Shown here piece by piece: positions 1 to 64,000 of a stretch of DNA of 64,000 bases. The notes under the pieces are model-generated. The model was not told where the DNA came from. It saw only the letters and a program-made list of their open reading frames with translations, and ran no database searches. Within the stretch, counting starts at the first letter, position 1. Each line of letters starts with the position of its first letter. Source of the DNA: Polaromonas sp. SP1 (GTDB taxonomy: Bacteria; Pseudomonadota; Gammaproteobacteria; Burkholderiales; Burkholderiaceae_C); the NCBI RefSeq assembly GCF_003711205.1, contig NZ_CP031013.1, positions 1,612,001-1,676,000 of the forward strand. Direction: 5' to 3'. The position numbers and the translations under genes are program-made.

Positions 1-672
1 ACTGCACTTTTGCCGCGATTAACGGCCTTGAATGCGCAAGGTGATGGGCCGGCATTACTGTCGATGTACCGGAGGGCGACGCAGTGGATCGGGCTTTTGG
101 CGTGGCCTGTATGCGGGGTTCTTGCTTTTCAGGCAGAGCGCGTCCTGTGGGTCTGGACAGGCGATGTCAATCTCGCAGCTCAAGCGGCGACGACAATGTG
201 TTTGTACACCATCGGTAATGGGGCCATGGCCCTCAGCGCCTTGCCGTACTACCTGCAATTTGCCAAAGGAGAGTTGCGTCTTCATTTGTTAGGTACCGGT
301 CTCTTCGTGCTCATGCTTCTGCCGTGCTTAATATGGACCACTAACGAATATGGAGCAGTGGGCGCTGGATGGACGTGGTTGAGTGTCAACCTGATTTATT
401 TTGTTTTGTGGATTCCGGTGGTGCATGCCCGGTACGCACCAGGCTTGCATCTCCGTTGGCTATTTCACGATGTAGTGCCCATCGCCATGCTAGCGCTCAC
501 AACGGCGCTGGCAAGTCGATGGCTACCATGGCCAGAGCAGCGCTTCCTGGTGGGAGTGCAGCTTCTGATGATTCTTTTGGGAGGGGGGGTGATCGGTGCG
601 ATGGGATCCTCTTGGTGTCGCTCCAAACTGGCTCACTACCGAGTTAAGGCATTGCTGGAGTGGCAACGTTGA
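1..672 (+). CDS. Polysaccharide flippase (Wzx/MATE-like), C-terminal part
   Basis: The reading frame is open from the first base, so the N-terminal part lies outside the window. The visible 223 or so residues contain several hydrophobic segments separated by short basic loops (for example around the LFVLMLLPCLIW and AMLALTTALASRWLPW stretches). This fits the last helices of a polysaccharide-transport/MATE-fold flippase that moves undecaprenyl-linked repeat units across the inner membrane. The assignment rests partly on context: it sits directly upstream of glycosyltransferase genes. Its stop overlaps the start of the next gene by one base. A less likely alternative is another polytopic protein of the same cluster, such as a Wzy-type protein. 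Confidence 0.65.
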   Translation, partial: TALLPRLTALNAQGDGPALLSMYRRATQWIGLLAWPVCGVLAFQAERVLWVWTGDVNLAAQAATTMCLYTIGNGAMALSALPYYLQFAKGELRLHLLGTGLFVLMLLPCLIWTTNEYGAVGAGWTWLSVNLIYFVLWIPVVHARYAPGLHLRWLFHDVVPIAMLALTTALASRWLPWPEQRFLVGVQLLMILLGGGVIGAMGSSWCRSKLAHYRVKALLEWQR

Positions 673-1484
673 TGCATAAGATGGGCATGAGGCTTCTTCT
701 CGCATTCGATGGACTTCGATGGGCGGGTTCGCGCATGTTGGCGCGTATCCCGTATGGCGCCAACTTTCGCTGTAGCATCTGCGAAAGACGGGTGCGGCGC
801 TTCCTCCCATATCGCAATGGGCTGGCCGATGTGCCGCCCCTCATCCGCGAACTGGCTGTAGTGGGGAGTGATGTGGAAAATTTTGCATGTCCCGCATGCG
901 GTTGCCATGATCGCGAACGCCATTTGTTGATGTACCTTGAAGCGTCCGGTCTTCTGTCGCAGATGCGGCAAAAGAAAATTCTCCACTTTGCACCTGAATT
1001 TCATTTACAGAAATTCATTCGTGCCGCCGAGCCGCTTGAATACATTCAGGGAGATCTATACCCGACTCAGCCGGAAATTCAGCAGATTGATTTACAAGCG
1101 GTGCACTATCCAGAAAATCACTTCGACTTCGTACTGGCTAACCATGTTCTGGAGCATGTGCAAGACGATAGACGGGCGCTAGCAGAAATTCACCGCATAT
1201 TACGCCCGAATGGGCATGCGATTTTGCAGACACCATACTCCAGCGTTCTTGCGCAGACCTTCGAAGATCCTGGCATCCAAACCAGTCAAGCTTGCCTGCA
1301 TGCCTATGGACAGGAAGATCATCGCCGCCTCTATGGAAAAGATATTTTCCAACGGTTTGAAGCTTGTGGTCTTCGTTCGCTTAAGAAGGTGCATTCTCAA
1401 CTTCTCTCCGAAGTGGACGACGTTCGATCTGGCGTGAATCCAGTCGAGCCCTTCTTTGTCTTTCAGAAGACGTCAGACGCATGA
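672..1484 (+). CDS. SAM-dependent methyltransferase with N-terminal Cys cluster
   Basis: A class I methyltransferase. The segment FDFVLANHVLEHVQDD is the usual acidic loop/post-motif II of Methyltransf_11-type enzymes acting in surface glycan loci. The N-terminal 85 residues carry a CSIC pair near residues 34-37 and a CPACGC cluster near 73-78, followed by HDRERH. This looks like a zinc-binding module of the kind found in sugar or glycan methyltransferases. ATG at 672 is preferred over the upstream GTG (660) because it overlaps the flippase stop (TGATG) and has GGAG 11 bases upstream. The target sugar cannot be predicted. It is co-transcribed with the neighbouring glycosyltransferases. Confidence 0.75.
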   Translation: MHKMGMRLLLAFDGLRWAGSRMLARIPYGANFRCSICERRVRRFLPYRNGLADVPPLIRELAVVGSDVENFACPACGCHDRERHLLMYLEASGLLSQMRQKKILHFAPEFHLQKFIRAAEPLEYIQGDLYPTQPEIQQIDLQAVHYPENHFDFVLANHVLEHVQDDRRALAEIHRILRPNGHAILQTPYSSVLAQTFEDPGIQTSQACLHAYGQEDHRRLYGKDIFQRFEACGLRSLKKVHSQLLSEVDDVRSGVNPVEPFFVFQKTSDA

Positions 1485-1527
1485 ACCTCAATGTGAATCT
1501 AAAAGACCGCAATTAAATGCCAACAAT

Positions 1528-2457
1528 ATGCGAGATTCTTCAGTAGGCACTGCTTCGATAGACCATCTGCGAGATGGCGAATTGCCGCTCCTGAGTGTCC
1601 TTTGTCTCACATACAACCATGGGAGATACATTTCAAAAGCATTGGATTCATTTCTGATGCAGGAGACCAGCTTTCCAATTGAAATTGTTATAGGCGAAGA
1701 TTGCAGCATTGACAATACGCTGGCGGTGATTGAGGACTACCAGAGTAAATTTCCAGCAATTGTCAGATTGATTACCTCCCCGACTAATGTGGGCGTAACG
1801 GAGAACTTCCGACGCACATTAAGTGCTTGCAGAGGCCGCTATGTTGCTCTCTGCGAGGGTGACGATTATTGGGAAGATAAGACGAAGCTTCAAACTCAAG
1901 TGGAATTTCTTGAGGGAAACTCAAAATATGTCATCACGTACCATGATGCGTATCGACTGGATGGGTTAGTTGCATCAATGGATTTGCAGTTGCCGCAACA
2001 GTATCGATGCGACGCCACAGAATATGAACTAATAAATGCCAGGCCGCTATCTACCCTTACCGCTTGTTTTCGAAATGTGCTGGTAGAGATTCCCTCTGAA
2101 TTCAACCATGCGCCGATGCTTGATCTTTGTTTATGGTCGCTGCTAGGCCAACATGGCGAAGGTAAATACCTGGGGCACATTAAGCCAGCGGTCTACCGGG
2201 CACACGAGGGGGGGGTTTTTTCGCATCAAAGTGAAAGCAACAAACTGCGGATGACCATGCGAACTTATTCTTGCCTCGCTCAATACTATGAAAATCGCGC
2301 CCAGAAAAAAATAAGCCAGAACTTCACATTGAAAATTGCGTCGGCCGCCGGTTCGCAGTTGACTGTATGGATGCGCCTAAGGCTTATAGGAATGCTGGTA
2401 GACGAAATATTAGGAAATCGACTTTATTTGATAAAGAAGCGACTGATTGGAAAGTAG
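1528..2457 (+). CDS. Glycosyltransferase family 2
   Basis: A GT-A fold transferase of about 309 residues. The N-terminal strand LSVLCLTYNHG (from about residue 22), the EDCS nucleotide-sugar motif near residue 57 and the metal-binding GDDYW near residue 111 are all visible. No membrane helices are evident, so it is probably a cytoplasmic enzyme adding a sugar to the lipid-linked repeat unit. The frame is open upstream to a TTG at 1456 inside the previous gene. ATG 1528 is preferred, although its ribosome binding site is weak. Base composition here is clearly more AT-rich than in the rest of the window, suggesting acquired DNA. Donor and acceptor are unknown. Confidence 0.8.
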   Translation: MRDSSVGTASIDHLRDGELPLLSVLCLTYNHGRYISKALDSFLMQETSFPIEIVIGEDCSIDNTLAVIEDYQSKFPAIVRLITSPTNVGVTENFRRTLSACRGRYVALCEGDDYWEDKTKLQTQVEFLEGNSKYVITYHDAYRLDGLVASMDLQLPQQYRCDATEYELINARPLSTLTACFRNVLVEIPSEFNHAPMLDLCLWSLLGQHGEGKYLGHIKPAVYRAHEGGVFSHQSESNKLRMTMRTYSCLAQYYENRAQKKISQNFTLKIASAAGSQLTVWMRLRLIGMLVDEILGNRLYLIKKRLIGK

Positions 2458-2564
2458 TACTCGACACGTGCGCTCATGTTTACGGTTGTGCGTGCACCAT
2501 AAAAACCAGAGCAGGAGTTTATTCCTCAAGGCTTTATCTACCATGTTCAAAATGAGATCCAAAA

Positions 2565-3467
2565 GTGCGTGAAATCGGAAATGAAAAGAAGGTTCTGGCG
2601 GTTGTGGTCACATACAACCCCGACGCTACCTTGATAGAAAATCTGCAAGCGCTTCGCGGGCAGGTCGATAGCATCATTGTTGTTGACAATTGTTCTGAGA
2701 ATGTTTCCGACGTTGAGAAGGCGACATCGCAAGCGGGTGGCGTTTTGATAAAGAACGACTCGAATTTGGGAATCGCGTATGCCCTCAATCAAGGCGCGGC
2801 CATTGCTTTGGAAGAGGGGTTCTCCTGGTTGGCGACTTTTGATCAGGACAGTCAGGTTACGCCCGGCATGATCGATGGGTTACTGGCTATATATCAAACG
2901 CATCCGATGCAAAAAGAGGTTGGTGTTTTGGTTGCGTTTCATCGTGATCGAGCAACGGGCGGCAACTATGATGATCCGCGCGATGTGATGCCTGGCATGG
3001 ACGATTGGGTGCTGTTGCGTACAGCCATTACATCGGGAAGTTTGATCTCCGCCGCGGTTCTTCGCGCTGTTGGATCATTCGACAATAGTCTGTTCATTGA
3101 CTATGTGGACCACGACTTCTACATGCGCTGTCGTCAGCGGGGTTTCCTGATCGTCGGAGCGAAACGACAAATTCTTCTCCATTCCCTGGGTAGTACGACA
3201 CAGCATCGCCTGTTCGGCATGCGAGTGATTTGTTCCAACCATTCGGCACTCAGACGGTACTACATCACCCGCAATCAACTTGAGGTTTATGTGCGGTACG
3301 CGAGGTTTGAGCCTTTATGGTGTGTCAGAGGTATGTGGCATTTGATAACGGCCAGTGCAGTGGTATTGATTCTTGAGCAAGATCGCCTCAATAAGCTTCG
3401 CGCGATGCTTAAAGGTGCGTGGCATTTCGGATTACGGCGGTTTGGGCGTTTGGGGGCTGCAGCATGA
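2565..3467 (+). CDS. Rhamnosyltransferase-type family 2 glycosyltransferase
   Basis: A GT2 enzyme of 300 residues, usual for the WbbL/RfbN-type rhamnosyltransferase group. It has the VVTYNP start motif (residues 14-19), VVDNCS (39-44) and the FDQDS motif (92-96) typical of this group. The C-terminal half includes YYITRNQL and a basic amphipathic tail. It likely transfers a deoxyhexose such as rhamnose to the growing repeat unit at the inner face of the membrane. The start is a GTG without a strong ribosome binding site; no in-frame ATG lies nearby. Its stop overlaps an ATG (ATGA) opening a 32-codon ORF. A decayed paralogue of its C-terminus is found at 4508-4666. Confidence 0.82.
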   Translation: MREIGNEKKVLAVVVTYNPDATLIENLQALRGQVDSIIVVDNCSENVSDVEKATSQAGGVLIKNDSNLGIAYALNQGAAIALEEGFSWLATFDQDSQVTPGMIDGLLAIYQTHPMQKEVGVLVAFHRDRATGGNYDDPRDVMPGMDDWVLLRTAITSGSLISAAVLRAVGSFDNSLFIDYVDHDFYMRCRQRGFLIVGAKRQILLHSLGSTTQHRLFGMRVICSNHSALRRYYITRNQLEVYVRYARFEPLWCVRGMWHLITASAVVLILEQDRLNKLRAMLKGAWHFGLRRFGRLGAAA

Positions 3468-3562
3468 GGCAGAGGCGTGCCAGCGATGGGTATAACTCGA
3501 TGATGGTGGATGCGCTTAGGGCTTGGCATCTTTCGATAACCGATCGTCTGACGCGCTCTTGA
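3464..3562 (+). other. 32-codon ORF, possible glycosyltransferase tail remnant
   Basis: This short frame starts with an ATG overlapping the rhamnosyltransferase stop (ATGA). It encodes a peptide ending in DALRAWHLSITDRLTRS. The segment vaguely resembles the basic tail of the preceding enzyme (LRAMLKGAWHFGLRRFG). It could be a leftover of a degraded glycosyltransferase gene, or chance. The 138 bases between the two flanking genes hold nothing else recognisable apart from the ribosome binding site of the next gene. Confidence 0.25.
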
Positions 3563-3593
3563 TGTGGCATCCAGACAATGTATTCGTGGCATC

Positions 3594-3600
3594 AAGGAGA
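3594..3600 (+). promoter_or_regulatory. Ribosome binding site deciding the start at 3606
   Basis: AAGGAGA lies 5 bases before GTG 3606 (and 8 before TTG 3609). It fixes the start of the following methyltransferase downstream of a possible GTG at 3564. Confidence 0.6.
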
Positions 3601-3605
3601 GGCCT

Positions 3606-4511
3606 GTGTTGATTAACGAGATTTACGAAAAGGTAAGAATGGATGGTGTGCGCGGTTTGCTCAATGCCGTATTCCATAGATTTTTCCCTCAGCGGCTTGC
3701 CTATTACCCGAACTGCAAGACGTCCCTCCAAGGCAGGTTTGGGTTAGAGATTGGAGGCCCAAGCCACATATTTGGTAGCCAAGGGCTTATTCCTGCATAT
3801 ACCATCGCGGCCTGCATTGATAACTGCACCTTCAGTCATCAGACGATATGGGAGGGCGAAATTTCCGAAGGAAATACTTTTCACTTCAATAAGAAGAAGA
3901 GTCCGGGAAAACAGTACATCGTTGAGGCGAGCAACCTTGAGCGAATTGAGTCAGCTCGCTATGACTTTGTAATTTCTTCGCATGTTCTTGAGCACGTGGC
4001 AAATCCTTTGCGAGCGTTGTCTGAGTGGGTTCGCATTCTCAAAGAAGACGGCACTTTTATCCTGGTTCTTCCGCATAAGGATGGTACTTTCGATCACCGC
4101 AGGCCGGTGACATCGCTTGAACACCTGATACAGGATTTTGAGCAGCAGACTGGGGAGGGAGATACCACGCACATGAAGGAGATCTTCGAACTTCATGATC
4201 TCTCTAGAGATCCCGATGCGGGTGACATGGATAGTTTTAAAAAGCGTTCCATCAAGAATATGGAAAACCGCTGCCTTCATCAACATGTTTTCGACACCGG
4301 ACTGGCAATAGAGGTGGTCAATCACATGGGATTGCAAATACTTTCAGTAGAGCTTTTCAAGCCATTTCATATTGTTATAGTGGCTCAAAAGTTAAAGTCT
4401 GAAGTGCACGCAATGAATGATGAGTTTATTGGGAGGGGTACATTGCCACGCTGGACTAGCCCTTTTCCATCGGATCAGCCATCGCGGCACCAGATTCAAG
4501 CTACGGCATGA
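3606..4511 (+). CDS. SAM-dependent methyltransferase (type 11-like)
   Basis: About 301 residues. The core segment YDFVISSHVLEHVANPLRAL and the following LKEDGTFILVLPH match the motif II/III region of Methyltransf_11 enzymes found in O-antigen and capsule loci. An upstream EIGGPSHIFG stretch replaces a classical SAM-binding GxGxG loop. That variant is common in methyltransferases of surface glycan loci that modify terminal sugars. The start at GTG 3606 is supported by an AAGGAG site. The stop overlaps (ATGA) the start of a decayed glycosyltransferase C-terminus, so this gene may have displaced most of an older gene. The substrate is unknown. Confidence 0.7.
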   Translation: MLINEIYEKVRMDGVRGLLNAVFHRFFPQRLAYYPNCKTSLQGRFGLEIGGPSHIFGSQGLIPAYTIAACIDNCTFSHQTIWEGEISEGNTFHFNKKKSPGKQYIVEASNLERIESARYDFVISSHVLEHVANPLRALSEWVRILKEDGTFILVLPHKDGTFDHRRPVTSLEHLIQDFEQQTGEGDTTHMKEIFELHDLSRDPDAGDMDSFKKRSIKNMENRCLHQHVFDTGLAIEVVNHMGLQILSVELFKPFHIVIVAQKLKSEVHAMNDEFIGRGTLPRWTSPFPSDQPSRHQIQATA

Positions 4512-4666
4512 CCCGCAACCAATTGCAGAGTGTCTTGGCGTGGCGCACTTCATTTCAGCCTTTGTGGTATGCCCAAGAAATGCAGAGCCTGCATAGCGGC
4601 AGGATGGTTGTGTTTGCTTTTGAGCGGAGCTTCGGCAATGGTTGCGCAATGCACAAAGGCGACTAA
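4508..4666 (+). pseudogene. Remnant of a rhamnosyltransferase-like GT2 C-terminus
   Basis: A 52-codon frame begins with ATG in an ATGA overlap with the methyltransferase stop. Its product aligns without large gaps to the C-terminal part of the enzyme at 2565-3467: TRNQL is identical, followed after 9 residues by FQPLW against FEPLW, then a shared M..L, VV, E and N, and AMHKG against AMLKG. It stops where the intact protein continues into its basic tail. It lacks the N-terminal catalytic domain, so it cannot be an active transferase. The junction coincides with the end of the methyltransferase gene, suggesting replacement of the 5' part by recombination. Confidence 0.6.
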
Positions 4667-4668
4667 CC

Positions 4669-5691
4669 ATGACGGCGCGCGATCATGGGAAAGGCGCCAA
4701 CACGGTAATCCTGGCCGCAGTCATCAACTGGAACGGCTGGCGGGATACCGTAGTCTGCCTGCAGAGCATGTTCGAGTTATGCGGCCCCCCTTTTCAATTG
4801 GTGGTGTGTGACAACGGGTCAAGCGACGATTCCTTCGAGTGTTTGTCCAGCTGGTTAACGGGTGAGGCCGGTGCCACACGCCAATCCGGTAATTTCGGCG
4901 CAAAGGTGCAGGCGATCCGTTTTGACGGTCCGTTTAGCGCAATGCTGAAGAGTATTTACCTGCTGCGATTGCCGAAGAACATGGGCTACGCGGGGGCGAT
5001 CAATCGCTGTATCACCTGGGGCAGTGAAGTATTGGCGGCGCAAGATTTTTGGCTACTCAATAACGATGTCAAAGTTGATCCGCAAGCGCTTGCCCAGCTC
5101 GTTGCGGCTGCTCATTACGCGCCAGACATTGGCTTATGCGGTTCCGTGCTACTGGATTGGGATCATCCGGAATCGATACAAGCCGTTGGGGGTGTGTATC
5201 GTCGCAGTCTGGCGGTGGGATCTCACGTAAAAGCACTTCCGGTCGGTGCGGATCGACATCAGGATATATGCTTTGACGTGGACTACCCGGTCGGAGCTTC
5301 CTTGTTCGTGACGCGTAGTTACCTGGCGGTGGTTGGGCTGATGGATGATGCCTATTTCCTCTACTACGAAGAAATGGACTGGGCAGAGCGTGGGCGTGGC
5401 CATGGTTTCCGGCCGGCTGTAGCACTGAAGAGTCTGGTCCAGCACAAGGAAGGCGCCAGCACGGGTTCGCATGGGGGAGTGAGACGCAAGTCCATGCTGT
5501 CCGAGCGATACGGCGTGGTTAACAGGCTGCGCATCACCAGAAAATTCTGGCCCTCCTACATTCCGCTAGTATGGTTGAGTTTGTGGCTTGTAGTCTTGGA
5601 CCGGGCGGTTCACGGCGAGTGGGCACGTGCTAAATTGGTACTCCAACTCATGTTTAGGCCGCAGCAGTGGCTTCGAGACAATAGCGCATGA
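4669..5691 (+). CDS. Glycosyltransferase family 2
   Basis: A GT2 enzyme of 340 residues of the WcaA/rhamnosyltransferase-like group. The visible motifs are VINWNGW (residues 18-24), DNGSSDDS (48-55) and LLNNDVKVD (about 129-137), the last being the DxD-equivalent metal site. YEEMDWAERGR further on is the usual acceptor-side acidic motif. The C-terminal region contains one hydrophobic segment (YIPLVWLSLWLVVL), probably membrane-associated. ATG 4669 is preceded by AAAGG at a suitable distance. The stop overlaps the next start by four bases (ATGA), indicating translational coupling with the GT4 gene. The sugar is not predictable. Confidence 0.82.
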   Translation: MTARDHGKGANTVILAAVINWNGWRDTVVCLQSMFELCGPPFQLVVCDNGSSDDSFECLSSWLTGEAGATRQSGNFGAKVQAIRFDGPFSAMLKSIYLLRLPKNMGYAGAINRCITWGSEVLAAQDFWLLNNDVKVDPQALAQLVAAAHYAPDIGLCGSVLLDWDHPESIQAVGGVYRRSLAVGSHVKALPVGADRHQDICFDVDYPVGASLFVTRSYLAVVGLMDDAYFLYYEEMDWAERGRGHGFRPAVALKSLVQHKEGASTGSHGGVRRKSMLSERYGVVNRLRITRKFWPSYIPLVWLSLWLVVLDRAVHGEWARAKLVLQLMFRPQQWLRDNSA

Positions 5692-6878
5692 AAAATCCGA
5701 CACCTAAAACCCATCTGTCGCATGAGTGGCTCACCGAATGGGGTGGTTCGGAGGACGTGACCCGTCTTATGCTGGATTGCCTGCCTGGTTCAAGTCTGTC
5801 GGCGACCATCAACTTTCTTTCGGCCGAGAACCGCGCGCGTCTGAACGTGGCGGACATCCAGACCACTTTCCTGCAGCGGGCTCCTTTCATTGAAAAACGC
5901 TTCTGGAACTATCTTCCGCTGACGCCTCTGGCGGTCGAGTCGCTGGACCTGCGTGACGCCGATTTGGTTATTTCCAGCTCCCACGCCTTTGCCAAAGGGG
6001 TGCTAACGACGGCGCAGCAGCTCCATATCAGCTACGTGCACTCACCTATGCGCTATGCCTGGGACTTGCACCACCAGTATCTTGCCGACTACAAACTCGA
6101 CCGGGGTCTCAAAGGCCTGCTGGCACGCTATATGTTTCACCGTTTGAGGCTGTGGGATCGGCAGACCGCCAACAATGTGGATCTCTTTCTTGCCAATTCG
6201 CGCCACGTCCAGCAACGTATTTGGCGCACTTACCGGCGTCCTTCCCGTGTGCTGTATCCACCGGTCAGAATTGACAGTTTTAAAGTTCAGGAAAAGAAGG
6301 ACGACTTCTATGTCACCGTGTCTCGTCTTGTGTCGTACAAGCGGGTGGATTTGATCGTGGATGCCTTTGTGGCAATGCCGAGCAGGCACCTGGTGGTAAT
6401 TGGGGATGGTCCTGAGGCGTCGGCGCTCAAACAGCGTTGTCCTGCCAATGTCACGCTGCTGGGATGGCAGCCGGATGATGTAGTGGAGCAGTATCTAGGG
6501 TCGGCAAAGGCGTTTATTTTTGCGGCGCATGAAGACTTTGGCATTTCACCGGTTGAGGCCCAAGCCTGCGGGACACCCGTCATTGCGTATGGGGTGGGCG
6601 GAGCGGCCGAGACGGTTTGCGACGTGCGTCAATCCGCAGCGCCGACGGGTCTGCTCTTTCATGAGCAGACAGCCACCGCATTGGTCGATGCTGTGGAGGA
6701 TTTCGAACGCGTGTCGGGCCGGATCAGTGTGCAAGTTTGTCGTGCGTGGGCTGAGAAATTCAGTGAAAACGCTTTCAGGCAAAGCTTCACGGCTGTCGTC
6801 AATGAGGCGTGGGACTGCTGGAAGACGGACCCGGAAAGCGTAGAACCTAAAATTCTGGGGCCGATTTCATGTTCGTAG
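5688..6878 (+). CDS. Glycosyltransferase family 4 (GT-B fold)
   Basis: A 396-residue GT4 enzyme with the nucleotide-sugar binding signature HEDFGISPVEAQACGTPV around residues 281-298, including the EX7E pair (E282, E290). The N-terminal half holds an SHEWLTEWGGSE loop seen in WbaZ/mannosyltransferase-like enzymes. It probably adds mannose or a related sugar to the lipid-linked glycan on the cytoplasmic face of the inner membrane. The start overlaps the previous stop by four bases. Its stop lies inside a following 57-codon ORF that leads directly into galE. Confidence 0.85.
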   Translation: MKNPTPKTHLSHEWLTEWGGSEDVTRLMLDCLPGSSLSATINFLSAENRARLNVADIQTTFLQRAPFIEKRFWNYLPLTPLAVESLDLRDADLVISSSHAFAKGVLTTAQQLHISYVHSPMRYAWDLHHQYLADYKLDRGLKGLLARYMFHRLRLWDRQTANNVDLFLANSRHVQQRIWRTYRRPSRVLYPPVRIDSFKVQEKKDDFYVTVSRLVSYKRVDLIVDAFVAMPSRHLVVIGDGPEASALKQRCPANVTLLGWQPDDVVEQYLGSAKAFIFAAHEDFGISPVEAQACGTPVIAYGVGGAAETVCDVRQSAAPTGLLFHEQTATALVDAVEDFERVSGRISVQVCRAWAEKFSENAFRQSFTAVVNEAWDCWKTDPESVEPKILGPISCS

Positions 6879-7042
6879 TGAGTCATAAGAAAACCGGCCT
6901 TATTGGAGAGACGCTTGGCCTGCGGAATCCAGGAATAACAGACTTGGAAATCTTCGAATTTAAGTCCGCGAGCCACTTGGGTGAAGGTGATGTTGTGCGC
7001 GTTGAGGATCAAGACGATCGATATGGAGCGGGTGCGCAATGA
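6869..7042 (+). CDS. 57-aa hypothetical protein bridging GT4 gene and galE
   Basis: The ATG lies 10 bases upstream of the end of the GT4 stop, in another frame. The frame stays open for 57 codons and ends in an ATGA overlap with galE. The product begins MFVVSHKKTG and is acidic overall (LEIFEF, GEGDVVRVEDQDD), with no signal peptide or membrane helix. I do not recognise a family. The exact fit between two genes, with overlaps at both ends as seen elsewhere in this operon, argues for translation. Alternatives are a remnant of a larger gene or a coupling peptide that carries ribosomes into galE. Confidence 0.45.
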   Translation: MFVVSHKKTGLIGETLGLRNPGITDLEIFEFKSASHLGEGDVVRVEDQDDRYGAGAQ

Positions 7043-8043
7043 CTATTTTGGTGACGGGTGCCGCCGGCTACATCGGAAGCCATATGTTGGTGGCTTTACT
7101 CGAAAGGGGCCACCAAGTCATTGCGCTGGATAACCATGTCAACAGCCTCCCCGCGGTGTACGAACGGGTGGCACGAATCACCGAACGTACTTTCGAGCAT
7201 TTTGAGGTTGACGTGCGTGACGCGCCGGCCCTCACCCGCTTGCTTGCCGCCCATCCAGTCGACGCATGTTTTCATTTTGCCGGCCTGAAGTCCGTCACGG
7301 AGTCAATGGTCGACCCCCTGCGTTACTTTGACTTCAATGTGAATGGGCTCATCAGTCTACTCGGGGCGTTGCGCCAAAACGGGACCCGGCGTTTCATTTT
7401 CAGTTCGTCGGCCACAGTCTACGCCGAACAATCCACCCAGCCACTGCATGAAATGTCCGTGCTGGGTCCCCAGACGGTTTATGGACTCACCAAACTGCAG
7501 GGTGAAAAGATTCTCGAGAGTCTTTCGCAAATCGGCGAGCTGGATGTCGCGGTGCTTCGCTACTTCAACCCCGTTGCAGCCCATCCTAGCGGCCTGCTCG
7601 GGGAACTGCCGCTGGGGCCGCCCAACAATTTGATGCCTTTCGTTACCCAGGTCGCGGCTGGTTTGCGCGAGCAATTGCAAATATTTGGCAACGACTATCC
7701 AACCCGCGACGGCACCTGCATCCGCGATTACATCCATGTCCAGGACTTGGTGGCCGGCCACCTTGCCGCGCTTGAGCGTCTGACACGTGCGGGTCGCAGT
7801 TTCACGGTCAATCTCGGCAACGGCCACGGAACGAGCGTGTGCGAGTTGGTAGAGAATTTCGAGCGGGTAAACCAGGTCAATGTGCCGCGCCGCTTCGCGG
7901 CTCGCCGCACCGGTGACATTGCGCAGTATTGGGCGGATCCGGCGCTCGCACACCAATTACTCGGTTGGCGGGCAAGCTGTGACCTTGATCAGATGTGCCG
8001 GGATGCCTGGAACTGGCAAAGCTCTCTGTCCGGCTTACGCTGA
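7039..8043 (+). CDS. galE: UDP-glucose 4-epimerase
   Basis: An extended SDR of 334 residues, the normal length for GalE. It interconverts UDP-glucose and UDP-galactose using bound NAD, supplying galactose units for the surface glycan. The nucleotide-binding motif TGAAGYIG is at residues 6-13. The catalytic region has FSSSATVY (121-128) and the Y148-x3-K152 pair. The later YPTRDGTCIRDYIHVQDL stretch is typical of GalE. The start overlaps the stop of the preceding small ORF by four bases. The downstream ligase gene follows immediately. Confidence 0.93.
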   Translation: MTILVTGAAGYIGSHMLVALLERGHQVIALDNHVNSLPAVYERVARITERTFEHFEVDVRDAPALTRLLAAHPVDACFHFAGLKSVTESMVDPLRYFDFNVNGLISLLGALRQNGTRRFIFSSSATVYAEQSTQPLHEMSVLGPQTVYGLTKLQGEKILESLSQIGELDVAVLRYFNPVAAHPSGLLGELPLGPPNNLMPFVTQVAAGLREQLQIFGNDYPTRDGTCIRDYIHVQDLVAGHLAALERLTRAGRSFTVNLGNGHGTSVCELVENFERVNQVNVPRRFAARRTGDIAQYWADPALAHQLLGWRASCDLDQMCRDAWNWQSSLSGLR

Positions 8044-8045
8044 GG

Positions 8046-9533
8046 ATGCTGCTTATTCCCGTCTTCCTGTTGATCGCATTACCCTGGCTCAACCCGTTTG
8101 CCTCGGGGCCAACGCCCGCGGCCCTGCCCTTGCTGTTTTCCTGGGCTTGCGCTGCCGCATTGCTAGGGATGTGGCGCCGCGGTGCCGTGCGCTGGATGTC
8201 CGCCGCTGCATGGGCATGGCTGGCGGCGGGGCTGCTCAGTAGTGCGATCGGCTTGTGCCAGTACTTCGGTGTGGCGGCGAATTTCTCGCCATGGATAAGC
8301 CAGACCGGAACGGGCGAAGCGTTTGCCAACTTGCGCCAGCGCAATCAGTTTGCGACGCTAACCAGCATTTCCTTGGTGGCCTTGCTTTATCTTGTGGCGA
8401 CTGGCCGTTTTGCCTCGCGCCTGCGTTGGTTGATGTTTGCCTCCGCAGTTTTATTGGCAACAGGGAACGCCGCTTCCTCGTCGCGGACTGGACTATTGCA
8501 GCTCCTTTTGTTGTGCGCACTATTCGGGATTTGGGGCGGCTGGCGTCACACGACTGTTCGTCGCGTGCTCCTGACAACGATAGTTGGCTATGGATTGGCA
8601 ATTCTGGTGTTGCCCTGGGTGGCCGGTTTTGATCTTCTTTCGCAAGGCATGGTGGCCCGCGTGCGTGACGGGGATCAGATTTGCAGCAGCCGCTTCACGC
8701 TTTGGTCCAATGTGCTGCACCTGATCGCCCAAAAGCCGTGGCTGGGTTGGGGCTGGGGCGAACTGGACTACGCACACTACATCACGCTTTATGACGGACC
8801 GCGCTTTTGCGACATTCTGGACAACGCGCACAACCTGCCGTTGCATTTAGCGGTGGAGTTGGGCATCCCGGCGGCGCTGGTAATCTGTGGCGCTTTTGCG
8901 TGGTGGGTATTGCGACAGCGGCCCTGGCGCGAAACCAAACCTGCGCGTCAACTGGCCTGGGGTGTGCTGGCGGTGGTTTTGTTGCACAGCCTGCTTGAGT
9001 ATCCCTTGTGGTACGGGCCTTTTCAGATGGCAGTTGGCTTGTGCGTGGTGTTCCTATGGCGGGAAGCGGAGGAGTCGCCAGAATGTCAACCAAATAAGCC
9101 GTGGGCCCAAGTAATGCGCTCACTGATCGCTATTGTTTTAATAGCAAGTGTCGCTCATGTTGCTTGGGACTATCATCGCATCAGCCAAATCTATCTGGCG
9201 CCCGAGGCCCGTGATGAGGCCTACCGTAGCGACACATTGATCAAGATTCGCGACTCCCGGCCGTTTCGCAATCAGGTGCGTTTTGCCGAGTTGAGTCTCA
9301 CCCCGCTGACTCGCAACAACGCGCAATGGACATTCGACACTGCGACGGCTTTACTGCGCTATTCGCCTGAGCCACGCGTCATTGAAAAGGTCATAGAAAG
9401 CGCAGTGCTATTGGGCCGCGACGATGAAGCGTTGGCGCACCTGGTGCGATACCGCGCGGCTTTTCCGGCAGACCATGCGCGCTGGGCTCAAGCAAATGTC
9501 CGGGTGCCCGGGCTCCTTCCGCGCATGAATTGA
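8046..9533 (+). CDS. pglL: PglL/Wzy_C-type O-oligosaccharyltransferase (O-antigen ligase family)
   Basis: An integral membrane protein of about 495 residues with roughly ten hydrophobic segments. It transfers preassembled glycan from undecaprenyl diphosphate to protein (pilin) or lipid A in the periplasm. Family signatures are LPWLNPFASGP at the N-terminus, NLRQRNQFATL near residue 97, and the Wzy_C block GWGWGELDYAH followed by LDNAHNLPLHLAVELG. The last is the active-site His region of PglL enzymes. ATG 8046 is preferred over GTG 7995 because it gives the normal N-terminus and avoids a long overlap with galE. A 17-bp GCTAT...ATAGC palindrome (9129-9145) lies inside the coding region. Protein glycosylation is favoured over LPS ligation by the nearby pilin accessory gene. 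Confidence 0.8.
   Translation: MLLIPVFLLIALPWLNPFASGPTPAALPLLFSWACAAALLGMWRRGAVRWMSAAAWAWLAAGLLSSAIGLCQYFGVAANFSPWISQTGTGEAFANLRQRNQFATLTSISLVALLYLVATGRFASRLRWLMFASAVLLATGNAASSSRTGLLQLLLLCALFGIWGGWRHTTVRRVLLTTIVGYGLAILVLPWVAGFDLLSQGMVARVRDGDQICSSRFTLWSNVLHLIAQKPWLGWGWGELDYAHYITLYDGPRFCDILDNAHNLPLHLAVELGIPAALVICGAFAWWVLRQRPWRETKPARQLAWGVLAVVLLHSLLEYPLWYGPFQMAVGLCVVFLWREAEESPECQPNKPWAQVMRSLIAIVLIASVAHVAWDYHRISQIYLAPEARDEAYRSDTLIKIRDSRPFRNQVRFAELSLTPLTRNNAQWTFDTATALLRYSPEPRVIEKVIESAVLLGRDDEALAHLVRYRAAFPADHARWAQANVRVPGLLPRMN
9129..9145. repeat. Dispersed GCTAT...ATAGC palindrome, in pglL
   Basis: GCTATTGTTTTAATAGC, with 5-bp arms and a 7-nt centre. It is the same size and layout as copies at 15190, 34965, 48047, 50373 and 51035. 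Here it encodes part of a membrane helix. Confidence 0.5.
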
Positions 9534-9539
9534 GGCAGT

Positions 9540-10025
9540 TCAGGAGTTGACGAAGCTTCCCGATTTGCCACCATGTTTCTCGAGTACGCGCACGTCGGTG
9601 ATGGTCATGCCCCGGTCCACTGCTTTGCACATGTCGTAGATGGTCAGCAAGGCTACCTGTACCGCAGTGAGTGCTTCCATCTCCACACCGGTTGGGCCCA
9701 CGGTTTCCACCGTGGCACGGCATGTGATGCTGGAGTCGTTTTCCTCGGGTGAGAAATCCACTGCGACCCGAGTCAGCGCGAGCGGGTGGCACAGGGGAAT
9801 CAGGTCGCTGGTTTTCTTGGCTGCCATGATGCCGGCAATGCGTGCGATGCCCAGTACATCGCCCTTTTTGGCGCTACCCTCGAGAATGATGGACAGCGTC
9901 GCTGAATTCATTACGATACGGCCCTGCGCAATGGCGATGCGGTGTGTTGCCGTTTTGCCTGCCACATCGACCATGTGGGCCTGGCCCTGGCTATCGAAGT
10001 GCGTGAGTGCGGTGGGGGATGCCAT
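9540..10025 (-). CDS. moaC: Cyclic pyranopterin monophosphate synthase MoaC
   Basis: 161 residues, the normal family length. It converts the MoaA product to cyclic pyranopterin monophosphate in molybdenum cofactor synthesis, in the cytoplasm. The hallmark [13 protein letters not shown] is near residues 69-81, and [13 protein letters not shown] and [10 protein letters not shown] are also visible; these hold the conserved catalytic residues. It is convergent with pglL (6 bases between stops) and divergent from the pilin accessory gene (41 bases between starts). No other moa gene is in the window, so it is a scattered housekeeping gene placed between two pilus/glycosylation-related genes. Confidence 0.95.
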
Positions 10026-10066
10026 GCTGTTACGAAACCTTTACAACGATCCGTCATCATAAGACC

Positions 10067-10837
10067 ATGTTTGCAAATCGGAGCTTCTGGACGCGGCGTT
10101 TGCTGGCTGCCGGCATTCATCTGGGCCTGAGCGCTCTTGTTGCCGGCCTGGCCGCTGGGCTGGTTTTTGGCGTGTGGTACCCCTATCCTTATCGGGAAAT
10201 TTCCGGCGGTCGGGAATTGTTCCTGATCGTGGTGACGGTCGATGTGATTCTGGGGCCTCTTTTGACATTGACGGTTTTCAACATCAAGAAACCGGTCAAG
10301 GAATTGCGCCGTGATCTTGCCGTGATTGCCGTGCTGCAGTTGGCTGCACTGGGTTACGGAATGTGGACCGTGGCAATAGCCAGGCCCGTGCATCTCGTCT
10401 TTGAAGTGGACAGGTTCAGGGTCGTTCATGCCATCGATGTGCCTCAGGAAGAACTGAAGCAGGCGCCTGCCGGACTTGATCGCTTGCCCCTTACCGGGCC
10501 GACGCTGCTTTCGATGCGTGAGTTCACAAACGAAAAAGAGAGCTTTGAAGCAACCATGGCGGCGATGCAGGGTGTCTCCCTCAGCGCACGGCCCGGGCTT
10601 TGGCAAGCCTATGAAAAGGGCAAGTCCAAAATTCTGAAAGCTGCGCGGCCATTGGAGCAATTGAAGAGCCGGTTTCCTGGGCGCGCGGCGGAAATTGACG
10701 CGGCGCTGAGGTCCGCCGGGCGGGGGGCCACTTCCGTGGGATACGTTCCCATGGTGGGCCGGCAAACATTCTGGACTGTCCTGCTGGACAACAATACCGC
10801 AGAGGTAATCGCTTTTGTACCCATCGATTCGTTCTAA
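10067..10837 (+). CDS. TfpX/TfpZ-family type IV pilin accessory protein
   Basis: 256 residues. The N-terminus has two or three membrane helices (LLAAGIHLGLSALVAGLAAGL, LFLIVVTVDVILGPLLTLTVF and LAVIAVLQLAALGYGMW). The family signature WYPYPYREISGG lies between the first two, and a periplasmic domain follows. Members assist assembly of particular type IV pilins and usually sit beside the pilin gene, but no pilin gene is present in this window. ATG 10067 gives the canonical N-terminus. The neighbourhood with a PglL-type ligase suggests a pilin modification/assembly function. The next gene starts 28 bases downstream. Confidence 0.75.
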   Translation: MFANRSFWTRRLLAAGIHLGLSALVAGLAAGLVFGVWYPYPYREISGGRELFLIVVTVDVILGPLLTLTVFNIKKPVKELRRDLAVIAVLQLAALGYGMWTVAIARPVHLVFEVDRFRVVHAIDVPQEELKQAPAGLDRLPLTGPTLLSMREFTNEKESFEATMAAMQGVSLSARPGLWQAYEKGKSKILKAARPLEQLKSRFPGRAAEIDAALRSAGRGATSVGYVPMVGRQTFWTVLLDNNTAEVIAFVPIDSF

Positions 10838-10865
10838 GCGCAAGCCCACGGTGTTGGGTCGGAGC

Positions 10866-12455
10866 ATGAGACGGCTTGCCGTGGGGTGTCTGGTGTTGAC
10901 CGCCTCCGCCAATCTTTCCCTGGCCCAGGCGCCAGCCGGTGTTTCCGGTGGGACCACTGGCTCACTGCCGTCGCTGGGTGAGACTTCAGAGCTGTCCGCT
11001 CCCGCCGAGCGCCGCATAGGTGACCGAATTGCTGCCAGTATTTATCGGGACCCGGACTATATCGATGATCCGGTGCTTGGCGACTACGTTCAGGGTATCT
11101 GGCTGCCGCTGGTGGCCGCTGCTCGCGCACGCGGTGAACTGCATGCCGAGCTTGACGAACGGTTTGCCTGGCAGATCTCCCTGATCCGCGACCGGAGCAT
11201 AAATGCCTTCGCTTTGCCCGGCGGTTATTTCGGTTTGCATCTCGGGCTGATTGCCGCGGTGAGCTCGGCGGATGAAATGGCGGCTGTGCTCGGCCACGAG
11301 CTTAGCCATGTCACACAGCGCCATATTTCACGCATGCTGACACAGCAGTCGCGTCAAACCCCCTGGATGATTGCCGCCATGGTTCTTGGCGCCCTTGCGG
11401 CGGGAAAAAGCGGGGACGTTGCCAGCGCCGCCATGGTGGGGGGGCAGGCTGTTGCTGCGCAGAACCAGCTTAACTTCTCCAGAGACATGGAGCGGGAGGC
11501 TGATCGCGTGGGTTTTGGCGTCATGACGGACGCTGGTTTTGAAAGTCGCGGCATGTCGGGGATGTTTGACAAGCTCCAGCAAGCCGCCCGGTTGAACGAC
11601 AACGGCTCCTTCCCTTATCTGCGGTCTCATCCGCTGACGACAGAGCGGATTGCCGAGGCCCAGGCGCGCATGCAACTGGCATCGCTGGACGCTGCGAAAC
11701 CGTCCCGGGAGAAAGACCTCGAGTCCGGGAAGGCCCGGCTGTTGCACGCCATGATGGCATCGCGCGCGCGCATTCTTGCCGCTCCGGGGGTTGATGCGCT
11801 GCGCTCCATGGTGGCAGAGGCCCAACGCCGGCCTGCTTCGCTGGCGCCGCTGCAGTCCCCTTCCACACCTGAGAATGTGCGCGATGCGGGGGCGCTGTAC
11901 GGTGGCGCCTTCGCGGCCGCCCAATTGCGCGATTTTGCGACGGCGAAAAACCTGCTCGGCAGGCTCAAACCCCTTGTTGCGGCAGATGTTCCGCGGGCTG
12001 CCGAGGCGGTTGACCTGCTGGCCATTGAAATCGACCTGCTGGCCGGTGTGGTTCCTCCCACTGCGGCTGTGGCAGACATTGCCAGGGCCACATCGCGTGC
12101 GGAAGTATTGATGCAGGCGCAGGCCTTGATGGCGGCTGGCCGGGCCCCGGCCGTATCGGACAGGCTGCAAACCTGGGTGGCCGCCCACCCCAAGGATGCC
12201 ATGGCCTGGCAGCTGCTTGCTTCAGCCTATGGCAGGCAAAACCAGAATGTTCGCGCTGTTCGCGCCGATGCCGAAAGCCGTGCGGCCCAACTGGACTATC
12301 CGGCGGCGCTGGACCGCTTCAAGGCGGCGCAGGGCTTGATGCGCAGCAACCCAGGTAGCGCGGATTACGTCGAGGGCTCGATCATCGACACACGAGCCCG
12401 CCAGATGGAATCACTTGTTAAGGAACAGGCGCTCCAGGACAAACTCGATCGCTAA
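10866..12455 (+). CDS. M48 metalloprotease, BepA-like, with C-terminal TPR region
   Basis: About 529 residues. A signal peptide (CLVLTASANLSLAQA) is followed by an M48 zinc protease domain with HELSH at residues 144-148 and a third ligand in MEREAD (E211). LPGGYFGLHLGLI is the typical strand before the active site. The C-terminal half is Ala-rich and helical, consistent with TPR repeats as in BepA (YfgC), a periplasmic protease/chaperone for outer-membrane protein and LptD quality control. The start is uncertain: ATG 10866 gives the best signal peptide, and a GTG at 10848 is possible. The 3' end overlaps the convergent 4TM gene by 45 bases. Confidence 0.87.
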   Translation: MRRLAVGCLVLTASANLSLAQAPAGVSGGTTGSLPSLGETSELSAPAERRIGDRIAASIYRDPDYIDDPVLGDYVQGIWLPLVAAARARGELHAELDERFAWQISLIRDRSINAFALPGGYFGLHLGLIAAVSSADEMAAVLGHELSHVTQRHISRMLTQQSRQTPWMIAAMVLGALAAGKSGDVASAAMVGGQAVAAQNQLNFSRDMEREADRVGFGVMTDAGFESRGMSGMFDKLQQAARLNDNGSFPYLRSHPLTTERIAEAQARMQLASLDAAKPSREKDLESGKARLLHAMMASRARILAAPGVDALRSMVAEAQRRPASLAPLQSPSTPENVRDAGALYGGAFAAAQLRDFATAKNLLGRLKPLVAADVPRAAEAVDLLAIEIDLLAGVVPPTAAVADIARATSRAEVLMQAQALMAAGRAPAVSDRLQTWVAAHPKDAMAWQLLASAYGRQNQNVRAVRADAESRAAQLDYPAALDRFKAAQGLMRSNPGSADYVEGSIIDTRARQMESLVKEQALQDKLDR

Positions 12456-12764
12456 TTGCAGCACCGAGTAGATCAGCGAGCCGATCAGCGCAGCGCCAAA
12501 CCCCGTCACGTTCAAGCCACTGACCAGGCTGGCCGCGGCCCAGAACATCAGGGCGTTGACCACGAACAGGAAGAGCCCCAGCGTCACCAGCGTCACCGGC
12601 AAGGTCAGCAACACCAGGATGGGGCGAACCACCATGTTCAGTGCGCCCAGCACGGCGGCGGCAATCAGCGCGCCGGTGAAGCTGGTCACCACCACGCCTG
12701 AATAAAGGTACGCCACCGCCAGCAATGCAGCCGCACTGAGAAGCCATTTGAGGATGATTTTCAT
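12411..12764 (-). CDS. Small four-helix membrane protein (phage-holin/DUF360-like family)
   Basis: 117 residues, almost entirely hydrophobic, with four predicted helices. KWLLSAAALLAVAYLYSGV, LIAAAVLGALNMVVRPILVL, LPVTLVTLGLFLFVVNALMFW and ALIGSLIYSVLQLAIEFVL can be read in order. The NxxVRPIL...LPxTLxTLGLF pattern is that of the PF04020 family, annotated as phage holin family although not proven lytic. The ATG at 12764 is used; the frame is open further but is not supported. It is convergent with the M48 gene, overlapping its end. The terminator at 12815-12841 separates it from the upstream unknown gene, so it probably has its own promoter. Confidence 0.8.
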   Translation of the reverse strand: MKIILKWLLSAAALLAVAYLYSGVVVTSFTGALIAAAVLGALNMVVRPILVLLTLPVTLVTLGLFLFVVNALMFWAAASLVSGLNVTGFGAALIGSLIYSVLQLAIEFVLERLFLNK

Positions 12765-12814
12765 GGCTAAAGAATACCACCGGGGCTGCAATTTCCATGG
12801 GCGGCAGCGGCCCA

Positions 12815-12841
12815 AATGAAACAGCCTCCTTGCGGAGGCTG
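12815..12841 (-). terminator. Stem-loop terminator after the 149-aa gene
   Basis: CAGCCTCC and GGAGGCTG form a perfect 8-bp stem with a 4-nt loop (12822-12841). On the minus strand it is followed by TTTCATTTG, a weak U tract. It lies 33 bases after the stop of the gene at 12875-13324. Confidence 0.55.
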
Positions 12842-12874
12842 CACTCAAGACGCGATAAAAGCGCGCCGTCTGGT

Positions 12875-13324
12875 TTAATCCGTCGCGACGAGAAGCCCGG
12901 CGCTGGCCAGGGCGGTGGCGTAGCCGAGAACGCCCTTGTTTTCCTGTGCCTGCGTGGCCGTGACGGGCTGCATGTCCTGGCCAAATTTTGGCCGGCGGGC
13001 GTCCAGCACCCGTGCGGCGCCGTACTGCTTGATCAGGCCTTCGGTCTGGGCGATCAGGGTGGTCTGTGCCAGTTGCGTCAGCACCGTATCACCTTCCCTG
13101 TTGATGAGCGGCATCAGTTGTGAAAACACCTTATCGGCCCATTTCCCGCGCCAGCTTTCCCGGGCACTGTGCGTCACCCATTTGCTGACGCGATGCGTCA
13201 CGCGCGGTGCACAGCCCACCACGATCCAGCGGGTAGGGTTGCGCTCGCCGCCTGCGGGCAGCATGGGTTGCAGCATCTGCAGGGCATAGGCTGCATCGTC
13301 AACGTACACAATGATGTTTTCCAT
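12875..13324 (-). CDS. Conserved hypothetical protein (149 aa)
   Basis: I do not recognise a named family. The product has a short beta-strand start (MENIIVYVDD), a basic tract with several Trp residues (HRVSKWVTHSARESWRGKW), and a C-terminal half rich in Gln/Thr/Ala that ends with a small hydrophobic stretch (GYATALASAGLLVATD). There is no signal peptide. A good GGAG site precedes the ATG. Terminators flank it on both sides (13370-13396 upstream, after terC; 12815-12841 downstream), so it appears to be monocistronic. The fold may be Rossmann-like, but this is only suggested by the N-terminal strand. Confidence 0.7.
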   Translation of the reverse strand: MENIIVYVDDAAYALQMLQPMLPAGGERNPTRWIVVGCAPRVTHRVSKWVTHSARESWRGKWADKVFSQLMPLINREGDTVLTQLAQTTLIAQTEGLIKQYGAARVLDARRPKFGQDMQPVTATQAQENKGVLGYATALASAGLLVATD

Positions 13325-13369
13325 AAATTTCTCCTTGAGTTGTCGTCGTTTTAGAAGATTGCTGGTTGC

Positions 13370-13396
13370 AAAAAAGGAAGGGCCTGGGCCCTCCCG
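13370..13396 (-). terminator. Rho-independent terminator of terC
   Basis: On the minus strand a GC-rich hairpin (GGAGGGCC, a CA loop, then GGCCCTTCC) is directly followed by six T. It starts about 12 bases after the terC stop and is the clearest intrinsic terminator in the window. Confidence 0.8.
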
Positions 13397-13407
13397 GGGT
13401 GCTCGGT

Positions 13408-14142
13408 TTAGTGGGTAACAAGGTCTGCGTTGTTATTGGCCCGGTTGCGCCTGGTGGCCCACCAGCCCGCGCCGAGCACGCCCGCCACAGAGACGGCGTA
13501 GGTGGCCCACTGGGCTGCAATGTGCAGGGTTTCGGCTGATGCCAGGGTGTTCGGGCCGCCGTAGATCGGGTCGAGGAGTCGCTCGCTCACGATCATCTTG
13601 GCGGCGGTAAAGGCCAGGACGGCGGCGCCCAGGTTGATGATGATGGGGAAGCGCTCGACCAGCTTGAGGACCATGGTGCTTCCGAACACCACGATGGGGA
13701 TGCTCACCAGCAGGCCGATGACGACCAGGTCGAAGGAGCCGTGTGCGGCGCCGGCCACGCCCAGTACGTTGTCGACGCCCATCAGGGCGTCGGCGACAAC
13801 GATGGTTTTCATCGCGCCCCAGAAGGTGCTGGCGACGGGTCCGTCGTGGTCCTTGTCGCCCTGGTCCGCCAGCAGTTTGTAGGCGATCCACAGCAGCCCC
13901 AGGCCGCCGACCAGCATCAGGCCTGGGATCTTGAGCAGCCAGACCACACCGACCGTCATGGCGGAGCGAACCACAATGGCGCCTATCGTGCCCCAGGCAA
14001 TGGCTTTTTTCTGCAGATGGGGCGGCAAATTGCGCGCGGCCAGTGCAATCACGATGGCGTTGTCGCCGGCGAGCACCAGGTCAATGAGGATGATCGCCAA
14101 CAGGGCGGACCACCACGGGGCTGTAAATAATTCCAAGTTCAC
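13408..14142 (-). CDS. TerC-family membrane protein (putative Mn2+ exporter)
   Basis: About 244 residues with seven hydrophobic segments. The family motifs are IDLVLAGDNAIVIALAAR near the N-terminus and VVADALMGVDNVLGVAGAA in the middle, both with conserved acidic residues in helices. Proteins of the YkoY/YjbE type export Mn2+ or help metalate exported enzymes at the inner membrane. A yybP-ykoY riboswitch (14276-14419) precedes it, which supports manganese control. The GTG at 14142 is only one base from its GGAG site. The TTG at 14136 is seven bases away and may be the true start, giving two fewer residues. A strong terminator follows, so the gene is monocistronic. Confidence 0.9.
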   Translation of the reverse strand: MNLELFTAPWWSALLAIILIDLVLAGDNAIVIALAARNLPPHLQKKAIAWGTIGAIVVRSAMTVGVVWLLKIPGLMLVGGLGLLWIAYKLLADQGDKDHDGPVASTFWGAMKTIVVADALMGVDNVLGVAGAAHGSFDLVVIGLLVSIPIVVFGSTMVLKLVERFPIIINLGAAVLAFTAAKMIVSERLLDPIYGGPNTLASAETLHIAAQWATYAVSVAGVLGAGWWATRRNRANNNADLVTH

Positions 14143-14163
14143 ACTCCAGTCAAGTTTCGACGT

Positions 14164-14187
14164 GGAAATCCGTACGTGCGGATTCCC
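14164..14187 (-). promoter_or_regulatory. Leader hairpin just upstream of terC
   Basis: On the minus-strand RNA, GGGAAUCCG and CGGAUUUCC pair in a 9-bp stem (one G-U) with a 6-nt loop. It ends about 16 bases before the GGAG of terC and may be part of the riboswitch expression platform or an RNA-stabilising element. Confidence 0.45.
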
Positions 14188-14250
14188 GGCTTCGTGAAAC
14201 CTGAGAGGTCTGTGAGTGGTTCGGTCGGAAAATTTACGCCGCGAACGCCT

Positions 14251-14277
14251 CGATCAAACCTGTTCAGGTTTCAATCG
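14251..14277 (-). promoter_or_regulatory. Alternative hairpin of the Mn2+ riboswitch expression platform
   Basis: On the minus-strand RNA, CGAU..AAACCUG and CAGGUUU.AUCG pair around a 2-nt loop. The 5' arm shares its first bases with the 3' strand of the aptamer P1 stem, so the two structures compete. No long U run follows, so whether it acts as a terminator is unclear. Confidence 0.5.
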
Positions 14278-14419
14278 AAGGTCTGGCTCGACATGCAGTG
14301 TCGCTGCATGACCAACAAGCCGGAAGTATCAACTTCGGAATGACGACTTGTTGTTAGCGATTTTGCTGTTGTGTCTGTTTTAGTAAATTGCAGCAAAACG
14401 AGGGAGTTACTCCCCTTCG
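14276..14419 (-). promoter_or_regulatory. yybP-ykoY manganese riboswitch aptamer
   Basis: The minus-strand RNA shows the conserved parts in order: CGAAGGGGAGUAACUCCC at the 5' end, GUCGUCAUUCCGAAG, CCGGCUUGUUGGUC, a hairpin capped near GCAGCGACACUGC, then GAGCCAGACCUUCG. CCUUCG pairs with the 5' CGAAGG to close stem P1. This class senses Mn2+ and is commonly found before TerC-family and P-type ATPase genes. It lies 134 bases upstream of the terC start, with two further hairpins in between. The motif was identified by eye, not by a covariance model. Confidence 0.88.
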
Positions 14420-14459
14420 TCTGTATATTTGACATGAAAAACGGAATTTTTGCAAATCG

Positions 14460-14703
14460 GCGTAGCGCTTTTTTATAAGTGTTTGCCATTAACGGCGCTA
14501 TCCACGGCGCTATTCACGGCGCACGGCCCTACACTGCGTTTCCGCTTGGTGAGGTGCTGTGGGGGCTGACGGCCAAAGCGCGTTAACCCTTTCCCAAACC
14601 CCCGAAATCCGCGCCCAGGGAGCATTTTTGCCGTCTGCCCGATAATGAACAGCCCGGCCCTGCAGCTTCGCGCCGCTGCCCCTCTCGGTAACTTATTTCC
14701 CCC
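14460..14703. other. Intergenic region between the riboswitch and the DUF3717/DUF1289 gene
   Basis: The rest of the 561-base gap between terC and the next gene. It must contain the promoters of both divergent units, but no convincing -35/-10 pair is visible. It holds a 12-bp tandem repeat (14492-14523). A frame across it on the minus strand (14473-14718) has no coding features. Confidence 0.5.
14492..14523. repeat. 12-bp tandem repeat, about 2.7 copies
   Basis: ACGGCGCTATCC, ACGGCGCTATTC and a partial ACGGCGCA follow one another without gaps. It lies in non-coding DNA upstream of the DUF3717/DUF1289 gene. Confidence 0.65.
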
Positions 14704-15141
14704 ATGCCCGGCATCCACATCACCGACATCGAAGCCGCCATCAATTACTGGCGCGAGAAAAAGCCCTCACCCGACGGCATTACGCTGGCGCCCGAGTTGC
14801 GCGCGCTGGCCGAGGTGTATGCCCTCATGATTTTTTACCATGAGGATGAGGCCGACGAAAAGTCCTTCCCGCCCAAGGCGCTGGCCGCCTGGCGTGCCTG
14901 GTACGACACCACGGCCGACACGCCCTGCATCGCCATCTGCTCGACCAGCCAGGGCGACGCCCTGTGCAAGGGCTGCGGCCGCAGTTTTGACGAAGTGCAG
15001 CACTGGCCCGAAATGAGCCCGGCGGCAAAACGCGCCACCTGGCGGCGCATCACGCAAGAAGCCACGGCCTGGCGTTTTGGCCGCTATGCCGACCGCGCGC
15101 TGGAAAACAGGAACCCGCCGGCGCCGGACGAGCCAAGCTGA
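14704..15141 (+). CDS. DUF3717-DUF1289 fusion protein
   Basis: 145 residues. The N-terminal ITDIEAAINYWREKKPSPDG is the DUF3717 signature. The C-terminal CIAICS...CKGCGRSFDEVQHW is the DUF1289 domain with four Cys, a probable small metal-binding (Zn or Fe-S) knuckle. A helical linker joins them, a combination often seen as one gene in Comamonadaceae. The molecular function is unknown; DUF1289 proteins are suspected RNA or metal-related factors. A compound repeat (copy A) sits directly downstream. The ATG start gives the canonical first residues. Confidence 0.8.
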   Translation: MPGIHITDIEAAINYWREKKPSPDGITLAPELRALAEVYALMIFYHEDEADEKSFPPKALAAWRAWYDTTADTPCIAICSTSQGDALCKGCGRSFDEVQHWPEMSPAAKRATWRRITQEATAWRFGRYADRALENRNPPAPDEPS

Positions 15142-15146
15142 ATTTT

Positions 15147-15206
15147 TAAGCCTTTTTGGCCTCCAGCCCAATACCCGTATTGGGATGCAGCTATCAAATT
15201 AATAGC
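15147..15206 (-). repeat. Compound repeat, copy A (GCTAT hairpin plus TTGGGCTGGAGGCC tail)
   Basis: On the minus strand it runs GCTATTAATTTGATAGC (15206-15190), a 17-nt linker containing half of a CCCAATAC/GTATTGGG hairpin, then ATTGGGCTGGAGGCC (15172-15158) and an A-rich tail. The 15-nt tail block is identical to that of copy B at 19095-19109. Confidence 0.6.
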
Positions 15207-15238
15207 GAAAATCACGCCGCAACGGGCTACACTGGCGC

Positions 15239-17061
<1,823 letters not shown>

Positions 17062-17122
17062 TCAGGGGGCCGGGCTTAATCGATAGAATGCACTTCCCCC
17101 GGACCACGATTGCCACCAAACC

Positions 17123-17740
17123 ATGAAACTCATCGGATCCGCCACCAGCCCCTATGTGCGCAAAGTGCGCATCGTCATGGCCGAGAAAAAGCTCGATTTC
17201 CAGTTCATCCTGGAAGATGTCTGGGCGGCGAACACCACCATCACCGCGTCCAACCCGCTGGGCAAGGTGCCCTGCCTGGTCATGGAAGGCGGCGAAGCCG
17301 TGTTCGATTCCCGCGTGATCGTGGAATACCTGGACACCCTGTCGCCCGTCGGCAAGCTCATTCCCACGCAAGGCCGCGAGCGCGCCGAAGTCAAAACCTG
17401 GGAAGCCCTGGCCGACGGCCTGGTCGACGCCGCCATCCTGGCGCGCCTGGAAGCCACCTGGGGCGGCCGCAGCGCCAAGCAGCGCAGCGACGCCTGGATA
17501 GACCGCCAGATGGGCAAGATCGACGCCACCCTCAAGGCTATGAGCACCGGCCTGGGCGACAAGGCGTTTTGCAGCGGCATCCACTTCAGCCTCTCCGACA
17601 TCGCCGTCGGCTGCGCGCTGGGCTACCTTGACTTGCGCTTCACCCAGATCAACTGGCGCGAGATGTACCCCAACCTCAACAAGCTGCAGGACAAGCTGAT
17701 GCAGCGCGCCAGCTTTGCGGAAACGGTTCCGCCGGCTTGA
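17123..17740 (+). CDS. Glutathione S-transferase family protein
   Basis: 205 residues with an N-terminal thioredoxin-like domain (MKLIGSATSPYVRKVRIV, where the SPYVRK serine region is the expected glutathione activator) and NPLGKVPCLV holding the cis-Pro. The EAVFDSRVIVEYLD segment binds the glutathione gamma-Glu, and an all-helical C-terminal domain follows. It probably conjugates or reduces electrophiles with glutathione in the cytoplasm. The YfcF/stringent-starvation-like subgroup cannot be fixed from sequence alone. It lies divergent from purB and convergent with the NTF2-like gene. Confidence 0.88.
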   Translation: MKLIGSATSPYVRKVRIVMAEKKLDFQFILEDVWAANTTITASNPLGKVPCLVMEGGEAVFDSRVIVEYLDTLSPVGKLIPTQGRERAEVKTWEALADGLVDAAILARLEATWGGRSAKQRSDAWIDRQMGKIDATLKAMSTGLGDKAFCSGIHFSLSDIAVGCALGYLDLRFTQINWREMYPNLNKLQDKLMQRASFAETVPPA

Positions 17741-17792
17741 ATTCAGGTCGCCTGGGCCGCCGGCGAGCTGGCTCGGGCGCGCAAATAGCGGC

Positions 17793-18245
17793 TCACTGCT
17801 TCGCCCGTTTTTTCAACCACCGCATCAGCCCACCCACCCACGGCAGCTTTTCATACAGCTCCTCGGCCGCATCCCAGTAGTCGCGGTGGTAGTCGACCAG
17901 GCCGGCGGCGGTGAACTTCAGGTGGGAGCCGCCGCGCACGGTTTGCAGGGTGCCCTTGTCAAAGGTCTTGAAGCGGAACTCGAAGTTCCAGGTCAGGAAG
18001 CACTGGTCGCCGTCGACCAGGTTCCCCGTGACTACAAAGCGCGGTTGCTCCAGCGCGTCGTACATGTGGCTAAAGATGGCGCGCAATTCTTCAATGCCGC
18101 GCACTTCGTTGAACGGGTCCTTGAACCAGGCGTTCTGTGTGTAGAAGGCATCGAGCTGGGCCAGGCTTTGCGGGCTCAGCGTTTCGTAGAAGGCGGCGAT
18201 GCGCGCTGCGGCTGCACGGGGGCTGGAAGGTTCGGGCTCGTTCAT
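17793..18245 (-). CDS. NTF2-like (SnoaL-type) protein
   Basis: 150 residues with an alpha+beta cone fold pattern: a helical start (AAARIAAFYETLSPQSLAQLDAFYTQNAWFKDPFNEVRG) followed by strands FVVTGNLVDGDQCFLTWNFEFRF and VRGGSHLKFTAAGLVDYHRDYWD. Members may be small enzymes or ligand-binding subunits. It is 11 bases downstream of the SDR gene and is probably the last gene of the membrane-lipid operon. In several proteobacteria, from memory, such a gene accompanies the SDR, FAD-amine-oxidase, DUF1365 and CFA-like genes. A role in modifying or sensing oxidised lipid is inference. Confidence 0.78.
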   Translation of the reverse strand: MNEPEPSSPRAAAARIAAFYETLSPQSLAQLDAFYTQNAWFKDPFNEVRGIEELRAIFSHMYDALEQPRFVVTGNLVDGDQCFLTWNFEFRFKTFDKGTLQTVRGGSHLKFTAAGLVDYHRDYWDAAEELYEKLPWVGGLMRWLKKRAKQ

Positions 18246-18256
18246 AAGGCCAGAGC

Positions 18257-19027
18257 TTACAGCCCGGTGAACTTGCGCACGGCCGCAAAATAGGCCGGGT
18301 AAGGCAGCAGGCGCAGCGCTTTCATCCAGAGGGTGAAGCGTTTGGGGAAGTGGATGTCAAAGCGCCCCGCTTCCCAGCCCTGCAAGATGGCCGCGGCCGC
18401 CTGCGCCGGCGTGATCAGCGCGGGCATGGTGAAGTGGTTGCCGGCGGTCAGCGGCGTTTCCACAAAGCCAGGGCAGATCAGGCTCACGCCGATATGGCTG
18501 TCTTTCAAATCCATGTAGAGCGTCTCGGCCAGGTTGTTCAACGCCGCCTTGGTCGGCCCGTAGGCCAGGCTCTGGGGCAGGCCACCGTAGCCTGCCACGC
18601 TGCTGATCAGGCTGATGTGGCCGGCCTTGCGCACCAGGAGGTTGGGCAGCAGGGCGTCCAGCACATGCAGCGCGCCGCGGTAGTTGATGTCGTCGTGCCG
18701 CAGCATTTCGGCCAGCTTGTAGTCCGTGGCGCGCTGCGCCTGGTAGTAGCCGGCGCAATACAGCACCAGGTCCAGCGGGCCGGCGGTGAGTACGAGCTGC
18801 GCGGCAGCCCTCACCGCCGCGGGGTCGGTCACATCCAGCGGCAGGCTGGTAGCGCCGGGGTGCGCCGCGGTGAAGGCGTCCAGCGCCGCCGCATTGCGCG
18901 CCGATACAAACACGCGCGCGCCCTGGGCATGCAGGGCCTCGGCTGTGGCCAGGCCGATGCCGCTGGACGCGCCGACCAGCCAGACGGTTTTACCGCGCCA
19001 TTGGGCGATGGGGGGATTCAGGGACAT
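18257..19027 (-). CDS. Short-chain dehydrogenase/reductase
   Basis: 256 residues, a classical SDR. The cofactor loop reads VGASSGIG near residues 18-25. SLISSVAGYGG supplies the catalytic Ser region, and YGPTKAAL the Y-x3-K pair. The C-terminal basic segment (FPKRFTLWMKALRLLPYPAYFAAVRKFTG) is hydrophobic-basic and may lie at the membrane. The substrate is unknown; a lipid-derived carbonyl or alcohol is plausible from its operon. A compound repeat (copy B) lies between this gene and the upstream DUF3833 gene. Confidence 0.88.
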   Translation of the reverse strand: MSLNPPIAQWRGKTVWLVGASSGIGLATAEALHAQGARVFVSARNAAALDAFTAAHPGATSLPLDVTDPAAVRAAAQLVLTAGPLDLVLYCAGYYQAQRATDYKLAEMLRHDDINYRGALHVLDALLPNLLVRKAGHISLISSVAGYGGLPQSLAYGPTKAALNNLAETLYMDLKDSHIGVSLICPGFVETPLTAGNHFTMPALITPAQAAAAILQGWEAGRFDIHFPKRFTLWMKALRLLPYPAYFAAVRKFTGL

Positions 19028-19060
19028 GGTGTGGCTATCTGTTGGTGTGTGCGGATCTTT

Positions 19061-19125
19061 GCTATCAATTCAGGAGCTATAAGTCAAGGTGGCGATTGGG
19101 CTGGAGGCCGATTTCATGCATAAAC
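19061..19125 (+). repeat. Compound repeat, copy B, inside the lipid operon
   Basis: GCTATCAATTCAGGAGCTAT (19061-19080), a 14-nt linker, then ATTGGGCTGGAGGCC (19095-19109) and a short AT-rich tail. It has the same architecture as copy A. It occupies the 113-base gap between the DUF3833 and SDR genes, where the other genes of the unit overlap or nearly touch. Confidence 0.6.
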
Positions 19126-19140
19126 CTCCGGGCGCCTGTT

Positions 19141-19698
19141 TCAGCGTTTGACGAACGAGAGCGTCACTTCGCCCAGCCCGAAACCGAACTTGCTCATCTT
19201 TGCCTTGTTCAGCATGACCTTGTCGTTCATCAAATACATCCAGTCATCGAACTGCACTTCGATCACTTTTCCGTCAACCGGCAGCTTCAACGTGTAACCC
19301 CAGCGGAACGTGTTGCCCTTTTCCTGGCCAACCGCCTCACCCGCCACGTCGGCCGCCGTGCCGATGTAGCGGCCGCCTTCGCCGCGCTTGAGCGTCCAGA
19401 CGCGGCGGTCTTTGGTGCCGTCTGAATAGGTGAAGGCTTCGTCGAGCACGCCGGTCTCTGCGCCCGGCGGGCCCTGCCAGCTGCAGGTCATCACCACCGT
19501 GAAGCGCTTGACGACCTTGCCCGAGCGGTCGGTGAACACGCCGTAGGCATCGACCGTGCCGTTGAAGTATTGGCGCAGGTCCAGCACCGGCTGCTCGGCG
19601 GCGTAGTCGTTGATTTGCGGGCTGCTGCAGGCTGCCAACGTGATGCACAGCAGCAAGGTGGAGGCCATGGCGGCCAGGCGATGCGAAAAGCGTTTCAT
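19141..19698 (-). CDS. DUF3833 family lipoprotein
   Basis: 185 residues. A lipoprotein signal peptide with lipobox LAAC (LLLCITLAACSS) is followed by a beta-rich domain with FNGTVDAYGVFTDRSGKVVKRFTVVM, the DUF3833 signature, and WTLKRGEGGRYIGTAADVAGEA. It is expected to be anchored in the outer or inner membrane facing the periplasm; the lipocalin-like strand pattern suggests lipid contact. The start overlaps the MFS stop by four bases (ATGA). The biochemical role is unknown. Genes of this family, from memory, accompany CFA-like and FAD-amine-oxidase genes in other proteobacteria. Confidence 0.82.
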   Translation of the reverse strand: MKRFSHRLAAMASTLLLCITLAACSSPQINDYAAEQPVLDLRQYFNGTVDAYGVFTDRSGKVVKRFTVVMTCSWQGPPGAETGVLDEAFTYSDGTKDRRVWTLKRGEGGRYIGTAADVAGEAVGQEKGNTFRWGYTLKLPVDGKVIEVQFDDWMYLMNDKVMLNKAKMSKFGFGLGEVTLSFVKR

Positions 19699-20990
19699 GG
19701 CGTGACTCTTTCAGGAAGGGGTGACGTAGGCGAAGGAAGAATGAAAAAGTAGAGGCCCGCCGCGGCCGCGAGCTTGAGCACGCAGGGCAGCACGCAGTAA
19801 GCGATCACCAGCGCATCGAGCGCGGCCGCGTCGCGCACGCCGGGCGCATAGCCGAACACGCCCAGCAGCGGCAAGGCCAGCCCGGCGGCCAGCGCCAGGT
19901 TGAGTTTGGTCGCGAAATTCCACCAGCCGAAGTACGCGCCTTCAGACTGGCCCGATTGCCCGTTGGCTTGCACCACACCGGCCAGCAGCGCACCCGGCAG
20001 GGCCAGGTCGGTGCCCAGCGCCACGCCCGAAAGCGCGCACACCACGGTGAACGCGGCCACCTGGCCCGCGCCCAGCTGCGTGGCCCAGCCAAACACCGCG
20101 ATCGCCAGCAGCATGCCGGCCAGCCAGGTGCGCGCCAGGCCCAGGCGTTTGACGATGGCCAGCCACAGCGGCATCGACAGCGCGGCGGCGAGGAAATAGC
20201 TGCCCAGAAAAAGCGGCTCCATCTGCCGCGGCGCCTGCAGCCGGTCCTGGATGAAAAACAGCACCAGCGTGGCGGGCACGGCGCTGGCAATGCCGTTGAG
20301 CATGAACACCGCCAGCAGGCGGCGAAACGCGGCCGACTTGAACGGCAGCCAGATCGCCGCAGGGCTCGCGGCTTGTGCATGCGCGCGCGCCACCGGCCGC
20401 ACCGCGCGCGACCACGCCAGCCAGCCGGCCGCCAGGGCGACAAAAAACACGCCAGTGGTCACCGGCAAGCCCAGCGCCACGGGCGTGACGGAAGCCAGCA
20501 CCACACCGGCCAGGCCCAGGCCTTCACGCCAGGCGACGATGCGGCTGCGCTCGGCCTCGTTGCCGCCCAGCATGGCGCCCCAGGACTGGTGCGAGATGCT
20601 CAGCGTACTGTAGGCCGCGTAGGTCAGCACCAGCATCACTGCCGCCCAGGCCGCCAGCGCCGCCGGCCCCGTCACCAAGGGGAAAAACAGCAAGGCAAAG
20701 CCCAGCGCCAGCAGTAAGGCGGCAACCGCGCCCAGCATCAACACCGCGCGGGCCGAGCGTGCAAACAGCCGGTCGCTCAGGCGGCCCAGCAGCGGGTCGA
20801 TGAAGGCATCGAACAATCGCGCGCCCAGCAGGATCGCGCCCAGCGTGGCCAGCGGCACGCCGAATTCGCGGGCGTAGTGGTTGGGCAGGATGACGTACAG
20901 CGGCAGCGCCACAAAGGCCAGCGGCAGGCCCAGCAGGCCATAGGCCAGGCCGTTGCGCGCGCCGAAGGCGTCTACGGCCGCCGGTGTCAT
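19695..20990 (-). CDS. MFS transporter (MFS_2/GPH-like)
   Basis: 431 residues with about twelve hydrophobic segments. The loop RLFDAFIDPLLGRLSDRL between helices 2 and 3 is the signature of the melibiose/GPH-type MFS_2 group, which includes lysophospholipid transporters. ATG 20990 overlaps the preceding stop by four bases, which supports this start over upstream possibilities. The last helix ends next to the DUF3833 start, again with a four-base overlap. Given its operon it may move a lipid or lipid-derived compound across the inner membrane, but the substrate cannot be read from the sequence. Confidence 0.87.
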   Translation of the reverse strand: MTPAAVDAFGARNGLAYGLLGLPLAFVALPLYVILPNHYAREFGVPLATLGAILLGARLFDAFIDPLLGRLSDRLFARSARAVLMLGAVAALLLALGFALLFFPLVTGPAALAAWAAVMLVLTYAAYSTLSISHQSWGAMLGGNEAERSRIVAWREGLGLAGVVLASVTPVALGLPVTTGVFFVALAAGWLAWSRAVRPVARAHAQAASPAAIWLPFKSAAFRRLLAVFMLNGIASAVPATLVLFFIQDRLQAPRQMEPLFLGSYFLAAALSMPLWLAIVKRLGLARTWLAGMLLAIAVFGWATQLGAGQVAAFTVVCALSGVALGTDLALPGALLAGVVQANGQSGQSEGAYFGWWNFATKLNLALAAGLALPLLGVFGYAPGVRDAAALDALVIAYCVLPCVLKLAAAAGLYFFILPSPTSPLPERVTP

Positions 20991-21679
20991 CCGCCGCCTC
21001 CGGTGAGCAGGGTCTCGCGCAGTTTCGGTTCGGAGGTTTTGGGTGACAGCCAGATGCCGAAAAAGAGCTTGGCGAATTCCGCATCGCGGATTTCGCCGTT
21101 GGCTTTGCCGTTGACCCAGAAAGCCGCGCCCACGCCGGGGCGGTGCACCCCCATGATGCGGTCGCCTTTTTTGACATCGGGAATCACGCGCAGCATCTCG
21201 GCCTTCCACTGGGCCGCCTGGGCATCGCCGATGGCCACGCTGCGGCGCATTTCCTGCAGCGAGCGGTCGGCCACGTCGACGGCGTCAAAGGCGCGCAGGT
21301 AGGCCAGTTCCAGCGCCAGCGGCTGGCTGGCATAGCTGGCGGCGCCAAAACCGGCAGGCGCCCAGAGGCGCGCGTCGTAGACCTGAAAGCCCCACACCGT
21401 GAGGCGGCCCTTGCCGATCAGGCGGCCTTGCGGCAGCGCTTCTTTCAGCTCGGGGCGGATGTCGGAAGGATCCGCATCCGTGGCGATAGCGCCGGGCGTG
21501 TTGGCGCCCGGCGCAGGCGATTGCGCCAGCGCCGCACCCGCGCAAAACGCCAGCAGCAGGCCGGTTGTCGCGGCTGTGGCGATCGCCGCGCGTGTCAGCG
21601 CTTGCGCAGCGTGAACTGCACCACGCTGGTGTTGGCCTCTGCGAAGGCGGCCTCGCAGTAGCTCAGGTAGAACTCCCAT
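20987..21679 (-). CDS. Chalcone-isomerase-like protein, exported
   Basis: The mature part has the Chalcone_3/chalcone-isomerase-like pattern: LIGKGRLTVWGFQVYDARLWAP followed by LELAYLRAFDAVDVADRSLQEM and GDRIMGVHRPGVGAAFWVNGK. Such proteins bind fatty-acid-like ligands; isomerase activity is not implied. From ATG 21679 the product is 230 residues with an 85-base overlap with the CFA-like gene. The signal-peptide-like segment TRAAIATAATTGLLLAFCAG would then be internal. A CTG at 21598, in a CTGA overlap with the CFA stop, would give a 203-residue protein with a normal signal peptide. The downstream overlap with MFS is ATGA. Confidence 0.78.
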   Translation of the reverse strand: MGVLPELLRGRLRRGQHQRGAVHAAQALTRAAIATAATTGLLLAFCAGAALAQSPAPGANTPGAIATDADPSDIRPELKEALPQGRLIGKGRLTVWGFQVYDARLWAPAGFGAASYASQPLALELAYLRAFDAVDVADRSLQEMRRSVAIGDAQAAQWKAEMLRVIPDVKKGDRIMGVHRPGVGAAFWVNGKANGEIRDAEFAKLFFGIWLSPKTSEPKLRETLLTGGGG

Positions 21680-22833
21680 ATGCGGATAAACCTTTTGTCA
21701 AAACCGAGTTGCAGCACGCGCGATTCCTGCGCCATGAAGTCCTCGCGCCAGAGCCTGAGCGTGCGCGCGTAGTCCTGGCCGAAAGCAAATTCATCGACCA
21801 CGTCAAAGCCTGCGGCGTCGGCCTGCGCGCGGAACTCACGCGGGCAAGGCAGGCAGCCGCCCGGAAAGATGTACTGCTGGATGAAATCGGTCGAAGTGAT
21901 GTAGCGCTCCCACAGTTCGTCGGCCATCACGATGCTCTGGATGCAGGCGTGGCCGCCGGGTTTGAGCAGGCGGTGAACAGTTTGAAAATATTCCGGCCAG
22001 TATTCGCGGCCCACGGCCTCCACCATCTCGATGGAGCAGACGGCGTCGAAGGGCGCGTCCGGCGTGGTCTTGCCGATGTCGCGGTAGTCCTGCAAGCGCA
22101 GGTCGGCAAGGGGCGCTGTGCCCAGGCGTGCCATGCGCTGCCTGGCCCAGTCCAGTTGCTCGGTGCTCAGTGTCACGCCGACGAGCGAGGCGCCGAACTC
22201 GGCCGTAGCCATCTCGGCCAGCGCGCCCCAGCCGCAGCCGATCTCGAGCACACGGTCGCCGGGCTTGACTTGCGCCATGTTGAGCGCCCGGCGCACCTTG
22301 GCGTGCTGGGCTTCTTCCATCGTGGTGTCGGGCGTGGCAAAAATGGCCGACGAGTAGTTCATCGTGCCGTCCAGCCACAGTTCGTAAAAGGCGTTGCCCA
22401 GGTCGTAGTGGGCGTGGATGTTCTTCTGGCTGTTGGCCTTGGTGTTGCGGTTGAGCAGGTGCTTGATGCGGTAGGCCAGGCGGCCCAGCCAGCTGCCGTA
22501 AATCGCGTCTTCCACCTCCTTGCGGTTGAGGATGAAGACCTGCAGCAGTTCGGTCAGGTGCGGCGTGGTCCAGTCGCCGGCGATATAACTTTCGGCAAAG
22601 CCGATGTCGCCCGAGCGCAGCGCTGCGCTGCAGGGATTCCAGTTGTGCAAATGCAGGCTGGCCGTGGGCGCGCCGCCCGAGCCGAAGCGCTGCAGCGAGC
22701 CGTCGGGCAGGCGCACCGTGAGCGTGCCGTGTTTCAGGCGCAGCAGCATCTTCAGGGCGGTGCGGGCGGCGCTGGGCGCGTCGCCGGGCAGGGAAAATGT
22801 TTGTGCGGCAGGGGAGGTGTTGAGTGTGTTCAT
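21595..22833 (-). CDS. Cyclopropane-fatty-acyl-phospholipid synthase-like methyltransferase
   Basis: 412 residues. The SAM motif RVLEIGCGWGALAEMA is at about residues 194-209. The approach QKNIHAHYDLGNAFYELWLD and MNYSSAIF are signatures of the CFA synthase family, which methylates unsaturated acyl chains of membrane phospholipids. SIEMVEAVGREYWPEYF is the conserved active-site region with the Glu. It may make cyclopropane or, as for relatives in alphaproteobacteria, another methylated or furan fatty acid. Both ends show tight coupling: the start has an ATGA overlap with DUF1365, and the stop overlaps the next gene. Confidence 0.9.
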   Translation of the reverse strand: MNTLNTSPAAQTFSLPGDAPSAARTALKMLLRLKHGTLTVRLPDGSLQRFGSGGAPTASLHLHNWNPCSAALRSGDIGFAESYIAGDWTTPHLTELLQVFILNRKEVEDAIYGSWLGRLAYRIKHLLNRNTKANSQKNIHAHYDLGNAFYELWLDGTMNYSSAIFATPDTTMEEAQHAKVRRALNMAQVKPGDRVLEIGCGWGALAEMATAEFGASLVGVTLSTEQLDWARQRMARLGTAPLADLRLQDYRDIGKTTPDAPFDAVCSIEMVEAVGREYWPEYFQTVHRLLKPGGHACIQSIVMADELWERYITSTDFIQQYIFPGGCLPCPREFRAQADAAGFDVVDEFAFGQDYARTLRLWREDFMAQESRVLQLGFDKRFIRIWEFYLSYCEAAFAEANTSVVQFTLRKR

Positions 22834-23597
22834 CGCGTCACAAAGATTTCAGGGGGTTTGGGTTTGCGGACAAAGGGCACGCGCTTGAGCCACAGCTTAA
22901 AGGCCTGCCAGTGGATGCGGGCGATCACGGCCAGCGTCATCGCGGGATGGCCCCATACGGCCTTGCGCAGGCTGGCGGCGGTGATGGGCTCGAGCGTGCC
23001 GCTCACGCTGGTCTCCAGCAGTGGGCCGGCCTCGTCGTCGTAGTCGATGCGGGCGACGGTTTTTTTCAGCCCGTCGTTGTCGATGTGCAGGAAGCGAAAG
23101 CGGTAGCCGCCCTCCAGCGTGCAAAACGGCGAGACGTGGAACACCTTGTCGGCCTTGAGCTCCTGGCCGTACTGCGGCGCGTCGAGCAGGTAGCAGTGGC
23201 GCTCGCCAAAAGTGTTGTTGACCTCCACCACGATGGCGCGCAGGGCGCCGTCGGTGCGGTGGCAGTACCAGAAACTCACCGGCTTGAAGGTGTAGCCCAG
23301 CACGCGCGGGTAGGCGTGCAGCCAGACCTCGCCGGCCGCGTCTTCCACGCCTTCGCGCAGCAGCATGGCGTCCAGCCAGGCCAGGGCGTCGTTTCCGCCG
23401 TCGCCGTGGTCCTTGTCAAAAAAGCTGATGGCCGCCGGGCGGTTGCGCGCCAGCATGCCGCTTCCGTGCTGCTTGAGGCTGCGCATCGGCAGCATCAGAA
23501 AGCAGGTCGGGTATTCGAATGCGTTGCGGGCCGGGCGCAGGCGTGTGTGGCGGACCTGGCCGAAGCCGATCAGGGGCTGAGGCGCGCCGGTGTTCAT
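22830..23597 (-). CDS. DUF1365 domain protein
   Basis: 255 residues. The N-terminal GQVRHTRLRPARNAFEYPTCFL is typical of DUF1365, as are the later FKPVSFWYCHRTDG and KVFHVSPFCTLEGGYRFRF. The function is unknown. The gene is nearly always found next to an FAD amine oxidase and a CFA-like methyltransferase, so it is thought to act on the same lipid. No clear signal peptide. It overlaps both neighbours by four bases (ATGA), so the three proteins are likely made in similar amounts. Confidence 0.88.
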   Translation of the reverse strand: MNTGAPQPLIGFGQVRHTRLRPARNAFEYPTCFLMLPMRSLKQHGSGMLARNRPAAISFFDKDHGDGGNDALAWLDAMLLREGVEDAAGEVWLHAYPRVLGYTFKPVSFWYCHRTDGALRAIVVEVNNTFGERHCYLLDAPQYGQELKADKVFHVSPFCTLEGGYRFRFLHIDNDGLKKTVARIDYDDEAGPLLETSVSGTLEPITAASLRKAVWGHPAMTLAVIARIHWQAFKLWLKRVPFVRKPKPPEIFVTR

Positions 23598-24904
23598 GCG
23601 GTAACCCCCGCGCCCTGCAGCAGCAGGCTGGCGGCGTGCAGGCCCGACTTCAGGCCGTCCTCGTGAAAGCCGTAGCCCGTCCAGGCGCCGCAGAAATAGG
23701 TGTGAAACTGGCCTTGCAGGGCAGGCACGTCCCGCTGCGCGCGTATCGCCGCCAGGTCGAACACCGGATGTGCATAGTCAAATTCACCCATGATGTGGGT
23801 ACGGGCGATGTCCCGCACCGGATTCAGCGACACCAGCACAGGCTGTGAAAAAGGCAGGGGCTGCAGCATGTTCAGCAGGTAGTGCAGGCAGACCCGCGTG
23901 GATTCGTGGCCGGCGTCTTGAGCCCGTTCGTAGTTCCAGGCCGCCCAGGCCAGCTTTTGGCTGGGCAGCACCGAGGCATCGGTGTGCAGCACGGCGCGGT
24001 TGGCCTGGTAGCGGATGGCGCCCAGCACCTGGCTTTCGGTGCTGCTCGGCTCGCCCAGCAGGGCCAGCGATTCGTCGGAATGCGTGGCCAGCACCACCTT
24101 GTCAAAGCGCTCGGCGCCGCTGTCGGTGACCACGTTCACGCCGGCCGCGTCGCGCTCGATACGGCGCACCGGCGTGTTCAGCCGCTTGTCTTCAATCCGG
24201 GCGATGATTTTCTCGACGTAATGACGGGCGCCGCCCTGCACCGTCCACCACTGCGGCCGGTCGGTGATCTGGAGCAGGCCGTGGTTGTGGCAAAACCGGA
24301 TCATGGTGGCCACCGGGAAGCGCAGCATCTGGTCGGTCGGGCAGGACCAGATGCAGCCCATCATGGGCAGGAAGTACCAGTCGCGGAATTCGGCCGAGAA
24401 TTTTTGCGCCTGCAGGAAATCGCCCAGCGGCTGCGCCATGGCGGCTTCGGCGCCTGATTCGGCCAGCCGGGTGGTGATGCGGTTGAAGCGCACGATGTCG
24501 GCCAGCATGCGCAGGAATTTCCAGCTGGCCAGGTTGCCACGCTGGGCAAACACGCTGCTCAGGCTGGAGCCGCTCCATTCCAGGCCTGTGCCGCCTCGGC
24601 CGGCACCCGGCACCTTGACGGAAAACGACATGTCGGAGCGGGCGGTTGCCACACCGAGCTCGGCAAAAAGCTTGATCAGGCGCGGATAGGTGCGTTCGTT
24701 GAACACCAGAAAGCCGGTGTCCACGCCGTGCGTGACCGGCCCGTTGGCAGTGGGCAGGGTGATGTCGACTGTGTGGGTATGGCCGCCGAAATAGCTGCCC
24801 GCTTCAAACACGGTGACGTTGGCCAGGCCGTGAAGGCTGTGGGCCGCGGCAAGCCCGGAGATGCCGGAGCCGATGACCGCTACACGCAAGGGCGCGCCGC
24901 TCAT
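23594..24904 (-). CDS. FAD-dependent amine-oxidase-like protein
   Basis: 436 residues. The FAD-binding VAVIGSGISGLAAAHSL is at the N-terminus (about residues 8-24). HGVDTGFLVFNERTYPRL and a C-terminal WTGYGFHEDGLKSG motif place it in the NAD(P)-binding/amino-oxidase group linked to DUF1365 and CFA synthases. It probably oxidises or desaturates an acyl chain or its methylated intermediate. It is the first gene of the operon. Its leader contains a C/T-rich tract on the coding strand (24961-24985). No sigma factor or anti-sigma gene is adjacent, unlike in bacteria where this set belongs to a singlet-oxygen regulon. Confidence 0.87.
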   Translation of the reverse strand: MSGAPLRVAVIGSGISGLAAAHSLHGLANVTVFEAGSYFGGHTHTVDITLPTANGPVTHGVDTGFLVFNERTYPRLIKLFAELGVATARSDMSFSVKVPGAGRGGTGLEWSGSSLSSVFAQRGNLASWKFLRMLADIVRFNRITTRLAESGAEAAMAQPLGDFLQAQKFSAEFRDWYFLPMMGCIWSCPTDQMLRFPVATMIRFCHNHGLLQITDRPQWWTVQGGARHYVEKIIARIEDKRLNTPVRRIERDAAGVNVVTDSGAERFDKVVLATHSDESLALLGEPSSTESQVLGAIRYQANRAVLHTDASVLPSQKLAWAAWNYERAQDAGHESTRVCLHYLLNMLQPLPFSQPVLVSLNPVRDIARTHIMGEFDYAHPVFDLAAIRAQRDVPALQGQFHTYFCGAWTGYGFHEDGLKSGLHAASLLLQGAGVTA

Positions 24905-24960
24905 GCGCGGGGCCCTGCCGGCTGGAATATAAAAATGCTGCGAAGCGCCCCGGCGCGAAC

Positions 24961-24985
24961 GAGGGAGGGAGGGAGGAGGAGGAGC
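24961..24985 (+). repeat. Purine-only G-rich tract in the leader of the lipid operon
   Basis: Three GGGA units then three GGA units in a row on the + strand, 57-81 bases before the FAD gene start. It may fold as a weak G-quadruplex on the template strand. No known regulator is implied. Confidence 0.4.
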
Positions 24986-25163
24986 GCCCCGGGATTGCAG
25001 CTGAACCGGATCGGCTCAGAAGGCTTCGCAACAATGAAACTGTTTTTTTGCCAGCGCTGCCCCTGAGGGCATATCGCGCTTGCAAAGGTATGAGAGCACA
25101 ACTGCAGGGTAGTTCCCTGAAATAAAAGGCCCCCCAGGTAAATTTTTGTTAACGGCCCTTGGG

Positions 25164-25766
25164 CTAACGGGGCGGCGTCGCGGCCAGCTGTTTTTGGATC
25201 TCCTTGAGCAACGCCCCGCTGGCCGGGTCGGCCATGGAGTTGAAGCTGGTGACGCTGGTGCCGTCCCGCGCGATGACGTACTTGTAGAAGTTCCAGCGCG
25301 GCGTGGTGCCCGTTTTGGCTGCCAGTTGCTTGAAGAGCGGATTGGCATCCTTGCCCGTCACGCTGGTTTTGGTGAACATCGGGAATTTCACGCCGAAAGT
25401 GTTCTCGCAGAAATCGGCAATTTCCTTGTTGCTGCCGGTTTCCTGCGAAAAGTCGTTGGAGGGGAAGCCCAGCACCACCAGGCCCTGGTCCTTGTATTTG
25501 GCATGCAGCGCTTCCAGCCCTTTGTACTGGCCGGTGAATCCGCAGAAGCTGGCGGTGTTGACCACGACCACCACCTTGCCGCTGTACTGGCAGAGCGACT
25601 GGGGTTTTTCGTCCTGCAGGCGCAGGAAGTCCTGCTGCAACAGGCTGGGGCAGGCTGCGGGCGCCGGTGTGGCGGGGTTGGCCGCCAGCGCGCCCGGGTG
25701 GGCTGCCAGCAGCGCGGCGCAGCACAGCGTGCTCAGCAGGAGGGTTTTGGGCGTGCAGACAGGCAT
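25164..25766 (-). CDS. Glutathione peroxidase family protein, exported
   Basis: 200 residues with a signal peptide (LLLSTLCCAALLAAHPGALA). The GPx fold shows NTASFCGFTGQY, with the peroxidatic Cys near residue 75, then GFPSNDFSQETGSN carrying the Gln region, and RWNFYKYVI with the conserved Trp-Asn. It reduces H2O2 or lipid hydroperoxides, probably with thioredoxin rather than glutathione because it lacks selenocysteine. A periplasmic location is predicted. It lies 259 bases upstream of the membrane-lipid operon on the same strand, consistent with a shared theme of lipid oxidation. Its promoter is in the 25767-26103 gap. Confidence 0.9.
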   Translation of the reverse strand: MPVCTPKTLLLSTLCCAALLAAHPGALAANPATPAPAACPSLLQQDFLRLQDEKPQSLCQYSGKVVVVVNTASFCGFTGQYKGLEALHAKYKDQGLVVLGFPSNDFSQETGSNKEIADFCENTFGVKFPMFTKTSVTGKDANPLFKQLAAKTGTTPRWNFYKYVIARDGTSVTSFNSMADPASGALLKEIQKQLAATPPR

Positions 25767-26103
25767 GGGCGAACTCGCGGACAGTTAGGTGAAAGGCGTA
25801 TTTCATTTTGTCGTTCTTGTTGCCCCGGCACAAGCCGGTCGGCGCGGGTCATGCCCGCCCAGTGAATACGCAGCGTGCCGCCGGCTGGATTCAGCCCCGC
25901 CTTGACAGTGGACAGGGCCCAAAACGAAGCCTCGGGTAGGTGAACATGCCGGAATGAGGGTCGAAATATCCTGATTTGCCGGTAAATTGCCGTCAAGTCG
26001 CAAGTTGTCACATTCCCCGCCTAAAATCGCGCTAGTACCCAGGATGCACCGGGAGGGCATCCAAGGCAGATTTATCTGCGTATTCGATTGCGAAGGAGTT
26101 CAT
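25767..26103. other. Intergenic region between divergent GPx and desaturase-like genes
   Basis: 337 bases without a supported gene. It must hold the promoters of both divergent genes. The desaturase-like gene has a GGAG just before its ATG. No clear inverted repeat, terminator or sigma-E type promoter pair was found by eye. Confidence 0.5.
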
Positions 26104-26973
26104 ATGCTTTACCCCGAACTGTTCAAACAACTTGAATCCGTCCGCTGGGACATGGACAAGGATATCCCATGGGCCAGTTTTGACCCGGCCAAGCTGACCG
26201 ACGAGCAGGCCCAGACCATCAAGATGAACGCCATTACCGAGTGGTCCGCCCTGCCGGCTACCGAAATGTTCCTGCGCGACAACAAGGACGACAGCGATTT
26301 CTCGGCCTTCATGTCGATCTGGTTCTTCGAAGAGCAAAAACATTCGCTGGTGCTGATGGAGTACCTCAAGCGCTTCCGCCCCGACCTGGCCCCTACTGAA
26401 AAAGAGCTGCACGAAGTGCGCTTTGAGTTTGAGCCGGCGCCCGCGCTGGAAACCCTGATGCTGCATTTTTGCGGCGAGATCCGCCTGAACCACTGGTACC
26501 GCCGCGCCAGCGAATGGCACACCGAGCCCGTCATCAAGCAGATCTACACCCAACTGAGCCAGGATGAAGCGCGCCATGGCGGCGCCTACCTGCGCTACAT
26601 GAAGCGGGCTATCAACAATTTCGGCAATGAAGCCAAATCCGCCTTCACCAAGGTCGGCGTGCTGATGGCCAGCGCGCGCCGCACGGCGCAGGCGCTGCAC
26701 CCGACCAACCTTCACGTGAACAAAAGCCTGTTCCCGCGCGACACCATCCAGAGCCGCCTGCCCAACCCCGAGTGGCTGGAGCATTGGCTGGACACGCAGA
26801 TCAAATTTGACGCTGTGTGGGAAGGCAAAGTGGTTGATCGCATCCTGCACAACTTGAGCCTGCTGATGAACCAGAGCTTCAAGACTGTGCAGGAGCTGAA
26901 CCGCTACCGCAAGGAAGTCGGCAAAGAGCTGGCCGAGTCCATCGCCGCCAAACCGGCGCCCACAGGGGCTTGA
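26104..26973 (+). CDS. Acyl-ACP desaturase/ferritin-like di-iron protein
   Basis: 289 residues. The carboxylate-bridged di-iron ligands are visible in two helical pairs: WFFEEQKH (residues 73-80) and DEARHGGAY further on, with additional Glu in CGEIRLNHW. This matches the type 2 (soluble) fatty acid desaturase and ferritin-like superfamily. It may introduce a double bond or otherwise oxidise an acyl chain. ATG 26104 is preceded by GGAG. It is divergent from the GPx gene near the CFA-like operon and is followed by ridA with a one-base overlap. Direct evidence for the substrate is lacking. Confidence 0.8.
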   Translation: MLYPELFKQLESVRWDMDKDIPWASFDPAKLTDEQAQTIKMNAITEWSALPATEMFLRDNKDDSDFSAFMSIWFFEEQKHSLVLMEYLKRFRPDLAPTEKELHEVRFEFEPAPALETLMLHFCGEIRLNHWYRRASEWHTEPVIKQIYTQLSQDEARHGGAYLRYMKRAINNFGNEAKSAFTKVGVLMASARRTAQALHPTNLHVNKSLFPRDTIQSRLPNPEWLEHWLDTQIKFDAVWEGKVVDRILHNLSLLMNQSFKTVQELNRYRKEVGKELAESIAAKPAPTGA

Positions 26974-27323
26974 TGCAAGACGTCCGCTGGCCGAGTGCCT
27001 CGGGCGGTCGAAGCCGGGTGGTCGCCCGCGGCGCGCAGGTGTTCGCGGTGGCCAATGCCAGCGATGCTTCGCTGGATTTTGCCGGGCAGCTCGCGCAGAC
27101 GCTGGTGATGCTCGACGGGCACCTGGCGCATGTGGGCGCTTCGCGCGCCAGTTTGCTGAGCGTGCAGATTTTTCTGGCAGACCTTCAAGACAAAAAGCAG
27201 CTGGACCCGGTCTGGCGGCAATGGATCGGCGACGACAGCGCCGCCTGGCCTCAACGTGCGGTGGTGGGTGCGCAATTGGACGGTGGCCTGCTGGTGGAAA
27301 TCGTCGCCCAGGCCTTCCGGTAA
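26973..27323 (+). CDS. RidA/YjgF/UK114 family protein
   Basis: 116 residues. The fold pattern shows VVARGAQVFAVANASD, then FAGQLAQTLVMLDGHLAHVGASRASLLSVQIFLADL and a C-terminal VVGAQLDGGLLVEIVAQAF, as in the RidA family. RidA proteins deaminate reactive enamine/imine intermediates of amino-acid metabolism. The conserved arginine usual in the CxxQ-like segment is not obvious, so it may be a divergent subgroup. ATG 26973 overlaps the upstream stop (TGATG). The next gene begins nine bases after its stop, so the three form a likely transcription unit. Confidence 0.82.
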   Translation: MQDVRWPSASGGRSRVVARGAQVFAVANASDASLDFAGQLAQTLVMLDGHLAHVGASRASLLSVQIFLADLQDKKQLDPVWRQWIGDDSAAWPQRAVVGAQLDGGLLVEIVAQAFR

Positions 27324-27332
27324 AGTGGTGTG

Positions 27333-27836
27333 ATGCCCAGCGAGACCACCCTCCCCCCGCCGCCCCAGTTCCTGCAAAAAATCGCGTCTCGCGAGGAGGC
27401 GCCGCAGCGGCTGGCCGCATTGCCCAAGCCCATCGTTTTCACCAACGGCGTGTTTGATGTCTTGCATCGCGGCCATGTGACCTACCTGGCCCATGCGCGC
27501 GCGCTGGGCGGCAGCCTGGTGGTGGCGCTGAACACGGATGCGTCGGCACGGCGCCTGGGCAAGGGCCCGGACCGGCCGCTCAACAACCAGGAGGACCGCG
27601 CCATCATGATGGCCGCGCTGGCGTCGGTGAGCATGGTCACCTGGTTTGACGAGGACACGCCGCTCGAGCTGATCTCTGAATTGCAGCCCGACCTGCTGGT
27701 CAAGGGGGGCGACTACGACATGGACAAGCTCGCGGAAACGGCGGTGGTCAAGGCTTATGGCGGCCGTGCGCAGGCGATTCCGTTTGTGGACGGGTATTCA
27801 ACAACGGCTTTGGTCAAGAAAATCCGGTCGGCGTAA
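27333..27836 (+). CDS. rfaE2: D-glycero-beta-D-manno-heptose 1-phosphate adenylyltransferase
   Basis: 167 residues, the separate C-terminal domain type of HldE. It activates heptose-1-phosphate with ATP to ADP-heptose for the LPS inner core. The nucleotidyltransferase signature FTNGVFDVLHRGHVTYLA holds the HxGH motif, and DLLVKGGDYDMDKL is the second family block. No kinase domain is fused. It follows ridA by nine bases. A hairpin with a short T tail lies just after the stop. Despite distance it complements the surface-glycan genes at the start of the window. Confidence 0.92.
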   Translation: MPSETTLPPPPQFLQKIASREEAPQRLAALPKPIVFTNGVFDVLHRGHVTYLAHARALGGSLVVALNTDASARRLGKGPDRPLNNQEDRAIMMAALASVSMVTWFDEDTPLELISELQPDLLVKGGDYDMDKLAETAVVKAYGGRAQAIPFVDGYSTTALVKKIRSA

Positions 27837-27848
27837 CCCGGGGCCGGC

Positions 27849-27873
27849 ACCGCCTGCGGCGTCAGGCGGTTTT
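27849..27873 (+). terminator. Probable terminator of rfaE2
   Basis: ACCGCCTG and CAGGCGGT form a perfect 8-bp stem with a 6-nt loop, followed by TTT on the + strand. It extends over the stop codon of the convergent ketosynthase gene. Confidence 0.55.
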
Positions 27874-29109
27874 GGCGATCAGCACGGCGTTGGAACCGCC
27901 GAACGCAAATGAGTTGGACATCACGGCGCGCAGGCCTTTGGCATCCCGCGGCGCGAGCGGCAGGTAGTCCAGATCGCAGCGCGGGTCGGGGTTGTGCAGA
28001 AAGGCGGTGGGCGGCAACTGCCCGGCGCGCAAGGCCATCAGACTGGCAATGAATTCCATCGCACCCGCCGCGCCCATCGCGTGCCCATGCACGCCTTTAC
28101 TGGAGCTGATCGGCAGGCGCGCGGCCAGGTCCTGGAAGGCCAGCTTGATGGCGCTGGTTTCCACCACGTCACCGACATCGGTCGCGGTGCCGTGGGCATT
28201 GAGGTAACCGATGTCGGAAGCCTGCAGCTTGGCGTCTTCGAGTGCCAGCGTCATGGCGCGTGCCTGGCCCTGGGCGTCGGGCTGTGTCAGGTGGTGCGCG
28301 TCGGTGGTTGAGGCGTAGCCGCACAGCTCGGCGAGGATGTTGGCGCCGCGCCGTTTGGCGCTTTCCCATTCTTCCAGGACCAGCATGGCCGCACCTTCGG
28401 CCAGCACCAGGCCGCTGCGGTCGATGGAGAACGGACGGCAGGATGTTTCAGGGCCGTCGGCATGGGGCCTGGCCAGCGTGTGCATGGCCTGCCAGGCCTT
28501 GATGGTGCCGCGGTTCAGCAGCGCCTCGGAGCCGCCGGCCAGCATGGCGTCGGCGTAACCATGGCGAATTTGCCGGAAGGCCTCGCCGATGGACGTGGCC
28601 GACGATGCGCAGGCGTTGGAGACCGTGCTGCTCGGGCCCTTGAGGCCGAACTCCATGGAGACATGGGCGGCAATGGCGTTGTTCATGGCCAGCACCACCG
28701 TCATGGGGCGCAGGCGCGCGACTTTTTGCTCGAGCAATGAGGTGTAGGCCGCTTCGGTGGAGCCGGCGCCGCCGCTGCCCGTGCCCAGCGACACGCCAAA
28801 GCGCTCGGGGTTGAGGTCGTTTGGCAATGTGCCGGCCTCTGCAAGCAGCCCGGCTTGCGCCATGGCTTCGCGGCCGGCTACCAGCGCGAACTGGCTGACG
28901 CGGTCCATGGTCAACAGGCGCGCGCGCGGGAAATGGGGGTCGGGATCGAAATCAATGGAGCCCGCGAGCACACTTTCGGTGCCCGTGGGAAAGGCGATGT
29001 CGACGGCCCGGATGCCGGAGCGGGCCGAGAGCAGCGATTCAAAGAAAGTTGAAGTGCCGGTGCCGACGGCGGAGATGACGCCCAGACCCGTAATGGCAAC
29101 ACGACGCAT
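27862..29109 (-). CDS. Beta-ketoacyl-ACP synthase (KAS II/FabF-like)
   Basis: 415 residues, a thiolase-fold condensing enzyme. The catalytic Cys is in SNACASSATS (near residue 167). The two His are in NAHGTATDVGD and KGVHGHAMGAAG. It should elongate an acyl chain with malonyl-ACP. It is not in a fab cluster; instead it follows its own small ACP and a reductase, suggesting a dedicated product rather than bulk fatty acid. It lies 28 bases after the ACP gene, which indicates co-transcription. It is convergent with rfaE2. Confidence 0.92.
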   Translation of the reverse strand: MRRVAITGLGVISAVGTGTSTFFESLLSARSGIRAVDIAFPTGTESVLAGSIDFDPDPHFPRARLLTMDRVSQFALVAGREAMAQAGLLAEAGTLPNDLNPERFGVSLGTGSGGAGSTEAAYTSLLEQKVARLRPMTVVLAMNNAIAAHVSMEFGLKGPSSTVSNACASSATSIGEAFRQIRHGYADAMLAGGSEALLNRGTIKAWQAMHTLARPHADGPETSCRPFSIDRSGLVLAEGAAMLVLEEWESAKRRGANILAELCGYASTTDAHHLTQPDAQGQARAMTLALEDAKLQASDIGYLNAHGTATDVGDVVETSAIKLAFQDLAARLPISSSKGVHGHAMGAAGAMEFIASLMALRAGQLPPTAFLHNPDPRCDLDYLPLAPRDAKGLRAVMSNSFAFGGSNAVLIAKTA

Positions 29110-29137
29110 GGGGTGTCCTGGAGGGCCCGCCAGGGGC

Positions 29138-29377
29138 TCAGGCGGCTGGTTTGCCCGCCGGCAGCAAAGGCTCGATCAGCTGGACCATTTCCGCAAGGGT
29201 GCGGGGCGGGTTGGCCTGGTCGGGAATCTGGATGCCGAACTGGTCTTCGATCTGGAACAGGAATTCGATGACCGCCAGCGAGTCGAGCCCCAGGCTTTCC
29301 AGCGTCGCATCCGGCAGCAGTTTGTCTTCGCTGATGCCAAATGTCTCGGCAAAAAGATTGATCAAATCAGAATTCAT
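29138..29377 (-). CDS. Acyl carrier protein
   Basis: 79 residues, normal ACP size. The phosphopantetheine attachment motif is LDSLAVIEFL with Ser33. It is acidic and lacks a signal peptide. The first Met is chosen at 29377, just inside a GTG at 29380. Its sequence differs from the usual AcpP consensus (GADSLDTVEL is absent), suggesting a specialised carrier paired with the adjacent ketosynthase. No phosphopantetheinyl transferase gene is near, so the cell's general enzyme would have to activate it. Confidence 0.9.
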   Translation of the reverse strand: MNSDLINLFAETFGISEDKLLPDATLESLGLDSLAVIEFLFQIEDQFGIQIPDQANPPRTLAEMVQLIEPLLPAGKPAA

Positions 29378-29500
29378 CACCCAACCAGTACGTATGTATG
29401 CAAAGCGTCATTGTCCCACCATCGCCATGACAAGCCGACGATTGGCGATTGTTCAGACCTCAAGGTCATTTTACAAAAGCGGTGGCGTTGTTTTTGTGCC

Positions 29501-30547
29501 TCAAGGCGTGTACATCTGCCGGACTGCATCCGACAGGCTGAACGTTCCCAACAGCTCCCCTAAATAACTGACCGGCGCCGGCGCAACGGCCGCCGCGCCG
29601 ATTTCTGTGCGCAACCGGGCGTTGCTGAACACCGCGTCGGCTGTCAAAAAAGGCAAATAGGGTTGCAGTGCGTCGAACATCCATCGCTGGCGGGCAAATT
29701 TGGGTGTTGGCACGTAGTCGCGCCCCCGCATCACCAGCTTGCCGATGCCCGGCATCGTGGCCGTCAATTCGTCGGCCAGTGCTTTGAACGTCATGGAGTC
29801 TTCGCCGGTTGACACGTGGTAGCAGTCGTGTGCCAGCGTGTCCTTGAGCAGCATCTCGGCAAAAGCGCCGGCGATGAAGTCCACTGGCGCGAAATCGAGC
29901 CTGGCCAGTGGGTCCAGCGGCACATCGCCGAGCTCGGCCATCACGGGAATCGACCACAGCATGTTGCGCGACAGCTTGGCGTCGTCAATGCCGCGCGACA
30001 GCACGATGCCGGGACGCAGGCTGACAAAAGGGCTGCCGGCGGCACGCAGCAGGGTTTCGGCGTCGCGCTTGGAGCGGATGTAGTCGTTGGCATAGCCGGC
30101 AAAGGGCATGTCTTCGGTGATGACGCCGCGCGGCTCGGTCGTGACCGCCGCCGTGCCGACAAAGAAGCCGCGCTGGGAGGGCGTCAGGTTCTTCAGGATG
30201 CTGGAGAAGTTCTCGGCCGCCTTGATATTGATAGGGTAAACCCCGGCGCCCGGTTTGAACGAGGTGCTGGCGGCCGAGTGCAGGATCACGTCGGCCGATT
30301 GCAGGACGGCCGTACTCAGGCCAAAGTTGGGTTCGATGACGTCGCCGGCTTCGGCGGACACCATCTCGGCAAATTCGGGTTTCCATAAAACGCTTTTTTG
30401 CAGGCGTTCGAGGAGGCGGGCACGGGCCTGGTTCGAATCGGCGGCGCGCACCACAGCAGTGCTGTAGACGCCGCGCGCGGCCAGAAGAAGCATCAACTCG
30501 CCGCCAATCAGGCCGGTTGCGCCCGAAAGCAGTACGCGTTTTGACAT
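29501..30547 (-). CDS. NAD(P)-dependent thioester-reductase/epimerase-like extended SDR
   Basis: 348 residues. The N-terminal cofactor loop is LSGATGLIGGELMLLL (residues 7-22). FAGYANDYIRSKRDAE holds the Y-x3-K pair. HSAASTSFKPG resembles the NAD-binding_4/thioester-reductase (male sterility) family, in which an acyl thioester on ACP or CoA is reduced to an aldehyde or alcohol. Being upstream of ACP and ketosynthase genes on the same strand supports an acyl-ACP substrate. The ACP gene begins 123 bases after its stop. The alternative is a sugar or steroid-type epimerase. Confidence 0.75.
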   Translation of the reverse strand: MSKRVLLSGATGLIGGELMLLLAARGVYSTAVVRAADSNQARARLLERLQKSVLWKPEFAEMVSAEAGDVIEPNFGLSTAVLQSADVILHSAASTSFKPGAGVYPINIKAAENFSSILKNLTPSQRGFFVGTAAVTTEPRGVITEDMPFAGYANDYIRSKRDAETLLRAAGSPFVSLRPGIVLSRGIDDAKLSRNMLWSIPVMAELGDVPLDPLARLDFAPVDFIAGAFAEMLLKDTLAHDCYHVSTGEDSMTFKALADELTATMPGIGKLVMRGRDYVPTPKFARQRWMFDALQPYLPFLTADAVFSNARLRTEIGAAAVAPAPVSYLGELLGTFSLSDAVRQMYTP

Positions 30548-30654
30548 GTGAAGAAATGTAAAGCTGAACCCACGAGTATAAGCCAGCCTACTACTCTGAC
30601 CGGCAAAATTCCCATGGTCCCAGGCGTCTAAATCCCCTCAAAACGCCGTAAATC

Positions 30655-30690
30655 ACACGGTGCGGCGCCTTTTGACGCGCCGCCGGTGTC
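30655..30690 (-). terminator. Possible hairpin terminator after the RND pump gene
   Basis: GCGGCGC and GCGCCGC pair with an 8-nt loop, with additional pairing of ACAC and GTGT outside. It lies just downstream of the stop of the pump gene, in the direction of transcription. There is no U tract, so termination efficiency is uncertain. Confidence 0.35.
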
Positions 30691-30694
30691 TCCT

Positions 30695-33600
30695 CTATTT
30701 GGTGGAGGACTCCACGGCCGGGATTTCCGGGGCTTTTTCGTCACCCCGGTGCCCGCGCAGCCGTGCCGTCATGCGCTTGATCAGGTGCTCCAGGTCGTCG
30801 ATATAGGTAAACACCGCCGGCACCACCAGCAGGCTGAGCACGGTCGAGGTGATCAGCCCGCCGATGACGGCAATCGACATCGGCGAGCGAAAGCTCGGGT
30901 CGGCCGCGCCGAAGCCCAGGGCGATCGGCATCATGCCGGCGCCCATGGCCAGCGTGGTCATGATGATGGGCCGTGCCCGCTTGTGGCAGGCGTCCAGCAG
31001 CGCATCCCAGCGCGACAGGTTGTGGTCGCGCCGCGCGACGATGGCGTATTCCACCAGCAGGATGGAGTTTTTGGTGGCAATGCCCATCAGCATGATCAGC
31101 CCGATGAGCGAAGGCATGGAAAAGCTCTTCTGTGCGATCAGCAGGCCGACGAAGGCGCCGCCCAGGGACAGCGGCAGGGCGGCCAGAATCGTCACCGGGT
31201 GCAGGAAGTCCTTGAACAGCAGCACCAGCACGATGTAGATGCACAGCACGCCGGTCAGCATGGCCAGGCCGAAGCTGGCAAACAGCTCGCCCATGACCTC
31301 GGCGTCGCCGACTTCCACCACCCGCACGCCCGCGGGCAGGTTCTTGATGGCCGGCAGCAGCTTGACCTCTTCGGTGATGTCGCCCAGCGCGCGGCCCGAG
31401 AGTTCGATTTCAAACTTCACATTGCGCGAGCGGTCGTAGCGGTCGATGATGGCCGGCCCGCCCGCCACTTCCAGCGTGGCCACCTGGCCCAGCATCACCG
31501 GCCCCACGCCCGGCTTCACGCTGGGCACCGTCAGGCGCTCCAGCACGCTCAAATCCTTGCGTGCGGCATCGTCCAGCTTCACCACGATGGGCACCTGCCG
31601 CTGCGACAGGTTCAGCTTGGGCAACGATTCTTCATAGTCGCCCACGGTGGCGATGCGCAGCGTCTCGCCCATGGCCGCGCTGGTCACGCCGAGGTCGGCG
31701 GCGCGGGCGAAGTCCGGCCTGATCGCGATTTCAGGCCTGACCAGGCTGGCGCTGGACGAAATATTGCCCAGCCCCGGGATGGTGCGCAGGTCTTTCTCGA
31801 CGGCAAGCGCCGCCGCCAGCAAGGCGTTGGAATCCTCGGCCGTGAGCATCAGGATGTAGGCCTCGCCCGAGCCGCCCAGGCCCACCTTGCTGCGCACGCC
31901 CGGCACGGCTTCGAGTGCGGCCCGCATCTTGTTTTCGATGCCCTGCTTGCGCGGCCGTTCGGTGCGTTCGTCGAGCAGCACCGTCAGCGTGGCCTTTCGG
32001 GTTTCGGCCGCGCCCTGCATGGCGAACGGGTCGCCGCCGGCGGCGCCGCCGCCTATGGTGGTGTAGACGCTTTTCACGTGCTCGACCTTGCTGATGAGCT
32101 GGCGCGCGTGTTCTGCTGAAGCCTTGGTTTGCGTCAAGGTGGCGCCGGGCGGCAGCTCCAGGTAGACCTGCGTCTGCGAGTTGTCGTCCGGCGGGATGAA
32201 GCCGGTGGGCAGCAGGGGGATCAGCGCCACCGAGCCGAAGAAAAAGAGCGTCGCCGCTGCCATGGTCGTCTTGCGGTGCTTCATGCACCAGGCCGCGCAG
32301 CGCATGTAAAAGCGCATCCAGCCCGGGTCTTTGTGGTCGCCGACGATGGGTTTGAGGATGTAGGCCGCCATCATGGGCGTGAGCACCCGCGCCACCACCA
32401 GCGAGGCGAACACCGCCAGCGAAGCCGTCCAGCCGAACTGCTTGAAGAACTTGCCGGCCACGCCGCTCATGAAGGCGGTGGGCAAAAACACCGCGATCAG
32501 CGTGAAGGTGGTGGCGACCACCGCCAGGCCGATTTCATCGGCCGCTTCCATGGCGGCTTCGTAAGGCGTTTTTCCCATGCGCAGGTGGCGCACGATGTTC
32601 TCGACCTCCACGATGGCATCGTCCACCAGGATGCCGATCACCAGCGAGAGCGCCAGCAGCGTGATCACGTTGATGGAAAAGCCGAGCATGTGCATGCCGA
32701 TAAACGCCGGGATCACCGACAGCGGCAGCGCCACGGCCGAGACAAAGGTGGCGCGCCAGTCGCGCAGGAAGAGCCACACCACCAGCACCGCCAGGATGCC
32801 GCCCTCATAGAGCAGGTGCATGGAGCCGTCGTATTCCTCCTGCACCGGTTTCACGAAGTTGAAGGCCTCGGTGAGCTCCACATCGGGGTGCTGCAGCTTG
32901 AGCTCGGCCAGCGCCGCCTGCACGGCCGCGCCCACGGTTACTTCGCTCTCGCCGCGGCTGCGCGACACCTCAAAGCCCACCACCGGCTTGCCGTCGAGCA
33001 GGGCGGCGGCGCGGGGCTCGGCCGTGGTGTCGCTCACGGTGGCCACTTCATCCAGGCGGATGCGCCGGCCGTCGCTCAGCGCCAGCTCCATGCTGCCGAG
33101 TTCGGCGGCGGACTTGACGGTGGCCATGGTGCGGATGGGCTGCTCGCTGCCGCCCAGGTCGGCGCGGCCGCCCGCGCTTTCGGTTTGCACCTGGCGCAAC
33201 TGGCGAGAAATATCGGCGGCCGTCGCGCCCAGCGCCTGCAGGCGCGACGGGTCCAGCGCGATGCGCACCTCGCGCGAAACGCCGCCCACGCGGTTGACGG
33301 CGCCCACGCCGCGCACCGACAGCAGCTTGCGGGAGATGTCGTTGTCGACAAACCAGGACAGGGCTTCGTCGTCCATGCGCGGCGAGCGGATGGTGAAGGC
33401 CAGCACCGGCTGGCCGGCCAGGTCCATCTTGGTGACGACCGGGTCACGCACGTCGGCCGGCAACTCGCCGCGCACCTTGGCCACGGCGGCCCGCACGTCG
33501 TCGACGGCTTCCTGCACCGGTTTTTCGAGGCGGAACTCGGCGGTGATGGTAGCGCCGCCGTCCTGCACCTTGGTGTAGATGTGCTTGAGGCCCTGCACCG

Positions 33601-33817
33601 TGGCAATGGAGTTCTCGAGCTTGCGGGCCACTTCCGTTTCAAGCTGCGCCGGGGCGGCGCCCGGCAGCGCGGCGGACACCGTCACCGTCGGCAGGTCGAT
33701 GTCGGGGAAGTTCTGTACCTTCATGGCCTTGAACGACAGCATGCCGGCGAAGGTCAGCAGCACAAACAGCATGACCGCGGGGATCGGGTTTTTGATCGAC
33801 CATGAGGAGACGTTCAT
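30695..33817 (-). CDS. RND-family (HAE1) efflux pump inner-membrane subunit
   Basis: 1040 residues, the usual AcrB/MexB-type length. The N-terminus (WSIKNPIPAVMLFVLLTFAGMLSF) is helix 1. The proton-relay Asp pair is in GILVDDAIVEVEN near residue 400. Two large periplasmic loops are present, and a second helix bundle ends at the C-terminus (TSTVLSLLVVPAVFTYIDDL). It pumps hydrophobic compounds out of the periplasm or inner membrane using the proton gradient. It is the last gene of the tetR-OMF-adaptor-pump operon, 12 bases after the adaptor. Substrates cannot be read from sequence. Confidence 0.94.
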   Translation of the reverse strand: MNVSSWSIKNPIPAVMLFVLLTFAGMLSFKAMKVQNFPDIDLPTVTVSAALPGAAPAQLETEVARKLENSIATVQGLKHIYTKVQDGGATITAEFRLEKPVQEAVDDVRAAVAKVRGELPADVRDPVVTKMDLAGQPVLAFTIRSPRMDDEALSWFVDNDISRKLLSVRGVGAVNRVGGVSREVRIALDPSRLQALGATAADISRQLRQVQTESAGGRADLGGSEQPIRTMATVKSAAELGSMELALSDGRRIRLDEVATVSDTTAEPRAAALLDGKPVVGFEVSRSRGESEVTVGAAVQAALAELKLQHPDVELTEAFNFVKPVQEEYDGSMHLLYEGGILAVLVVWLFLRDWRATFVSAVALPLSVIPAFIGMHMLGFSINVITLLALSLVIGILVDDAIVEVENIVRHLRMGKTPYEAAMEAADEIGLAVVATTFTLIAVFLPTAFMSGVAGKFFKQFGWTASLAVFASLVVARVLTPMMAAYILKPIVGDHKDPGWMRFYMRCAAWCMKHRKTTMAAATLFFFGSVALIPLLPTGFIPPDDNSQTQVYLELPPGATLTQTKASAEHARQLISKVEHVKSVYTTIGGGAAGGDPFAMQGAAETRKATLTVLLDERTERPRKQGIENKMRAALEAVPGVRSKVGLGGSGEAYILMLTAEDSNALLAAALAVEKDLRTIPGLGNISSSASLVRPEIAIRPDFARAADLGVTSAAMGETLRIATVGDYEESLPKLNLSQRQVPIVVKLDDAARKDLSVLERLTVPSVKPGVGPVMLGQVATLEVAGGPAIIDRYDRSRNVKFEIELSGRALGDITEEVKLLPAIKNLPAGVRVVEVGDAEVMGELFASFGLAMLTGVLCIYIVLVLLFKDFLHPVTILAALPLSLGGAFVGLLIAQKSFSMPSLIGLIMLMGIATKNSILLVEYAIVARRDHNLSRWDALLDACHKRARPIIMTTLAMGAGMMPIALGFGAADPSFRSPMSIAVIGGLITSTVLSLLVVPAVFTYIDDLEHLIKRMTARLRGHRGDEKAPEIPAVESSTK

Positions 33818-33829
33818 CTGGAATGCTCC

Positions 33830-35008
33830 TTATTTTGTAGCGACAGGTGCAGAGCTGGCGCTGGCTGGAGTCGTATTTGGCACTGAATCGCTGACGCGCA
33901 CCAAATCGCCGTCGTTCAGGAAGCCCGCGCCGCTCACGATCACGCGGGCGTCGGCCGCCAGGCCCGACGTGATCTCAAGCCGGTCGCCGGCCAGCCGGCC
34001 GGTCTGTACCTTGAGCTGGCTGATGCGGTTGTCGGGATTGAGCTTGAACACGTAGTTGAAGCCGTCGCGCACGACGACCGCGGGTTGCGGGACGGTCAGC
34101 GCCGGCGTGGAGCCCAGTTCAAAATCGCCGCGGGCAAACATGCCCGCCTTGGCCGGCGACGCCATGCCGGCGGAGACCGGCAAATCGACATACACCAGCG
34201 CGGCGCGGGTTTGCGGGTCGACACTGGGCGCGATCATGCGCACCTTGCCTTTGAGCTGCGCGCCGCTGGCCGCGACGACCGTCGCCACCGTGCCGGCCTT
34301 GATGCGGCCGAGCTCGGCGGAGGTGACTTCCGCGCGCCACTCCAGGCGCCCGCCGCGAATCAGCCTGAACAGCTCGGTGCCCTGGGGCACGACGGAGCCG
34401 ACGGTGGCGGTGCGCGCCGAGATCACGCCGCTGTCGGGTGCCAGCACCTGCGTGTTTTTGCCGCGCAGCTGCTGGGCGTCCAGCACGGCTTTGGCCGCCT
34501 CGACGCGCGCCTTGGCGGTCTGCTCGGCGGTGTTGTACTGGTTGATCTGCTGCTCGCTCAGGGCGCCGGAGCTGGCCAGCGTGCGCGCGCGCGCGGCGTT
34601 GTCGGCGGCGTCGGCCGCGTTGGCCTGCGCTTCGATCAGGCTGGCGCGGGCCTGGGCGGTGTCGGCCTGCACGCTGTCGCCTGAAAACACCGCCAGCACC
34701 TGCCCGGCCTTGACCTGGTCGCCCACGTTGGCCTGCACCTGCACCAGCCTGAGGCCGTTGGATTCGGAGCCGATCACCGCTTCCTGCCAGGCGGTGATAT
34801 TGCCGTTGGCGCTGAGTTTGACCGGCAGGTTCACCTGAACCGGCAAGGCCGTCGCAACGGTAAGCGCCGGTTTGGACGTCGCCTTGGCATCGGCCTTCGC
34901 CTCGGGCTTGGCTTCAGACTTTAAGAGAAAAATGGCCACAGCCCCTACGGTTATTAGGGTTGCAGCTATTAAAGCGATAGCAAGGGGCTTGAGTTTGAAT
35001 GTAGGCAT
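33830..35008 (-). CDS. RND efflux periplasmic adaptor (membrane fusion protein)
   Basis: 392 residues. The N-terminus has a hydrophobic anchor (IALIAATLITVGAVAIFLL), and a Lys/Ala-rich linker follows. The biotinyl-lipoyl halves are NITAWQEAVIGSESNGLRLVQVQANVGDQVKAGQVLAVF and APDSGVISARTATVGSVVPQG, separated by a helical hairpin (about residues 105-170). A beta-barrel domain follows. It links the pump to the outer-membrane factor. A 17-bp GCTAT palindrome of the dispersed repeat family (34965-34981) forms part of the anchor-coding sequence. Confidence 0.93.
   Translation of the reverse strand: MPTFKLKPLAIALIAATLITVGAVAIFLLKSEAKPEAKADAKATSKPALTVATALPVQVNLPVKLSANGNITAWQEAVIGSESNGLRLVQVQANVGDQVKAGQVLAVFSGDSVQADTAQARASLIEAQANAADAADNAARARTLASSGALSEQQINQYNTAEQTAKARVEAAKAVLDAQQLRGKNTQVLAPDSGVISARTATVGSVVPQGTELFRLIRGGRLEWRAEVTSAELGRIKAGTVATVVAASGAQLKGKVRMIAPSVDPQTRAALVYVDLPVSAGMASPAKAGMFARGDFELGSTPALTVPQPAVVVRDGFNYVFKLNPDNRISQLKVQTGRLAGDRLEITSGLAADARVIVSGAGFLNDGDLVRVSDSVPNTTPASASSAPVATK
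34965..34981. repeat. Dispersed GCTAT...ATAGC palindrome, in the RND adaptor gene
   Basis: GCTATTAAAGCGATAGC, with 5-bp arms and a 7-nt centre. It encodes part of the N-terminal hydrophobic segment. Confidence 0.45.
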
Positions 35009-35070
35009 GGTGTGCGGTGGATGGGCAATGTTCTTGCGGGTCTGTGAAGGGGCGGGCGTGTGGCGGGGCT

Positions 35071-36591
35071 TCAGGGGGCCGTGATGGCGGCAGGGGTGAG
35101 CGGGGCCTGGGCGTCCGAGACGAGCGGCGGCACCGCCGGCTCGGCGGTGGTCCAGCCGCCGCCCAGCGCGCGGTACAGCGCCACCCAGGCGGCGCGCCGG
35201 TCGCGCTGCAGCGTGACCACGGCGCTTTGCGCCGCCAGCAGCGTGCGGCGCGCGTCTTCAAGTTCGACCAGGCTGGCCAGCCCGCTTTTGTAGCGCGCTT
35301 CGGTGCCGGTGAAGGAGGCGCGGTAGCCCTGGGCGGCCACCAGGGCGTCTTCGTTGCGCTCGGCGGTGCTTTGCAGGTTGACCAATGCTTCCTCGACTTC
35401 GCGCACGGCCTTGCGCACGCTGGCCCGGTATTGCGTGGCGGCGTTTTCGTAGCGCGCCTTGGCGGCTTCCACGTTGGCTTCGCTGGCGCCGCCGTCAAAC
35501 AGCGGGATCGTCAGCTGCAGCGGCCCGACGGTCCAGGTGTCAAAGCGCTGCGTCGAGGCGCTGGTGCGGCTCTTGGTGGTGAAGATGGAGCCGCTCAGGC
35601 TCAGGCGCGGAAAGCGCTGCGCACGGGCGCTGCCCACTTCGAGATGGGCGGCGTCGACCTCGCGCGCCGCGTTGAAGATGTCGGGCCGCTGGGCCAGCAC
35701 CTCGGCCGGCACGCTGATCACGGGCGCCGCGGATTCGCGCGTCAGGTCCACGGGCGCGCTGGCCAGTTTTTGCCGCAGGGCGGGCTCGTCAACCGCCGTC
35801 AGCGCCACCAGCGCCTTGATGTCCAGGTCGCAGAGCGCGCGCTGCTGGATGGCGTTGGCGTGGCCTTCCGCGGCGCTGGCCCGGGCCAATGCCGCGGTAG
35901 CGGGCGCGGTAAAGCCGGCCTTGGTGCTCAGGTCCGACAGCCGCGCGGTCTCGGCGCGCGAAGCGGCGTCGGCGCGGGAGACGTCCAGCAATTTCTCGCA
36001 GGCGCGATAGCTGTAGTACTGCGTGGCGACTTCGGCGGCGACTGAAACACGCGCCGCGTGCCAGGTCGCCTGCGATCCCTCAAAACGCTGCTGGTCGGCG
36101 TCCCGGCTCGCCGCGTACTGGCCAAACACGTCGATTTCCCAGGTGGTCTGCAGGCCGGCTTCAAGGGTGGTGGCGATAGGCGGTGTCGCGGCGCGGTTGA
36201 TCGGCGCCGAGCGCCCGCGGCTGGCGCTGGCCACGGCGTCCAGCGTGGGCAGCAGCGCCGCGCCGGAGGCCACGCGCGAAGCCCGCGCCTGTTCAATGTT
36301 GGAGCGCGCCGTGGAGACGTCCGGATTGACCGCCTCGCCGGCCATGATCAGCTCCACCAGCAAGGGATCGTTTTGCTGCTGCCACCATTGGGACAAGCCT
36401 GCCAGGCTGCCGCCGTGGGGCAAGGCCGCCGTGGTGGTGCTGGCGGCCGGCAAAGGCGCCTGCCACTGCGCCGGCATCGGGGCCGGCGGCGTCTGGTGGG
36501 ACGTGTCTACCGTGGCGCAGCCGGCCAGCAGCAGCGCGCAGCTCAGTGCCAGCAGGCGGGAAGGCTTGCGCCGTACATCAGGCTTATTCAT
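35071..36591 (-). CDS. Outer-membrane efflux lipoprotein (NodT/OprM family)
   Basis: 506 residues. The lipoprotein signal peptide ends with lipobox LAGC (ALLLAGCATV). Two repeated coiled-coil/outer-membrane factor halves follow, each ending with helical Ala/Glu-rich stretches typical of TolC-like trimers. WWQQQNDPLLVELIMAGEAVNPDV is the standard first helix of NodT proteins. ATG 36591 is inside the end of tetR (8-base overlap), so the regulator and pump genes are coupled. It forms the exit duct of the RND system in the outer membrane. Confidence 0.93.
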   Translation of the reverse strand: MNKPDVRRKPSRLLALSCALLLAGCATVDTSHQTPPAPMPAQWQAPLPAASTTTAALPHGGSLAGLSQWWQQQNDPLLVELIMAGEAVNPDVSTARSNIEQARASRVASGAALLPTLDAVASASRGRSAPINRAATPPIATTLEAGLQTTWEIDVFGQYAASRDADQQRFEGSQATWHAARVSVAAEVATQYYSYRACEKLLDVSRADAASRAETARLSDLSTKAGFTAPATAALARASAAEGHANAIQQRALCDLDIKALVALTAVDEPALRQKLASAPVDLTRESAAPVISVPAEVLAQRPDIFNAAREVDAAHLEVGSARAQRFPRLSLSGSIFTTKSRTSASTQRFDTWTVGPLQLTIPLFDGGASEANVEAAKARYENAATQYRASVRKAVREVEEALVNLQSTAERNEDALVAAQGYRASFTGTEARYKSGLASLVELEDARRTLLAAQSAVVTLQRDRRAAWVALYRALGGGWTTAEPAVPPLVSDAQAPLTPAAITAP

Positions 36592-37345
36592 GGTGTGCAG
36601 TTTTCTGGCGCGGCCTGGCTGCCGCAGGATGATCGGAAGCATGTTTTCGCCGTGACGCTTCGACGGCGACCATGGCCTCGGCGTAAGCCACCAGGCTGAC
36701 AGCCCACTGCTCCACGGCGTCAGGCGCGCCGAAGAGCTGGGGCCGGATCGCGTCCACCACCTCGCGGCTGATGAACATGTGGATCGCCAGGCCGGTGATG
36801 GAAAAGGCCAGCCGGTGCACATCGTCGTCGGCTTTGGTGAGCCCCAGGTGGCGGCACAGCACCTTCACCAGGGCCGCGTGCGCGGGTTTGATGCCCTGGT
36901 CGATTTCTTCGGCCCAGAGGCCGGTGGGCTCCAGCATCTCGCGAAAGTGCAGCCGGGTGCACAGCTGCACCAGTTCGTCCTGGCGCAGCGGCTCCAGGAA
37001 GCCCGAGAAAAAACCTTCCAGCGACTGGTGCAGGGTGAAGTGGGGCTGGTCGTACAGCGCGATGTCGTCGCGGGCGCTGCCCAGCGGCTCGGTGAAGACG
37101 GCCTTGTACAGCCCGGCCTTGTCGCCGAAGTAATAACTGATGGCCGCCACGTTGGCGCCGGCGGCCTGGGCGATGTCGCGGATGGAGGTTTTGGCAAAGC
37201 CCTTTTCGGAGAACAGCCGCAGGGCCGCGTGCAGCAAATGGGCCCTGGCGTGGGCGCCGTCGGAGCGCTGCTTGCGGGCTTCGCCTTCGGGGGCGGCGGG
37301 GCGCAAGGGGGTTTTTGGACGAGGGTCGGCATTCATGTGCCGCAT
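36584..37345 (-). CDS. TetR/AcrR-family regulator of the RND operon
   Basis: 253 residues. The N-terminal HTH is clear (LFSEKGFAKTSIRDIAQAAGANVAAISYYFGDKAGLYKAVF). The ligand-binding part has HFREMLEPTGLWAEEIDQGIKP, typical of the CecR (DUF1956) subgroup. It should repress its own operon in the absence of an inducing drug or metabolite. The start may be ATG 37345 or 37336; neither has a clear ribosome binding site. A perfect 16-bp palindrome lies 12 bases upstream of 37345 and is the probable operator. Only 35 bases separate it from glnE, so the promoter region lies partly in the end of glnE. Confidence 0.9.
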   Translation of the reverse strand: MRHMNADPRPKTPLRPAAPEGEARKQRSDGAHARAHLLHAALRLFSEKGFAKTSIRDIAQAAGANVAAISYYFGDKAGLYKAVFTEPLGSARDDIALYDQPHFTLHQSLEGFFSGFLEPLRQDELVQLCTRLHFREMLEPTGLWAEEIDQGIKPAHAALVKVLCRHLGLTKADDDVHRLAFSITGLAIHMFISREVVDAIRPQLFGAPDAVEQWAVSLVAYAEAMVAVEASRRKHASDHPAAARPRQKTAHHE

Positions 37346-37356
37346 TAAAGCACATG

Positions 37357-37372
37357 AATCAAACGTTTGATT
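37357..37372. promoter_or_regulatory. Probable TetR operator (perfect 16-bp palindrome)
   Basis: AATCAAACGTTTGATT is self-complementary. It is centred 20 bases upstream of the tetR ATG at 37345, in the 35-base gap after glnE. Palindromes of this length and AT-rich halves are typical operators of TetR autoregulators. Confidence 0.7.
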
Positions 37373-37380
37373 GAATTAAA

Positions 37381-40197
37381 TCAGTCGATTGACTTAAAGG
37401 TCGACACCCAGAGCGCCTGGATGGCGTCGCACTCGGCCTGGAGCGCCGGCGGGGTGACCTGGGTGGGCTCTTCGTTCAGGCGTGCGCGATGCTGCACGCG
37501 CCGCAGTTCGCGGTAAGCGCCGGCCGCCCGCTGGCCCACGCCGGGCGGCAGCAGGCCGGCGGCTTCAGCGCGCTGCAGCAGGGAAATGTTGCCGACATTG
37601 GCAATGAGCTCGGGGTGCTGCGCAGACTGCGACAACACCAGGAACTGCACGGCAAACTCGGCGTCCACCATGCCGCCGGGGCTATGCTTGACGTCGAATT
37701 TTTCGGGCTCGGGCGCCAGCGCGGGGGCGCCGTCTGCCAGATGCGGGACATGCGCGCGTTTGATGGGGTGCGCGTTGCGCACTTTCTCGCGCATCGCAAC
37801 AATCTCGTTGCGCAGCGCCGCCCTGTCGCGCGGCGCGGTGATGACAGATTCACGCACCTGGTCAAAACGTTGGCGCAGCGCATCATCGCCCTGCACGCAG
37901 CGCGCACGTGTCATGGCCTGGTGTTCCCAGGTCCAGGCGGTGTTGCTGCCGCGCTGCTGCTGGTAGCGGGTATAGGCGTCAAAGCTCGTGACCAGCAGGC
38001 CCGAGTTGCCGTTGGGGCGCAGGGCCGTGTCGATCTCGAACAGGTCGCCTTCGCTGGTCTTGATGGTCAGCCAGTTGATCAGCTTGCGCACAAAAGCCGC
38101 ATAAACCTCGGGCGCGCGCTCATCGTCGTCTTCATAGACGAACACGATGTCCAGGTCGCTGCCGTAACCCAGCTCCTTCCCGCCCAGTTTGCCGTAGGCA
38201 ATGATGGCGAACTGCGGTGTCTCGCGGTGCCGGTTTTTCAGGCGTTGCCAGCACCAGTCGGTGGTGATGCTCAGCACGGCTTCGGCCAGCGCGCTCAGGT
38301 CGTCGGCCACCTGCTCGACTGTCAGCACGCCTTCCAGGTCGCGCGCCAGCGTGCGAAACACTTCGGCATGGTGCGCGCGGCGCAGCAGGTTCAGGCAGGT
38401 TTCCTCATCGTCTTCGCCAGTGCTCTTGAGCGCGGCCAGCCGCTGCCGCAGGTCGCGGGCAAAGGCGACGCCGTCAAAACGTTCCTTGAGCAGCTCGTCG
38501 CTGGCCAGCTCGTCGATCACGCCGGGGTGCTGCAGCAGGTAGCGCGCGGGCCACTTGGCCGCGCCCAGCAGGCGCAGCAGGCGTTCGTGCACGGCGGGGC
38601 GCTCCAGCAGCAGCGCCAGGTAGCTCTCCCGCCTGAGCAGCGGCTCGATCCAGTCGATGATCCGTATGGCCGCTTCTTCGGTCACGGCGCCCTCGGCGAG
38701 CCAGGTGGCGGTGCGCTGCACCAGCCGTGTCAGGCGCGCGCGCGACTCTTCTTTCAGTGCGAGGACGCGGGGGTGCTGGCGCCACAGCGTCAGGCGCTCG
38801 CGGAATTTCTCCGGCCATTGCTCCGACAGCTGGGCCAGCAGGTCGTCAAGCTGCTGCGGAACCGCCTTGGCCGCCTTGCCGTTGCAGCCCTTGCAGTCGG
38901 CCTTGCCGCCCAGCAGCTTGTCAAATTCGCCGGCCACCAGTTCGCGGTGGGCATCGAGCTCGCTGAGGAAAGGGCAGCAGTTGCCGTAACCCAGTGTCTC
39001 GGCGATCCAGGCCAGGTCGTCATCGCGCGTGGGCAGCACATGGGTCTGCTGGTCGTCCAGATACTGGATGCGGTGCTCCACCTTGCGAAGGAAGTCATAG
39101 GCGCGCGCCAGCGCATCGGCGGTCTCCTGCGGCATCAGGCCCGCGCGTGCCACGCGCTGCAGGGCGTCGACCGTCGGGCGCGTGCGCAACTCGGGAAATT
39201 GCCCGCCGCGCACCACCTGCAGCAACTGCACGGTGAACTCGATCTCGCGTATGCCGCCGCGCGACATCTTGACGTCGTTGGCGCGCTCCGGGTGCCCCGC
39301 GCAGCGTTTTGCCGCATGCTCCCGGATCTGCCGGTGCAGGATGCGCAGGGCGTCAAAGACGTTGTAGTCCAGGTATTTCCTGAACACGAAAGGCAACACC
39401 GGGCCGCGCAAGGCCTGTGCAGCGCCGCTCTGCACGCACTCCAGCGGCGCCACCACCCGGCTTTTCAGCCAGGCAAAGCGCTCCCACTCGCGGCCCTGCG
39501 CCTGGAAATACTCTTCAAGCGCACTGAGCGAAACGGCGGCAGGCCCGGAACTGCCATTGGGCCGAAGCGCCAGGTCCACCCGGAAGACAAAGCCATGTTC
39601 CGTCGAGTCGCCGATCAGGCTGAAGACCGCCTTGACCTGGTGCGCGAAGTACTCGTGGTTCGTGATCTGCCCGCGGCCGTCGCTGCGCCCGGCCGTCTCG
39701 CCGTCGTGGTCATACACATAAATCAGGTCGATGTCGCTGGAGACATTGAGCTCGCGTGCGCCCAGCTTGCCCATGCCCACCACCCACATGCGGGCGCGCG
39801 TTCCATCGGGAGCCAGCGGCGCGCCATGCAGGGCATCCAGCACCCGGCCGGACTCCACCATGGCGACATCGAGCGCCAGTTCCGCGAGCTCGGTCATGGC
39901 GCGTGTCACCACCACGAGAGGCGCCTGGTTCTCGCAAGCACCGTCGCAATCGAGCACCACCAGGCGCTCCATGACCAGCTGGCGCACGACCCGCAGTGCG
40001 GCCCCGATTTCAAGGCCTTGCGCCAAAAGCCCGTCAAGGGCGGCCTGCATGGTGGCGCGCACGGGCGCGCCTGGGGGCAAAAGAGGAAGGTGGCCGGCAT
40101 AACGGCGGCGAACGCGCTGCACGAACCGTGAATAGTCCGACGCTGCCGGCCCGGCGGCGGGGAGGGTCTCTGGGCGGACGGTGGGGGCGACGGTCAT
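37381..40197 (-). CDS. glnE: Bifunctional glutamine synthetase adenylyltransferase/deadenylase
   Basis: 938 residues, normal GlnE length. There are two nucleotidyltransferase domains: the N-terminal one with ELNVSSDIDLIYVYDHDGE (about residues 145-165) and the C-terminal one with GKELGYGSDLDIVFVYEDDD (about 670-690). Both keep the GSD/SSDxDxxxxY metal-binding pattern. It adds or removes AMP on glutamine synthetase in response to PII and glutamine. The start is taken at ATG 40197, just inside a GTG at 40200. It is divergent from yhdP (73 bases between starts). The tetR-RND operon follows in the same direction. Confidence 0.96.
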   Translation of the reverse strand: MTVAPTVRPETLPAAGPAASDYSRFVQRVRRRYAGHLPLLPPGAPVRATMQAALDGLLAQGLEIGAALRVVRQLVMERLVVLDCDGACENQAPLVVVTRAMTELAELALDVAMVESGRVLDALHGAPLAPDGTRARMWVVGMGKLGARELNVSSDIDLIYVYDHDGETAGRSDGRGQITNHEYFAHQVKAVFSLIGDSTEHGFVFRVDLALRPNGSSGPAAVSLSALEEYFQAQGREWERFAWLKSRVVAPLECVQSGAAQALRGPVLPFVFRKYLDYNVFDALRILHRQIREHAAKRCAGHPERANDVKMSRGGIREIEFTVQLLQVVRGGQFPELRTRPTVDALQRVARAGLMPQETADALARAYDFLRKVEHRIQYLDDQQTHVLPTRDDDLAWIAETLGYGNCCPFLSELDAHRELVAGEFDKLLGGKADCKGCNGKAAKAVPQQLDDLLAQLSEQWPEKFRERLTLWRQHPRVLALKEESRARLTRLVQRTATWLAEGAVTEEAAIRIIDWIEPLLRRESYLALLLERPAVHERLLRLLGAAKWPARYLLQHPGVIDELASDELLKERFDGVAFARDLRQRLAALKSTGEDDEETCLNLLRRAHHAEVFRTLARDLEGVLTVEQVADDLSALAEAVLSITTDWCWQRLKNRHRETPQFAIIAYGKLGGKELGYGSDLDIVFVYEDDDERAPEVYAAFVRKLINWLTIKTSEGDLFEIDTALRPNGNSGLLVTSFDAYTRYQQQRGSNTAWTWEHQAMTRARCVQGDDALRQRFDQVRESVITAPRDRAALRNEIVAMREKVRNAHPIKRAHVPHLADGAPALAPEPEKFDVKHSPGGMVDAEFAVQFLVLSQSAQHPELIANVGNISLLQRAEAAGLLPPGVGQRAAGAYRELRRVQHRARLNEEPTQVTPPALQAECDAIQALWVSTFKSID

Positions 40198-40270
40198 CAC
40201 ACTACTTCACAAAACTTCATGGTCTCCCGCCGGGCGGACGCTGGCCCCGGCGGTCATAATTCTCAAGTCA

Positions 40271-43200
40271 ATGGAGCCAACGATTCCCAGCCCGACCCAC
40301 CCGCCAGCCCAGCCGGCGCGACGCCTGCAATGGCTGGCCTTCACCGTGCGCATGCTGCTGTGGCTCGTCGTTTCGGCCTGGCTCCTCTTCGGCCTGAGCC
40401 TGGTCGTGCTGCATGGCTGGATTGTGCCGCGAATCGGGGAATTTCGTCCGCGCCTGGAAATAGAGGCCAGCAAGGCGCTGGGGGTGCCTGTTCGCATCGG
40501 CGACATCACCGCCCGCTCCCGGGGCATGATCCCCTCTTTCGAGTTGCGCGACGTGACCCTGCTCGACCCCCAGGGGCGAGAAGCCCTGCGCCTGCCGCGG
40601 CTTCTGGGTGCGCTGTCCCCCGCCTCCATCTGGAGCCTGGGTTTTGAGCAGCTTTATATCGACGAGCCCGAACTGGACATTCGCCGCGCTGCGGACGGAA
40701 AGATCTACGTGGGCGGGCTGGACGTCTCGCAAGACCGCGCCGCCGGCCAGAGCGCCGCTGCCGACTGGTTCTTTTCCCAGACCGAGTTCGTGATCCGGGG
40801 CGGCACCGTGCGCTGGACCGACGAGTTGCAGAAAGCGCCGACGCTGGCGCTGACACAGGTCGACTGGGTGATGCGCAACGCCCGGCGCCGCCACCTGATG
40901 CGCCTGGACGCCTCACCGCCCCCGGAGTGGGGCGACCGCTTCACATTGATGGGGGTTTTCCGCCAGTCGCTGTTGTCGCGAAACGCGGGCGATTTTGACG
41001 GCTGGACGGGTCAGCTGTTTGCCGACTTCGGCCGCGTGGATGCCTCCCGAGTCAGGCAATACATCAACATGGACACGCTGGGCGTGGAGCTGATCCGCGG
41101 CAACGGCGCGCTGCGCGCCTGGGCCGACGTCAGCAAGGGGCAGATCATCGGCGGGACGGCCGACGTGGCGCTGCAGGACGTGGACGCCAGGCTGGGCGCC
41201 AGGCTCCAGCCCCTGGCGTTTGAATCGGTCGCGGGGCGTATTGGCGGCGGGCAACGCGCCAACGGCTTTGACTTCAACACCCAGGGCCTGCGCTTTCGCA
41301 CACGCGATGGCCTGCAGTGGCCCGGCGGCAATGTGGCACTGGTGCACACCGGCGACGAAGCCGGCGCGCCGCAGCACACCGAATTCAAGGCCGACAAACT
41401 CGATCTGGCCGCGCTGGCGCAAATTGCCAACCGCCTGCCACTCGATGAACCGACCCACGCCCTGATTGCTTCTTTCGCCCCCAAAGGCCTGGTCGAAACT
41501 GTCGAGGCCCGCTGGCAGGGGCCGATGGATGCCCCCTCCACTTACGCGGCAAAAGGGCGCGTGGTCGGCCTGAACGTCGCCGCGCTGCCGGCGCCCCCCC
41601 AGCCGGCCGCCTCCGGCCCGGCGCCTGCACATCCCAAACCCGGCAGGCCGGGGATCAGCGGCGCCGCGATCGATTTCGATGTGACGCAGGCCGGCGGGCA
41701 AGCCAAAGTCAGGATCGCCAACGGCGCACTGACCGTTCCTGGTGTGTTCGAAGACCCGGTGGTTCCGTTCGACCAGTTCTCGACGGAGGCCCAATGGAAA
41801 TTTTCGGGGCGAAAGATCGAAGCCCAGCTGCGCAACCTGCAGTTTGCCAATGCCGATGCGCAAGGCGAGGCGCAGGTCAGCTGGCATACGGCCGATGTGG
41901 GCGCCGGCGCCCCCGCTGCCGCAGGCGCGCCAGACCACCGCTTTCCCGGCGTGGTGGATTTGCAGGGTGCGTTGAGCCGGGGCGACGGCGACCGGGTTCA
42001 CCGCTATTTGCCGCTGGTGTTGCCCGACCCGGTGCGCCATTACGTGCGGGATGCCGTGGTGCAGGGCCAGGTCAGCGACGTGAAGTTCAAGGTCAAGGGG
42101 CCTGTGGAAGAGTTGCCCTTCAAGAACCCGGCGCGCGGCGAATTCAGGGTGTCGGCCAAGGTGCGCAACGGGCAACTGGCCTATGTGCCCAAAACCATAC
42201 AACCGGCCGGCGCGGCGCCGTGGCCGGCGCTGACCGAGCTCAACGGCGAACTGGTGTTCAACCGCGCATCGCTGGAGGTGAACGGCGCCACAAGCAAAGT
42301 CGCCGGCCTGCCGGGCCTGCAAGTGGTCAAGGCAGAAGCGCGCATCCCGGACCTGACCCACGACTCCACCGTGGAAGTCAATGTGGAGGTCAAGGGCGCG
42401 CTGTCCGACGCGCTGGGGTTCGTCAACCAGTCCCCGGTGGGCAACATGACCAACCACGTGCTGGCCAAGGCCGTTGCGACCGGCACGGGCGAATACCGCT
42501 TCCGGCTGGGGCTTCCCATTCATTCCATCGACAAGTCCCGCGTGGAAGGAACCGTCACCCTGTCAGGCAACGATGTGCAATTTGCCGCCGCCACGCCTGC
42601 CCTGAGCCGGCTCAAGGGCGTGGTGACCGTGAGCGAGCGCGGGTTTTCCGTCGCGGGCGGCCAGGCGCGGCTGCTGGGCGGCGACATCCGTTTTGACGGC
42701 GGCATGCGCTCGCAGCCGCGCGCACCGGGCAGCGCCGAGACCGAAACCGTCGCGACCTTCAAAGGGCAGGGCACCGTCACGGCCGAGGGCCTGCGGCAGG
42801 CCAAAGAGCTGGGGCCGCTCTCACGCATGGCGCAAGGCGCCAGCGGCAGCACGGCCTATACGGCCACCCTGGGTTTTCGCCGCGGCCAGCCTGAAGTCGC
42901 CATCTCCAGCAGCTTGCAAGGGATGGCCCTGAACCTGCCTGCACCGCTCTCGAAAACGGCTGAGGCCGCCTTGCCGCTGAGGTTCGAAAACACGCTGCTG
43001 CAGGCTTCACTGGCGCCTGGGCAAAAGCTGGAAGACCAGTTGTCGATCACGCTGGGCCGCATCGCGTCCATCATGTACGTGCGCGATGTGAGCGGGCCCG
43101 AACCTCGCGTCATACGCGGCGGCATCGGCGTGGGGCTGGAGCCCGGCGAAACGGCGCCCATGCAGGAGGCCGGCGTCGCGGCCAACATCAACCTGGCGCA

Positions 43201-44515
43201 GGTCGACCTGGATGCCTGGCAGAAGTTGCTGACGGACTCCTCCGGCGGCACTGCGCTGGCCGCACCGCCGCCGGTGGCGGCCACCGCGGCCACCAACCGT
43301 GCGGCGGCGGTGGCCGCGCTGACCTACATGCCCACCGTGATGGCCATACGCGCGAAGGAGCTGGTGGTGGAAGGGCGCAAGCTCAACAACGTGGTGGTCG
43401 GCGGCTCCCGCGAAGGCCTCACCTGGCGCGCCAACATCGACGCCACCGAGCTCAACGGCTATGTCGAGTTCCGCCAGCCCGGCGGCATCGGCGCAGGCCG
43501 TCTGTACGCGCGGCTCTCGCGCCTCAGCCTGGAGCCTGGAACCGCCAGCGACGTCGAGGCCATCCTGAACGAGCAGCCCGCCAGCATCCCGGCGCTGGAC
43601 GTCGTGGTGGAGGACCTGGAGCTGCGCGGCAAGAAGCTGGGTCGCGTTGAAATCGATGCCGTCAACCGTGGTGCGTCGGCGGCGGCGCGCGAAGGCGTTC
43701 GTGAATGGCGCCTGAACAAGTTCAATGTGATCCTTCCCGAGGCCGTGCTGACCGCCACAGGCAACTGGGTCGCCCTGAACGCCCAGGCGCCCACGGCGGC
43801 GGCAGGCGGCGCGCGCCCTGCACGCGCACCTGCCGAGCGGCGCCGCACCGTGATGAACTTCAAGCTCGACATCGCCGATTCGGGGGCCTTGCTCAGGCGT
43901 TTCGGCATGGGCGACGTGATTCGCCGCGGCAAGGGCAAGCTGGAGGGCCAGGTGGCCTGGGTGGGCTCTCCGCTCAGCCTGGACTACCCGACCATGAGCG
44001 GGCAATTCAACGTGAACGTCGAGTCCGGGCAGTTCGTCAAGGCCGATCCGGGCATCGCCAAGCTGCTGGGCGTGCTGAGCCTGCAGTCCCTGCCCCGGCG
44101 GCTGGCGCTGGATTTTCGCGATGTCTTCTCCGAAGGTTTCGCCTTCGATTTTGTCCGCGGCGACGTCAACATCAACCAGGGCGTGGCCTACACCAACAAC
44201 CTGCAGATGCGCGGCGTCAATGCCGCCGTCCTGATGGAAGGCTCCGCCGACATCGCCAAAGAGACGCAAAATATCAAGGTCGTGGTGGTGCCTGAAATCA
44301 ACGCCGGCACGGCCTCGCTGATCGCGACGGCCATCAACCCGGCCATCGGCCTGGGCAGCTTCCTGGCGCAGATGTTTTTGCGCCGCCCCCTGATGCAGGC
44401 GGCGACGCAGGAGTTCCATATCGATGGCGCCTGGTCCGACCCCAGGGTCACCAAGCTGGACCGCAAGGCCCAGGCAGAAGCCAAACCGCCCGAGGCCTCC
44501 ACGGAGACGCGCTGA
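40271..44515 (+). CDS. yhdP: YhdP family AsmA-like giant protein
   Basis: 1414 residues. One N-terminal membrane helix (RMLLWLVVSAWLLFGLSLVVL) is followed by a very long beta-rich periplasmic domain of AsmA/TamB type. The C-terminal block (GVLSLQSLPRRLALDFRDVFSEGFAFD and later NPAIGLGSFLAQMFLRRPL) is the YhdP signature. The family bridges inner and outer membrane and helps transport phospholipids to the outer membrane. ATG 40271 gives the normal N-terminus. It is followed two bases later by the nitrilase gene, so the two are co-transcribed. Confidence 0.93.
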   Translation: MEPTIPSPTHPPAQPARRLQWLAFTVRMLLWLVVSAWLLFGLSLVVLHGWIVPRIGEFRPRLEIEASKALGVPVRIGDITARSRGMIPSFELRDVTLLDPQGREALRLPRLLGALSPASIWSLGFEQLYIDEPELDIRRAADGKIYVGGLDVSQDRAAGQSAAADWFFSQTEFVIRGGTVRWTDELQKAPTLALTQVDWVMRNARRRHLMRLDASPPPEWGDRFTLMGVFRQSLLSRNAGDFDGWTGQLFADFGRVDASRVRQYINMDTLGVELIRGNGALRAWADVSKGQIIGGTADVALQDVDARLGARLQPLAFESVAGRIGGGQRANGFDFNTQGLRFRTRDGLQWPGGNVALVHTGDEAGAPQHTEFKADKLDLAALAQIANRLPLDEPTHALIASFAPKGLVETVEARWQGPMDAPSTYAAKGRVVGLNVAALPAPPQPAASGPAPAHPKPGRPGISGAAIDFDVTQAGGQAKVRIANGALTVPGVFEDPVVPFDQFSTEAQWKFSGRKIEAQLRNLQFANADAQGEAQVSWHTADVGAGAPAAAGAPDHRFPGVVDLQGALSRGDGDRVHRYLPLVLPDPVRHYVRDAVVQGQVSDVKFKVKGPVEELPFKNPARGEFRVSAKVRNGQLAYVPKTIQPAGAAPWPALTELNGELVFNRASLEVNGATSKVAGLPGLQVVKAEARIPDLTHDSTVEVNVEVKGALSDALGFVNQSPVGNMTNHVLAKAVATGTGEYRFRLGLPIHSIDKSRVEGTVTLSGNDVQFAAATPALSRLKGVVTVSERGFSVAGGQARLLGGDIRFDGGMRSQPRAPGSAETETVATFKGQGTVTAEGLRQAKELGPLSRMAQGASGSTAYTATLGFRRGQPEVAISSSLQGMALNLPAPLSKTAEAALPLRFENTLLQASLAPGQKLEDQLSITLGRIASIMYVRDVSGPEPRVIRGGIGVGLEPGETAPMQEAGVAANINLAQVDLDAWQKLLTDSSGGTALAAPPPVAATAATNRAAAVAALTYMPTVMAIRAKELVVEGRKLNNVVVGGSREGLTWRANIDATELNGYVEFRQPGGIGAGRLYARLSRLSLEPGTASDVEAILNEQPASIPALDVVVEDLELRGKKLGRVEIDAVNRGASAAAREGVREWRLNKFNVILPEAVLTATGNWVALNAQAPTAAAGGARPARAPAERRRTVMNFKLDIADSGALLRRFGMGDVIRRGKGKLEGQVAWVGSPLSLDYPTMSGQFNVNVESGQFVKADPGIAKLLGVLSLQSLPRRLALDFRDVFSEGFAFDFVRGDVNINQGVAYTNNLQMRGVNAAVLMEGSADIAKETQNIKVVVVPEINAGTASLIATAINPAIGLGSFLAQMFLRRPLMQAATQEFHIDGAWSDPRVTKLDRKAQAEAKPPEASTETR

Positions 44516-44517
44516 TC

Positions 44518-45324
44518 ATGAAAATAGCAGCTATTCAAATGGTGTCGGCCACCCGGATCGAGGACAACCTGGAGGTGGCGCACCAGCTGCTCGGGCAAGC
44601 CGCGGCGCAAGGCGCGGAGCTGGCCGTGCTGCCCGAGTACTTCTGCATCATGGGCCGCAAAGACACCGACAAGCTGCAGTTCCAGGAGACGCCGGGCCAA
44701 GGGCCGATCCAGGATTTCCTGAGCCGGTCGGCGCGCGAACTGGGGCTGTGGATCGTCGGCGGCACATTGCCGATGGCCACGCCCGATCCGGCGCGTGCCC
44801 GCAATTGCTCACTGGCCTACGCGCCGTCCGGCGAATGCGTGGCACGCTACGACAAGATCCACCTGTTTCGTTTCGCGCAGGGCCAGGAAGACTACGACGA
44901 AAGGCGCGTGCTGGAGCCGGGAACGCAGCCCGTCTCTTTTGAACTCGCCTCGCGCGACGGCCATGTCTACACCGTCGGCATGAGTGTTTGCTACGACCTG
45001 CGCTTCCCTGAGCTCTACCGCGCCCTGAAGGCCGACGTGCTGCTGGTGCCCAGTGCGTTCACCTACACCACCGGCCAGGCGCACTGGGAGGTCCTGCTGC
45101 GCGCGAGGGCCATTGAAAACCTGGCCTATGTGCTGGCGGCAGCGCAGGGCGGCACCCATGAAAACGGCCGCCGCACCTGGGGCCACAGCATGGTGGTTGA
45201 TCCGTGGGGCCAGATCCTCGCCGAGCGTGCCGAGGGCGCCGGGGTGGTGATGGCCGAAGTCCAGGGCGCCAACCTGCAGGGCGTGCGGGGCCGCCTGCCG
45301 GCGCTTTCGCATTGCGTTTTGTGA
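44518..45324 (+). CDS. Carbon-nitrogen hydrolase (NIT2/omega-amidase-like nitrilase family)
   Basis: 268 residues. The nitrilase triad is visible: Glu in LAVLPEYFCIMG, Lys in RYDKIHLFRF, and Cys in GMSVCYDLRFPELYRAL. The enzyme should hydrolyse a deaminated glutathione or omega-amide substrate in the cytoplasm, as NIT1/NIT2 relatives do. It is tightly downstream of yhdP (start two bases after the stop). The first codons include AATAGCAGCTATT, a palindrome reminiscent of the dispersed repeat. The histidine-kinase gene follows ten bases later on the same strand. Confidence 0.9.
   Translation: MKIAAIQMVSATRIEDNLEVAHQLLGQAAAQGAELAVLPEYFCIMGRKDTDKLQFQETPGQGPIQDFLSRSARELGLWIVGGTLPMATPDPARARNCSLAYAPSGECVARYDKIHLFRFAQGQEDYDERRVLEPGTQPVSFELASRDGHVYTVGMSVCYDLRFPELYRALKADVLLVPSAFTYTTGQAHWEVLLRARAIENLAYVLAAAQGGTHENGRRTWGHSMVVDPWGQILAERAEGAGVVMAEVQGANLQGVRGRLPALSHCVL
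44523..44535. repeat. Short AATAGC/GCTATT palindrome at the nitrilase start
   Basis: AATAGCAGCTATT overlaps codons 2-6. It is related in sequence to, but shorter than, the dispersed 17-bp elements, so membership in that family is doubtful. Confidence 0.25.
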
Positions 45325-45334
45325 GGCAGCCGGC

Positions 45335-47425
45335 GTGAAGTTTGCCTTTTCGCGCCGTGTCGGCCGGGACACCCGCCGATGGTCGCTTTGGGTGTTGCTG
45401 GTGGTGCTGGTGCTGGCCTTGCTCGGCATACTGATCTGGCTGGCGGGCCGCTATGAATCCAGCATGGTGCAGGGTCGGCTTGAACACGATGCCGGTGAAG
45501 CCGTGACGGACGTCCGCTCGGGCCTGACGCGCAACATCCAGACATTCCAGGCGCTGCAGTCCAGCGAGCGCACGCCTGCCTCGTGGCACCTGTCGGCGGC
45601 CGAAATGCTCCGCGAGCACCGCGAAATCATGCGGCTTGAATGGCGCAGCGAGTCGCTGGACATCCTGGCCTTTGCCGAAACGCCCTACCGCACATCGGTG
45701 TTCGAGCGGCTGGGTCGGGCCGGCATGCAGGCCGATGTGAGCCTGACCTGCACCACCGCCCGGCGCCTGAGCGGCTCGGCGTACTCCACCAGCTACTTCA
45801 TGCCGCAACCCAACGGCCTGGGCCTGGAGGTGCTGGACATGTGCCTGCCCATCATGGTCGCAGGGCGCCTCACCGGCTATACGGTCGCCACCTATTCCCT
45901 GCAGGACATCCTGAGCGAGCTGGTGGGCAAACAACTCTCCCGCGGCATCGGCCTGTCGTTCACCGAGGCCGACGGCACACGCCTGGCGCTGCATGGGGTG
46001 CCCGCCAAGGGCAACCGCATTTATGTCGCGCAGCAGTTGCTGGACTTGCCGGGCAACACGCTGGTCGTCAGGATGGAAAGCCGCCTCGGAACGCCGGCCT
46101 TGTTTCCCAACGTGCTGACGGCGCTGGTGACCACCATGTCCCTGGCATTGATGGCGGTGCTTTTCCTGCTTGCCCGGGACATGCGGCGCCGGCTGAAGGT
46201 GGAGCACGACCTCGGCGAGGCCCTGGCCTTTCGCAAGGCCATGGAAGACTCGGTGCTGACGGGCCTGCGCGCCCGCGACCTGCAGGGCCGCATCACCTAT
46301 GTGAACCCGGCGTTCTGCAAGATGGTGGGTGTGGAAGCCAAGGACCTGCTTCACCACAGCTTCCCGTCCCCCTATTGGCCGCCTGAGCTGGCCAGCGTCT
46401 ACCAGCAACGCCAGGAAATCCGCCTGGCCGGCAGCAATTTGCCGCGTGAGGGCCATGAGTCGGTGTTCATGCGGCGCGACGGAACGCGCTTTCCGGTGCT
46501 GATCATGGAAGCGCCGCTGATCAACGCCGTGGGCAAACATACCGGCTGGATGAGCGCCATCCTGGACGTGAGCGAGCAGCGCCGGGTGGAAGAACTCTCG
46601 CGCGCCAGCCAGGACCGCCTGCAGGCCACCGCCAGGCTCGCGATGGTGGGCGAGATGGCGTCGCTGCTCAGCCATGAGCTCAACCAGCCGCTGGCCGCGA
46701 TCTCCAGCTATGCCACCGGCTCGCTCAACCTGCTGCAGGGCGAAACGGCCGGCGAGAAGCCCGCCGCCGCTGCCACCGTGCCCCCGCTGTCTGAAGACCT
46801 GCAACGGGCCATGCGCCGCATTGCCGAGCAGGCCGAGCGCGCCGGCAAGGTCATCAAAAGCGTGCATGACTTTGTCCGCCGGCGCGACCAGGTGCGCGAG
46901 GCCGTGCAGCCGCGCGACCTGCTGGACGCGATCATGCCGCTGGTCAGCCTGCAGGCGCGCAAGCTCGGCGTGCGCGTGGTGATCGAGGTGGACGAAGCCT
47001 GCGAACCCGTGCTGTGCGACCGCACCATGGTCGAGCAGGTGCTGCTCAACCTGTCGCGCAACGGCATGCAGGCCATGCACGGCGCGACCGAGACCGCACA
47101 ACCCGCGCGCGGCGCGCCGGCGCAGCCCGAGAAGGTGCTGACGCTGCGTATCCGGCCGGCCGCCTCCAACGCGCAAAGCCGCTGGGTCGAGTTTGCCGTG
47201 ATCGATTGCGGCGAGGGCATTCCCGAAGACGTCGCGCAGCGGCTTTTCACGCCCTTCTTCACCACCAAGGAAGAGGGCATGGGCCTGGGGCTCAGCCTGT
47301 GCCGCACCGTGATAGAACAGCATGGCGGTTTCCTCGGGTTTGAGGCGGCCGAGCCGCAGGGTACGATTTTCAGTTTTACCCTGCCCGCGGCCTTGGCGCC
47401 GGACGCCGCATCCCAGCGAGACTGA
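45335..47425 (+). CDS. Sensor histidine kinase, DctS-like
   Basis: 696 residues. Two membrane helices (LWVLLVVLVLALLGILIWL near the N-terminus, and NVLTALVTTMSLALMAVLFLLA about residue 260-285) flank a large periplasmic sensing domain of about 225 residues. A PAS domain (about 305-420) and the H-box SHELNQPLAAISSYATGSLNLL (His near 447) follow. N and G boxes of the ATPase domain close the protein. The architecture matches DctS-type C4-dicarboxylate sensors. It is ten bases after the nitrilase gene and ten before the response regulator. Transport genes for dicarboxylates are not in the window. Confidence 0.88.
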   Translation: MKFAFSRRVGRDTRRWSLWVLLVVLVLALLGILIWLAGRYESSMVQGRLEHDAGEAVTDVRSGLTRNIQTFQALQSSERTPASWHLSAAEMLREHREIMRLEWRSESLDILAFAETPYRTSVFERLGRAGMQADVSLTCTTARRLSGSAYSTSYFMPQPNGLGLEVLDMCLPIMVAGRLTGYTVATYSLQDILSELVGKQLSRGIGLSFTEADGTRLALHGVPAKGNRIYVAQQLLDLPGNTLVVRMESRLGTPALFPNVLTALVTTMSLALMAVLFLLARDMRRRLKVEHDLGEALAFRKAMEDSVLTGLRARDLQGRITYVNPAFCKMVGVEAKDLLHHSFPSPYWPPELASVYQQRQEIRLAGSNLPREGHESVFMRRDGTRFPVLIMEAPLINAVGKHTGWMSAILDVSEQRRVEELSRASQDRLQATARLAMVGEMASLLSHELNQPLAAISSYATGSLNLLQGETAGEKPAAAATVPPLSEDLQRAMRRIAEQAERAGKVIKSVHDFVRRRDQVREAVQPRDLLDAIMPLVSLQARKLGVRVVIEVDEACEPVLCDRTMVEQVLLNLSRNGMQAMHGATETAQPARGAPAQPEKVLTLRIRPAASNAQSRWVEFAVIDCGEGIPEDVAQRLFTPFFTTKEEGMGLGLSLCRTVIEQHGGFLGFEAAEPQGTIFSFTLPAALAPDAASQRD

Positions 47426-47435
47426 AAGACACCTC

Positions 47436-48062
47436 ATGGAACCCATTCACGATGCCACGGTCTATATCGTCGACGACGACGCCAGCGTGCGCGAGGCGCT
47501 GGCGTGGCTGCTGCGTTCGCGCCGCCTGTTGAGCGAAACCTTCGACAGCGCCGAGGCCTTCGACGCCCGGGTGTCCAGCCAGTTCAAGGTCCAGGCGCCC
47601 TCTTGCGTCCTGCTGGACGTGCGCATGGCCGGGCTCAGCGGCCTGGCCATGTTCGAGAAGCTGATCGACTACGGCCTGCTGCCCACGCTGCCGGTGATTT
47701 TTCTGACCGGCCATGCCGATGTGCCCACCGCCGTTGATGCGGTCAAGCGGGGCGCATTTGATTTTTGCGAGAAACCGTTTTCGGACAACGCCCTGGTGGA
47801 CCGGATCGAGCAGGCGCTGAACCTGTCTGCGGCGGCGCTGGCCCAGCACAGCGAGTCGACCGGCCTGCAGGCCCGGCTGGACGGCCTGACCGACCGCGAG
47901 CGTGATGTGATGCGGCTGGTGGTGGGCGGGCTGCCCAACAAGCTGGTGGCGGACCAGCTGGATATCAGCGTGCGGACGGTGGAGGTGCACCGCGCGCGCG
48001 TATTTGACAAAATGGGCGTCAAGTCCGCAGTGGAGCTTGCCAACCTGCTACGAAATTTATAG
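47436..48062 (+). CDS. Response regulator, FixJ/DctR-like
   Basis: 208 residues. The N-terminal receiver has VYIVDDDASVREALAWLL, the phospho-Asp in LLDVRMAGLSGL (near residue 59) and the Lys of EKPFSDN. The C-terminal LuxR-type HTH is LTDRERDVMRLVVGGLPNKLVADQLDISVRTVEVHRARV. It is the partner of the upstream kinase. ATG 47436 is preferred over a start inside the kinase gene. The last codons and stop include GCTACGAAATTTATAGC, a 17-bp element of the dispersed repeat family. Confidence 0.93.
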   Translation: MEPIHDATVYIVDDDASVREALAWLLRSRRLLSETFDSAEAFDARVSSQFKVQAPSCVLLDVRMAGLSGLAMFEKLIDYGLLPTLPVIFLTGHADVPTAVDAVKRGAFDFCEKPFSDNALVDRIEQALNLSAAALAQHSESTGLQARLDGLTDRERDVMRLVVGGLPNKLVADQLDISVRTVEVHRARVFDKMGVKSAVELANLLRNL

Positions 48063-48063
48063 C
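48047..48063. repeat. Dispersed GCTAc...ATAGC element at the response-regulator stop
   Basis: GCTACGAAATTTATAGC matches the 17-nt layout with one mismatch in the left arm. It covers the last codons and stop of the response regulator. Confidence 0.4.
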
Positions 48064-48089
48064 GCAAAGGGCGCCGGTTTCCGTTCTTT

Positions 48090-48233
48090 TTATTTCTTGT
48101 CTGATTTCGCATCCGGCGCCGGATGCTCCGAATCCTTCAGTTCGCCGTTTTTGCGGCCTGAAAACATCGTCCACCACACAATGAACACCAGCAGCAGCAA
48201 CGCCCCGAGGGCTTCGAGCAAAAGTAAGGCCAT
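48090..48233 (-). CDS. Small single-helix membrane protein (47 aa)
   Basis: A 47-residue frame. The N-terminal half is one membrane helix (LLLLEALGALLLLVFIVWWTMF) and the C-terminal half is short, charged and Lys/Asp/Glu-rich (GRKNGELKDSEHP, ending DAKSDKK). A GGGA site precedes the ATG by about eight bases. The start codon lies at 48231-48233 and overlaps the mltA ATG on the opposite strand (CATG). I believe similar small proteins occur in other Comamonadaceae, but this is from memory. The function is unknown; an accessory of envelope or respiratory complexes is a guess. Confidence 0.6.
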   Translation of the reverse strand: MALLLLEALGALLLLVFIVWWTMFSGRKNGELKDSEHPAPDAKSDKK

Positions 48234-49416
48234 GATATTTCCCAGGATTGCGTCAGGATGCGCCGGGCGTTCCCTGCAGGCGGCGCGGCTTGCATCGATT
48301 ATCGCCACGGTGCTGCTCGCCTCCTGCGCCAGCCCGCCCATGCCCCCGTCAAGCCCTTCCGGCACGCCGCCGGCTGCGGGCAGCCGACCCGGCGACTCGG
48401 GCCCCTTGCCTGCACCCATCGTGCAGGGCAAAAGCCGCTGGGTGCCGGTCCGCTGGGCGGAGCTGCCCGGGTTTGAAGAAGACCAGCTCTTCGAAGCCTG
48501 GAATGCCTGGCTCAAAAGCTGTGAGCGGCCCGGCCCGGTGTTTGCGCCCCTGTGCGGGGAAGTGCGGCGCCTGAGCATTGCTTCGCCCGAAGAGCAGCGC
48601 AACTGGATGGTGAGCCGGCTGCAGCCCTACCGGGTCGAAAGCGCGCAGGGCGCGGCCGATGGCTTGCTGACCAGTTATTTCGAGCCCGTCCTCAAGGCCA
48701 GCCGCCAGCCCGGCGCAGGTTACGAGGTGCCGCTGTACCGCACACCCGCATCGCTGGGCAGCCGCAAGCCGTGGTTTTCACGGCAGGAAATTGATACCTC
48801 GCCCGAAGCCCGGGCCGCGCTCAAGGGTCGCGAAATCGCCTGGCTGGCCGATCCGGTCGAGGCGATGTCCCTGCACATCCAGGGCTCCGGCCGCCTCAGC
48901 ATCACCGAGCCCGACGGCGCGCAGCGCATGATCCGGGTGGCTTATGCCGGCTCGAACGAGCAGCCGTTTCGCAGTGTCACCCAGTGGCTGCTGGACCAGG
49001 GCGAAGGCCGCATGACGACTCCCTGGGTCGAATCCACCAAGGCCTGGGCGGCGAGGAATCCGCCGCAGCGCGTGCAGCAGATGCTCTGGAGCAACCCGCG
49101 CTACACCTTCTTCCAGGAGCAGCCTTTGAGCGAACTGGACGCCGCATTCGGCCCCAAGGGCGCGCAGGGCGTGGCGCTCACGCCAGGGCGTTCCATCGCG
49201 GTGGATCCAGGCAGCATCCCCTACGGCACGCCGGTGTGGCTGGCCTCGCGCGGCGCTGCGGGCAGCCTGCAGAAACTGGTGCTGGCGCAAGATACGGGCA
49301 GTGCCATCGTGGGTGCTGTGCGGGCCGACTACTTTGCGGGGACCGGGCCGGAGGCCGGCCAGTTTGCCTCGCGCATGAACCAGCCGCTCAGGCTGTGGGT
49401 GCTTTGGCCCCGGTAA
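48232..49416 (+). CDS. mltA: Membrane-bound lytic murein transglycosylase A
   Basis: About 394 residues from ATG 48232. The lipoprotein signal ends with lipobox LLASC (ATVLLASCAS). The MltA/3D domains show LLTSYFEPVLKASRQPGAGYEVPLY and the C-terminal catalytic 3D motif in LVLAQDTGSAIVGAVRADYFAG, with two Asp. It cuts peptidoglycan glycan strands at the outer membrane. ATG 48181 upstream is also in frame, but it would lie inside the oppositely oriented small gene. An MliC-like lipoprotein gene follows, pairing a glycan-cleaving enzyme with a possible lysozyme inhibitor. Confidence 0.92.
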   Translation: MIFPRIASGCAGRSLQAARLASIIATVLLASCASPPMPPSSPSGTPPAAGSRPGDSGPLPAPIVQGKSRWVPVRWAELPGFEEDQLFEAWNAWLKSCERPGPVFAPLCGEVRRLSIASPEEQRNWMVSRLQPYRVESAQGAADGLLTSYFEPVLKASRQPGAGYEVPLYRTPASLGSRKPWFSRQEIDTSPEARAALKGREIAWLADPVEAMSLHIQGSGRLSITEPDGAQRMIRVAYAGSNEQPFRSVTQWLLDQGEGRMTTPWVESTKAWAARNPPQRVQQMLWSNPRYTFFQEQPLSELDAAFGPKGAQGVALTPGRSIAVDPGSIPYGTPVWLASRGAAGSLQKLVLAQDTGSAIVGAVRADYFAGTGPEAGQFASRMNQPLRLWVLWPR

Positions 49417-49457
49417 GCGCATCGCCACATCACAACCATGCAAAAAAGGAACCCAGC

Positions 49458-49790
49458 ATGAACAGGCCATTGAACATCGGCGTCGCGGCGGCTGTGGCGG
49501 CGGCCGGCTTCCTGACAGCCTGCGCGGGCGGCAGCGGGCCGGGCTCAGGCCCGCTTTACCGCTGTGAGAACGGCATCGAGTTTCGGGTCAAGTTTGTCGA
49601 CGATACGGCGGTGCTGGAGGGACCCGGCGGCTATGACCTGCTCAACCGCGATGCCGGCGGCCAGGGTCCTCAGCAAACGGTGTACAGCAATCCGCGCATG
49701 CGCGCCGAGTTTGGCCTGGGTGCCAGCGGCCGCGAGGCCCGGTTGCATTACCCGATGCTGCCGCTGACGGCCCGCTGCGTGCGGGACTAG
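49458..49790 (+). CDS. MliC-like lipoprotein (putative lysozyme inhibitor)
   Basis: 110 residues. The lipoprotein signal has lipobox LTAC (GFLTACAGG). The mature part shows YRCENGIEFRVKFVDDTAVLEGPGGYDLL and ends TARCVRD, which fits the MliC/PliC pattern: a Cys near each end and a central strand with Y/L. The usual SGA-x-Y loop is replaced by a Gly/Gln-rich loop, so inhibition of C-type lysozyme is not certain. AAAGGA precedes ATG 49458. It lies 41 bases downstream of mltA and converges with the secretin-like gene (stops overlap). Confidence 0.65.
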   Translation: MNRPLNIGVAAAVAAAGFLTACAGGSGPGSGPLYRCENGIEFRVKFVDDTAVLEGPGGYDLLNRDAGGQGPQQTVYSNPRMRAEFGLGASGREARLHYPMLPLTARCVRD

Positions 49791-50470
49791 CGCACCGAAA
49801 GCCGCACTTCCACACGCAGGCCTTCTCGGCCAGCCGACTGCCCGCTGCTGGCCAGGCCGCTGCTGCTGCCGGCGCTGGCATCGTCGGATTCCGCCACGGT
49901 GACCCACTCGCCCAGCGGCAACGCCAGCGACGTGCTGGCCGACGATGACGACAAGGGCGCCAGCGCCGAATTGCCGGCGCGGCTGGCCTGCACGGCGGCC
50001 AGTTCCAGCTCCGCGCTGTCCCCGCCGCGCCAGATGGGCCGCGCCGAAAAACCGCTGTTGGCGTCGATCATCACGGTCCCGCCGACCTGGCGCCTGACGC
50101 CGTTTTGCACAAACACCTGCATCAGCCGCAGCGGCCGGCTGTTGCCCAGGTTGATGTTGACGTTGCGGCCGTTGAGCACCAGCACGCGCTGGACCAGGTC
50201 GCGCGAGTCGCTGCGCTGGTTGTCCTGGGCCGTGATGTCGATATTCGCCCCCGAGCGCCCAGGCTGCAGCGTGACGCCGCCCTGCGCGCCCAGCGCGCTT
50301 TGGGAGATGCTGCTGTTTCGCACCTGGCGCACTTCGATCTGCAGGTTGCGCATCGGCACGGCTTCCTGTGTTGCTATCGAATTGATAGCTGGTTGTGCAT
50401 GCAGGACCTGGGCTGCAGGCATTATTGATACTAAAAACAGGGTGGAAGCGAAATGCCGGAATGAAGCCAT
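49787..50470 (-). CDS. Secretin-like short exported protein
   Basis: 227 residues. The signal peptide is followed by a beta-rich domain: LQIEVRQVRNSSISQSALGAQ, RVLVLNGRNVNINLGNSRPLRLMQVFV, then GGTVMIDANSGFSARPIWRGGDSAELELAAV and a C-terminal LRVEVRLSVR. This resembles the start of a secretin C-terminal domain, but the protein is too short to form a full secretin ring. It may be a periplasmic accessory or a degenerate copy. The palindrome GCTATCGAATTGATAGC (50373-50389) lies in the signal-peptide/mature boundary. The stop is shared with the end of the MliC-like gene. Confidence 0.5.
   Translation of the reverse strand: MASFRHFASTLFLVSIMPAAQVLHAQPAINSIATQEAVPMRNLQIEVRQVRNSSISQSALGAQGGVTLQPGRSGANIDITAQDNQRSDSRDLVQRVLVLNGRNVNINLGNSRPLRLMQVFVQNGVRRQVGGTVMIDANSGFSARPIWRGGDSAELELAAVQASRAGNSALAPLSSSSASTSLALPLGEWVTVAESDDASAGSSSGLASSGQSAGREGLRVEVRLSVR
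50373..50389. repeat. Dispersed GCTAT...ATAGC palindrome, in the secretin-like gene
   Basis: GCTATCGAATTGATAGC; 5-bp arms, with the centre also partly self-complementary. It falls in the coding region near the end of the signal peptide. Confidence 0.55.
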
Positions 50471-50650
50471 GCGAACTCCTGGGTGGCAAAAAAGGAAGCT
50501 GAAACAGCCAGGCCGCGCTGCGGCGCAGCCGTTCACGGGATTCTGCCCGCAGCGCACAAGTCACGCTAACATCGCACTCAAGTCGATCGCCCGCCCGCCG
50601 TTCCATGCCGCCAACGGCCATGAACATCGCGGCCAACACCTGTATTTTTC

Positions 50651-51013
50651 ATGAGCCCGAAACTAAAAGTTGCCGCCTGGATTTTTGGCATTCTCGCCGC
50701 CTATGGCGCCAGCGTGGGCATCGGTGTGTACCGCATCACGTCGGCCGAAATGTATCCGCTGGCCAAGAGGGGCCTGGCCGCCTACCTGGCGGCGACGCGA
50801 TCCAGCGAGGCCAACCAGCCGATTTATTTCAGGTGGTGGACTTCGTGGTATTTCAGGAACCAGCCCTCCAACGGCTGGGCAGAGATGAAGATGTGCACCT
50901 CTTCGGCAGCCTGCCACAACGTGATCGCCTACACGACCGTTGCCAACCCCGGCAAGTGGGAAATCAACGTTGACGGCCAGTGGGTGACCCTGAAAGAGCT
51001 GCCCGGGAAGTAA
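50651..51013 (+). CDS. Hypothetical protein with N-terminal membrane helix (120 aa)
   Basis: I do not recognise the family. The first 25 residues are one helix (KVAAWIFGILAAYGASVGIGVY). The rest is hydrophilic and probably periplasmic, with an aromatic-rich stretch (IYFRWWTSWYFRNQP), two Cys in KMCTSSAACHN that could form a disulfide, and a C-terminal WEINVDGQWVTLKEL. It is the only gene between the secretin-like gene and a palindromic repeat element. Its start at 50651 has no strong ribosome binding site. Confidence 0.6.
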   Translation: MSPKLKVAAWIFGILAAYGASVGIGVYRITSAEMYPLAKRGLAAYLAATRSSEANQPIYFRWWTSWYFRNQPSNGWAEMKMCTSSAACHNVIAYTTVANPGKWEINVDGQWVTLKELPGK

Positions 51014-51034
51014 GGCTGGGGGCTGCGGCTGTTT

Positions 51035-51051
51035 GCTATCAAATAAATAGC
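51035..51051. repeat. Dispersed GCTAT...ATAGC palindrome, intergenic
   Basis: GCTATCAAATAAATAGC lies 21 bases after the stop of the 120-aa gene. A region with CTGGGAAAACGCC and a T-rich tail follows, possibly a degenerate version of the tail seen in copies A and B. Confidence 0.55.
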
Positions 51052-51147
51052 TAACAGTCCAATGAATACCTGGGAAAACGCCACTTTTTGCTCAAGAAAT
51101 TCGCCAGGCCGCCCTGGGTTTTTTGACAGCCCCCGCCCGCCTGGCAG

Positions 51148-51630
51148 TCACGCCAGGTGCCCCAGCGGCAAGGCGCTGCTGGCTTTGACCTCGCCCAGGG
51201 AAAAACTGGTGTGCAGGTCTTTCACATTGGGCAGGTTGATCAGGTTTTGCAGCGCAAACTTGCTGAAGGCCTCCAGGTCTTGTGCCACCACCTGCAACTC
51301 AAACGTGCCGGTGCCGCTGATGTAGTGGCAAGACACGATTTCGGGCAGCTTCTTGATGGCTTCTTCCAGCTGGCGCGTGGCGTCGCCGCTGTTGCGGTCG
51401 GCGTCCAGCCGCACAAAGGCCAGCACGCCCAGCCCGATCTTGTGGCGGTTGATTTCGGCGCGGTAGCCGGTGATAAAGCCCGATTCTTCCAGCGCCCGCA
51501 CCCGCCGCCAGCAGGGTGCGGCCGACAGCCCCACGCGGGAGGCCAGTTCCGTGTTCGTCAAGCGTGCGTCCCGTTGCAACTCATTCAGGATTGCGATGTC
51601 AAACTTGTCTAATGTTTCCATATCAGGCAT
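51148..51630 (-). CDS. Lrp/AsnC-family transcriptional regulator
   Basis: 160 residues. The N-terminal winged helix is LDKFDIAILNELQRDARLTNTELASRVGLSAAPCWRRVRALEESGFI. The C-terminal ligand (RAM) domain has YHIISG-like CHYISGTGTFELQVVAQDLEAF. It is divergent from the indolepyruvate oxidoreductase gene, with 176 bases between the starts. It is therefore the likely regulator of that gene, probably responding to an aromatic or branched amino acid. Met 1 or Met 4 (51621) could be the start. Confidence 0.92.
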   Translation of the reverse strand: MPDMETLDKFDIAILNELQRDARLTNTELASRVGLSAAPCWRRVRALEESGFITGYRAEINRHKIGLGVLAFVRLDADRNSGDATRQLEEAIKKLPEIVSCHYISGTGTFELQVVAQDLEAFSKFALQNLINLPNVKDLHTSFSLGEVKASSALPLGHLA

Positions 51631-51806
51631 TTTGCAGCAAGATTCTTTCTATAACCACCCTAAATCAGGCAAACAAAGCAAAGACATATCAGGGCTGGCG
51701 GCATACACTTTGCATGCAACTAGAGGGCTGGCCCTAACCGGGCCCGAGCCTCTCGCCGACCTGCCCACAAGGCGGGTATTAAAAACAGACTTGGAGACCC
51801 ACGAAC

Positions 51807-54800
51807 ATGAACGCGCCCCTACCTGAACATATCCGCAAGGCCCTGGAAACCGTCACCTTAGACGACAAGTACAGCCTCGATCACGGCCGCGCCTTCATGA
51901 GCGGCGTCCAGGCGCTGGTTCGCCTGCCCATGCTGCAGCGCACGCGTGATGCCATCGAGGGCCTGAACACGGCGGGTTTTGTCAGCGGCTACCGCGGCTC
52001 GCCGCTGGGTGGTTATGACCAGGCGCTGTGGGCCGCCAAAAAGCATCTGGCCGCGCAAAACATCGTGTTCCAGCCGGGCGTCAATGAAGAGCTGGGCGCC
52101 ACCGCCGTGTGGGGCACGCAGCAGCTCGACCTGAACCCGCAAAGCAAAAAATTCGACGGCGTATTCGGCATCTGGTACGGCAAAGGTCCGGGCGTGGACC
52201 GCTGCTCCGACGTCTTCAAGCACGCCAACATGGCGGGCACGGCCAAACACGGCGGCGTGATTGCGATTGCCGGCGACGACCATGTCTCCAAGAGCTCCAC
52301 CGCCGCCCACCAGAGCGACCACATCTTCAAGGCCTGCGGCCTGCCGGTGTTCTTTCCGTCCAATGTGCAGGACATCCTGGACATGGGGCTGCATGCGTTT
52401 GCCATGAGCCGCTTTTCCGGCGTCTGGTCGGGCATGAAAACCATCCAGGAAGTCGTCGAGTCTTCGAGCTCCGTCCTGGTGGATCCGGACCGCGTGAAGA
52501 TCATCATCCCTGAAGACTTCGAGATGCCGCCCGGCGGCCTGCATATCCGCTGGCCCGATCCCCCGCTGGAGCAGGAAGCCCGGCTGATGGATTACAAGTG
52601 GTACGCGGCGCTCGCGTACATCCGCGCCAACAAGCTCAACTACAACGTCATCGCCGGCCCCAAAGACCGTTTCGGCCTGATCGCCAGCGGCAAGGCCTTC
52701 AACGACACGCGCCAGGCGCTGGCCGACCTGGGCCTGGATGAAGACACCTGCCACCAGCTGGGCATACGCCTGCACAAGGTCAACGTGGTGTGGCCGCTGG
52801 AAGCGACGATTACGCGCGACTTCGCCGAAGGCCTGCAGGAGATCCTGGTGGTCGAGGAAAAACGCCAGGTCATCGAGTACCAGCTCAAGGAAGAGCTGTA
52901 CAACTGGCGCGCCGACGTGCGCCCCAATGTGCTGGGCAAGTTCGACGAACCCGAAGGCGACCAGTCGGGCGGCGAATGGGGCCGCTCCAACCCGAGCGAC
53001 AACTGGCTGCTGCGCGCCAAGGCCGACCTGACCCCGGCCATCATCGCCAAGGCGATTGCCAAGCGCCTGAAAAAACTGGGCGTGCCCGCCGACATCATCT
53101 CCCGCATGGACGAGCGCCTGGCCGTTATCGAAGGGCGTGAACGCGCGCTGGCCCAAGGTAAATCAGACACCGGTGAACGCGCGCCGTGGTTTTGCAGCGG
53201 CTGCCCGCACAACACCAGCACACGTGTGCCCGAAGGCTCACGCGCCGTGGCTGGCATCGGCTGCCACTACATGGCGACCTGGATGGACCGCTCCACCTCG
53301 ACCTTCACCCAGATGGGCGGTGAAGGCGTGACCTGGGTGGGCCAGGCGGCTTTTACGACCGACGAGCACATCTTTGCCAACCTGGGCGACGGCACTTACT
53401 TCCACAGCGGGCTGCTGGCGATCCGTCAGGCCATCGCCTCGGGCGTGAACATCACCTACAAGATTCTCTACAACGACGCGGTCGCCATGACCGGCGGCCA
53501 GCAGGTCGGCGAGCGGCCGGAAGGCCATTCGGTGCTGCAGATCATGCAAAGCCTGCGCGCCGAGGGCGTGACCAAGCTGGTCATCGTGACCGACGAGCCG
53601 CAAAAATATGACGGCGCGCCGCTGCTGGACGGCGTGACGGTGCATCACCGCGACGAGCTGGACCGCATCCAGCGCGAGTTCCGCGAGCTCAAGGGCACGA
53701 CCGCCATCATTTACGACCAGACCTGTGCGACGGAAAAGCGCCGGCGCCGCAAACGCGGCACCATGGCCGACCCGGAAAAACGCGTGGTCATCAACGAGCT
53801 GGTGTGCGAGGGCTGCGGTGATTGTTCGGTGCAGTCGAACTGCCTGTCGGTCGAGCCGCTGGAGACCGAATTCGGCCGCAAGCGCCGCATCAACCAGAAC
53901 ACCTGCAACAAGGATTACTCTTGCGTGAAGGGCTTTTGCCCCAGCTTTGTCACGGTTGAAGGCGGGCAGCTGAAGAAGCCCAAAAAAGACAAAAAGGGCG
54001 CGCCCAGCAGCCTGTTCGCCATTCCCGAGCCCGTGTTGCCGGTGGCTGAAAACGCCTGGGGCATTGTGGTCGGCGGCGTGGGCGGCACCGGCGTCATCAC
54101 CATCGGCCAGTTGCTGGGCATGGCGGCCCACATTGAAGGCAAGGGCGTGGTTACGCAAGACGCCGGCGGCCTGGCGCAAAAAGGCGGCGCGACCTGGAGC
54201 CATATCCAGATCGCCAACCGGCCCGAAGCCATCTACACGACCAAGGTCGACACCGCCAAGGCCGACCTGGTGATCGGCTGCGACCCGATTGTGGCGGCCA
54301 GCAAGTACACGCTGACCGTGATGCAGCCGGGCCGCACCTATGTGGCGATGAACTCGCACGGCACGCCGACGGCGGCCTTTGTGACCAACCCGGCCTGGCA
54401 GTTCCCCGGCGGCAATTGCGAGACGGCCGTGACTTCCGCAGTGGGCGCTGACTTGCTCGGCAGCTTTGATGCGGAGCAGGTAGCGGTGCAGCTCGTGGGT
54501 GACTCGATCTACACCAACCCGCTGATGCTGGGCTTTGCCTGGCAAAAAGGCCGGGTGCCGCTGTCGCACGCCGCGCTGATGCGGGCGATTGAGCTCAACG
54601 GCGTGCAGGTCGACAACAACAAGGCGGCTTTTGAGTGGGGCCGGCGCTGCGCGCACGACCTGGCTGCGGTGCAGGCCTTGTTCAAGGCGGCCCAGGTGAT
54701 CGAGTTTGTGAAGCGCCCCTCGCTGGCCGATATGCTGGCCAAGCGGGTCGACTTCCTGACGGCTTACCAGAATGCGGCTTACGCGCAGACCTACCAGGCC

Positions 54801-55373
54801 TTTGTCGAGAAGGTGCGCGCGGCAGAGGCGCCGCTGGGCAAGACGCTGCTGACCGAGGCGGTGGCCCGTTACCTCTTCAAACTCATGGCCTACAAGGATG
54901 AGTACGAAGTGGCGCGCCTGCACACCGACACCGGCTTCCTGGACAAGGTCAACGGTATGTTTGAGGGCGACTTCAAGCTCAATTACCACCTCGCGCCGCC
55001 CATGATTGCGTCCACCAACGACAAGGGCGAGCTGCAAAAGCAGCAATTCGGCCCCTGGATGCTGGGTGCGTTCAAGGTGCTGGCCCGCCTGAAGGGCCTG
55101 CGCGGCACGCCGCTGGACGTTTTCGGCCGCACCGAAGAGCGCCGCACGGAACGGGCGCTGATCGGGGAATACCGGGCCAGCGTGGAAGAGGCGCTGGCGG
55201 GCCTGAGCGCTGAAAACCATGCCGTGGCGGTCGAAATCGCCCGGATTCCGGAAATGATCAAGGGTTATGGCCACGTCAAGGCGCGCCACTTGGCCGCTGC
55301 ACGGCCCCAGTGGGCGGCGCTGATGGCGTCGTTCCGCCAGCCCAACGCGGCCGGCCAGCGGCAGGCCGCCTAA
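51807..55373 (+). CDS. Indolepyruvate ferredoxin oxidoreductase, fused alpha/beta
   Basis: 1188 residues, the size of fused proteobacterial IOR proteins. The N-terminal half has pyruvate-binding and TPP domains, with FQPGVNEELGATAVWGTQQ, GIWYGKGPGVDRCSD and ANLGDGTYFHSGLLAIRQA. The Cys-rich module VCEGCGDCSVQSNCLSVEP (about residues 664-682) is a 4Fe-4S site. The C-terminal half has the gamma-type domain IVVGGVGGTGVITIGQLLGMAA. It oxidatively decarboxylates aryl 2-oxo acids to acyl-CoA, using ferredoxin, in aromatic amino-acid breakdown. It is alone, facing an Lrp-family regulator. A long hairpin follows the stop. Confidence 0.93.
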   Translation: MNAPLPEHIRKALETVTLDDKYSLDHGRAFMSGVQALVRLPMLQRTRDAIEGLNTAGFVSGYRGSPLGGYDQALWAAKKHLAAQNIVFQPGVNEELGATAVWGTQQLDLNPQSKKFDGVFGIWYGKGPGVDRCSDVFKHANMAGTAKHGGVIAIAGDDHVSKSSTAAHQSDHIFKACGLPVFFPSNVQDILDMGLHAFAMSRFSGVWSGMKTIQEVVESSSSVLVDPDRVKIIIPEDFEMPPGGLHIRWPDPPLEQEARLMDYKWYAALAYIRANKLNYNVIAGPKDRFGLIASGKAFNDTRQALADLGLDEDTCHQLGIRLHKVNVVWPLEATITRDFAEGLQEILVVEEKRQVIEYQLKEELYNWRADVRPNVLGKFDEPEGDQSGGEWGRSNPSDNWLLRAKADLTPAIIAKAIAKRLKKLGVPADIISRMDERLAVIEGRERALAQGKSDTGERAPWFCSGCPHNTSTRVPEGSRAVAGIGCHYMATWMDRSTSTFTQMGGEGVTWVGQAAFTTDEHIFANLGDGTYFHSGLLAIRQAIASGVNITYKILYNDAVAMTGGQQVGERPEGHSVLQIMQSLRAEGVTKLVIVTDEPQKYDGAPLLDGVTVHHRDELDRIQREFRELKGTTAIIYDQTCATEKRRRRKRGTMADPEKRVVINELVCEGCGDCSVQSNCLSVEPLETEFGRKRRINQNTCNKDYSCVKGFCPSFVTVEGGQLKKPKKDKKGAPSSLFAIPEPVLPVAENAWGIVVGGVGGTGVITIGQLLGMAAHIEGKGVVTQDAGGLAQKGGATWSHIQIANRPEAIYTTKVDTAKADLVIGCDPIVAASKYTLTVMQPGRTYVAMNSHGTPTAAFVTNPAWQFPGGNCETAVTSAVGADLLGSFDAEQVAVQLVGDSIYTNPLMLGFAWQKGRVPLSHAALMRAIELNGVQVDNNKAAFEWGRRCAHDLAAVQALFKAAQVIEFVKRPSLADMLAKRVDFLTAYQNAAYAQTYQAFVEKVRAAEAPLGKTLLTEAVARYLFKLMAYKDEYEVARLHTDTGFLDKVNGMFEGDFKLNYHLAPPMIASTNDKGELQKQQFGPWMLGAFKVLARLKGLRGTPLDVFGRTEERRTERALIGEYRASVEEALAGLSAENHAVAVEIARIPEMIKGYGHVKARHLAAARPQWAALMASFRQPNAAGQRQAA

Positions 55374-55391
55374 ATCCCGGTTCAGCCGGAA

Positions 55392-55431
55392 GCGGCACCG
55401 GCCTGATATCGACGTATCTGGCCGGTGCCGC
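55392..55431. other. Long GC-rich hairpin after the indolepyruvate oxidoreductase gene
   Basis: GCGGCACCGGCC and GGCCGGTGCCGC form a 12-bp perfect stem with a 16-nt loop that itself contains GATA/TATC. It lies 19 bases after the stop. There is no T tract, so it may stabilise the mRNA end or act in factor-dependent termination. The rest of the 244-base gap before yajC holds no other feature. Confidence 0.5.
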
Positions 55432-55617
55432 GCTCCCAGGCCCGGCCCTGCGTGGGCTGCGGCCGGCATTTGCGCGTAAACCCGGCTTGAAAAGCCCTTG
55501 GTGCGTGCCAGTTACCCCCTTCGTGCACTTGCCCGCCGCATACAATCGTGGGCTCTGCGCCCCGTCCGTGCTGGACGGCGCGCGCCAGTGTGTTTTTAAA
55601 ACGTTGTGGAGTTAGCC

Positions 55618-55959
55618 GTGTTCATTTCTTCTGCCTTTGCCCAAACCGCTCCTGCCGCTGCTGCCGGCGGCGACATGATGTCATCGCTCACGGGCATGCT
55701 GCCCCTGGTGCTGATGTTTGTGGTGCTGTATTTCGTAATGATCCGCCCGCAGATGAAAAAGCAGAAAGAACACCGCGCCATGATCGACGCCCTGGCCAAG
55801 GGCGATGAAGTCGCCACCGCCGGCGGCCTGCTGGGCAAGGTCACCAAGCTGGGCGACGTCTACCTGACGCTCGAACTCGCTCCCGGTGTTGAAGTGCAGC
55901 TGCAGCGCAGCGCCATCATCCAGGTCCTGCCCAAGGGCGCGATCAGCCCCGCCAAGTAA
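55618..55959 (+). CDS. yajC: Preprotein translocase subunit YajC
   Basis: 113 residues. One membrane helix (TGMLPLVLMFVVLYFVMIRPQMKKQKEH) is followed by a basic stretch and the C-terminal domain ALAKGDEVATAGGLLGKVTKLGDVYLTLEL, all typical of YajC. It is an inner-membrane accessory of SecDF. GTG 55618 is the preferred start because GGAG lies six bases upstream; a GTG at 55606 is also in frame. secD starts 105 bases downstream, giving the usual yajC-secD-secF order. Confidence 0.94.
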   Translation: MFISSAFAQTAPAAAAGGDMMSSLTGMLPLVLMFVVLYFVMIRPQMKKQKEHRAMIDALAKGDEVATAGGLLGKVTKLGDVYLTLELAPGVEVQLQRSAIIQVLPKGAISPAK

Positions 55960-56064
55960 ACCGCAAAACCCAAAGGCATCAAGGGGCCGCACGGCCTTGC
56001 GATGCAGGGCCAGCTTGAAGCAAGAGCCCCTTTTGTTCGTTTGTCCAACAGGAACAGCCCTCTC

Positions 56065-57939
56065 ATGAATCGTTATCCGGCCTGGAAGTACGCCATTATT
56101 GTGGTCGCGCTGTTGATCGCGGCTTTGTACACGCTGCCCAATTTTTTCGGCGAGGCGCCTGCTGTCCAGGTCTCCAGCAGTAAAGCCACCGTCAAGGTCG
56201 ACACCACGACCATGGCCAGGGTGGAGCAGGCCCTGAAAGATACCGGCGTCACGGCCGATGCGATCACGCTCGAGGGCAATTCCATCAAGGCCCGTTTTGG
56301 CGATACCGACACGCAGCTCAAGGCCAAGGATGCCATCCAGAAGGCATTGGCGCCCGATCCTGCCGATCCGGCCTATGTGGTTGCACTCAACCTGCTGTCG
56401 CGCTCACCCGCCTGGTTGACCTCGCTTCACGCTTTCCCGATGTACCTCGGGCTCGATTTGCGCGGCGGCGTTCACTTCATGCTCCAGGTGGACATGCAGG
56501 GCGCGCTCACCAAGCGTGCCGAATCCCTGGCCGGCGATATCCGGTCGTCCCTGCGGGAAAAGAACATCCGGCACGGCGGCATCAGCCGCAACGGGCAAGC
56601 CATCGAGATCAGGGTTCGCGATTCCGCCACGCTGGCCTCCGCCAAAGCCCTGATTCAGGACCAGTTCCCGGACTTGCAGGCCGTGGATGCGCCCGACGGC
56701 ACCGAATACAAGCTGACCGCCACCATCAAGCCCGAGGCGGCGCGCCGCGTGCAGGACCAGGCGCTCAAGCAGAACATGGTGACCCTGCACAACCGGATCA
56801 ACGAACTCGGCGTGGCCGAGCCGGTGATCCAGCAGCAGGGCATAGACCGCATCGTGGTGCAACTGCCCGGCGTGCAGGACACGGCCAAGGCCAAGGACAT
56901 CCTGGGCCGGACCGCGACGCTGGAAATGCGTCTGGTCGACGCCAGTGCCGAGGGGCAGGCGGCTGCCGCTGGCGGCATGGTGCCCTTCGGCTCGGAGAAA
57001 TTCCTCGACACCAACGGTATCCCGGTGATCGTGAAGAAGCAGATCCTTGTCACCGGCGAAAGCCTGACGGACGCCCAGGCCGGGTTTGACTCGCAGAAGC
57101 AGGAACCCAACGTGTCCCTGACCCTGGATGCCAAGGGCGGCCGCGTGATGCGCGACGTCAGCCGCGAAAACATGAACAAGCCGATGGCCATCATCCTGTT
57201 TGAAAAGGGCAAGGGCCAGGCCATCTCGGTGGCCACCATCCGCGGTGAACTGGGCACGCGTTTCAGCATTTCCGGCGCCATGAACATCAACGCGGCCAAT
57301 GACCTGGCGTTGTTGCTGCGTGCAGGTTCGCTGGCTGCCCCGATGGAAATCATCGAAGAACGCACGATCGGCCCCACACTGGGCGCAGACAACATCTCCA
57401 AGGGCTTTCACAGCGTTTCCTGGGGCTTTGTGGTGATCGTGGCCTTCATGGCTGCTTACTACATGCTGTTTGGCCTCTTCTCGGGCCTGGCCCTGGCCGT
57501 CAACCTGCTGCTGCTGGTGGCCGTGCTGTCCATGCTGCAAGCCACATTGACCCTGCCGGGCATGGCGGCCATGGCGCTTGCGCTGGGCATGGCCATTGAC
57601 TCGAACGTGCTGATCAATGAGCGGGTGCGCGAAGAGCTGCGCAGCGGCGCTTCGCCGCAAGCGGCCATCCACGCGGGCTACGAGCGGGCCTGGGCGACGA
57701 TTCTGGACTCCAACATCTCCACGCTGATCGCCGGCCTGGCACTGCTGGCTTTTGGCTCAGGCCCGGTGCGGGGTTTTGCGGTGGTGCATTGCATCGGCAT
57801 CCTGACCAGCATGTTCTCGGCGGTGTTTTTCTCGCGCGGCCTGGTCAACCTCTGGTATGGCCGGCAGAAAAAACTCAAGTCGGTTTCCATCGGCACCGTG
57901 TGGCGGCCCGCCACATCGGACGCTGTGGCGACGAAATAA
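56065..57939 (+). CDS. secD: Protein translocase subunit SecD
   Basis: 624 residues, normal SecD size. The N-terminal helix (YAIIVVALLIAALYTLPNFFG) precedes a large periplasmic part with the LGLDLRGGVHFMLQVDM P1-head signature and GRTATLEMRLVD. Five further helices at the C-terminus carry MALALGMAIDSNVLINERVREELRSGAS, the RND-like proton site. SecD works with SecF to drive late steps of protein export. ATG 56065 is chosen because it gives the standard N-terminus. secF starts 38 bases downstream. Confidence 0.96.
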   Translation: MNRYPAWKYAIIVVALLIAALYTLPNFFGEAPAVQVSSSKATVKVDTTTMARVEQALKDTGVTADAITLEGNSIKARFGDTDTQLKAKDAIQKALAPDPADPAYVVALNLLSRSPAWLTSLHAFPMYLGLDLRGGVHFMLQVDMQGALTKRAESLAGDIRSSLREKNIRHGGISRNGQAIEIRVRDSATLASAKALIQDQFPDLQAVDAPDGTEYKLTATIKPEAARRVQDQALKQNMVTLHNRINELGVAEPVIQQQGIDRIVVQLPGVQDTAKAKDILGRTATLEMRLVDASAEGQAAAAGGMVPFGSEKFLDTNGIPVIVKKQILVTGESLTDAQAGFDSQKQEPNVSLTLDAKGGRVMRDVSRENMNKPMAIILFEKGKGQAISVATIRGELGTRFSISGAMNINAANDLALLLRAGSLAAPMEIIEERTIGPTLGADNISKGFHSVSWGFVVIVAFMAAYYMLFGLFSGLALAVNLLLLVAVLSMLQATLTLPGMAAMALALGMAIDSNVLINERVREELRSGASPQAAIHAGYERAWATILDSNISTLIAGLALLAFGSGPVRGFAVVHCIGILTSMFSAVFFSRGLVNLWYGRQKKLKSVSIGTVWRPATSDAVATK

Positions 57940-57977
57940 TCGCGGCCTTTTTTTCCTGAGTTTCCCAAGGACCCCAG

Positions 57978-58931
57978 ATGGAATTCTTCAAAATCCGGCG
58001 TGACATTCCGTTCATGCGACATGCGTTGATCTTCAACGTCATCAGCTTTGCGACTTTCGCCCTGGCCGTTTTCTTCCTGCTCACCCGCGGTTTGCACCTG
58101 TCCGTCGAGTTCACCGGCGGCACCCTGATGGAGGTGAACTACACCCAGGCGGCCGATGTCGGGAAAATTCGCGATACGGTGGCCAGCCTGGGCTTTACCG
58201 ACGTGCAGGTGCAGAATTTTGGCACCTCGCGCGACGTGATGATCCGCTTGCCGGCCCAAAAGGGCGTGAGCACCGCCCAGCAAAGCGACAAGGTATTGGG
58301 CGCGCTGAAAACCGCCAATCCGGATGTCACGCTGCGCCGCACCGAGTTTGTCGGGCCGCAGGTCGGGGAGGAGCTGGCCCACGACGGCCTGAAGGCGCTC
58401 GCCATGGTGGTGTTCGGCATCATGGTTTACCTGGCCTTCCGCTTTGAGTGGAAGTATGCGGTGGCGGCCATCATCGCCAACTTGCACGACGTCGTCATCA
58501 TCCTCGGATTTTTTGCCTTCTTCCAGTGGGAGTTCTCCCTGGCCGTTCTGGCTGCGGTGCTGGCGGTGTTGGGGTATTCGGTGAATGAGTCGGTGGTTAT
58601 TTTTGACCGGATCCGCGAGAATTTCCGCCGGTATCGCAAGATGAGTACGACCCAGATCATCGACAACGCGATCACCTCGACCATCAGCCGCACCATCATT
58701 ACCCACGGCTCGACCCAGATCATGGTGCTGTCGATGTTGCTTTTTGGCGGCCCCACCCTGTTTTACTTTGCTCTGGCGCTGACTATCGGTATTCTGTTCG
58801 GCATCTACTCGTCGGTTTTTGTGGCTGCGGCGATTGCGATGTGGCTGGGCATCAAGCGCGAGGATCTCATCAAGGCTTCCACCAAGAAAGATGAGGATCC
58901 CAACGACCCGAATGCAGGGGCCACGGTGTAA
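57978..58931 (+). CDS. secF: Protein translocase subunit SecF
   Basis: 317 residues. The first helix (LIFNVISFATFALAVFFLLTRG) is followed by LHLSVEFTGGTLMEVNY, the SecF head. The C-terminal bundle includes VLGYSVNESVVIFDRIREN and TIITHGSTQIMVLSMLLFGGPTLFYFALALTIGI, both typical. It is the partner of SecD in the inner membrane. A clear AAGGA site precedes the ATG. The next gene (DUF1631) begins 27 bases after the stop. Confidence 0.96.
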   Translation: MEFFKIRRDIPFMRHALIFNVISFATFALAVFFLLTRGLHLSVEFTGGTLMEVNYTQAADVGKIRDTVASLGFTDVQVQNFGTSRDVMIRLPAQKGVSTAQQSDKVLGALKTANPDVTLRRTEFVGPQVGEELAHDGLKALAMVVFGIMVYLAFRFEWKYAVAAIIANLHDVVIILGFFAFFQWEFSLAVLAAVLAVLGYSVNESVVIFDRIRENFRRYRKMSTTQIIDNAITSTISRTIITHGSTQIMVLSMLLFGGPTLFYFALALTIGILFGIYSSVFVAAAIAMWLGIKREDLIKASTKKDEDPNDPNAGATV

Positions 58932-58958
58932 GCTACAGGCTAATCATCCAGGGCGGTT

Positions 58959-61673
58959 GTGGCTCCAAGTAACAAAAATAGCGGTCTTCTTGTCGAGCAG
59001 GCACGCGCGCTGTTTACGGAGCGTGCCGCACGGGTTCTGCCCGCGCTGGCCAAAACCATCCAGGACAGGCTGTCTGCCCTGGTCGATGAGCCGGGCAGCG
59101 CCCGGGATATGCAGGAGCGGAGGGATGCCTGGCTGGCCTTCCAGAAAAGCAGCGATGCCTGGGTTCGCGGCACGACTGCCGCCTGGTCGGGCGCTCGTGC
59201 AATCCCCGCGGCAAATTCACCCGCCAGATTCCTGGACAGCGGCAAATTCGAATTGATGGGCAACGATGTGATGGAGGACAAAATCCTCGCCTCACGTCTG
59301 GCCTTGCGCCTGCTGGACTTCGCAAGCTGGGAGCTCAACGATCTCAGGCTGCGCATACAAAGCCTGGAGGGAATCCCCGAGCTGCACAAACAGGATATTC
59401 TCCGCCCTGAAGTGCTAGCCCAGCACCTGGTCGAGCAATGGAGCCTTGCGCAGCTGCCGCGGGAGATCTGGGTGATGATCCAGAGTCAGATTCAGAAGGA
59501 CATGGGCGAGCACCTTCTGGAGACTTATCACGCGACCAATGAATTTCTGGTGCAGCAAGGGGTGATGGCTGAAATTGACCTCAGGCCATTGGTCAAGCGA
59601 ACTCCCTCTGCCGTCACTACAGCCTCACCCAATAAACCGGCGGCTCCCGGGCAGTCCCGCGAGACACCCGCGCCCCGAGGCTCTCCTGGCACCGGTGCTT
59701 CTGATTTGGGCATGCAGGGCGGCGGAGGTACCTACGGAGGTGAGACTGGAAGCGGCCCCTCCGGCTTTTCAGGCCCTGCCGGCCGCGGCACCGGTGGCGG
59801 CCTTGGGGGTGCAGGAGGGGGCGGCCATGGGGGTGGAGGCGGCGCCGGAGGTTCAGGCTTCAGCGGTAGCGCTTCCCGCAGCGGTGCCGAATCTGCTTAC
59901 CAAGGCGCGGGGCGAGGCGGTAGTGATTTTGCGGGTGCCGGCGGCGCCGGCAACAAAACCGGCTCGGGCGGCGGCCGTTCCACAGGCACCGGCGCAGCCG
60001 GCTCCGGTGGAGCGAACGGTTCTGGCGCTGGCGGTACGGGAAGCTCAGGTAACGCAGGCCCCGCAGGTGCTGGAGTCGGCAAAGGCGATATGGGCGGCAT
60101 GAAAGGCTCGCAGGATGCGGGCGCGGGAAATCCTGTTTACGACGAAACACGCATGCAAACCGCGACCACGCCGCTGGCCAGGGCGCGCATGCGAGCGCAA
60201 GGCGTCATGGGACACCTCAAGCGGCTGCTGTCAAACCAGGTGGCGGGCTTTGACGACACGCGGCCCAGCCAGGCTTCCCCGCAACTTGCCCAGGCAATGA
60301 CCAGTGCGGAGCGCGCGGACGACAGCGAAGTGCAGCGCACCTTGCTTGCGGACGCGCAGGGCCAGGTTTACGGCCAGGTGCACGTTGACCAGGCTGTGGG
60401 CGCCCTGCGTGAGCGTGCCAGCAAACTCAAGCAGGCTGCGACCACATCTTCGGAGAAAGCAACAATCGAGATCGTCGCCCTGATGTTCCAGAGCATTCTG
60501 GCGGAGGACCGGATCCCGCCTGTGATCCGTGTATGGTTTGCGCGCCTGCAAATGCCGGTGCTTCGCGTGGCGATTTCCGAGCCCGAGTTTTTCGAGTCCC
60601 TGCAGCATCCCGCGCGCCGTTTGATTGACCGTATGGGGTCATGTGTTCTTGGATTTGATGTCACCGTGTCTGGCGGCGCCATGGAATCCGAAATCAAGCG
60701 GGTGGTGCAGGTGATCGAGCAGTACCCCGAAACCGGGCGCCGGGTGTTTCAGCTTGTTTATGACGAGTTCGACAAGTTCCTGTCCAGGTTTCTTTCGCAG
60801 CACGGCAGCACCGCCCGCGTGGTGAGCGTCGCCCAGCAGGTCGAGCAAAAAGAGACGATGACCATCCAGTACACCATTGAGATGCGAAACATGCTCAATG
60901 ACATGCCGGTTCGCGATGAGATTCGTGAGTTCCTGTTCAAGGTGTGGGCTGAAGTGCTGGCCATTGCCGGCATGAAGAACGGCCCGCAACACGAGGAGAC
61001 TCTCACCCTCAAGCGGGCCGCCGCCGACCTGGTGTGGGCAGCAAGCGCCAAACCCAATCGCAACGACCGCGCCCGCGTCATCGCCGACCTGCCCAAACTG
61101 TTGCAGTTGCTGCGCATGGGCATGGGCATGCTGGGTCTGGGAACGCCCGAGCAGGACGCCCACCTGAAGATCATCAGCGACACGTTGGCGGACGCCTTCA
61201 TGTCCAAGACTGACGCCATTTCGATGGAGAGGGTGGAGGCCATGGCCAAGCGGCTGACCAACCTGGAAGACTACTTGTCCGATGAGGACGTCGGTGACCT
61301 GCCGCTGGACACCGACAGCCTGGTGACGATGATCGGCATCGATGCGGCAGACATCGAGGTGATCGCCGACGGGGGTAGCCACCCGACTGAGGCCATGCGT
61401 GCGTGGGCCAAAGAGCTTCAGTTGGGAACCTGGTTCAGCCTGGACCACAACGGCAAAGTGAGCCACGTGCAATTCGCATGGTGCAGTGACCGCAAGCAGC
61501 TGCACTTGTTCGCATCTGCGGATGGCCGCAACTTCCTGATCCAGGCCCGCCGGCTGGCGGCCTATCTGCAGGCCGGGCTGCTGGTGCCGACCGAAGAAGA
61601 AGCACTCACGGTGCGCGCTACACGCGATGCGCTGGCCAAGCTCGATGCCAACCCGGAGCGCTTGCTGGGTTAA
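58959..61673 (+). CDS. DUF1631 family protein with a large glycine-rich insertion
   Basis: 904 residues. The outer parts match DUF1631: helix-rich N-terminus (LVEQARALFTERAARVLPALAKTIQDRL ... IMEDKILASRLALRLLD-like), and C-terminus with LRRLIQARR-like and LGTWFSLDHNGKVSHVQFAWCSDRKQLHLF, a DUF1631 signature. Between about residues 250 and 385 is a low-complexity tract made almost only of Gly, Ala, Ser and Thr with few charges. It follows a Pro/Thr/Ser-rich lead (about 215-245). The GTG start at 58959 is used. The function is unknown; the tract looks like a flexible linker or phase-forming segment. The family is often near flagellar or division genes, but not here. Confidence 0.82.
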   Translation: MAPSNKNSGLLVEQARALFTERAARVLPALAKTIQDRLSALVDEPGSARDMQERRDAWLAFQKSSDAWVRGTTAAWSGARAIPAANSPARFLDSGKFELMGNDVMEDKILASRLALRLLDFASWELNDLRLRIQSLEGIPELHKQDILRPEVLAQHLVEQWSLAQLPREIWVMIQSQIQKDMGEHLLETYHATNEFLVQQGVMAEIDLRPLVKRTPSAVTTASPNKPAAPGQSRETPAPRGSPGTGASDLGMQGGGGTYGGETGSGPSGFSGPAGRGTGGGLGGAGGGGHGGGGGAGGSGFSGSASRSGAESAYQGAGRGGSDFAGAGGAGNKTGSGGGRSTGTGAAGSGGANGSGAGGTGSSGNAGPAGAGVGKGDMGGMKGSQDAGAGNPVYDETRMQTATTPLARARMRAQGVMGHLKRLLSNQVAGFDDTRPSQASPQLAQAMTSAERADDSEVQRTLLADAQGQVYGQVHVDQAVGALRERASKLKQAATTSSEKATIEIVALMFQSILAEDRIPPVIRVWFARLQMPVLRVAISEPEFFESLQHPARRLIDRMGSCVLGFDVTVSGGAMESEIKRVVQVIEQYPETGRRVFQLVYDEFDKFLSRFLSQHGSTARVVSVAQQVEQKETMTIQYTIEMRNMLNDMPVRDEIREFLFKVWAEVLAIAGMKNGPQHEETLTLKRAAADLVWAASAKPNRNDRARVIADLPKLLQLLRMGMGMLGLGTPEQDAHLKIISDTLADAFMSKTDAISMERVEAMAKRLTNLEDYLSDEDVGDLPLDTDSLVTMIGIDAADIEVIADGGSHPTEAMRAWAKELQLGTWFSLDHNGKVSHVQFAWCSDRKQLHLFASADGRNFLIQARRLAAYLQAGLLVPTEEEALTVRATRDALAKLDANPERLLG

Positions 61674-61731
61674 GTTTGTTCAGGGGGTGGGCGCGCCCTA
61701 TCGCCTATGCCAGGCGGCGCGGATGAGTCGG

Positions 61732-62247
61732 TCAATGCGCCAGGCGAAATTCCGTGTCATCGCACAACTCGTCAAGTACGAGTGCATCGGGCTCCTCGCC
61801 AAAACTCCAGTAGACCATCAGCACGATGATTTTCAGGTCGTCGAGCGTGACGGGGTCGCCCGGCGCCGCCATGGCGCGGTCAATGACGATCTCGCGCATA
61901 TGCGGAGGGAGCACACCGGATGATTCGAGAAAGCTCACGAACCCGAGGCTTTGCGCGCCGAGGTGCACCTGTTCTGCAACGGAGTAAACACGAAGACTGC
62001 CTGGTGATTGCGGCTGGATGGCATGGGCAGGGACTGCGGACGTGGCCGCATCTTGCGGTGTCCTGGCGGGAAGGCTGATCTGGGTTCCCTGGGCTGCGAC
62101 ATTCAAGCCGTCAAGCCAGACAAGGGCTGCCTGGATTTCCTCGGCTTCAAATCCTGCCGCTGTGAGTTTGCGGCTGAGTCGTTGAAGTTCGGGGCAAGCG
62201 TCACCTTGCCAGTAATTCTCGTAGACGTACACCAGTACTTCAAACAT
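61732..62247 (-). CDS. smg: Smg protein (DUF494)
   Basis: 171 residues. The N-terminal MFEVLVYVYENYW and the later GFEAEEIQAALVWLDGL are classic Smg/DUF494 features. The C-terminal half reads GFVSFLESSGVLPPHMREIVIDRAMAAPGDPVTLDDLKIIVLMVYWSFG. The function is unclear, although it is conserved next to dprA in many proteobacteria. It follows dprA by 68 bases on the same strand, so the order LysM protein-dprA-smg is kept. No signal peptide; probably cytoplasmic. Confidence 0.93.
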   Translation of the reverse strand: MFEVLVYVYENYWQGDACPELQRLSRKLTAAGFEAEEIQAALVWLDGLNVAAQGTQISLPARTPQDAATSAVPAHAIQPQSPGSLRVYSVAEQVHLGAQSLGFVSFLESSGVLPPHMREIVIDRAMAAPGDPVTLDDLKIIVLMVYWSFGEEPDALVLDELCDDTEFRLAH

Positions 62248-62315
62248 GTACCCAATATAACGCAGATGAAGCGCACTGTGTCAAGCGTCTTTGTGGGGGG
62301 CGGGACGCGGCAGCA

Positions 62316-63458
62316 TCATCCGGTGGCCAGGCGCTGGAACAGGCCGCCGGGCAGGCGTGCAAGCTGCCCGTCCAGTTCGAGCTCCAGCAACTGCTCCTGC
62401 AGCCGCGCGGTATCAAGACCGGTTCGCGCCTGCAAGGCATCCAGGCTGACTGCATCGAACCCCAAAGCCTGCATGAGCGGGGATTCGGGGCAAGTCTCCT
62501 TCACCTGCGCATCGTTATCGGCCTGCACGCCGGCCGCGTGAAGATTTGTGCGGCCGGCCGCAAGGCTCAGCTCCTCGAGGACGTCTTGCGCGACTTCCAC
62601 CAGCTTCGCGCCTTGCTTGATCAGTGCGTGGCAGCCACGGGACTGCGGGGAGTGAATGGAGCCTGGAATCGCGAAAACCTCTTTGCCCTGTTCCGCCGCA
62701 AGCCGTGCCGTGATCAGTGAGCCCGACTGCAGCGCCGCCTCCACAACCAGCGTGCCCAGGGACAGCCCCGAGATGATGCGATTGCGTCTCGGAAAATTCG
62801 CTACAAGCGGAGGGGTGCCAAGGTGAAACTCACTGATGATCATTCCCTGCTGCGCAATCCGGTGGGCCAGCGCCAGATGCTTCTTTGGATAAACCCGGTC
62901 CAGCCCGGTACCGACCACGGCAATGGTGTCGCCGCCGCCGAACAGTGCCCCATCGTGTGCCGCACCGTCAATCCCCAGTGCCAGCCCGGAGACAACACAC
63001 AGCCCGGCGCTGCCGAACGCCCTGGCAAACTGCCGTGCGTTGGTCTCGCCCTGAGGTGTCGGATTGCGGCTGCCGACGATGGCGATGTTGGGCACTGTGT
63101 GCACCTCGCCGGCGAGCAATTGTTTTGCGTGCGACCCCAGCATGTAAAGCATCAAGGGCGGGTCTTCAATGTTGAGCAGGGCGGCGGGGTAGGTCGCATC
63201 GCCCAGCGCGGCGATCAATCGGTCATCTCCTGCGGCCAGCCATGTCTGGGTGGTTTGCAAAAGCGCCTCCAGGCCGGGTGGTTCGGTCTGGATGGCTTTG
63301 ACAAGCTTGCCGCTGCCCACCTGCCCCAAAGCTGCGGCGGGCTGCTCGAAGATGGCTTGTGCCGACCCGAATGTGGCCAGCAGCTTGCGTGCGGCGTCGT
63401 TTCCGAGTCCGGAAGACAGGGTCAGGCGTAACCAGGCCCGAAGCTCGTGCGTGTCCAC
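62316..63458 (-). CDS. dprA: DNA-processing protein DprA
   Basis: 380 residues. The Rossmann-like DprA core shows NIAIVGSRNPTPQGETNARQFARAFGSAGLCVVSGLALGIDGAAHDGAL and IISEFHLGTPPLVANFPRRNRIISGLSLGTLVVEA. An N-terminal SAM-like helical domain and a C-terminal winged helix (LQARTGLDTARLQEQLLELELDGQLARLPGG) complete the architecture. DprA loads RecA onto incoming single-stranded DNA in natural transformation. It lies between a LysM protein gene and smg. Other competence genes are not in the window. Confidence 0.96.
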   Translation of the reverse strand: MDTHELRAWLRLTLSSGLGNDAARKLLATFGSAQAIFEQPAAALGQVGSGKLVKAIQTEPPGLEALLQTTQTWLAAGDDRLIAALGDATYPAALLNIEDPPLMLYMLGSHAKQLLAGEVHTVPNIAIVGSRNPTPQGETNARQFARAFGSAGLCVVSGLALGIDGAAHDGALFGGGDTIAVVGTGLDRVYPKKHLALAHRIAQQGMIISEFHLGTPPLVANFPRRNRIISGLSLGTLVVEAALQSGSLITARLAAEQGKEVFAIPGSIHSPQSRGCHALIKQGAKLVEVAQDVLEELSLAAGRTNLHAAGVQADNDAQVKETCPESPLMQALGFDAVSLDALQARTGLDTARLQEQLLELELDGQLARLPGGLFQRLATG

Positions 63459-63550
63459 GTCAGTGTTCCGGATAAAACGTCAGCCAGGCGGGCAGCGCGT
63501 CTTGCCTGCGGATGCACGCAGCGCTTGAGGCGTATTGCGCGTCAGCCGCT

Positions 63551-64000
63551 TCAGTTGGGGTTGACGAACCGGTCGCCGACTTTCACACCATCGTTGATCT
63601 GCAGAATCAGGGCGTAAGAAAGATTGTCGAAGGTGCGGAACACCATCAGCAGGCCGTTGCGTTCATTGGGCAGCTTGATTTGCGGGCGTGCGCTGTCGGT
63701 TTTGTCGGCAAGCCTCTCTCCGTCTTTTATGATCGCCATGACGTGGCCACGCTCAAGCCCGTCTTTGGCGCCGCGGTTGATCACCACGACCTGGTTTTCG
63801 GACGCATTGGCTACCGCACTGCCGTAGATCGAGACAATCTGGCCGGTCACCCGGGTGGCTGGAGCGTGCGGAACGTAGCTGACAATTTCACGGGGAGGTG
63901 CGGGTAGCAGGCGGTCACCGACCCGCATTTCTTCCTTGGTGGCCACGATGTCGATGGTGGCAGGAACAATTTCAGTTTGTGCTTTGCCGTCTTTGCCCTC
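63551..64000 (-). CDS. LysM-containing exported protein, C-terminal part
   Basis: The frame is open to the right end of the window, so the N-terminal LysM domain(s) and signal peptide lie outside. The visible part includes EMRVGDRLLPAPPREIVSYVPHAP and VSIYGSAVANASENQVVVINRGAKDGLERGHVMAII, which fits the conserved C-terminal domain of the peptidoglycan-binding LysM proteins that precede dprA in betaproteobacteria. The LysM label therefore rests on gene order (LysM-dprA-smg) and the mixed beta pattern, not on a visible LysM repeat. The stop is 92 bases before the dprA start. Confidence 0.75.
   Translation of the reverse strand, partial: EGKDGKAQTEIVPATIDIVATKEEMRVGDRLLPAPPREIVSYVPHAPATRVTGQIVSIYGSAVANASENQVVVINRGAKDGLERGHVMAIIKDGERLADKTDSARPQIKLPNERNGLLMVFRTFDNLSYALILQINDGVKVGDRFVNPN

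Follow-up and report, generated by a model that had tools for sequence, protein, structure and literature searches.

What does a lipid-modifying gene island of Polaromonas sp. SP1 make, and what switches it on? Within a 64,000-nt stretch of this genome (hereafter the window), the island looks, from its protein families, like the gene set with which other bacteria are known to make a protective furan fatty acid. The best explanation of the whole locus, with a probability of about 0.65, is two linked units: a furan fatty acid operon, preceded by a small RNA gene of the host family that stands on its own (Table 1).

Table 1 Cluster features in window coordinates
Feature	Position	Strand	Basis or remark
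ufaD-like protein of the FAD amine-oxidase family, predicted acyl desaturase for furan synthesis	23594..24904	-	Pfam Amino_oxidase 2.7e-17 and R. palustris gene order
ufaO-like DUF1365 protein, predicted furan-forming oxygenase	22830..23597	-	Pfam DUF1365 2e-79
ufaM-like SAM-dependent fatty-acyl methylase (CFA/CMAS family), predicted	21595..22833	-	Pfam CMAS 1.4e-86
Chalcone_3 (chalcone-isomerase-like) protein	20987..21679	-	Pfam; start uncertain, ATG 21679 or CTG 21598
MFS_2 transporter	19695..20990	-	Pfam; ATGA overlap with preceding gene
DUF3833 lipoprotein-like protein	19141..19698	-	Pfam
SDR oxidoreductase	18257..19027	-	Pfam adh_short
SnoaL_2/NTF2-like protein	17793..18245	-	Pfam
Small RNA, 111 nt: helices P1, P2, P3, C/U-rich loop, terminator-like U-run	24928..25038	-	Alignment, covariation, folding
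ECF-type promoter motif GGGAACT-N16-CTCATAC	25088..25117	-	Conservation across loci
Conserved box GTTAACAAAAATTTACC	25137..25153	-	About 20 nt 5' of the -35 element
gpx, glutathione peroxidase, probably exported, immediately 5' of the small RNA	25164..25766	-	Pfam GSHPx; hydrophobic N-terminus in translation
Divergent di-iron protein, acyl-ACP-desaturase/ferritin-like superfamily	26104..26973	+	Weak Pfam FA_desaturase_2/AurF match

The furan fatty acid gene set

The gene content claimed by the original prediction was confirmed, with each Pfam family at its expected place and strand. The repeated 4-base overlaps that it described are present in the window sequence as four ATGA junctions (19695–19698, 20987–20990, 22830–22833 and 23594–23597), but the junction between the CFA-like and chalcone-like genes is not a clean ATGA: the latter has two candidate starts, an ATG that would make the genes overlap by 85 nt and an atypical CTG. 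In R. palustris, RPA2571–2570–2569 are ufaD–ufaO–ufaM, the genes for methylated furan fatty acids, and UfaO is a DUF1365 protein (PMC7380195). By Pfam family and order, members of the UfaD, UfaO and UfaM families are encoded together in the window, and the FAD–DUF1365–CFA order equals that of R. palustris, in agreement with the methylated furan fatty acid gene set originally proposed. The same three families also make up the R. sphaeroides locus (RSP1091/1090 and ufaM). Protein family, gene order and the published loci (PMC7380195) argue for membership in the ufa group. Compared with both characterised loci, the window differs in its betaproteobacterial host without a ChrR match, in an operon extended by conserved accessories, and in the gpx gene and small RNA that precede it.

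Conserved linkage among relatives, a check proposed with the original prediction, was found: ufaD-, ufaO- and ufaM-like genes stand together in the order D–O–M on one strand in 40/40 loci fetched around DUF1365, a selection that builds in the presence of DUF1365 itself. Across the host family, 316 of 397 genomes have a DUF1365 match, distant paralogues included. The chalcone-isomerase-like gene and the desaturase had been regarded as special additions at this locus. That view was not supported. Among 19 loci taken from the rest of the host order, outside the host family, the fetched stretches contain the chalcone-isomerase-like gene in 11 cases and the di-iron gene in 8, and the "extra" genes in general (chalcone-isomerase-like, MFS, DUF3833, SDR and NTF2) are found again in families of the order besides the host's own. 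The di-iron protein has a ligand set (E46, E77xxH80, E125, E155xxH158) invariant across 15 aligned sequences. Its sequence matches to the PDB are weak only, and a fold search returned acyl-ACP desaturases at a TM of about 0.5 and 13–16% identity.

Going by characterised homologues, the UfaM-like methylase would methylate the cis-vaccenyl chain of a phospholipid, the UfaD-like flavoprotein would introduce a second double bond, and the UfaO-like DUF1365 protein would insert oxygen and close the furan ring, with the chalcone-like, MFS_2, DUF3833, SDR and NTF2-like proteins as probable conserved accessories of the operon. A cluster making cyclopropane or methyl-branched fatty acids only, with no furans, seems unlikely. 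The methylase does have cyclopropane-fatty-acyl-phospholipid synthases as its closest solved structures in a PDB search and matches the NCBIfam CFA models, below their cut-offs; however, a DUF1365 gene and an FAD protein gene adjoin it in every fetched locus, and Rhodobacter and Rhodopseudomonas require both proteins for furan formation.

A predicted structured small RNA between gpx and ufaD

The 259-nt gap between gpx and ufaD houses a promoter motif and a structured RNA, neither of which figured in the original prediction. The RNA ends in a U-run 23 nt before ufaD. Its loop of 21–30 nt is almost pure C/U and usually carries CCUCCUCCC, the anti-Shine-Dalgarno motif as defined for cuckoo/alpha-r14 RNAs in PMC10746234. 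Among 97 copies, 73 have this motif in unpaired regions. When 19 copies were aligned with MAFFT and folded with RNAalifold, 23 pairs resulted, 4 of them with double changes. Across the 97 copies, 22 of the 23 pairs show double changes, with 274 changed cells against 41 ± 8 after shuffling (0 of 500) and at most 45 in slid controls, in an alignment that was fitted to the model structure and so favours it. Folded singly, all 97 copies form at least 70% of P1 and 89 form most of P3 (median z −3.9). A simple terminator scan did not flag the end of the RNA because it allows loops of only 3–8 nt. Rfam 15, at the gathering score, gave no match at the RNA in the window or in 20 further loci. It is highly improbable that the conserved element is a short ORF, and this candidate was rejected. 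The element's length is divisible by three in 76/97 copies and one frame has an internal stop in only 9/97, but CTC/CTT repeats within the loop would in any case make lengths differ in steps of 3 nt; the stops of that frame are widely scattered, only 64/97 copies have an upstream ATG, identity is nearly even across codon positions (0.86–0.89), and covariation is strong.

The small RNA is present as a single copy in 289 of 397 host-family genomes and in 100 of 126 genera, with no credible copy in more than 400 genomes of other families. One match outside the family, from the order-level draw (G640, E 0.0024), was discarded since it has no C/U loop and comes right after repetitive sequence. The open-access literature searched gave no relevant paper on an sRNA of the host family. 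How the RNA relates to the operon separates a gene in its own right from a cis-acting leader (attenuator) serving the furan operon only. The latter would fit the 50 operon-bearing copies, in which the terminator-like end lies a median 24 nt before ufaD, and the shorter U-run where the operon follows (4.18 vs 5.11, p 1.4e-4, in a comparison that ignores phylogeny). However, 46 of the 97 copies lack an adjacent intact ufaD: the same fold lies directly before gst without ufaD in 35, and 3 more sit beside ufaD fragments. In the host genus, 11 of the 13 genomes without a DUF1365 match retain the small RNA, and in one genome (G024) RNA and operon are about 2.6 Mb apart. The leader-only explanation is improbable. 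Since genomes that have lost the ufa operon, or keep only remnants of it, still carry the small RNA, it is a gene of its own, and its retention after operon loss suggests that selection acts on the RNA itself. It is probably a stress sRNA; the peroxidase gene on one side and the lipid-protecting operon on the other hint at its stress signal.

NfeR1 and CcsR1–4 are RNAs of the alpha-r14/cuckoo group. A loop-exposed CCUCCUCCC is common to these RNAs and the window's RNA. They carry it in each of several hairpins (three in alpha-r14), whereas the window's RNA folds into three helices with a single long C/U loop, is present in single copy and was seen only in one betaproteobacterial family. The enterobacterial sRNAs MicA and RybB are σE-dependent. 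They share with the window a possible σE-type promoter before a terminated sRNA, but the window's RNA has no Rfam match to them.

Promoter motif and candidate regulators

The promoter motif occurs in 19 of 21 same-genus loci, the window included, and across the family it precedes 71 of the 97 copies, compared with a mean of 0.8 and a maximum of 4 in 300 mononucleotide shuffles. It was not found before the other 26, including 15 of the 50 operon-bearing copies. In a genome scan, the strict pattern matched once and its backward control three times, so one match is no more than chance would give, and this pattern revealed no regulon. The genome's ECF sigma genes were considered as an autoregulated source of the motif, and none was assigned: in a scan of the regions upstream of nine sigma genes, among them rpoE, none has the strict pattern, one has a medium pattern (L006, a SigJ-like gene) and two more a looser one (L007 and L012). 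The window's motif resembles the GGAACTT-N16-TCNNA promoter type of σE, and the genome, with 11 Sigma70_r2 places in all, encodes RpoE beside an RseA_N protein. By consensus, RpoE (σE) is one candidate for this promoter among the genome's sigma factors, and the small RNA is predicted to be driven from it by an ECF-type sigma factor.

The absence of an adjacent sigma/anti-sigma pair was noted correctly at the outset, as none of the 11 Sigma70_r2 places lies in the window and no sigma factor gene is near the island. The suggested genome search for rpoE–chrR was answered in part: RpoE (equivalog match) with an RseA_N neighbour is encoded, but the ChrR family model TIGR02451, which matched in one control genome (Caulobacter), has no match in the whole 4.51-Mb genome. 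The sole Cupin_7 protein (248 aa) was rejected as ChrR because it matches cupin domains only. The TGATCC-N-CGTA promoter is absent from the whole window on both strands. CFA, SDR and FAD proteins are common to the window, the RpoE2–ChrR regulon of Shewanella and the PSPTO_1043 regulon of P. syringae, and the Shewanella regulon also includes a periplasmic Gpx, but the window has a GGAACT-N16-CTC-type promoter motif instead of TGATCC-N-CGTA, and its genome has no ChrR match. These findings point to control of the operon by something other than ChrR. The oxidative-stress link of the original prediction is upheld by the RpoE2 dependence of periplasmic Gpx in Shewanella (PMC4336711).

Of 40 relatives' loci, 18 have a LitR/CarH-like MerR-B12 gene inside the stretch that was fetched, a point missed earlier, and this gene is sometimes accompanied by a photolyase-related DPRP gene or folE2. 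It is conceivable, at somewhat less than even odds, that the operon is part of a LitR/CarH-type light regulon whose adjacent regulator has merely been lost here. In the class II LitR regulon of Pseudomonas (phrB, ufaM, folE, cryB), ufaM is light-inducible (PMC9758184), and many relatives have a similar cluster near MerR-B12 genes. Against this, the genome itself has no LitR/CarH-like match, and its only B12-binding_2 hit was rejected as LitR because it sits in a 985-codon, MetH-sized frame, which implies that another regulator, or none, acts now.

Proposed action of the small RNA and its meaning

Anti-Shine-Dalgarno loops can pair with many strong Shine-Dalgarno sequences. By analogy with alphaproteobacterial sRNAs bearing such loops, the small RNA would most likely act in trans, with its C/U loop base-paired to the Shine-Dalgarno regions of other transcripts. 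Its transcription would start from the putative ECF-type promoter (GGAACT-N16-CTC) and stop at a terminator-like helix with a U-run. As only 23 nt separate the RNA end from ufaD, the operon behind it is probably expressed either when transcription from this promoter continues past the sRNA terminator or when it is transcribed from the upstream gpx; a promoter inside the small RNA could also drive it. We tentatively propose a fuller picture, one that we hold to be possible but short of probable: a hitherto undescribed, family-wide stress sRNA of Comamonadaceae-type bacteria, ECF-driven and with an anti-Shine-Dalgarno C/U loop, is the functional counterpart of the alphaproteobacterial CcsR/cuckoo RNAs, and its leaky terminator meters the furan operon within one transcript.

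The analysis uncovers a single-copy structured RNA in most of the host-family genomes searched, with no such sRNA of this family in Rfam or the literature searched. It also leads one to expect furan fatty acids throughout this large family. If the proposed arrangement is true, an sRNA and a membrane-protecting lipid pathway would be coupled in one transcript.

A probable furan fatty acid locus with accessory genes

All ten genes of the island were found as originally described, by Pfam and NCBIfam matches and by gene calls; the window spans bases 1612001-1676000 of a host genome of 4,507,493 bases in one contig. The repeated 4-base overlaps stand at four ATGA junctions (DUF3833/MFS, MFS/chalcone-like, CFA/DUF1365 and DUF1365/FAD); where CFA meets the chalcone-like gene there is no clean ATGA, but an 85-nt overlap or, alternatively, an unusual CTG start.

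Coordinates of the operon and of features in the window and in relatives' loci (L-numbered)
Feature	Location	Strand	Detail
Operon (FAD to NTF2-like)	17793..24904	-	eight genes
Conserved block 3, structured RNA	24928..25038	-	~111 nt, ending a few bases short of ufaD; genus alignment
Conserved block 2, ECF-type promoter motif	25088..25117	-	GGGAACT-N16/17-CTCNNAC; genus alignment
Conserved block 1			GTTAACAAA..TTTACC, upstream of ufaD; genus alignment
Box upstream of -35 element	25137-25153		GTTAACAAAAATTTACC
gpx	25164..25766	-	glutathione peroxidase
Block before di-iron gene	26006-26028		like TGTCACATT..CGCCTAAAATC
Di-iron gene	26104..26973	+	desaturase-like
RNA in L171	2501-2616		inverted relative to gpx/gst
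C4 antisense RNA in L183	4153-4238		RF01695
ufaD fragment in L227	2643-2858		between RNA and gst
ufaD fragment in L228	2620-2843		between RNA and gst
ufaD fragment in L229	2731-2835		between RNA and gst

The FAD, DUF1365 and CFA genes encode the same three protein families as the ufa loci of R. sphaeroides and R. palustris, in the identical order to R. palustris ufaD–ufaO–ufaM (RPA2571, RPA2570 and RPA2569). Excerpts of PMC7380195 describe UfaM as methylating cis-vaccenate and UfaD, a FAD-binding protein, as desaturating the UfaM product in both species, with UfaO (DUF1365) inserting O2-derived oxygen to yield the furan fatty acid 9M5-FuFA. In the same excerpts, the three R. palustris genes sufficed in an R. 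sphaeroides triple mutant, and furan formed without RSP1087–1089, the remaining genes of the R. sphaeroides operon; by analogy, the accessory genes of the window operon therefore need not be biosynthetic.

The trio kept its order on one strand in 40 of 40 loci of DUF1365 relatives, which were fetched around, and hence selected for, DUF1365. Among the 19 of these loci that come from other families of Burkholderiales, the fetched stretches contained genes for MFS (13), the chalcone-like protein (11), DUF3833 (11), the di-iron protein (8) and gpx (4). These counts do not support the original prediction's view of the chalcone-like and desaturase genes as additions joining the set here. Because of this recurrence the accessories are, on gene neighborhood, old partners of the trio. 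The window di-iron protein shares 70–92% identity with 14 homologues, all with an invariant ligand set (E, ExxH, E, ExxH); its predicted model (pLDDT 84, pTM 0.83) has plant acyl-ACP desaturases as its nearest folds (TM ~0.5, 13–16% identity). The block preceding its gene recurs in many aligned same-genus loci and is a possible promoter.

Regulators and the promoter

The genome search for a ChrR partner of rpoE, suggested with the original prediction, returned no ChrR profile match in the whole host genome; RpoE is present (TIGR02939, scoring 254 bits where the cut-off is 236), its gene followed by one for an RseA_N protein. Excerpts of PMC8307010 report that R. sphaeroides UfaO (RSP_1090) and UfaD (RSP_1091) have a second role in promoting the breakdown of ChrR during exposure to singlet oxygen, one that cannot apply in the same form to a host with no ChrR.

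Gaps beside the operon in 25 of the loci disclosed a gene whose product joins a MerR helix-turn-helix to a pair of B12-binding domains. Its best NCBIfam match was CarH (129 bits, far under the cut-off of 400); the gene lies within the fetched stretch of 18 of the 40 loci, in three of the 18 at only 25–28% identity. In Pseudomonas, class II LitR controls the light-inducible phrB, ufaM, folE and cryB (PMC9758184, excerpt). Near the MerR-B12 gene and operon, folE2 was observed in L078 (Pfam-tested) and L066 (by similarity), and the photolyase-related DPRP in L067 (Pfam-tested) and L071 (by similarity), an arrangement indicative of a light regulon in these families. A TetR-family gene takes LitR's place, directly upstream of the FAD gene, in three other families (L069, L072 and L076; Pfam confirms the latter two). 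The host genome gave no LitR match; its sole B12-binding_2 match falls in a frame of 985 codons, matching MetH in size.

Genus alignment resolved three conserved blocks upstream of ufaD, including an ECF-type promoter motif that 19 of the 21 same-genus loci share, the window among them. Its support comes from conservation and not from genome count, since the strict pattern matches once and a backward control three times. The motif resembles the Shewanella RpoE motifs GAACTT and TCTACA (PMC4336711, excerpt), and host RpoE may use it. TGATCC-N-CGTA, the motif that ChrR-type sigma factors use, occurs nowhere in the window, and a scan of 24880–26120 gave no sigma-70-type site. A strict form of the box upstream of the -35 element occurs in 17 of 97 upstream regions.

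Fold and distribution of the structured RNA

In the fold of the 111-nt element, helix P1 is long and closes the structure, P2 is a variable hairpin, and helix P3 carries a 21–30-nt loop (median 96% C+U); a U-run follows. A simple terminator scan did not register its end because only short loops are permitted. Folded alone, the window copy gave z = -3.3. Across 97 copies, 96.6% of cells pair and 22 of 23 pairs show double changes, with 274 double-change cells versus 41 ± 8 in shuffled alignments (0 of 500) and ≤45 in slid controls; this alignment was fitted to the model and is biased toward its structure. Minimum-energy folds of single copies recovered at least 70% of P1 in 97/97 (median z -3.9; z < -2 in 92/97). 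On the strand opposite the C/U loop, tracts of two to three G stand close together and might form a DNA quadruplex.

R1, a search model built from 19 same-genus copies, matched 56 of 121 genomes, host counted, all among the 73 of the host's genus and none among 48 in other families. Within the host's own family it matched 289 of 397 genomes, which represent 100 of the 126 genera. Of 399 genomes sampled from the order, 13 matched: 12 belong to the family, and the thirteenth match, weak, proved spurious on inspection. Each listed genome had one match. With a DNA pattern spanning the loop and the 3' side, carriers among the matches listed include Polaromonas, Ramlibacter, Hydrogenophaga, Curvibacter, Caldimonas, Caenimonas, Aquabacterium, Variovorax, Xenophilus, Xylophilus and Methylibium. 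Rfam gave no family match at the RNA in the window or relatives' loci, and within the searches made this structured RNA before the operon is undescribed. In L183, a C4 antisense RNA lies ~1.5 kb from the small RNA, suggesting phage-derived DNA.

The RNA with and without the operon

The commonest gene order is gpx, RNA, (ufa operon), gst, purB, gst being the downstream neighbor. The RNA ends 23 nt before ufaD in the window (median 24 nt, 50 copies), a position that a mere leader of the operon would also occupy. Intact ufaD, however, is not adjacent in 46 of the 97 copies: the next gene is ufaD in 50, gst in 35, opposite-strand gpx in one (L171) and partial ufaD in four, and seven have no query gene within the 2.5 kb examined. 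The promoter motif accompanies 35 of the 50 copies that ufaD follows and 36 of the remaining 47. Within the genus, the RNA occurs in 11 of 13 genomes lacking a DUF1365 match versus 45 of 60 with one. Three of the partial cases (L227, L228 and L229) retain short ufaD fragments, two also NTF2-like fragments, and by their sequence have kept the RNA while the operon decayed; L206 was not counted as decayed, its ufaD match reaching the contig end. In L171, the RNA runs against its normal orientation with respect to gpx and gst, as if a small piece including the promoter had been inverted. The distribution and promoter retention are the pattern expected of an sRNA gene under selection rather than of a mere leader.

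The short RNA–ufaD gap leaves little space for a separate promoter, so transcription started at the sRNA promoter or coming from gpx probably reads through into the operon. The longest T-run after P1 averaged 4.18 with the operon (n = 50) versus 5.11 before gst (n = 35; p 1.4e-4), whereas fold energy did not differ significantly (p 0.08), both with shared ancestry uncorrected.

CCUCCUCCC occurs in 73 of 97 copies. It is described as the anti-Shine-Dalgarno motif of alpha-r14 sRNAs, which carry one in each of three hairpins (PMC10746234, excerpt); Rhodobacter CcsR1–4 are stress-response sRNAs affecting the glutathione pool (PMC8307010, excerpt). The present RNA shares the motif with alpha-r14 but is not classed with either group because its architecture differs; at most, by analogy, it may work like them. 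By gene content and order, the lipid island represents, in a betaproteobacterium, an already known locus that is controlled differently.
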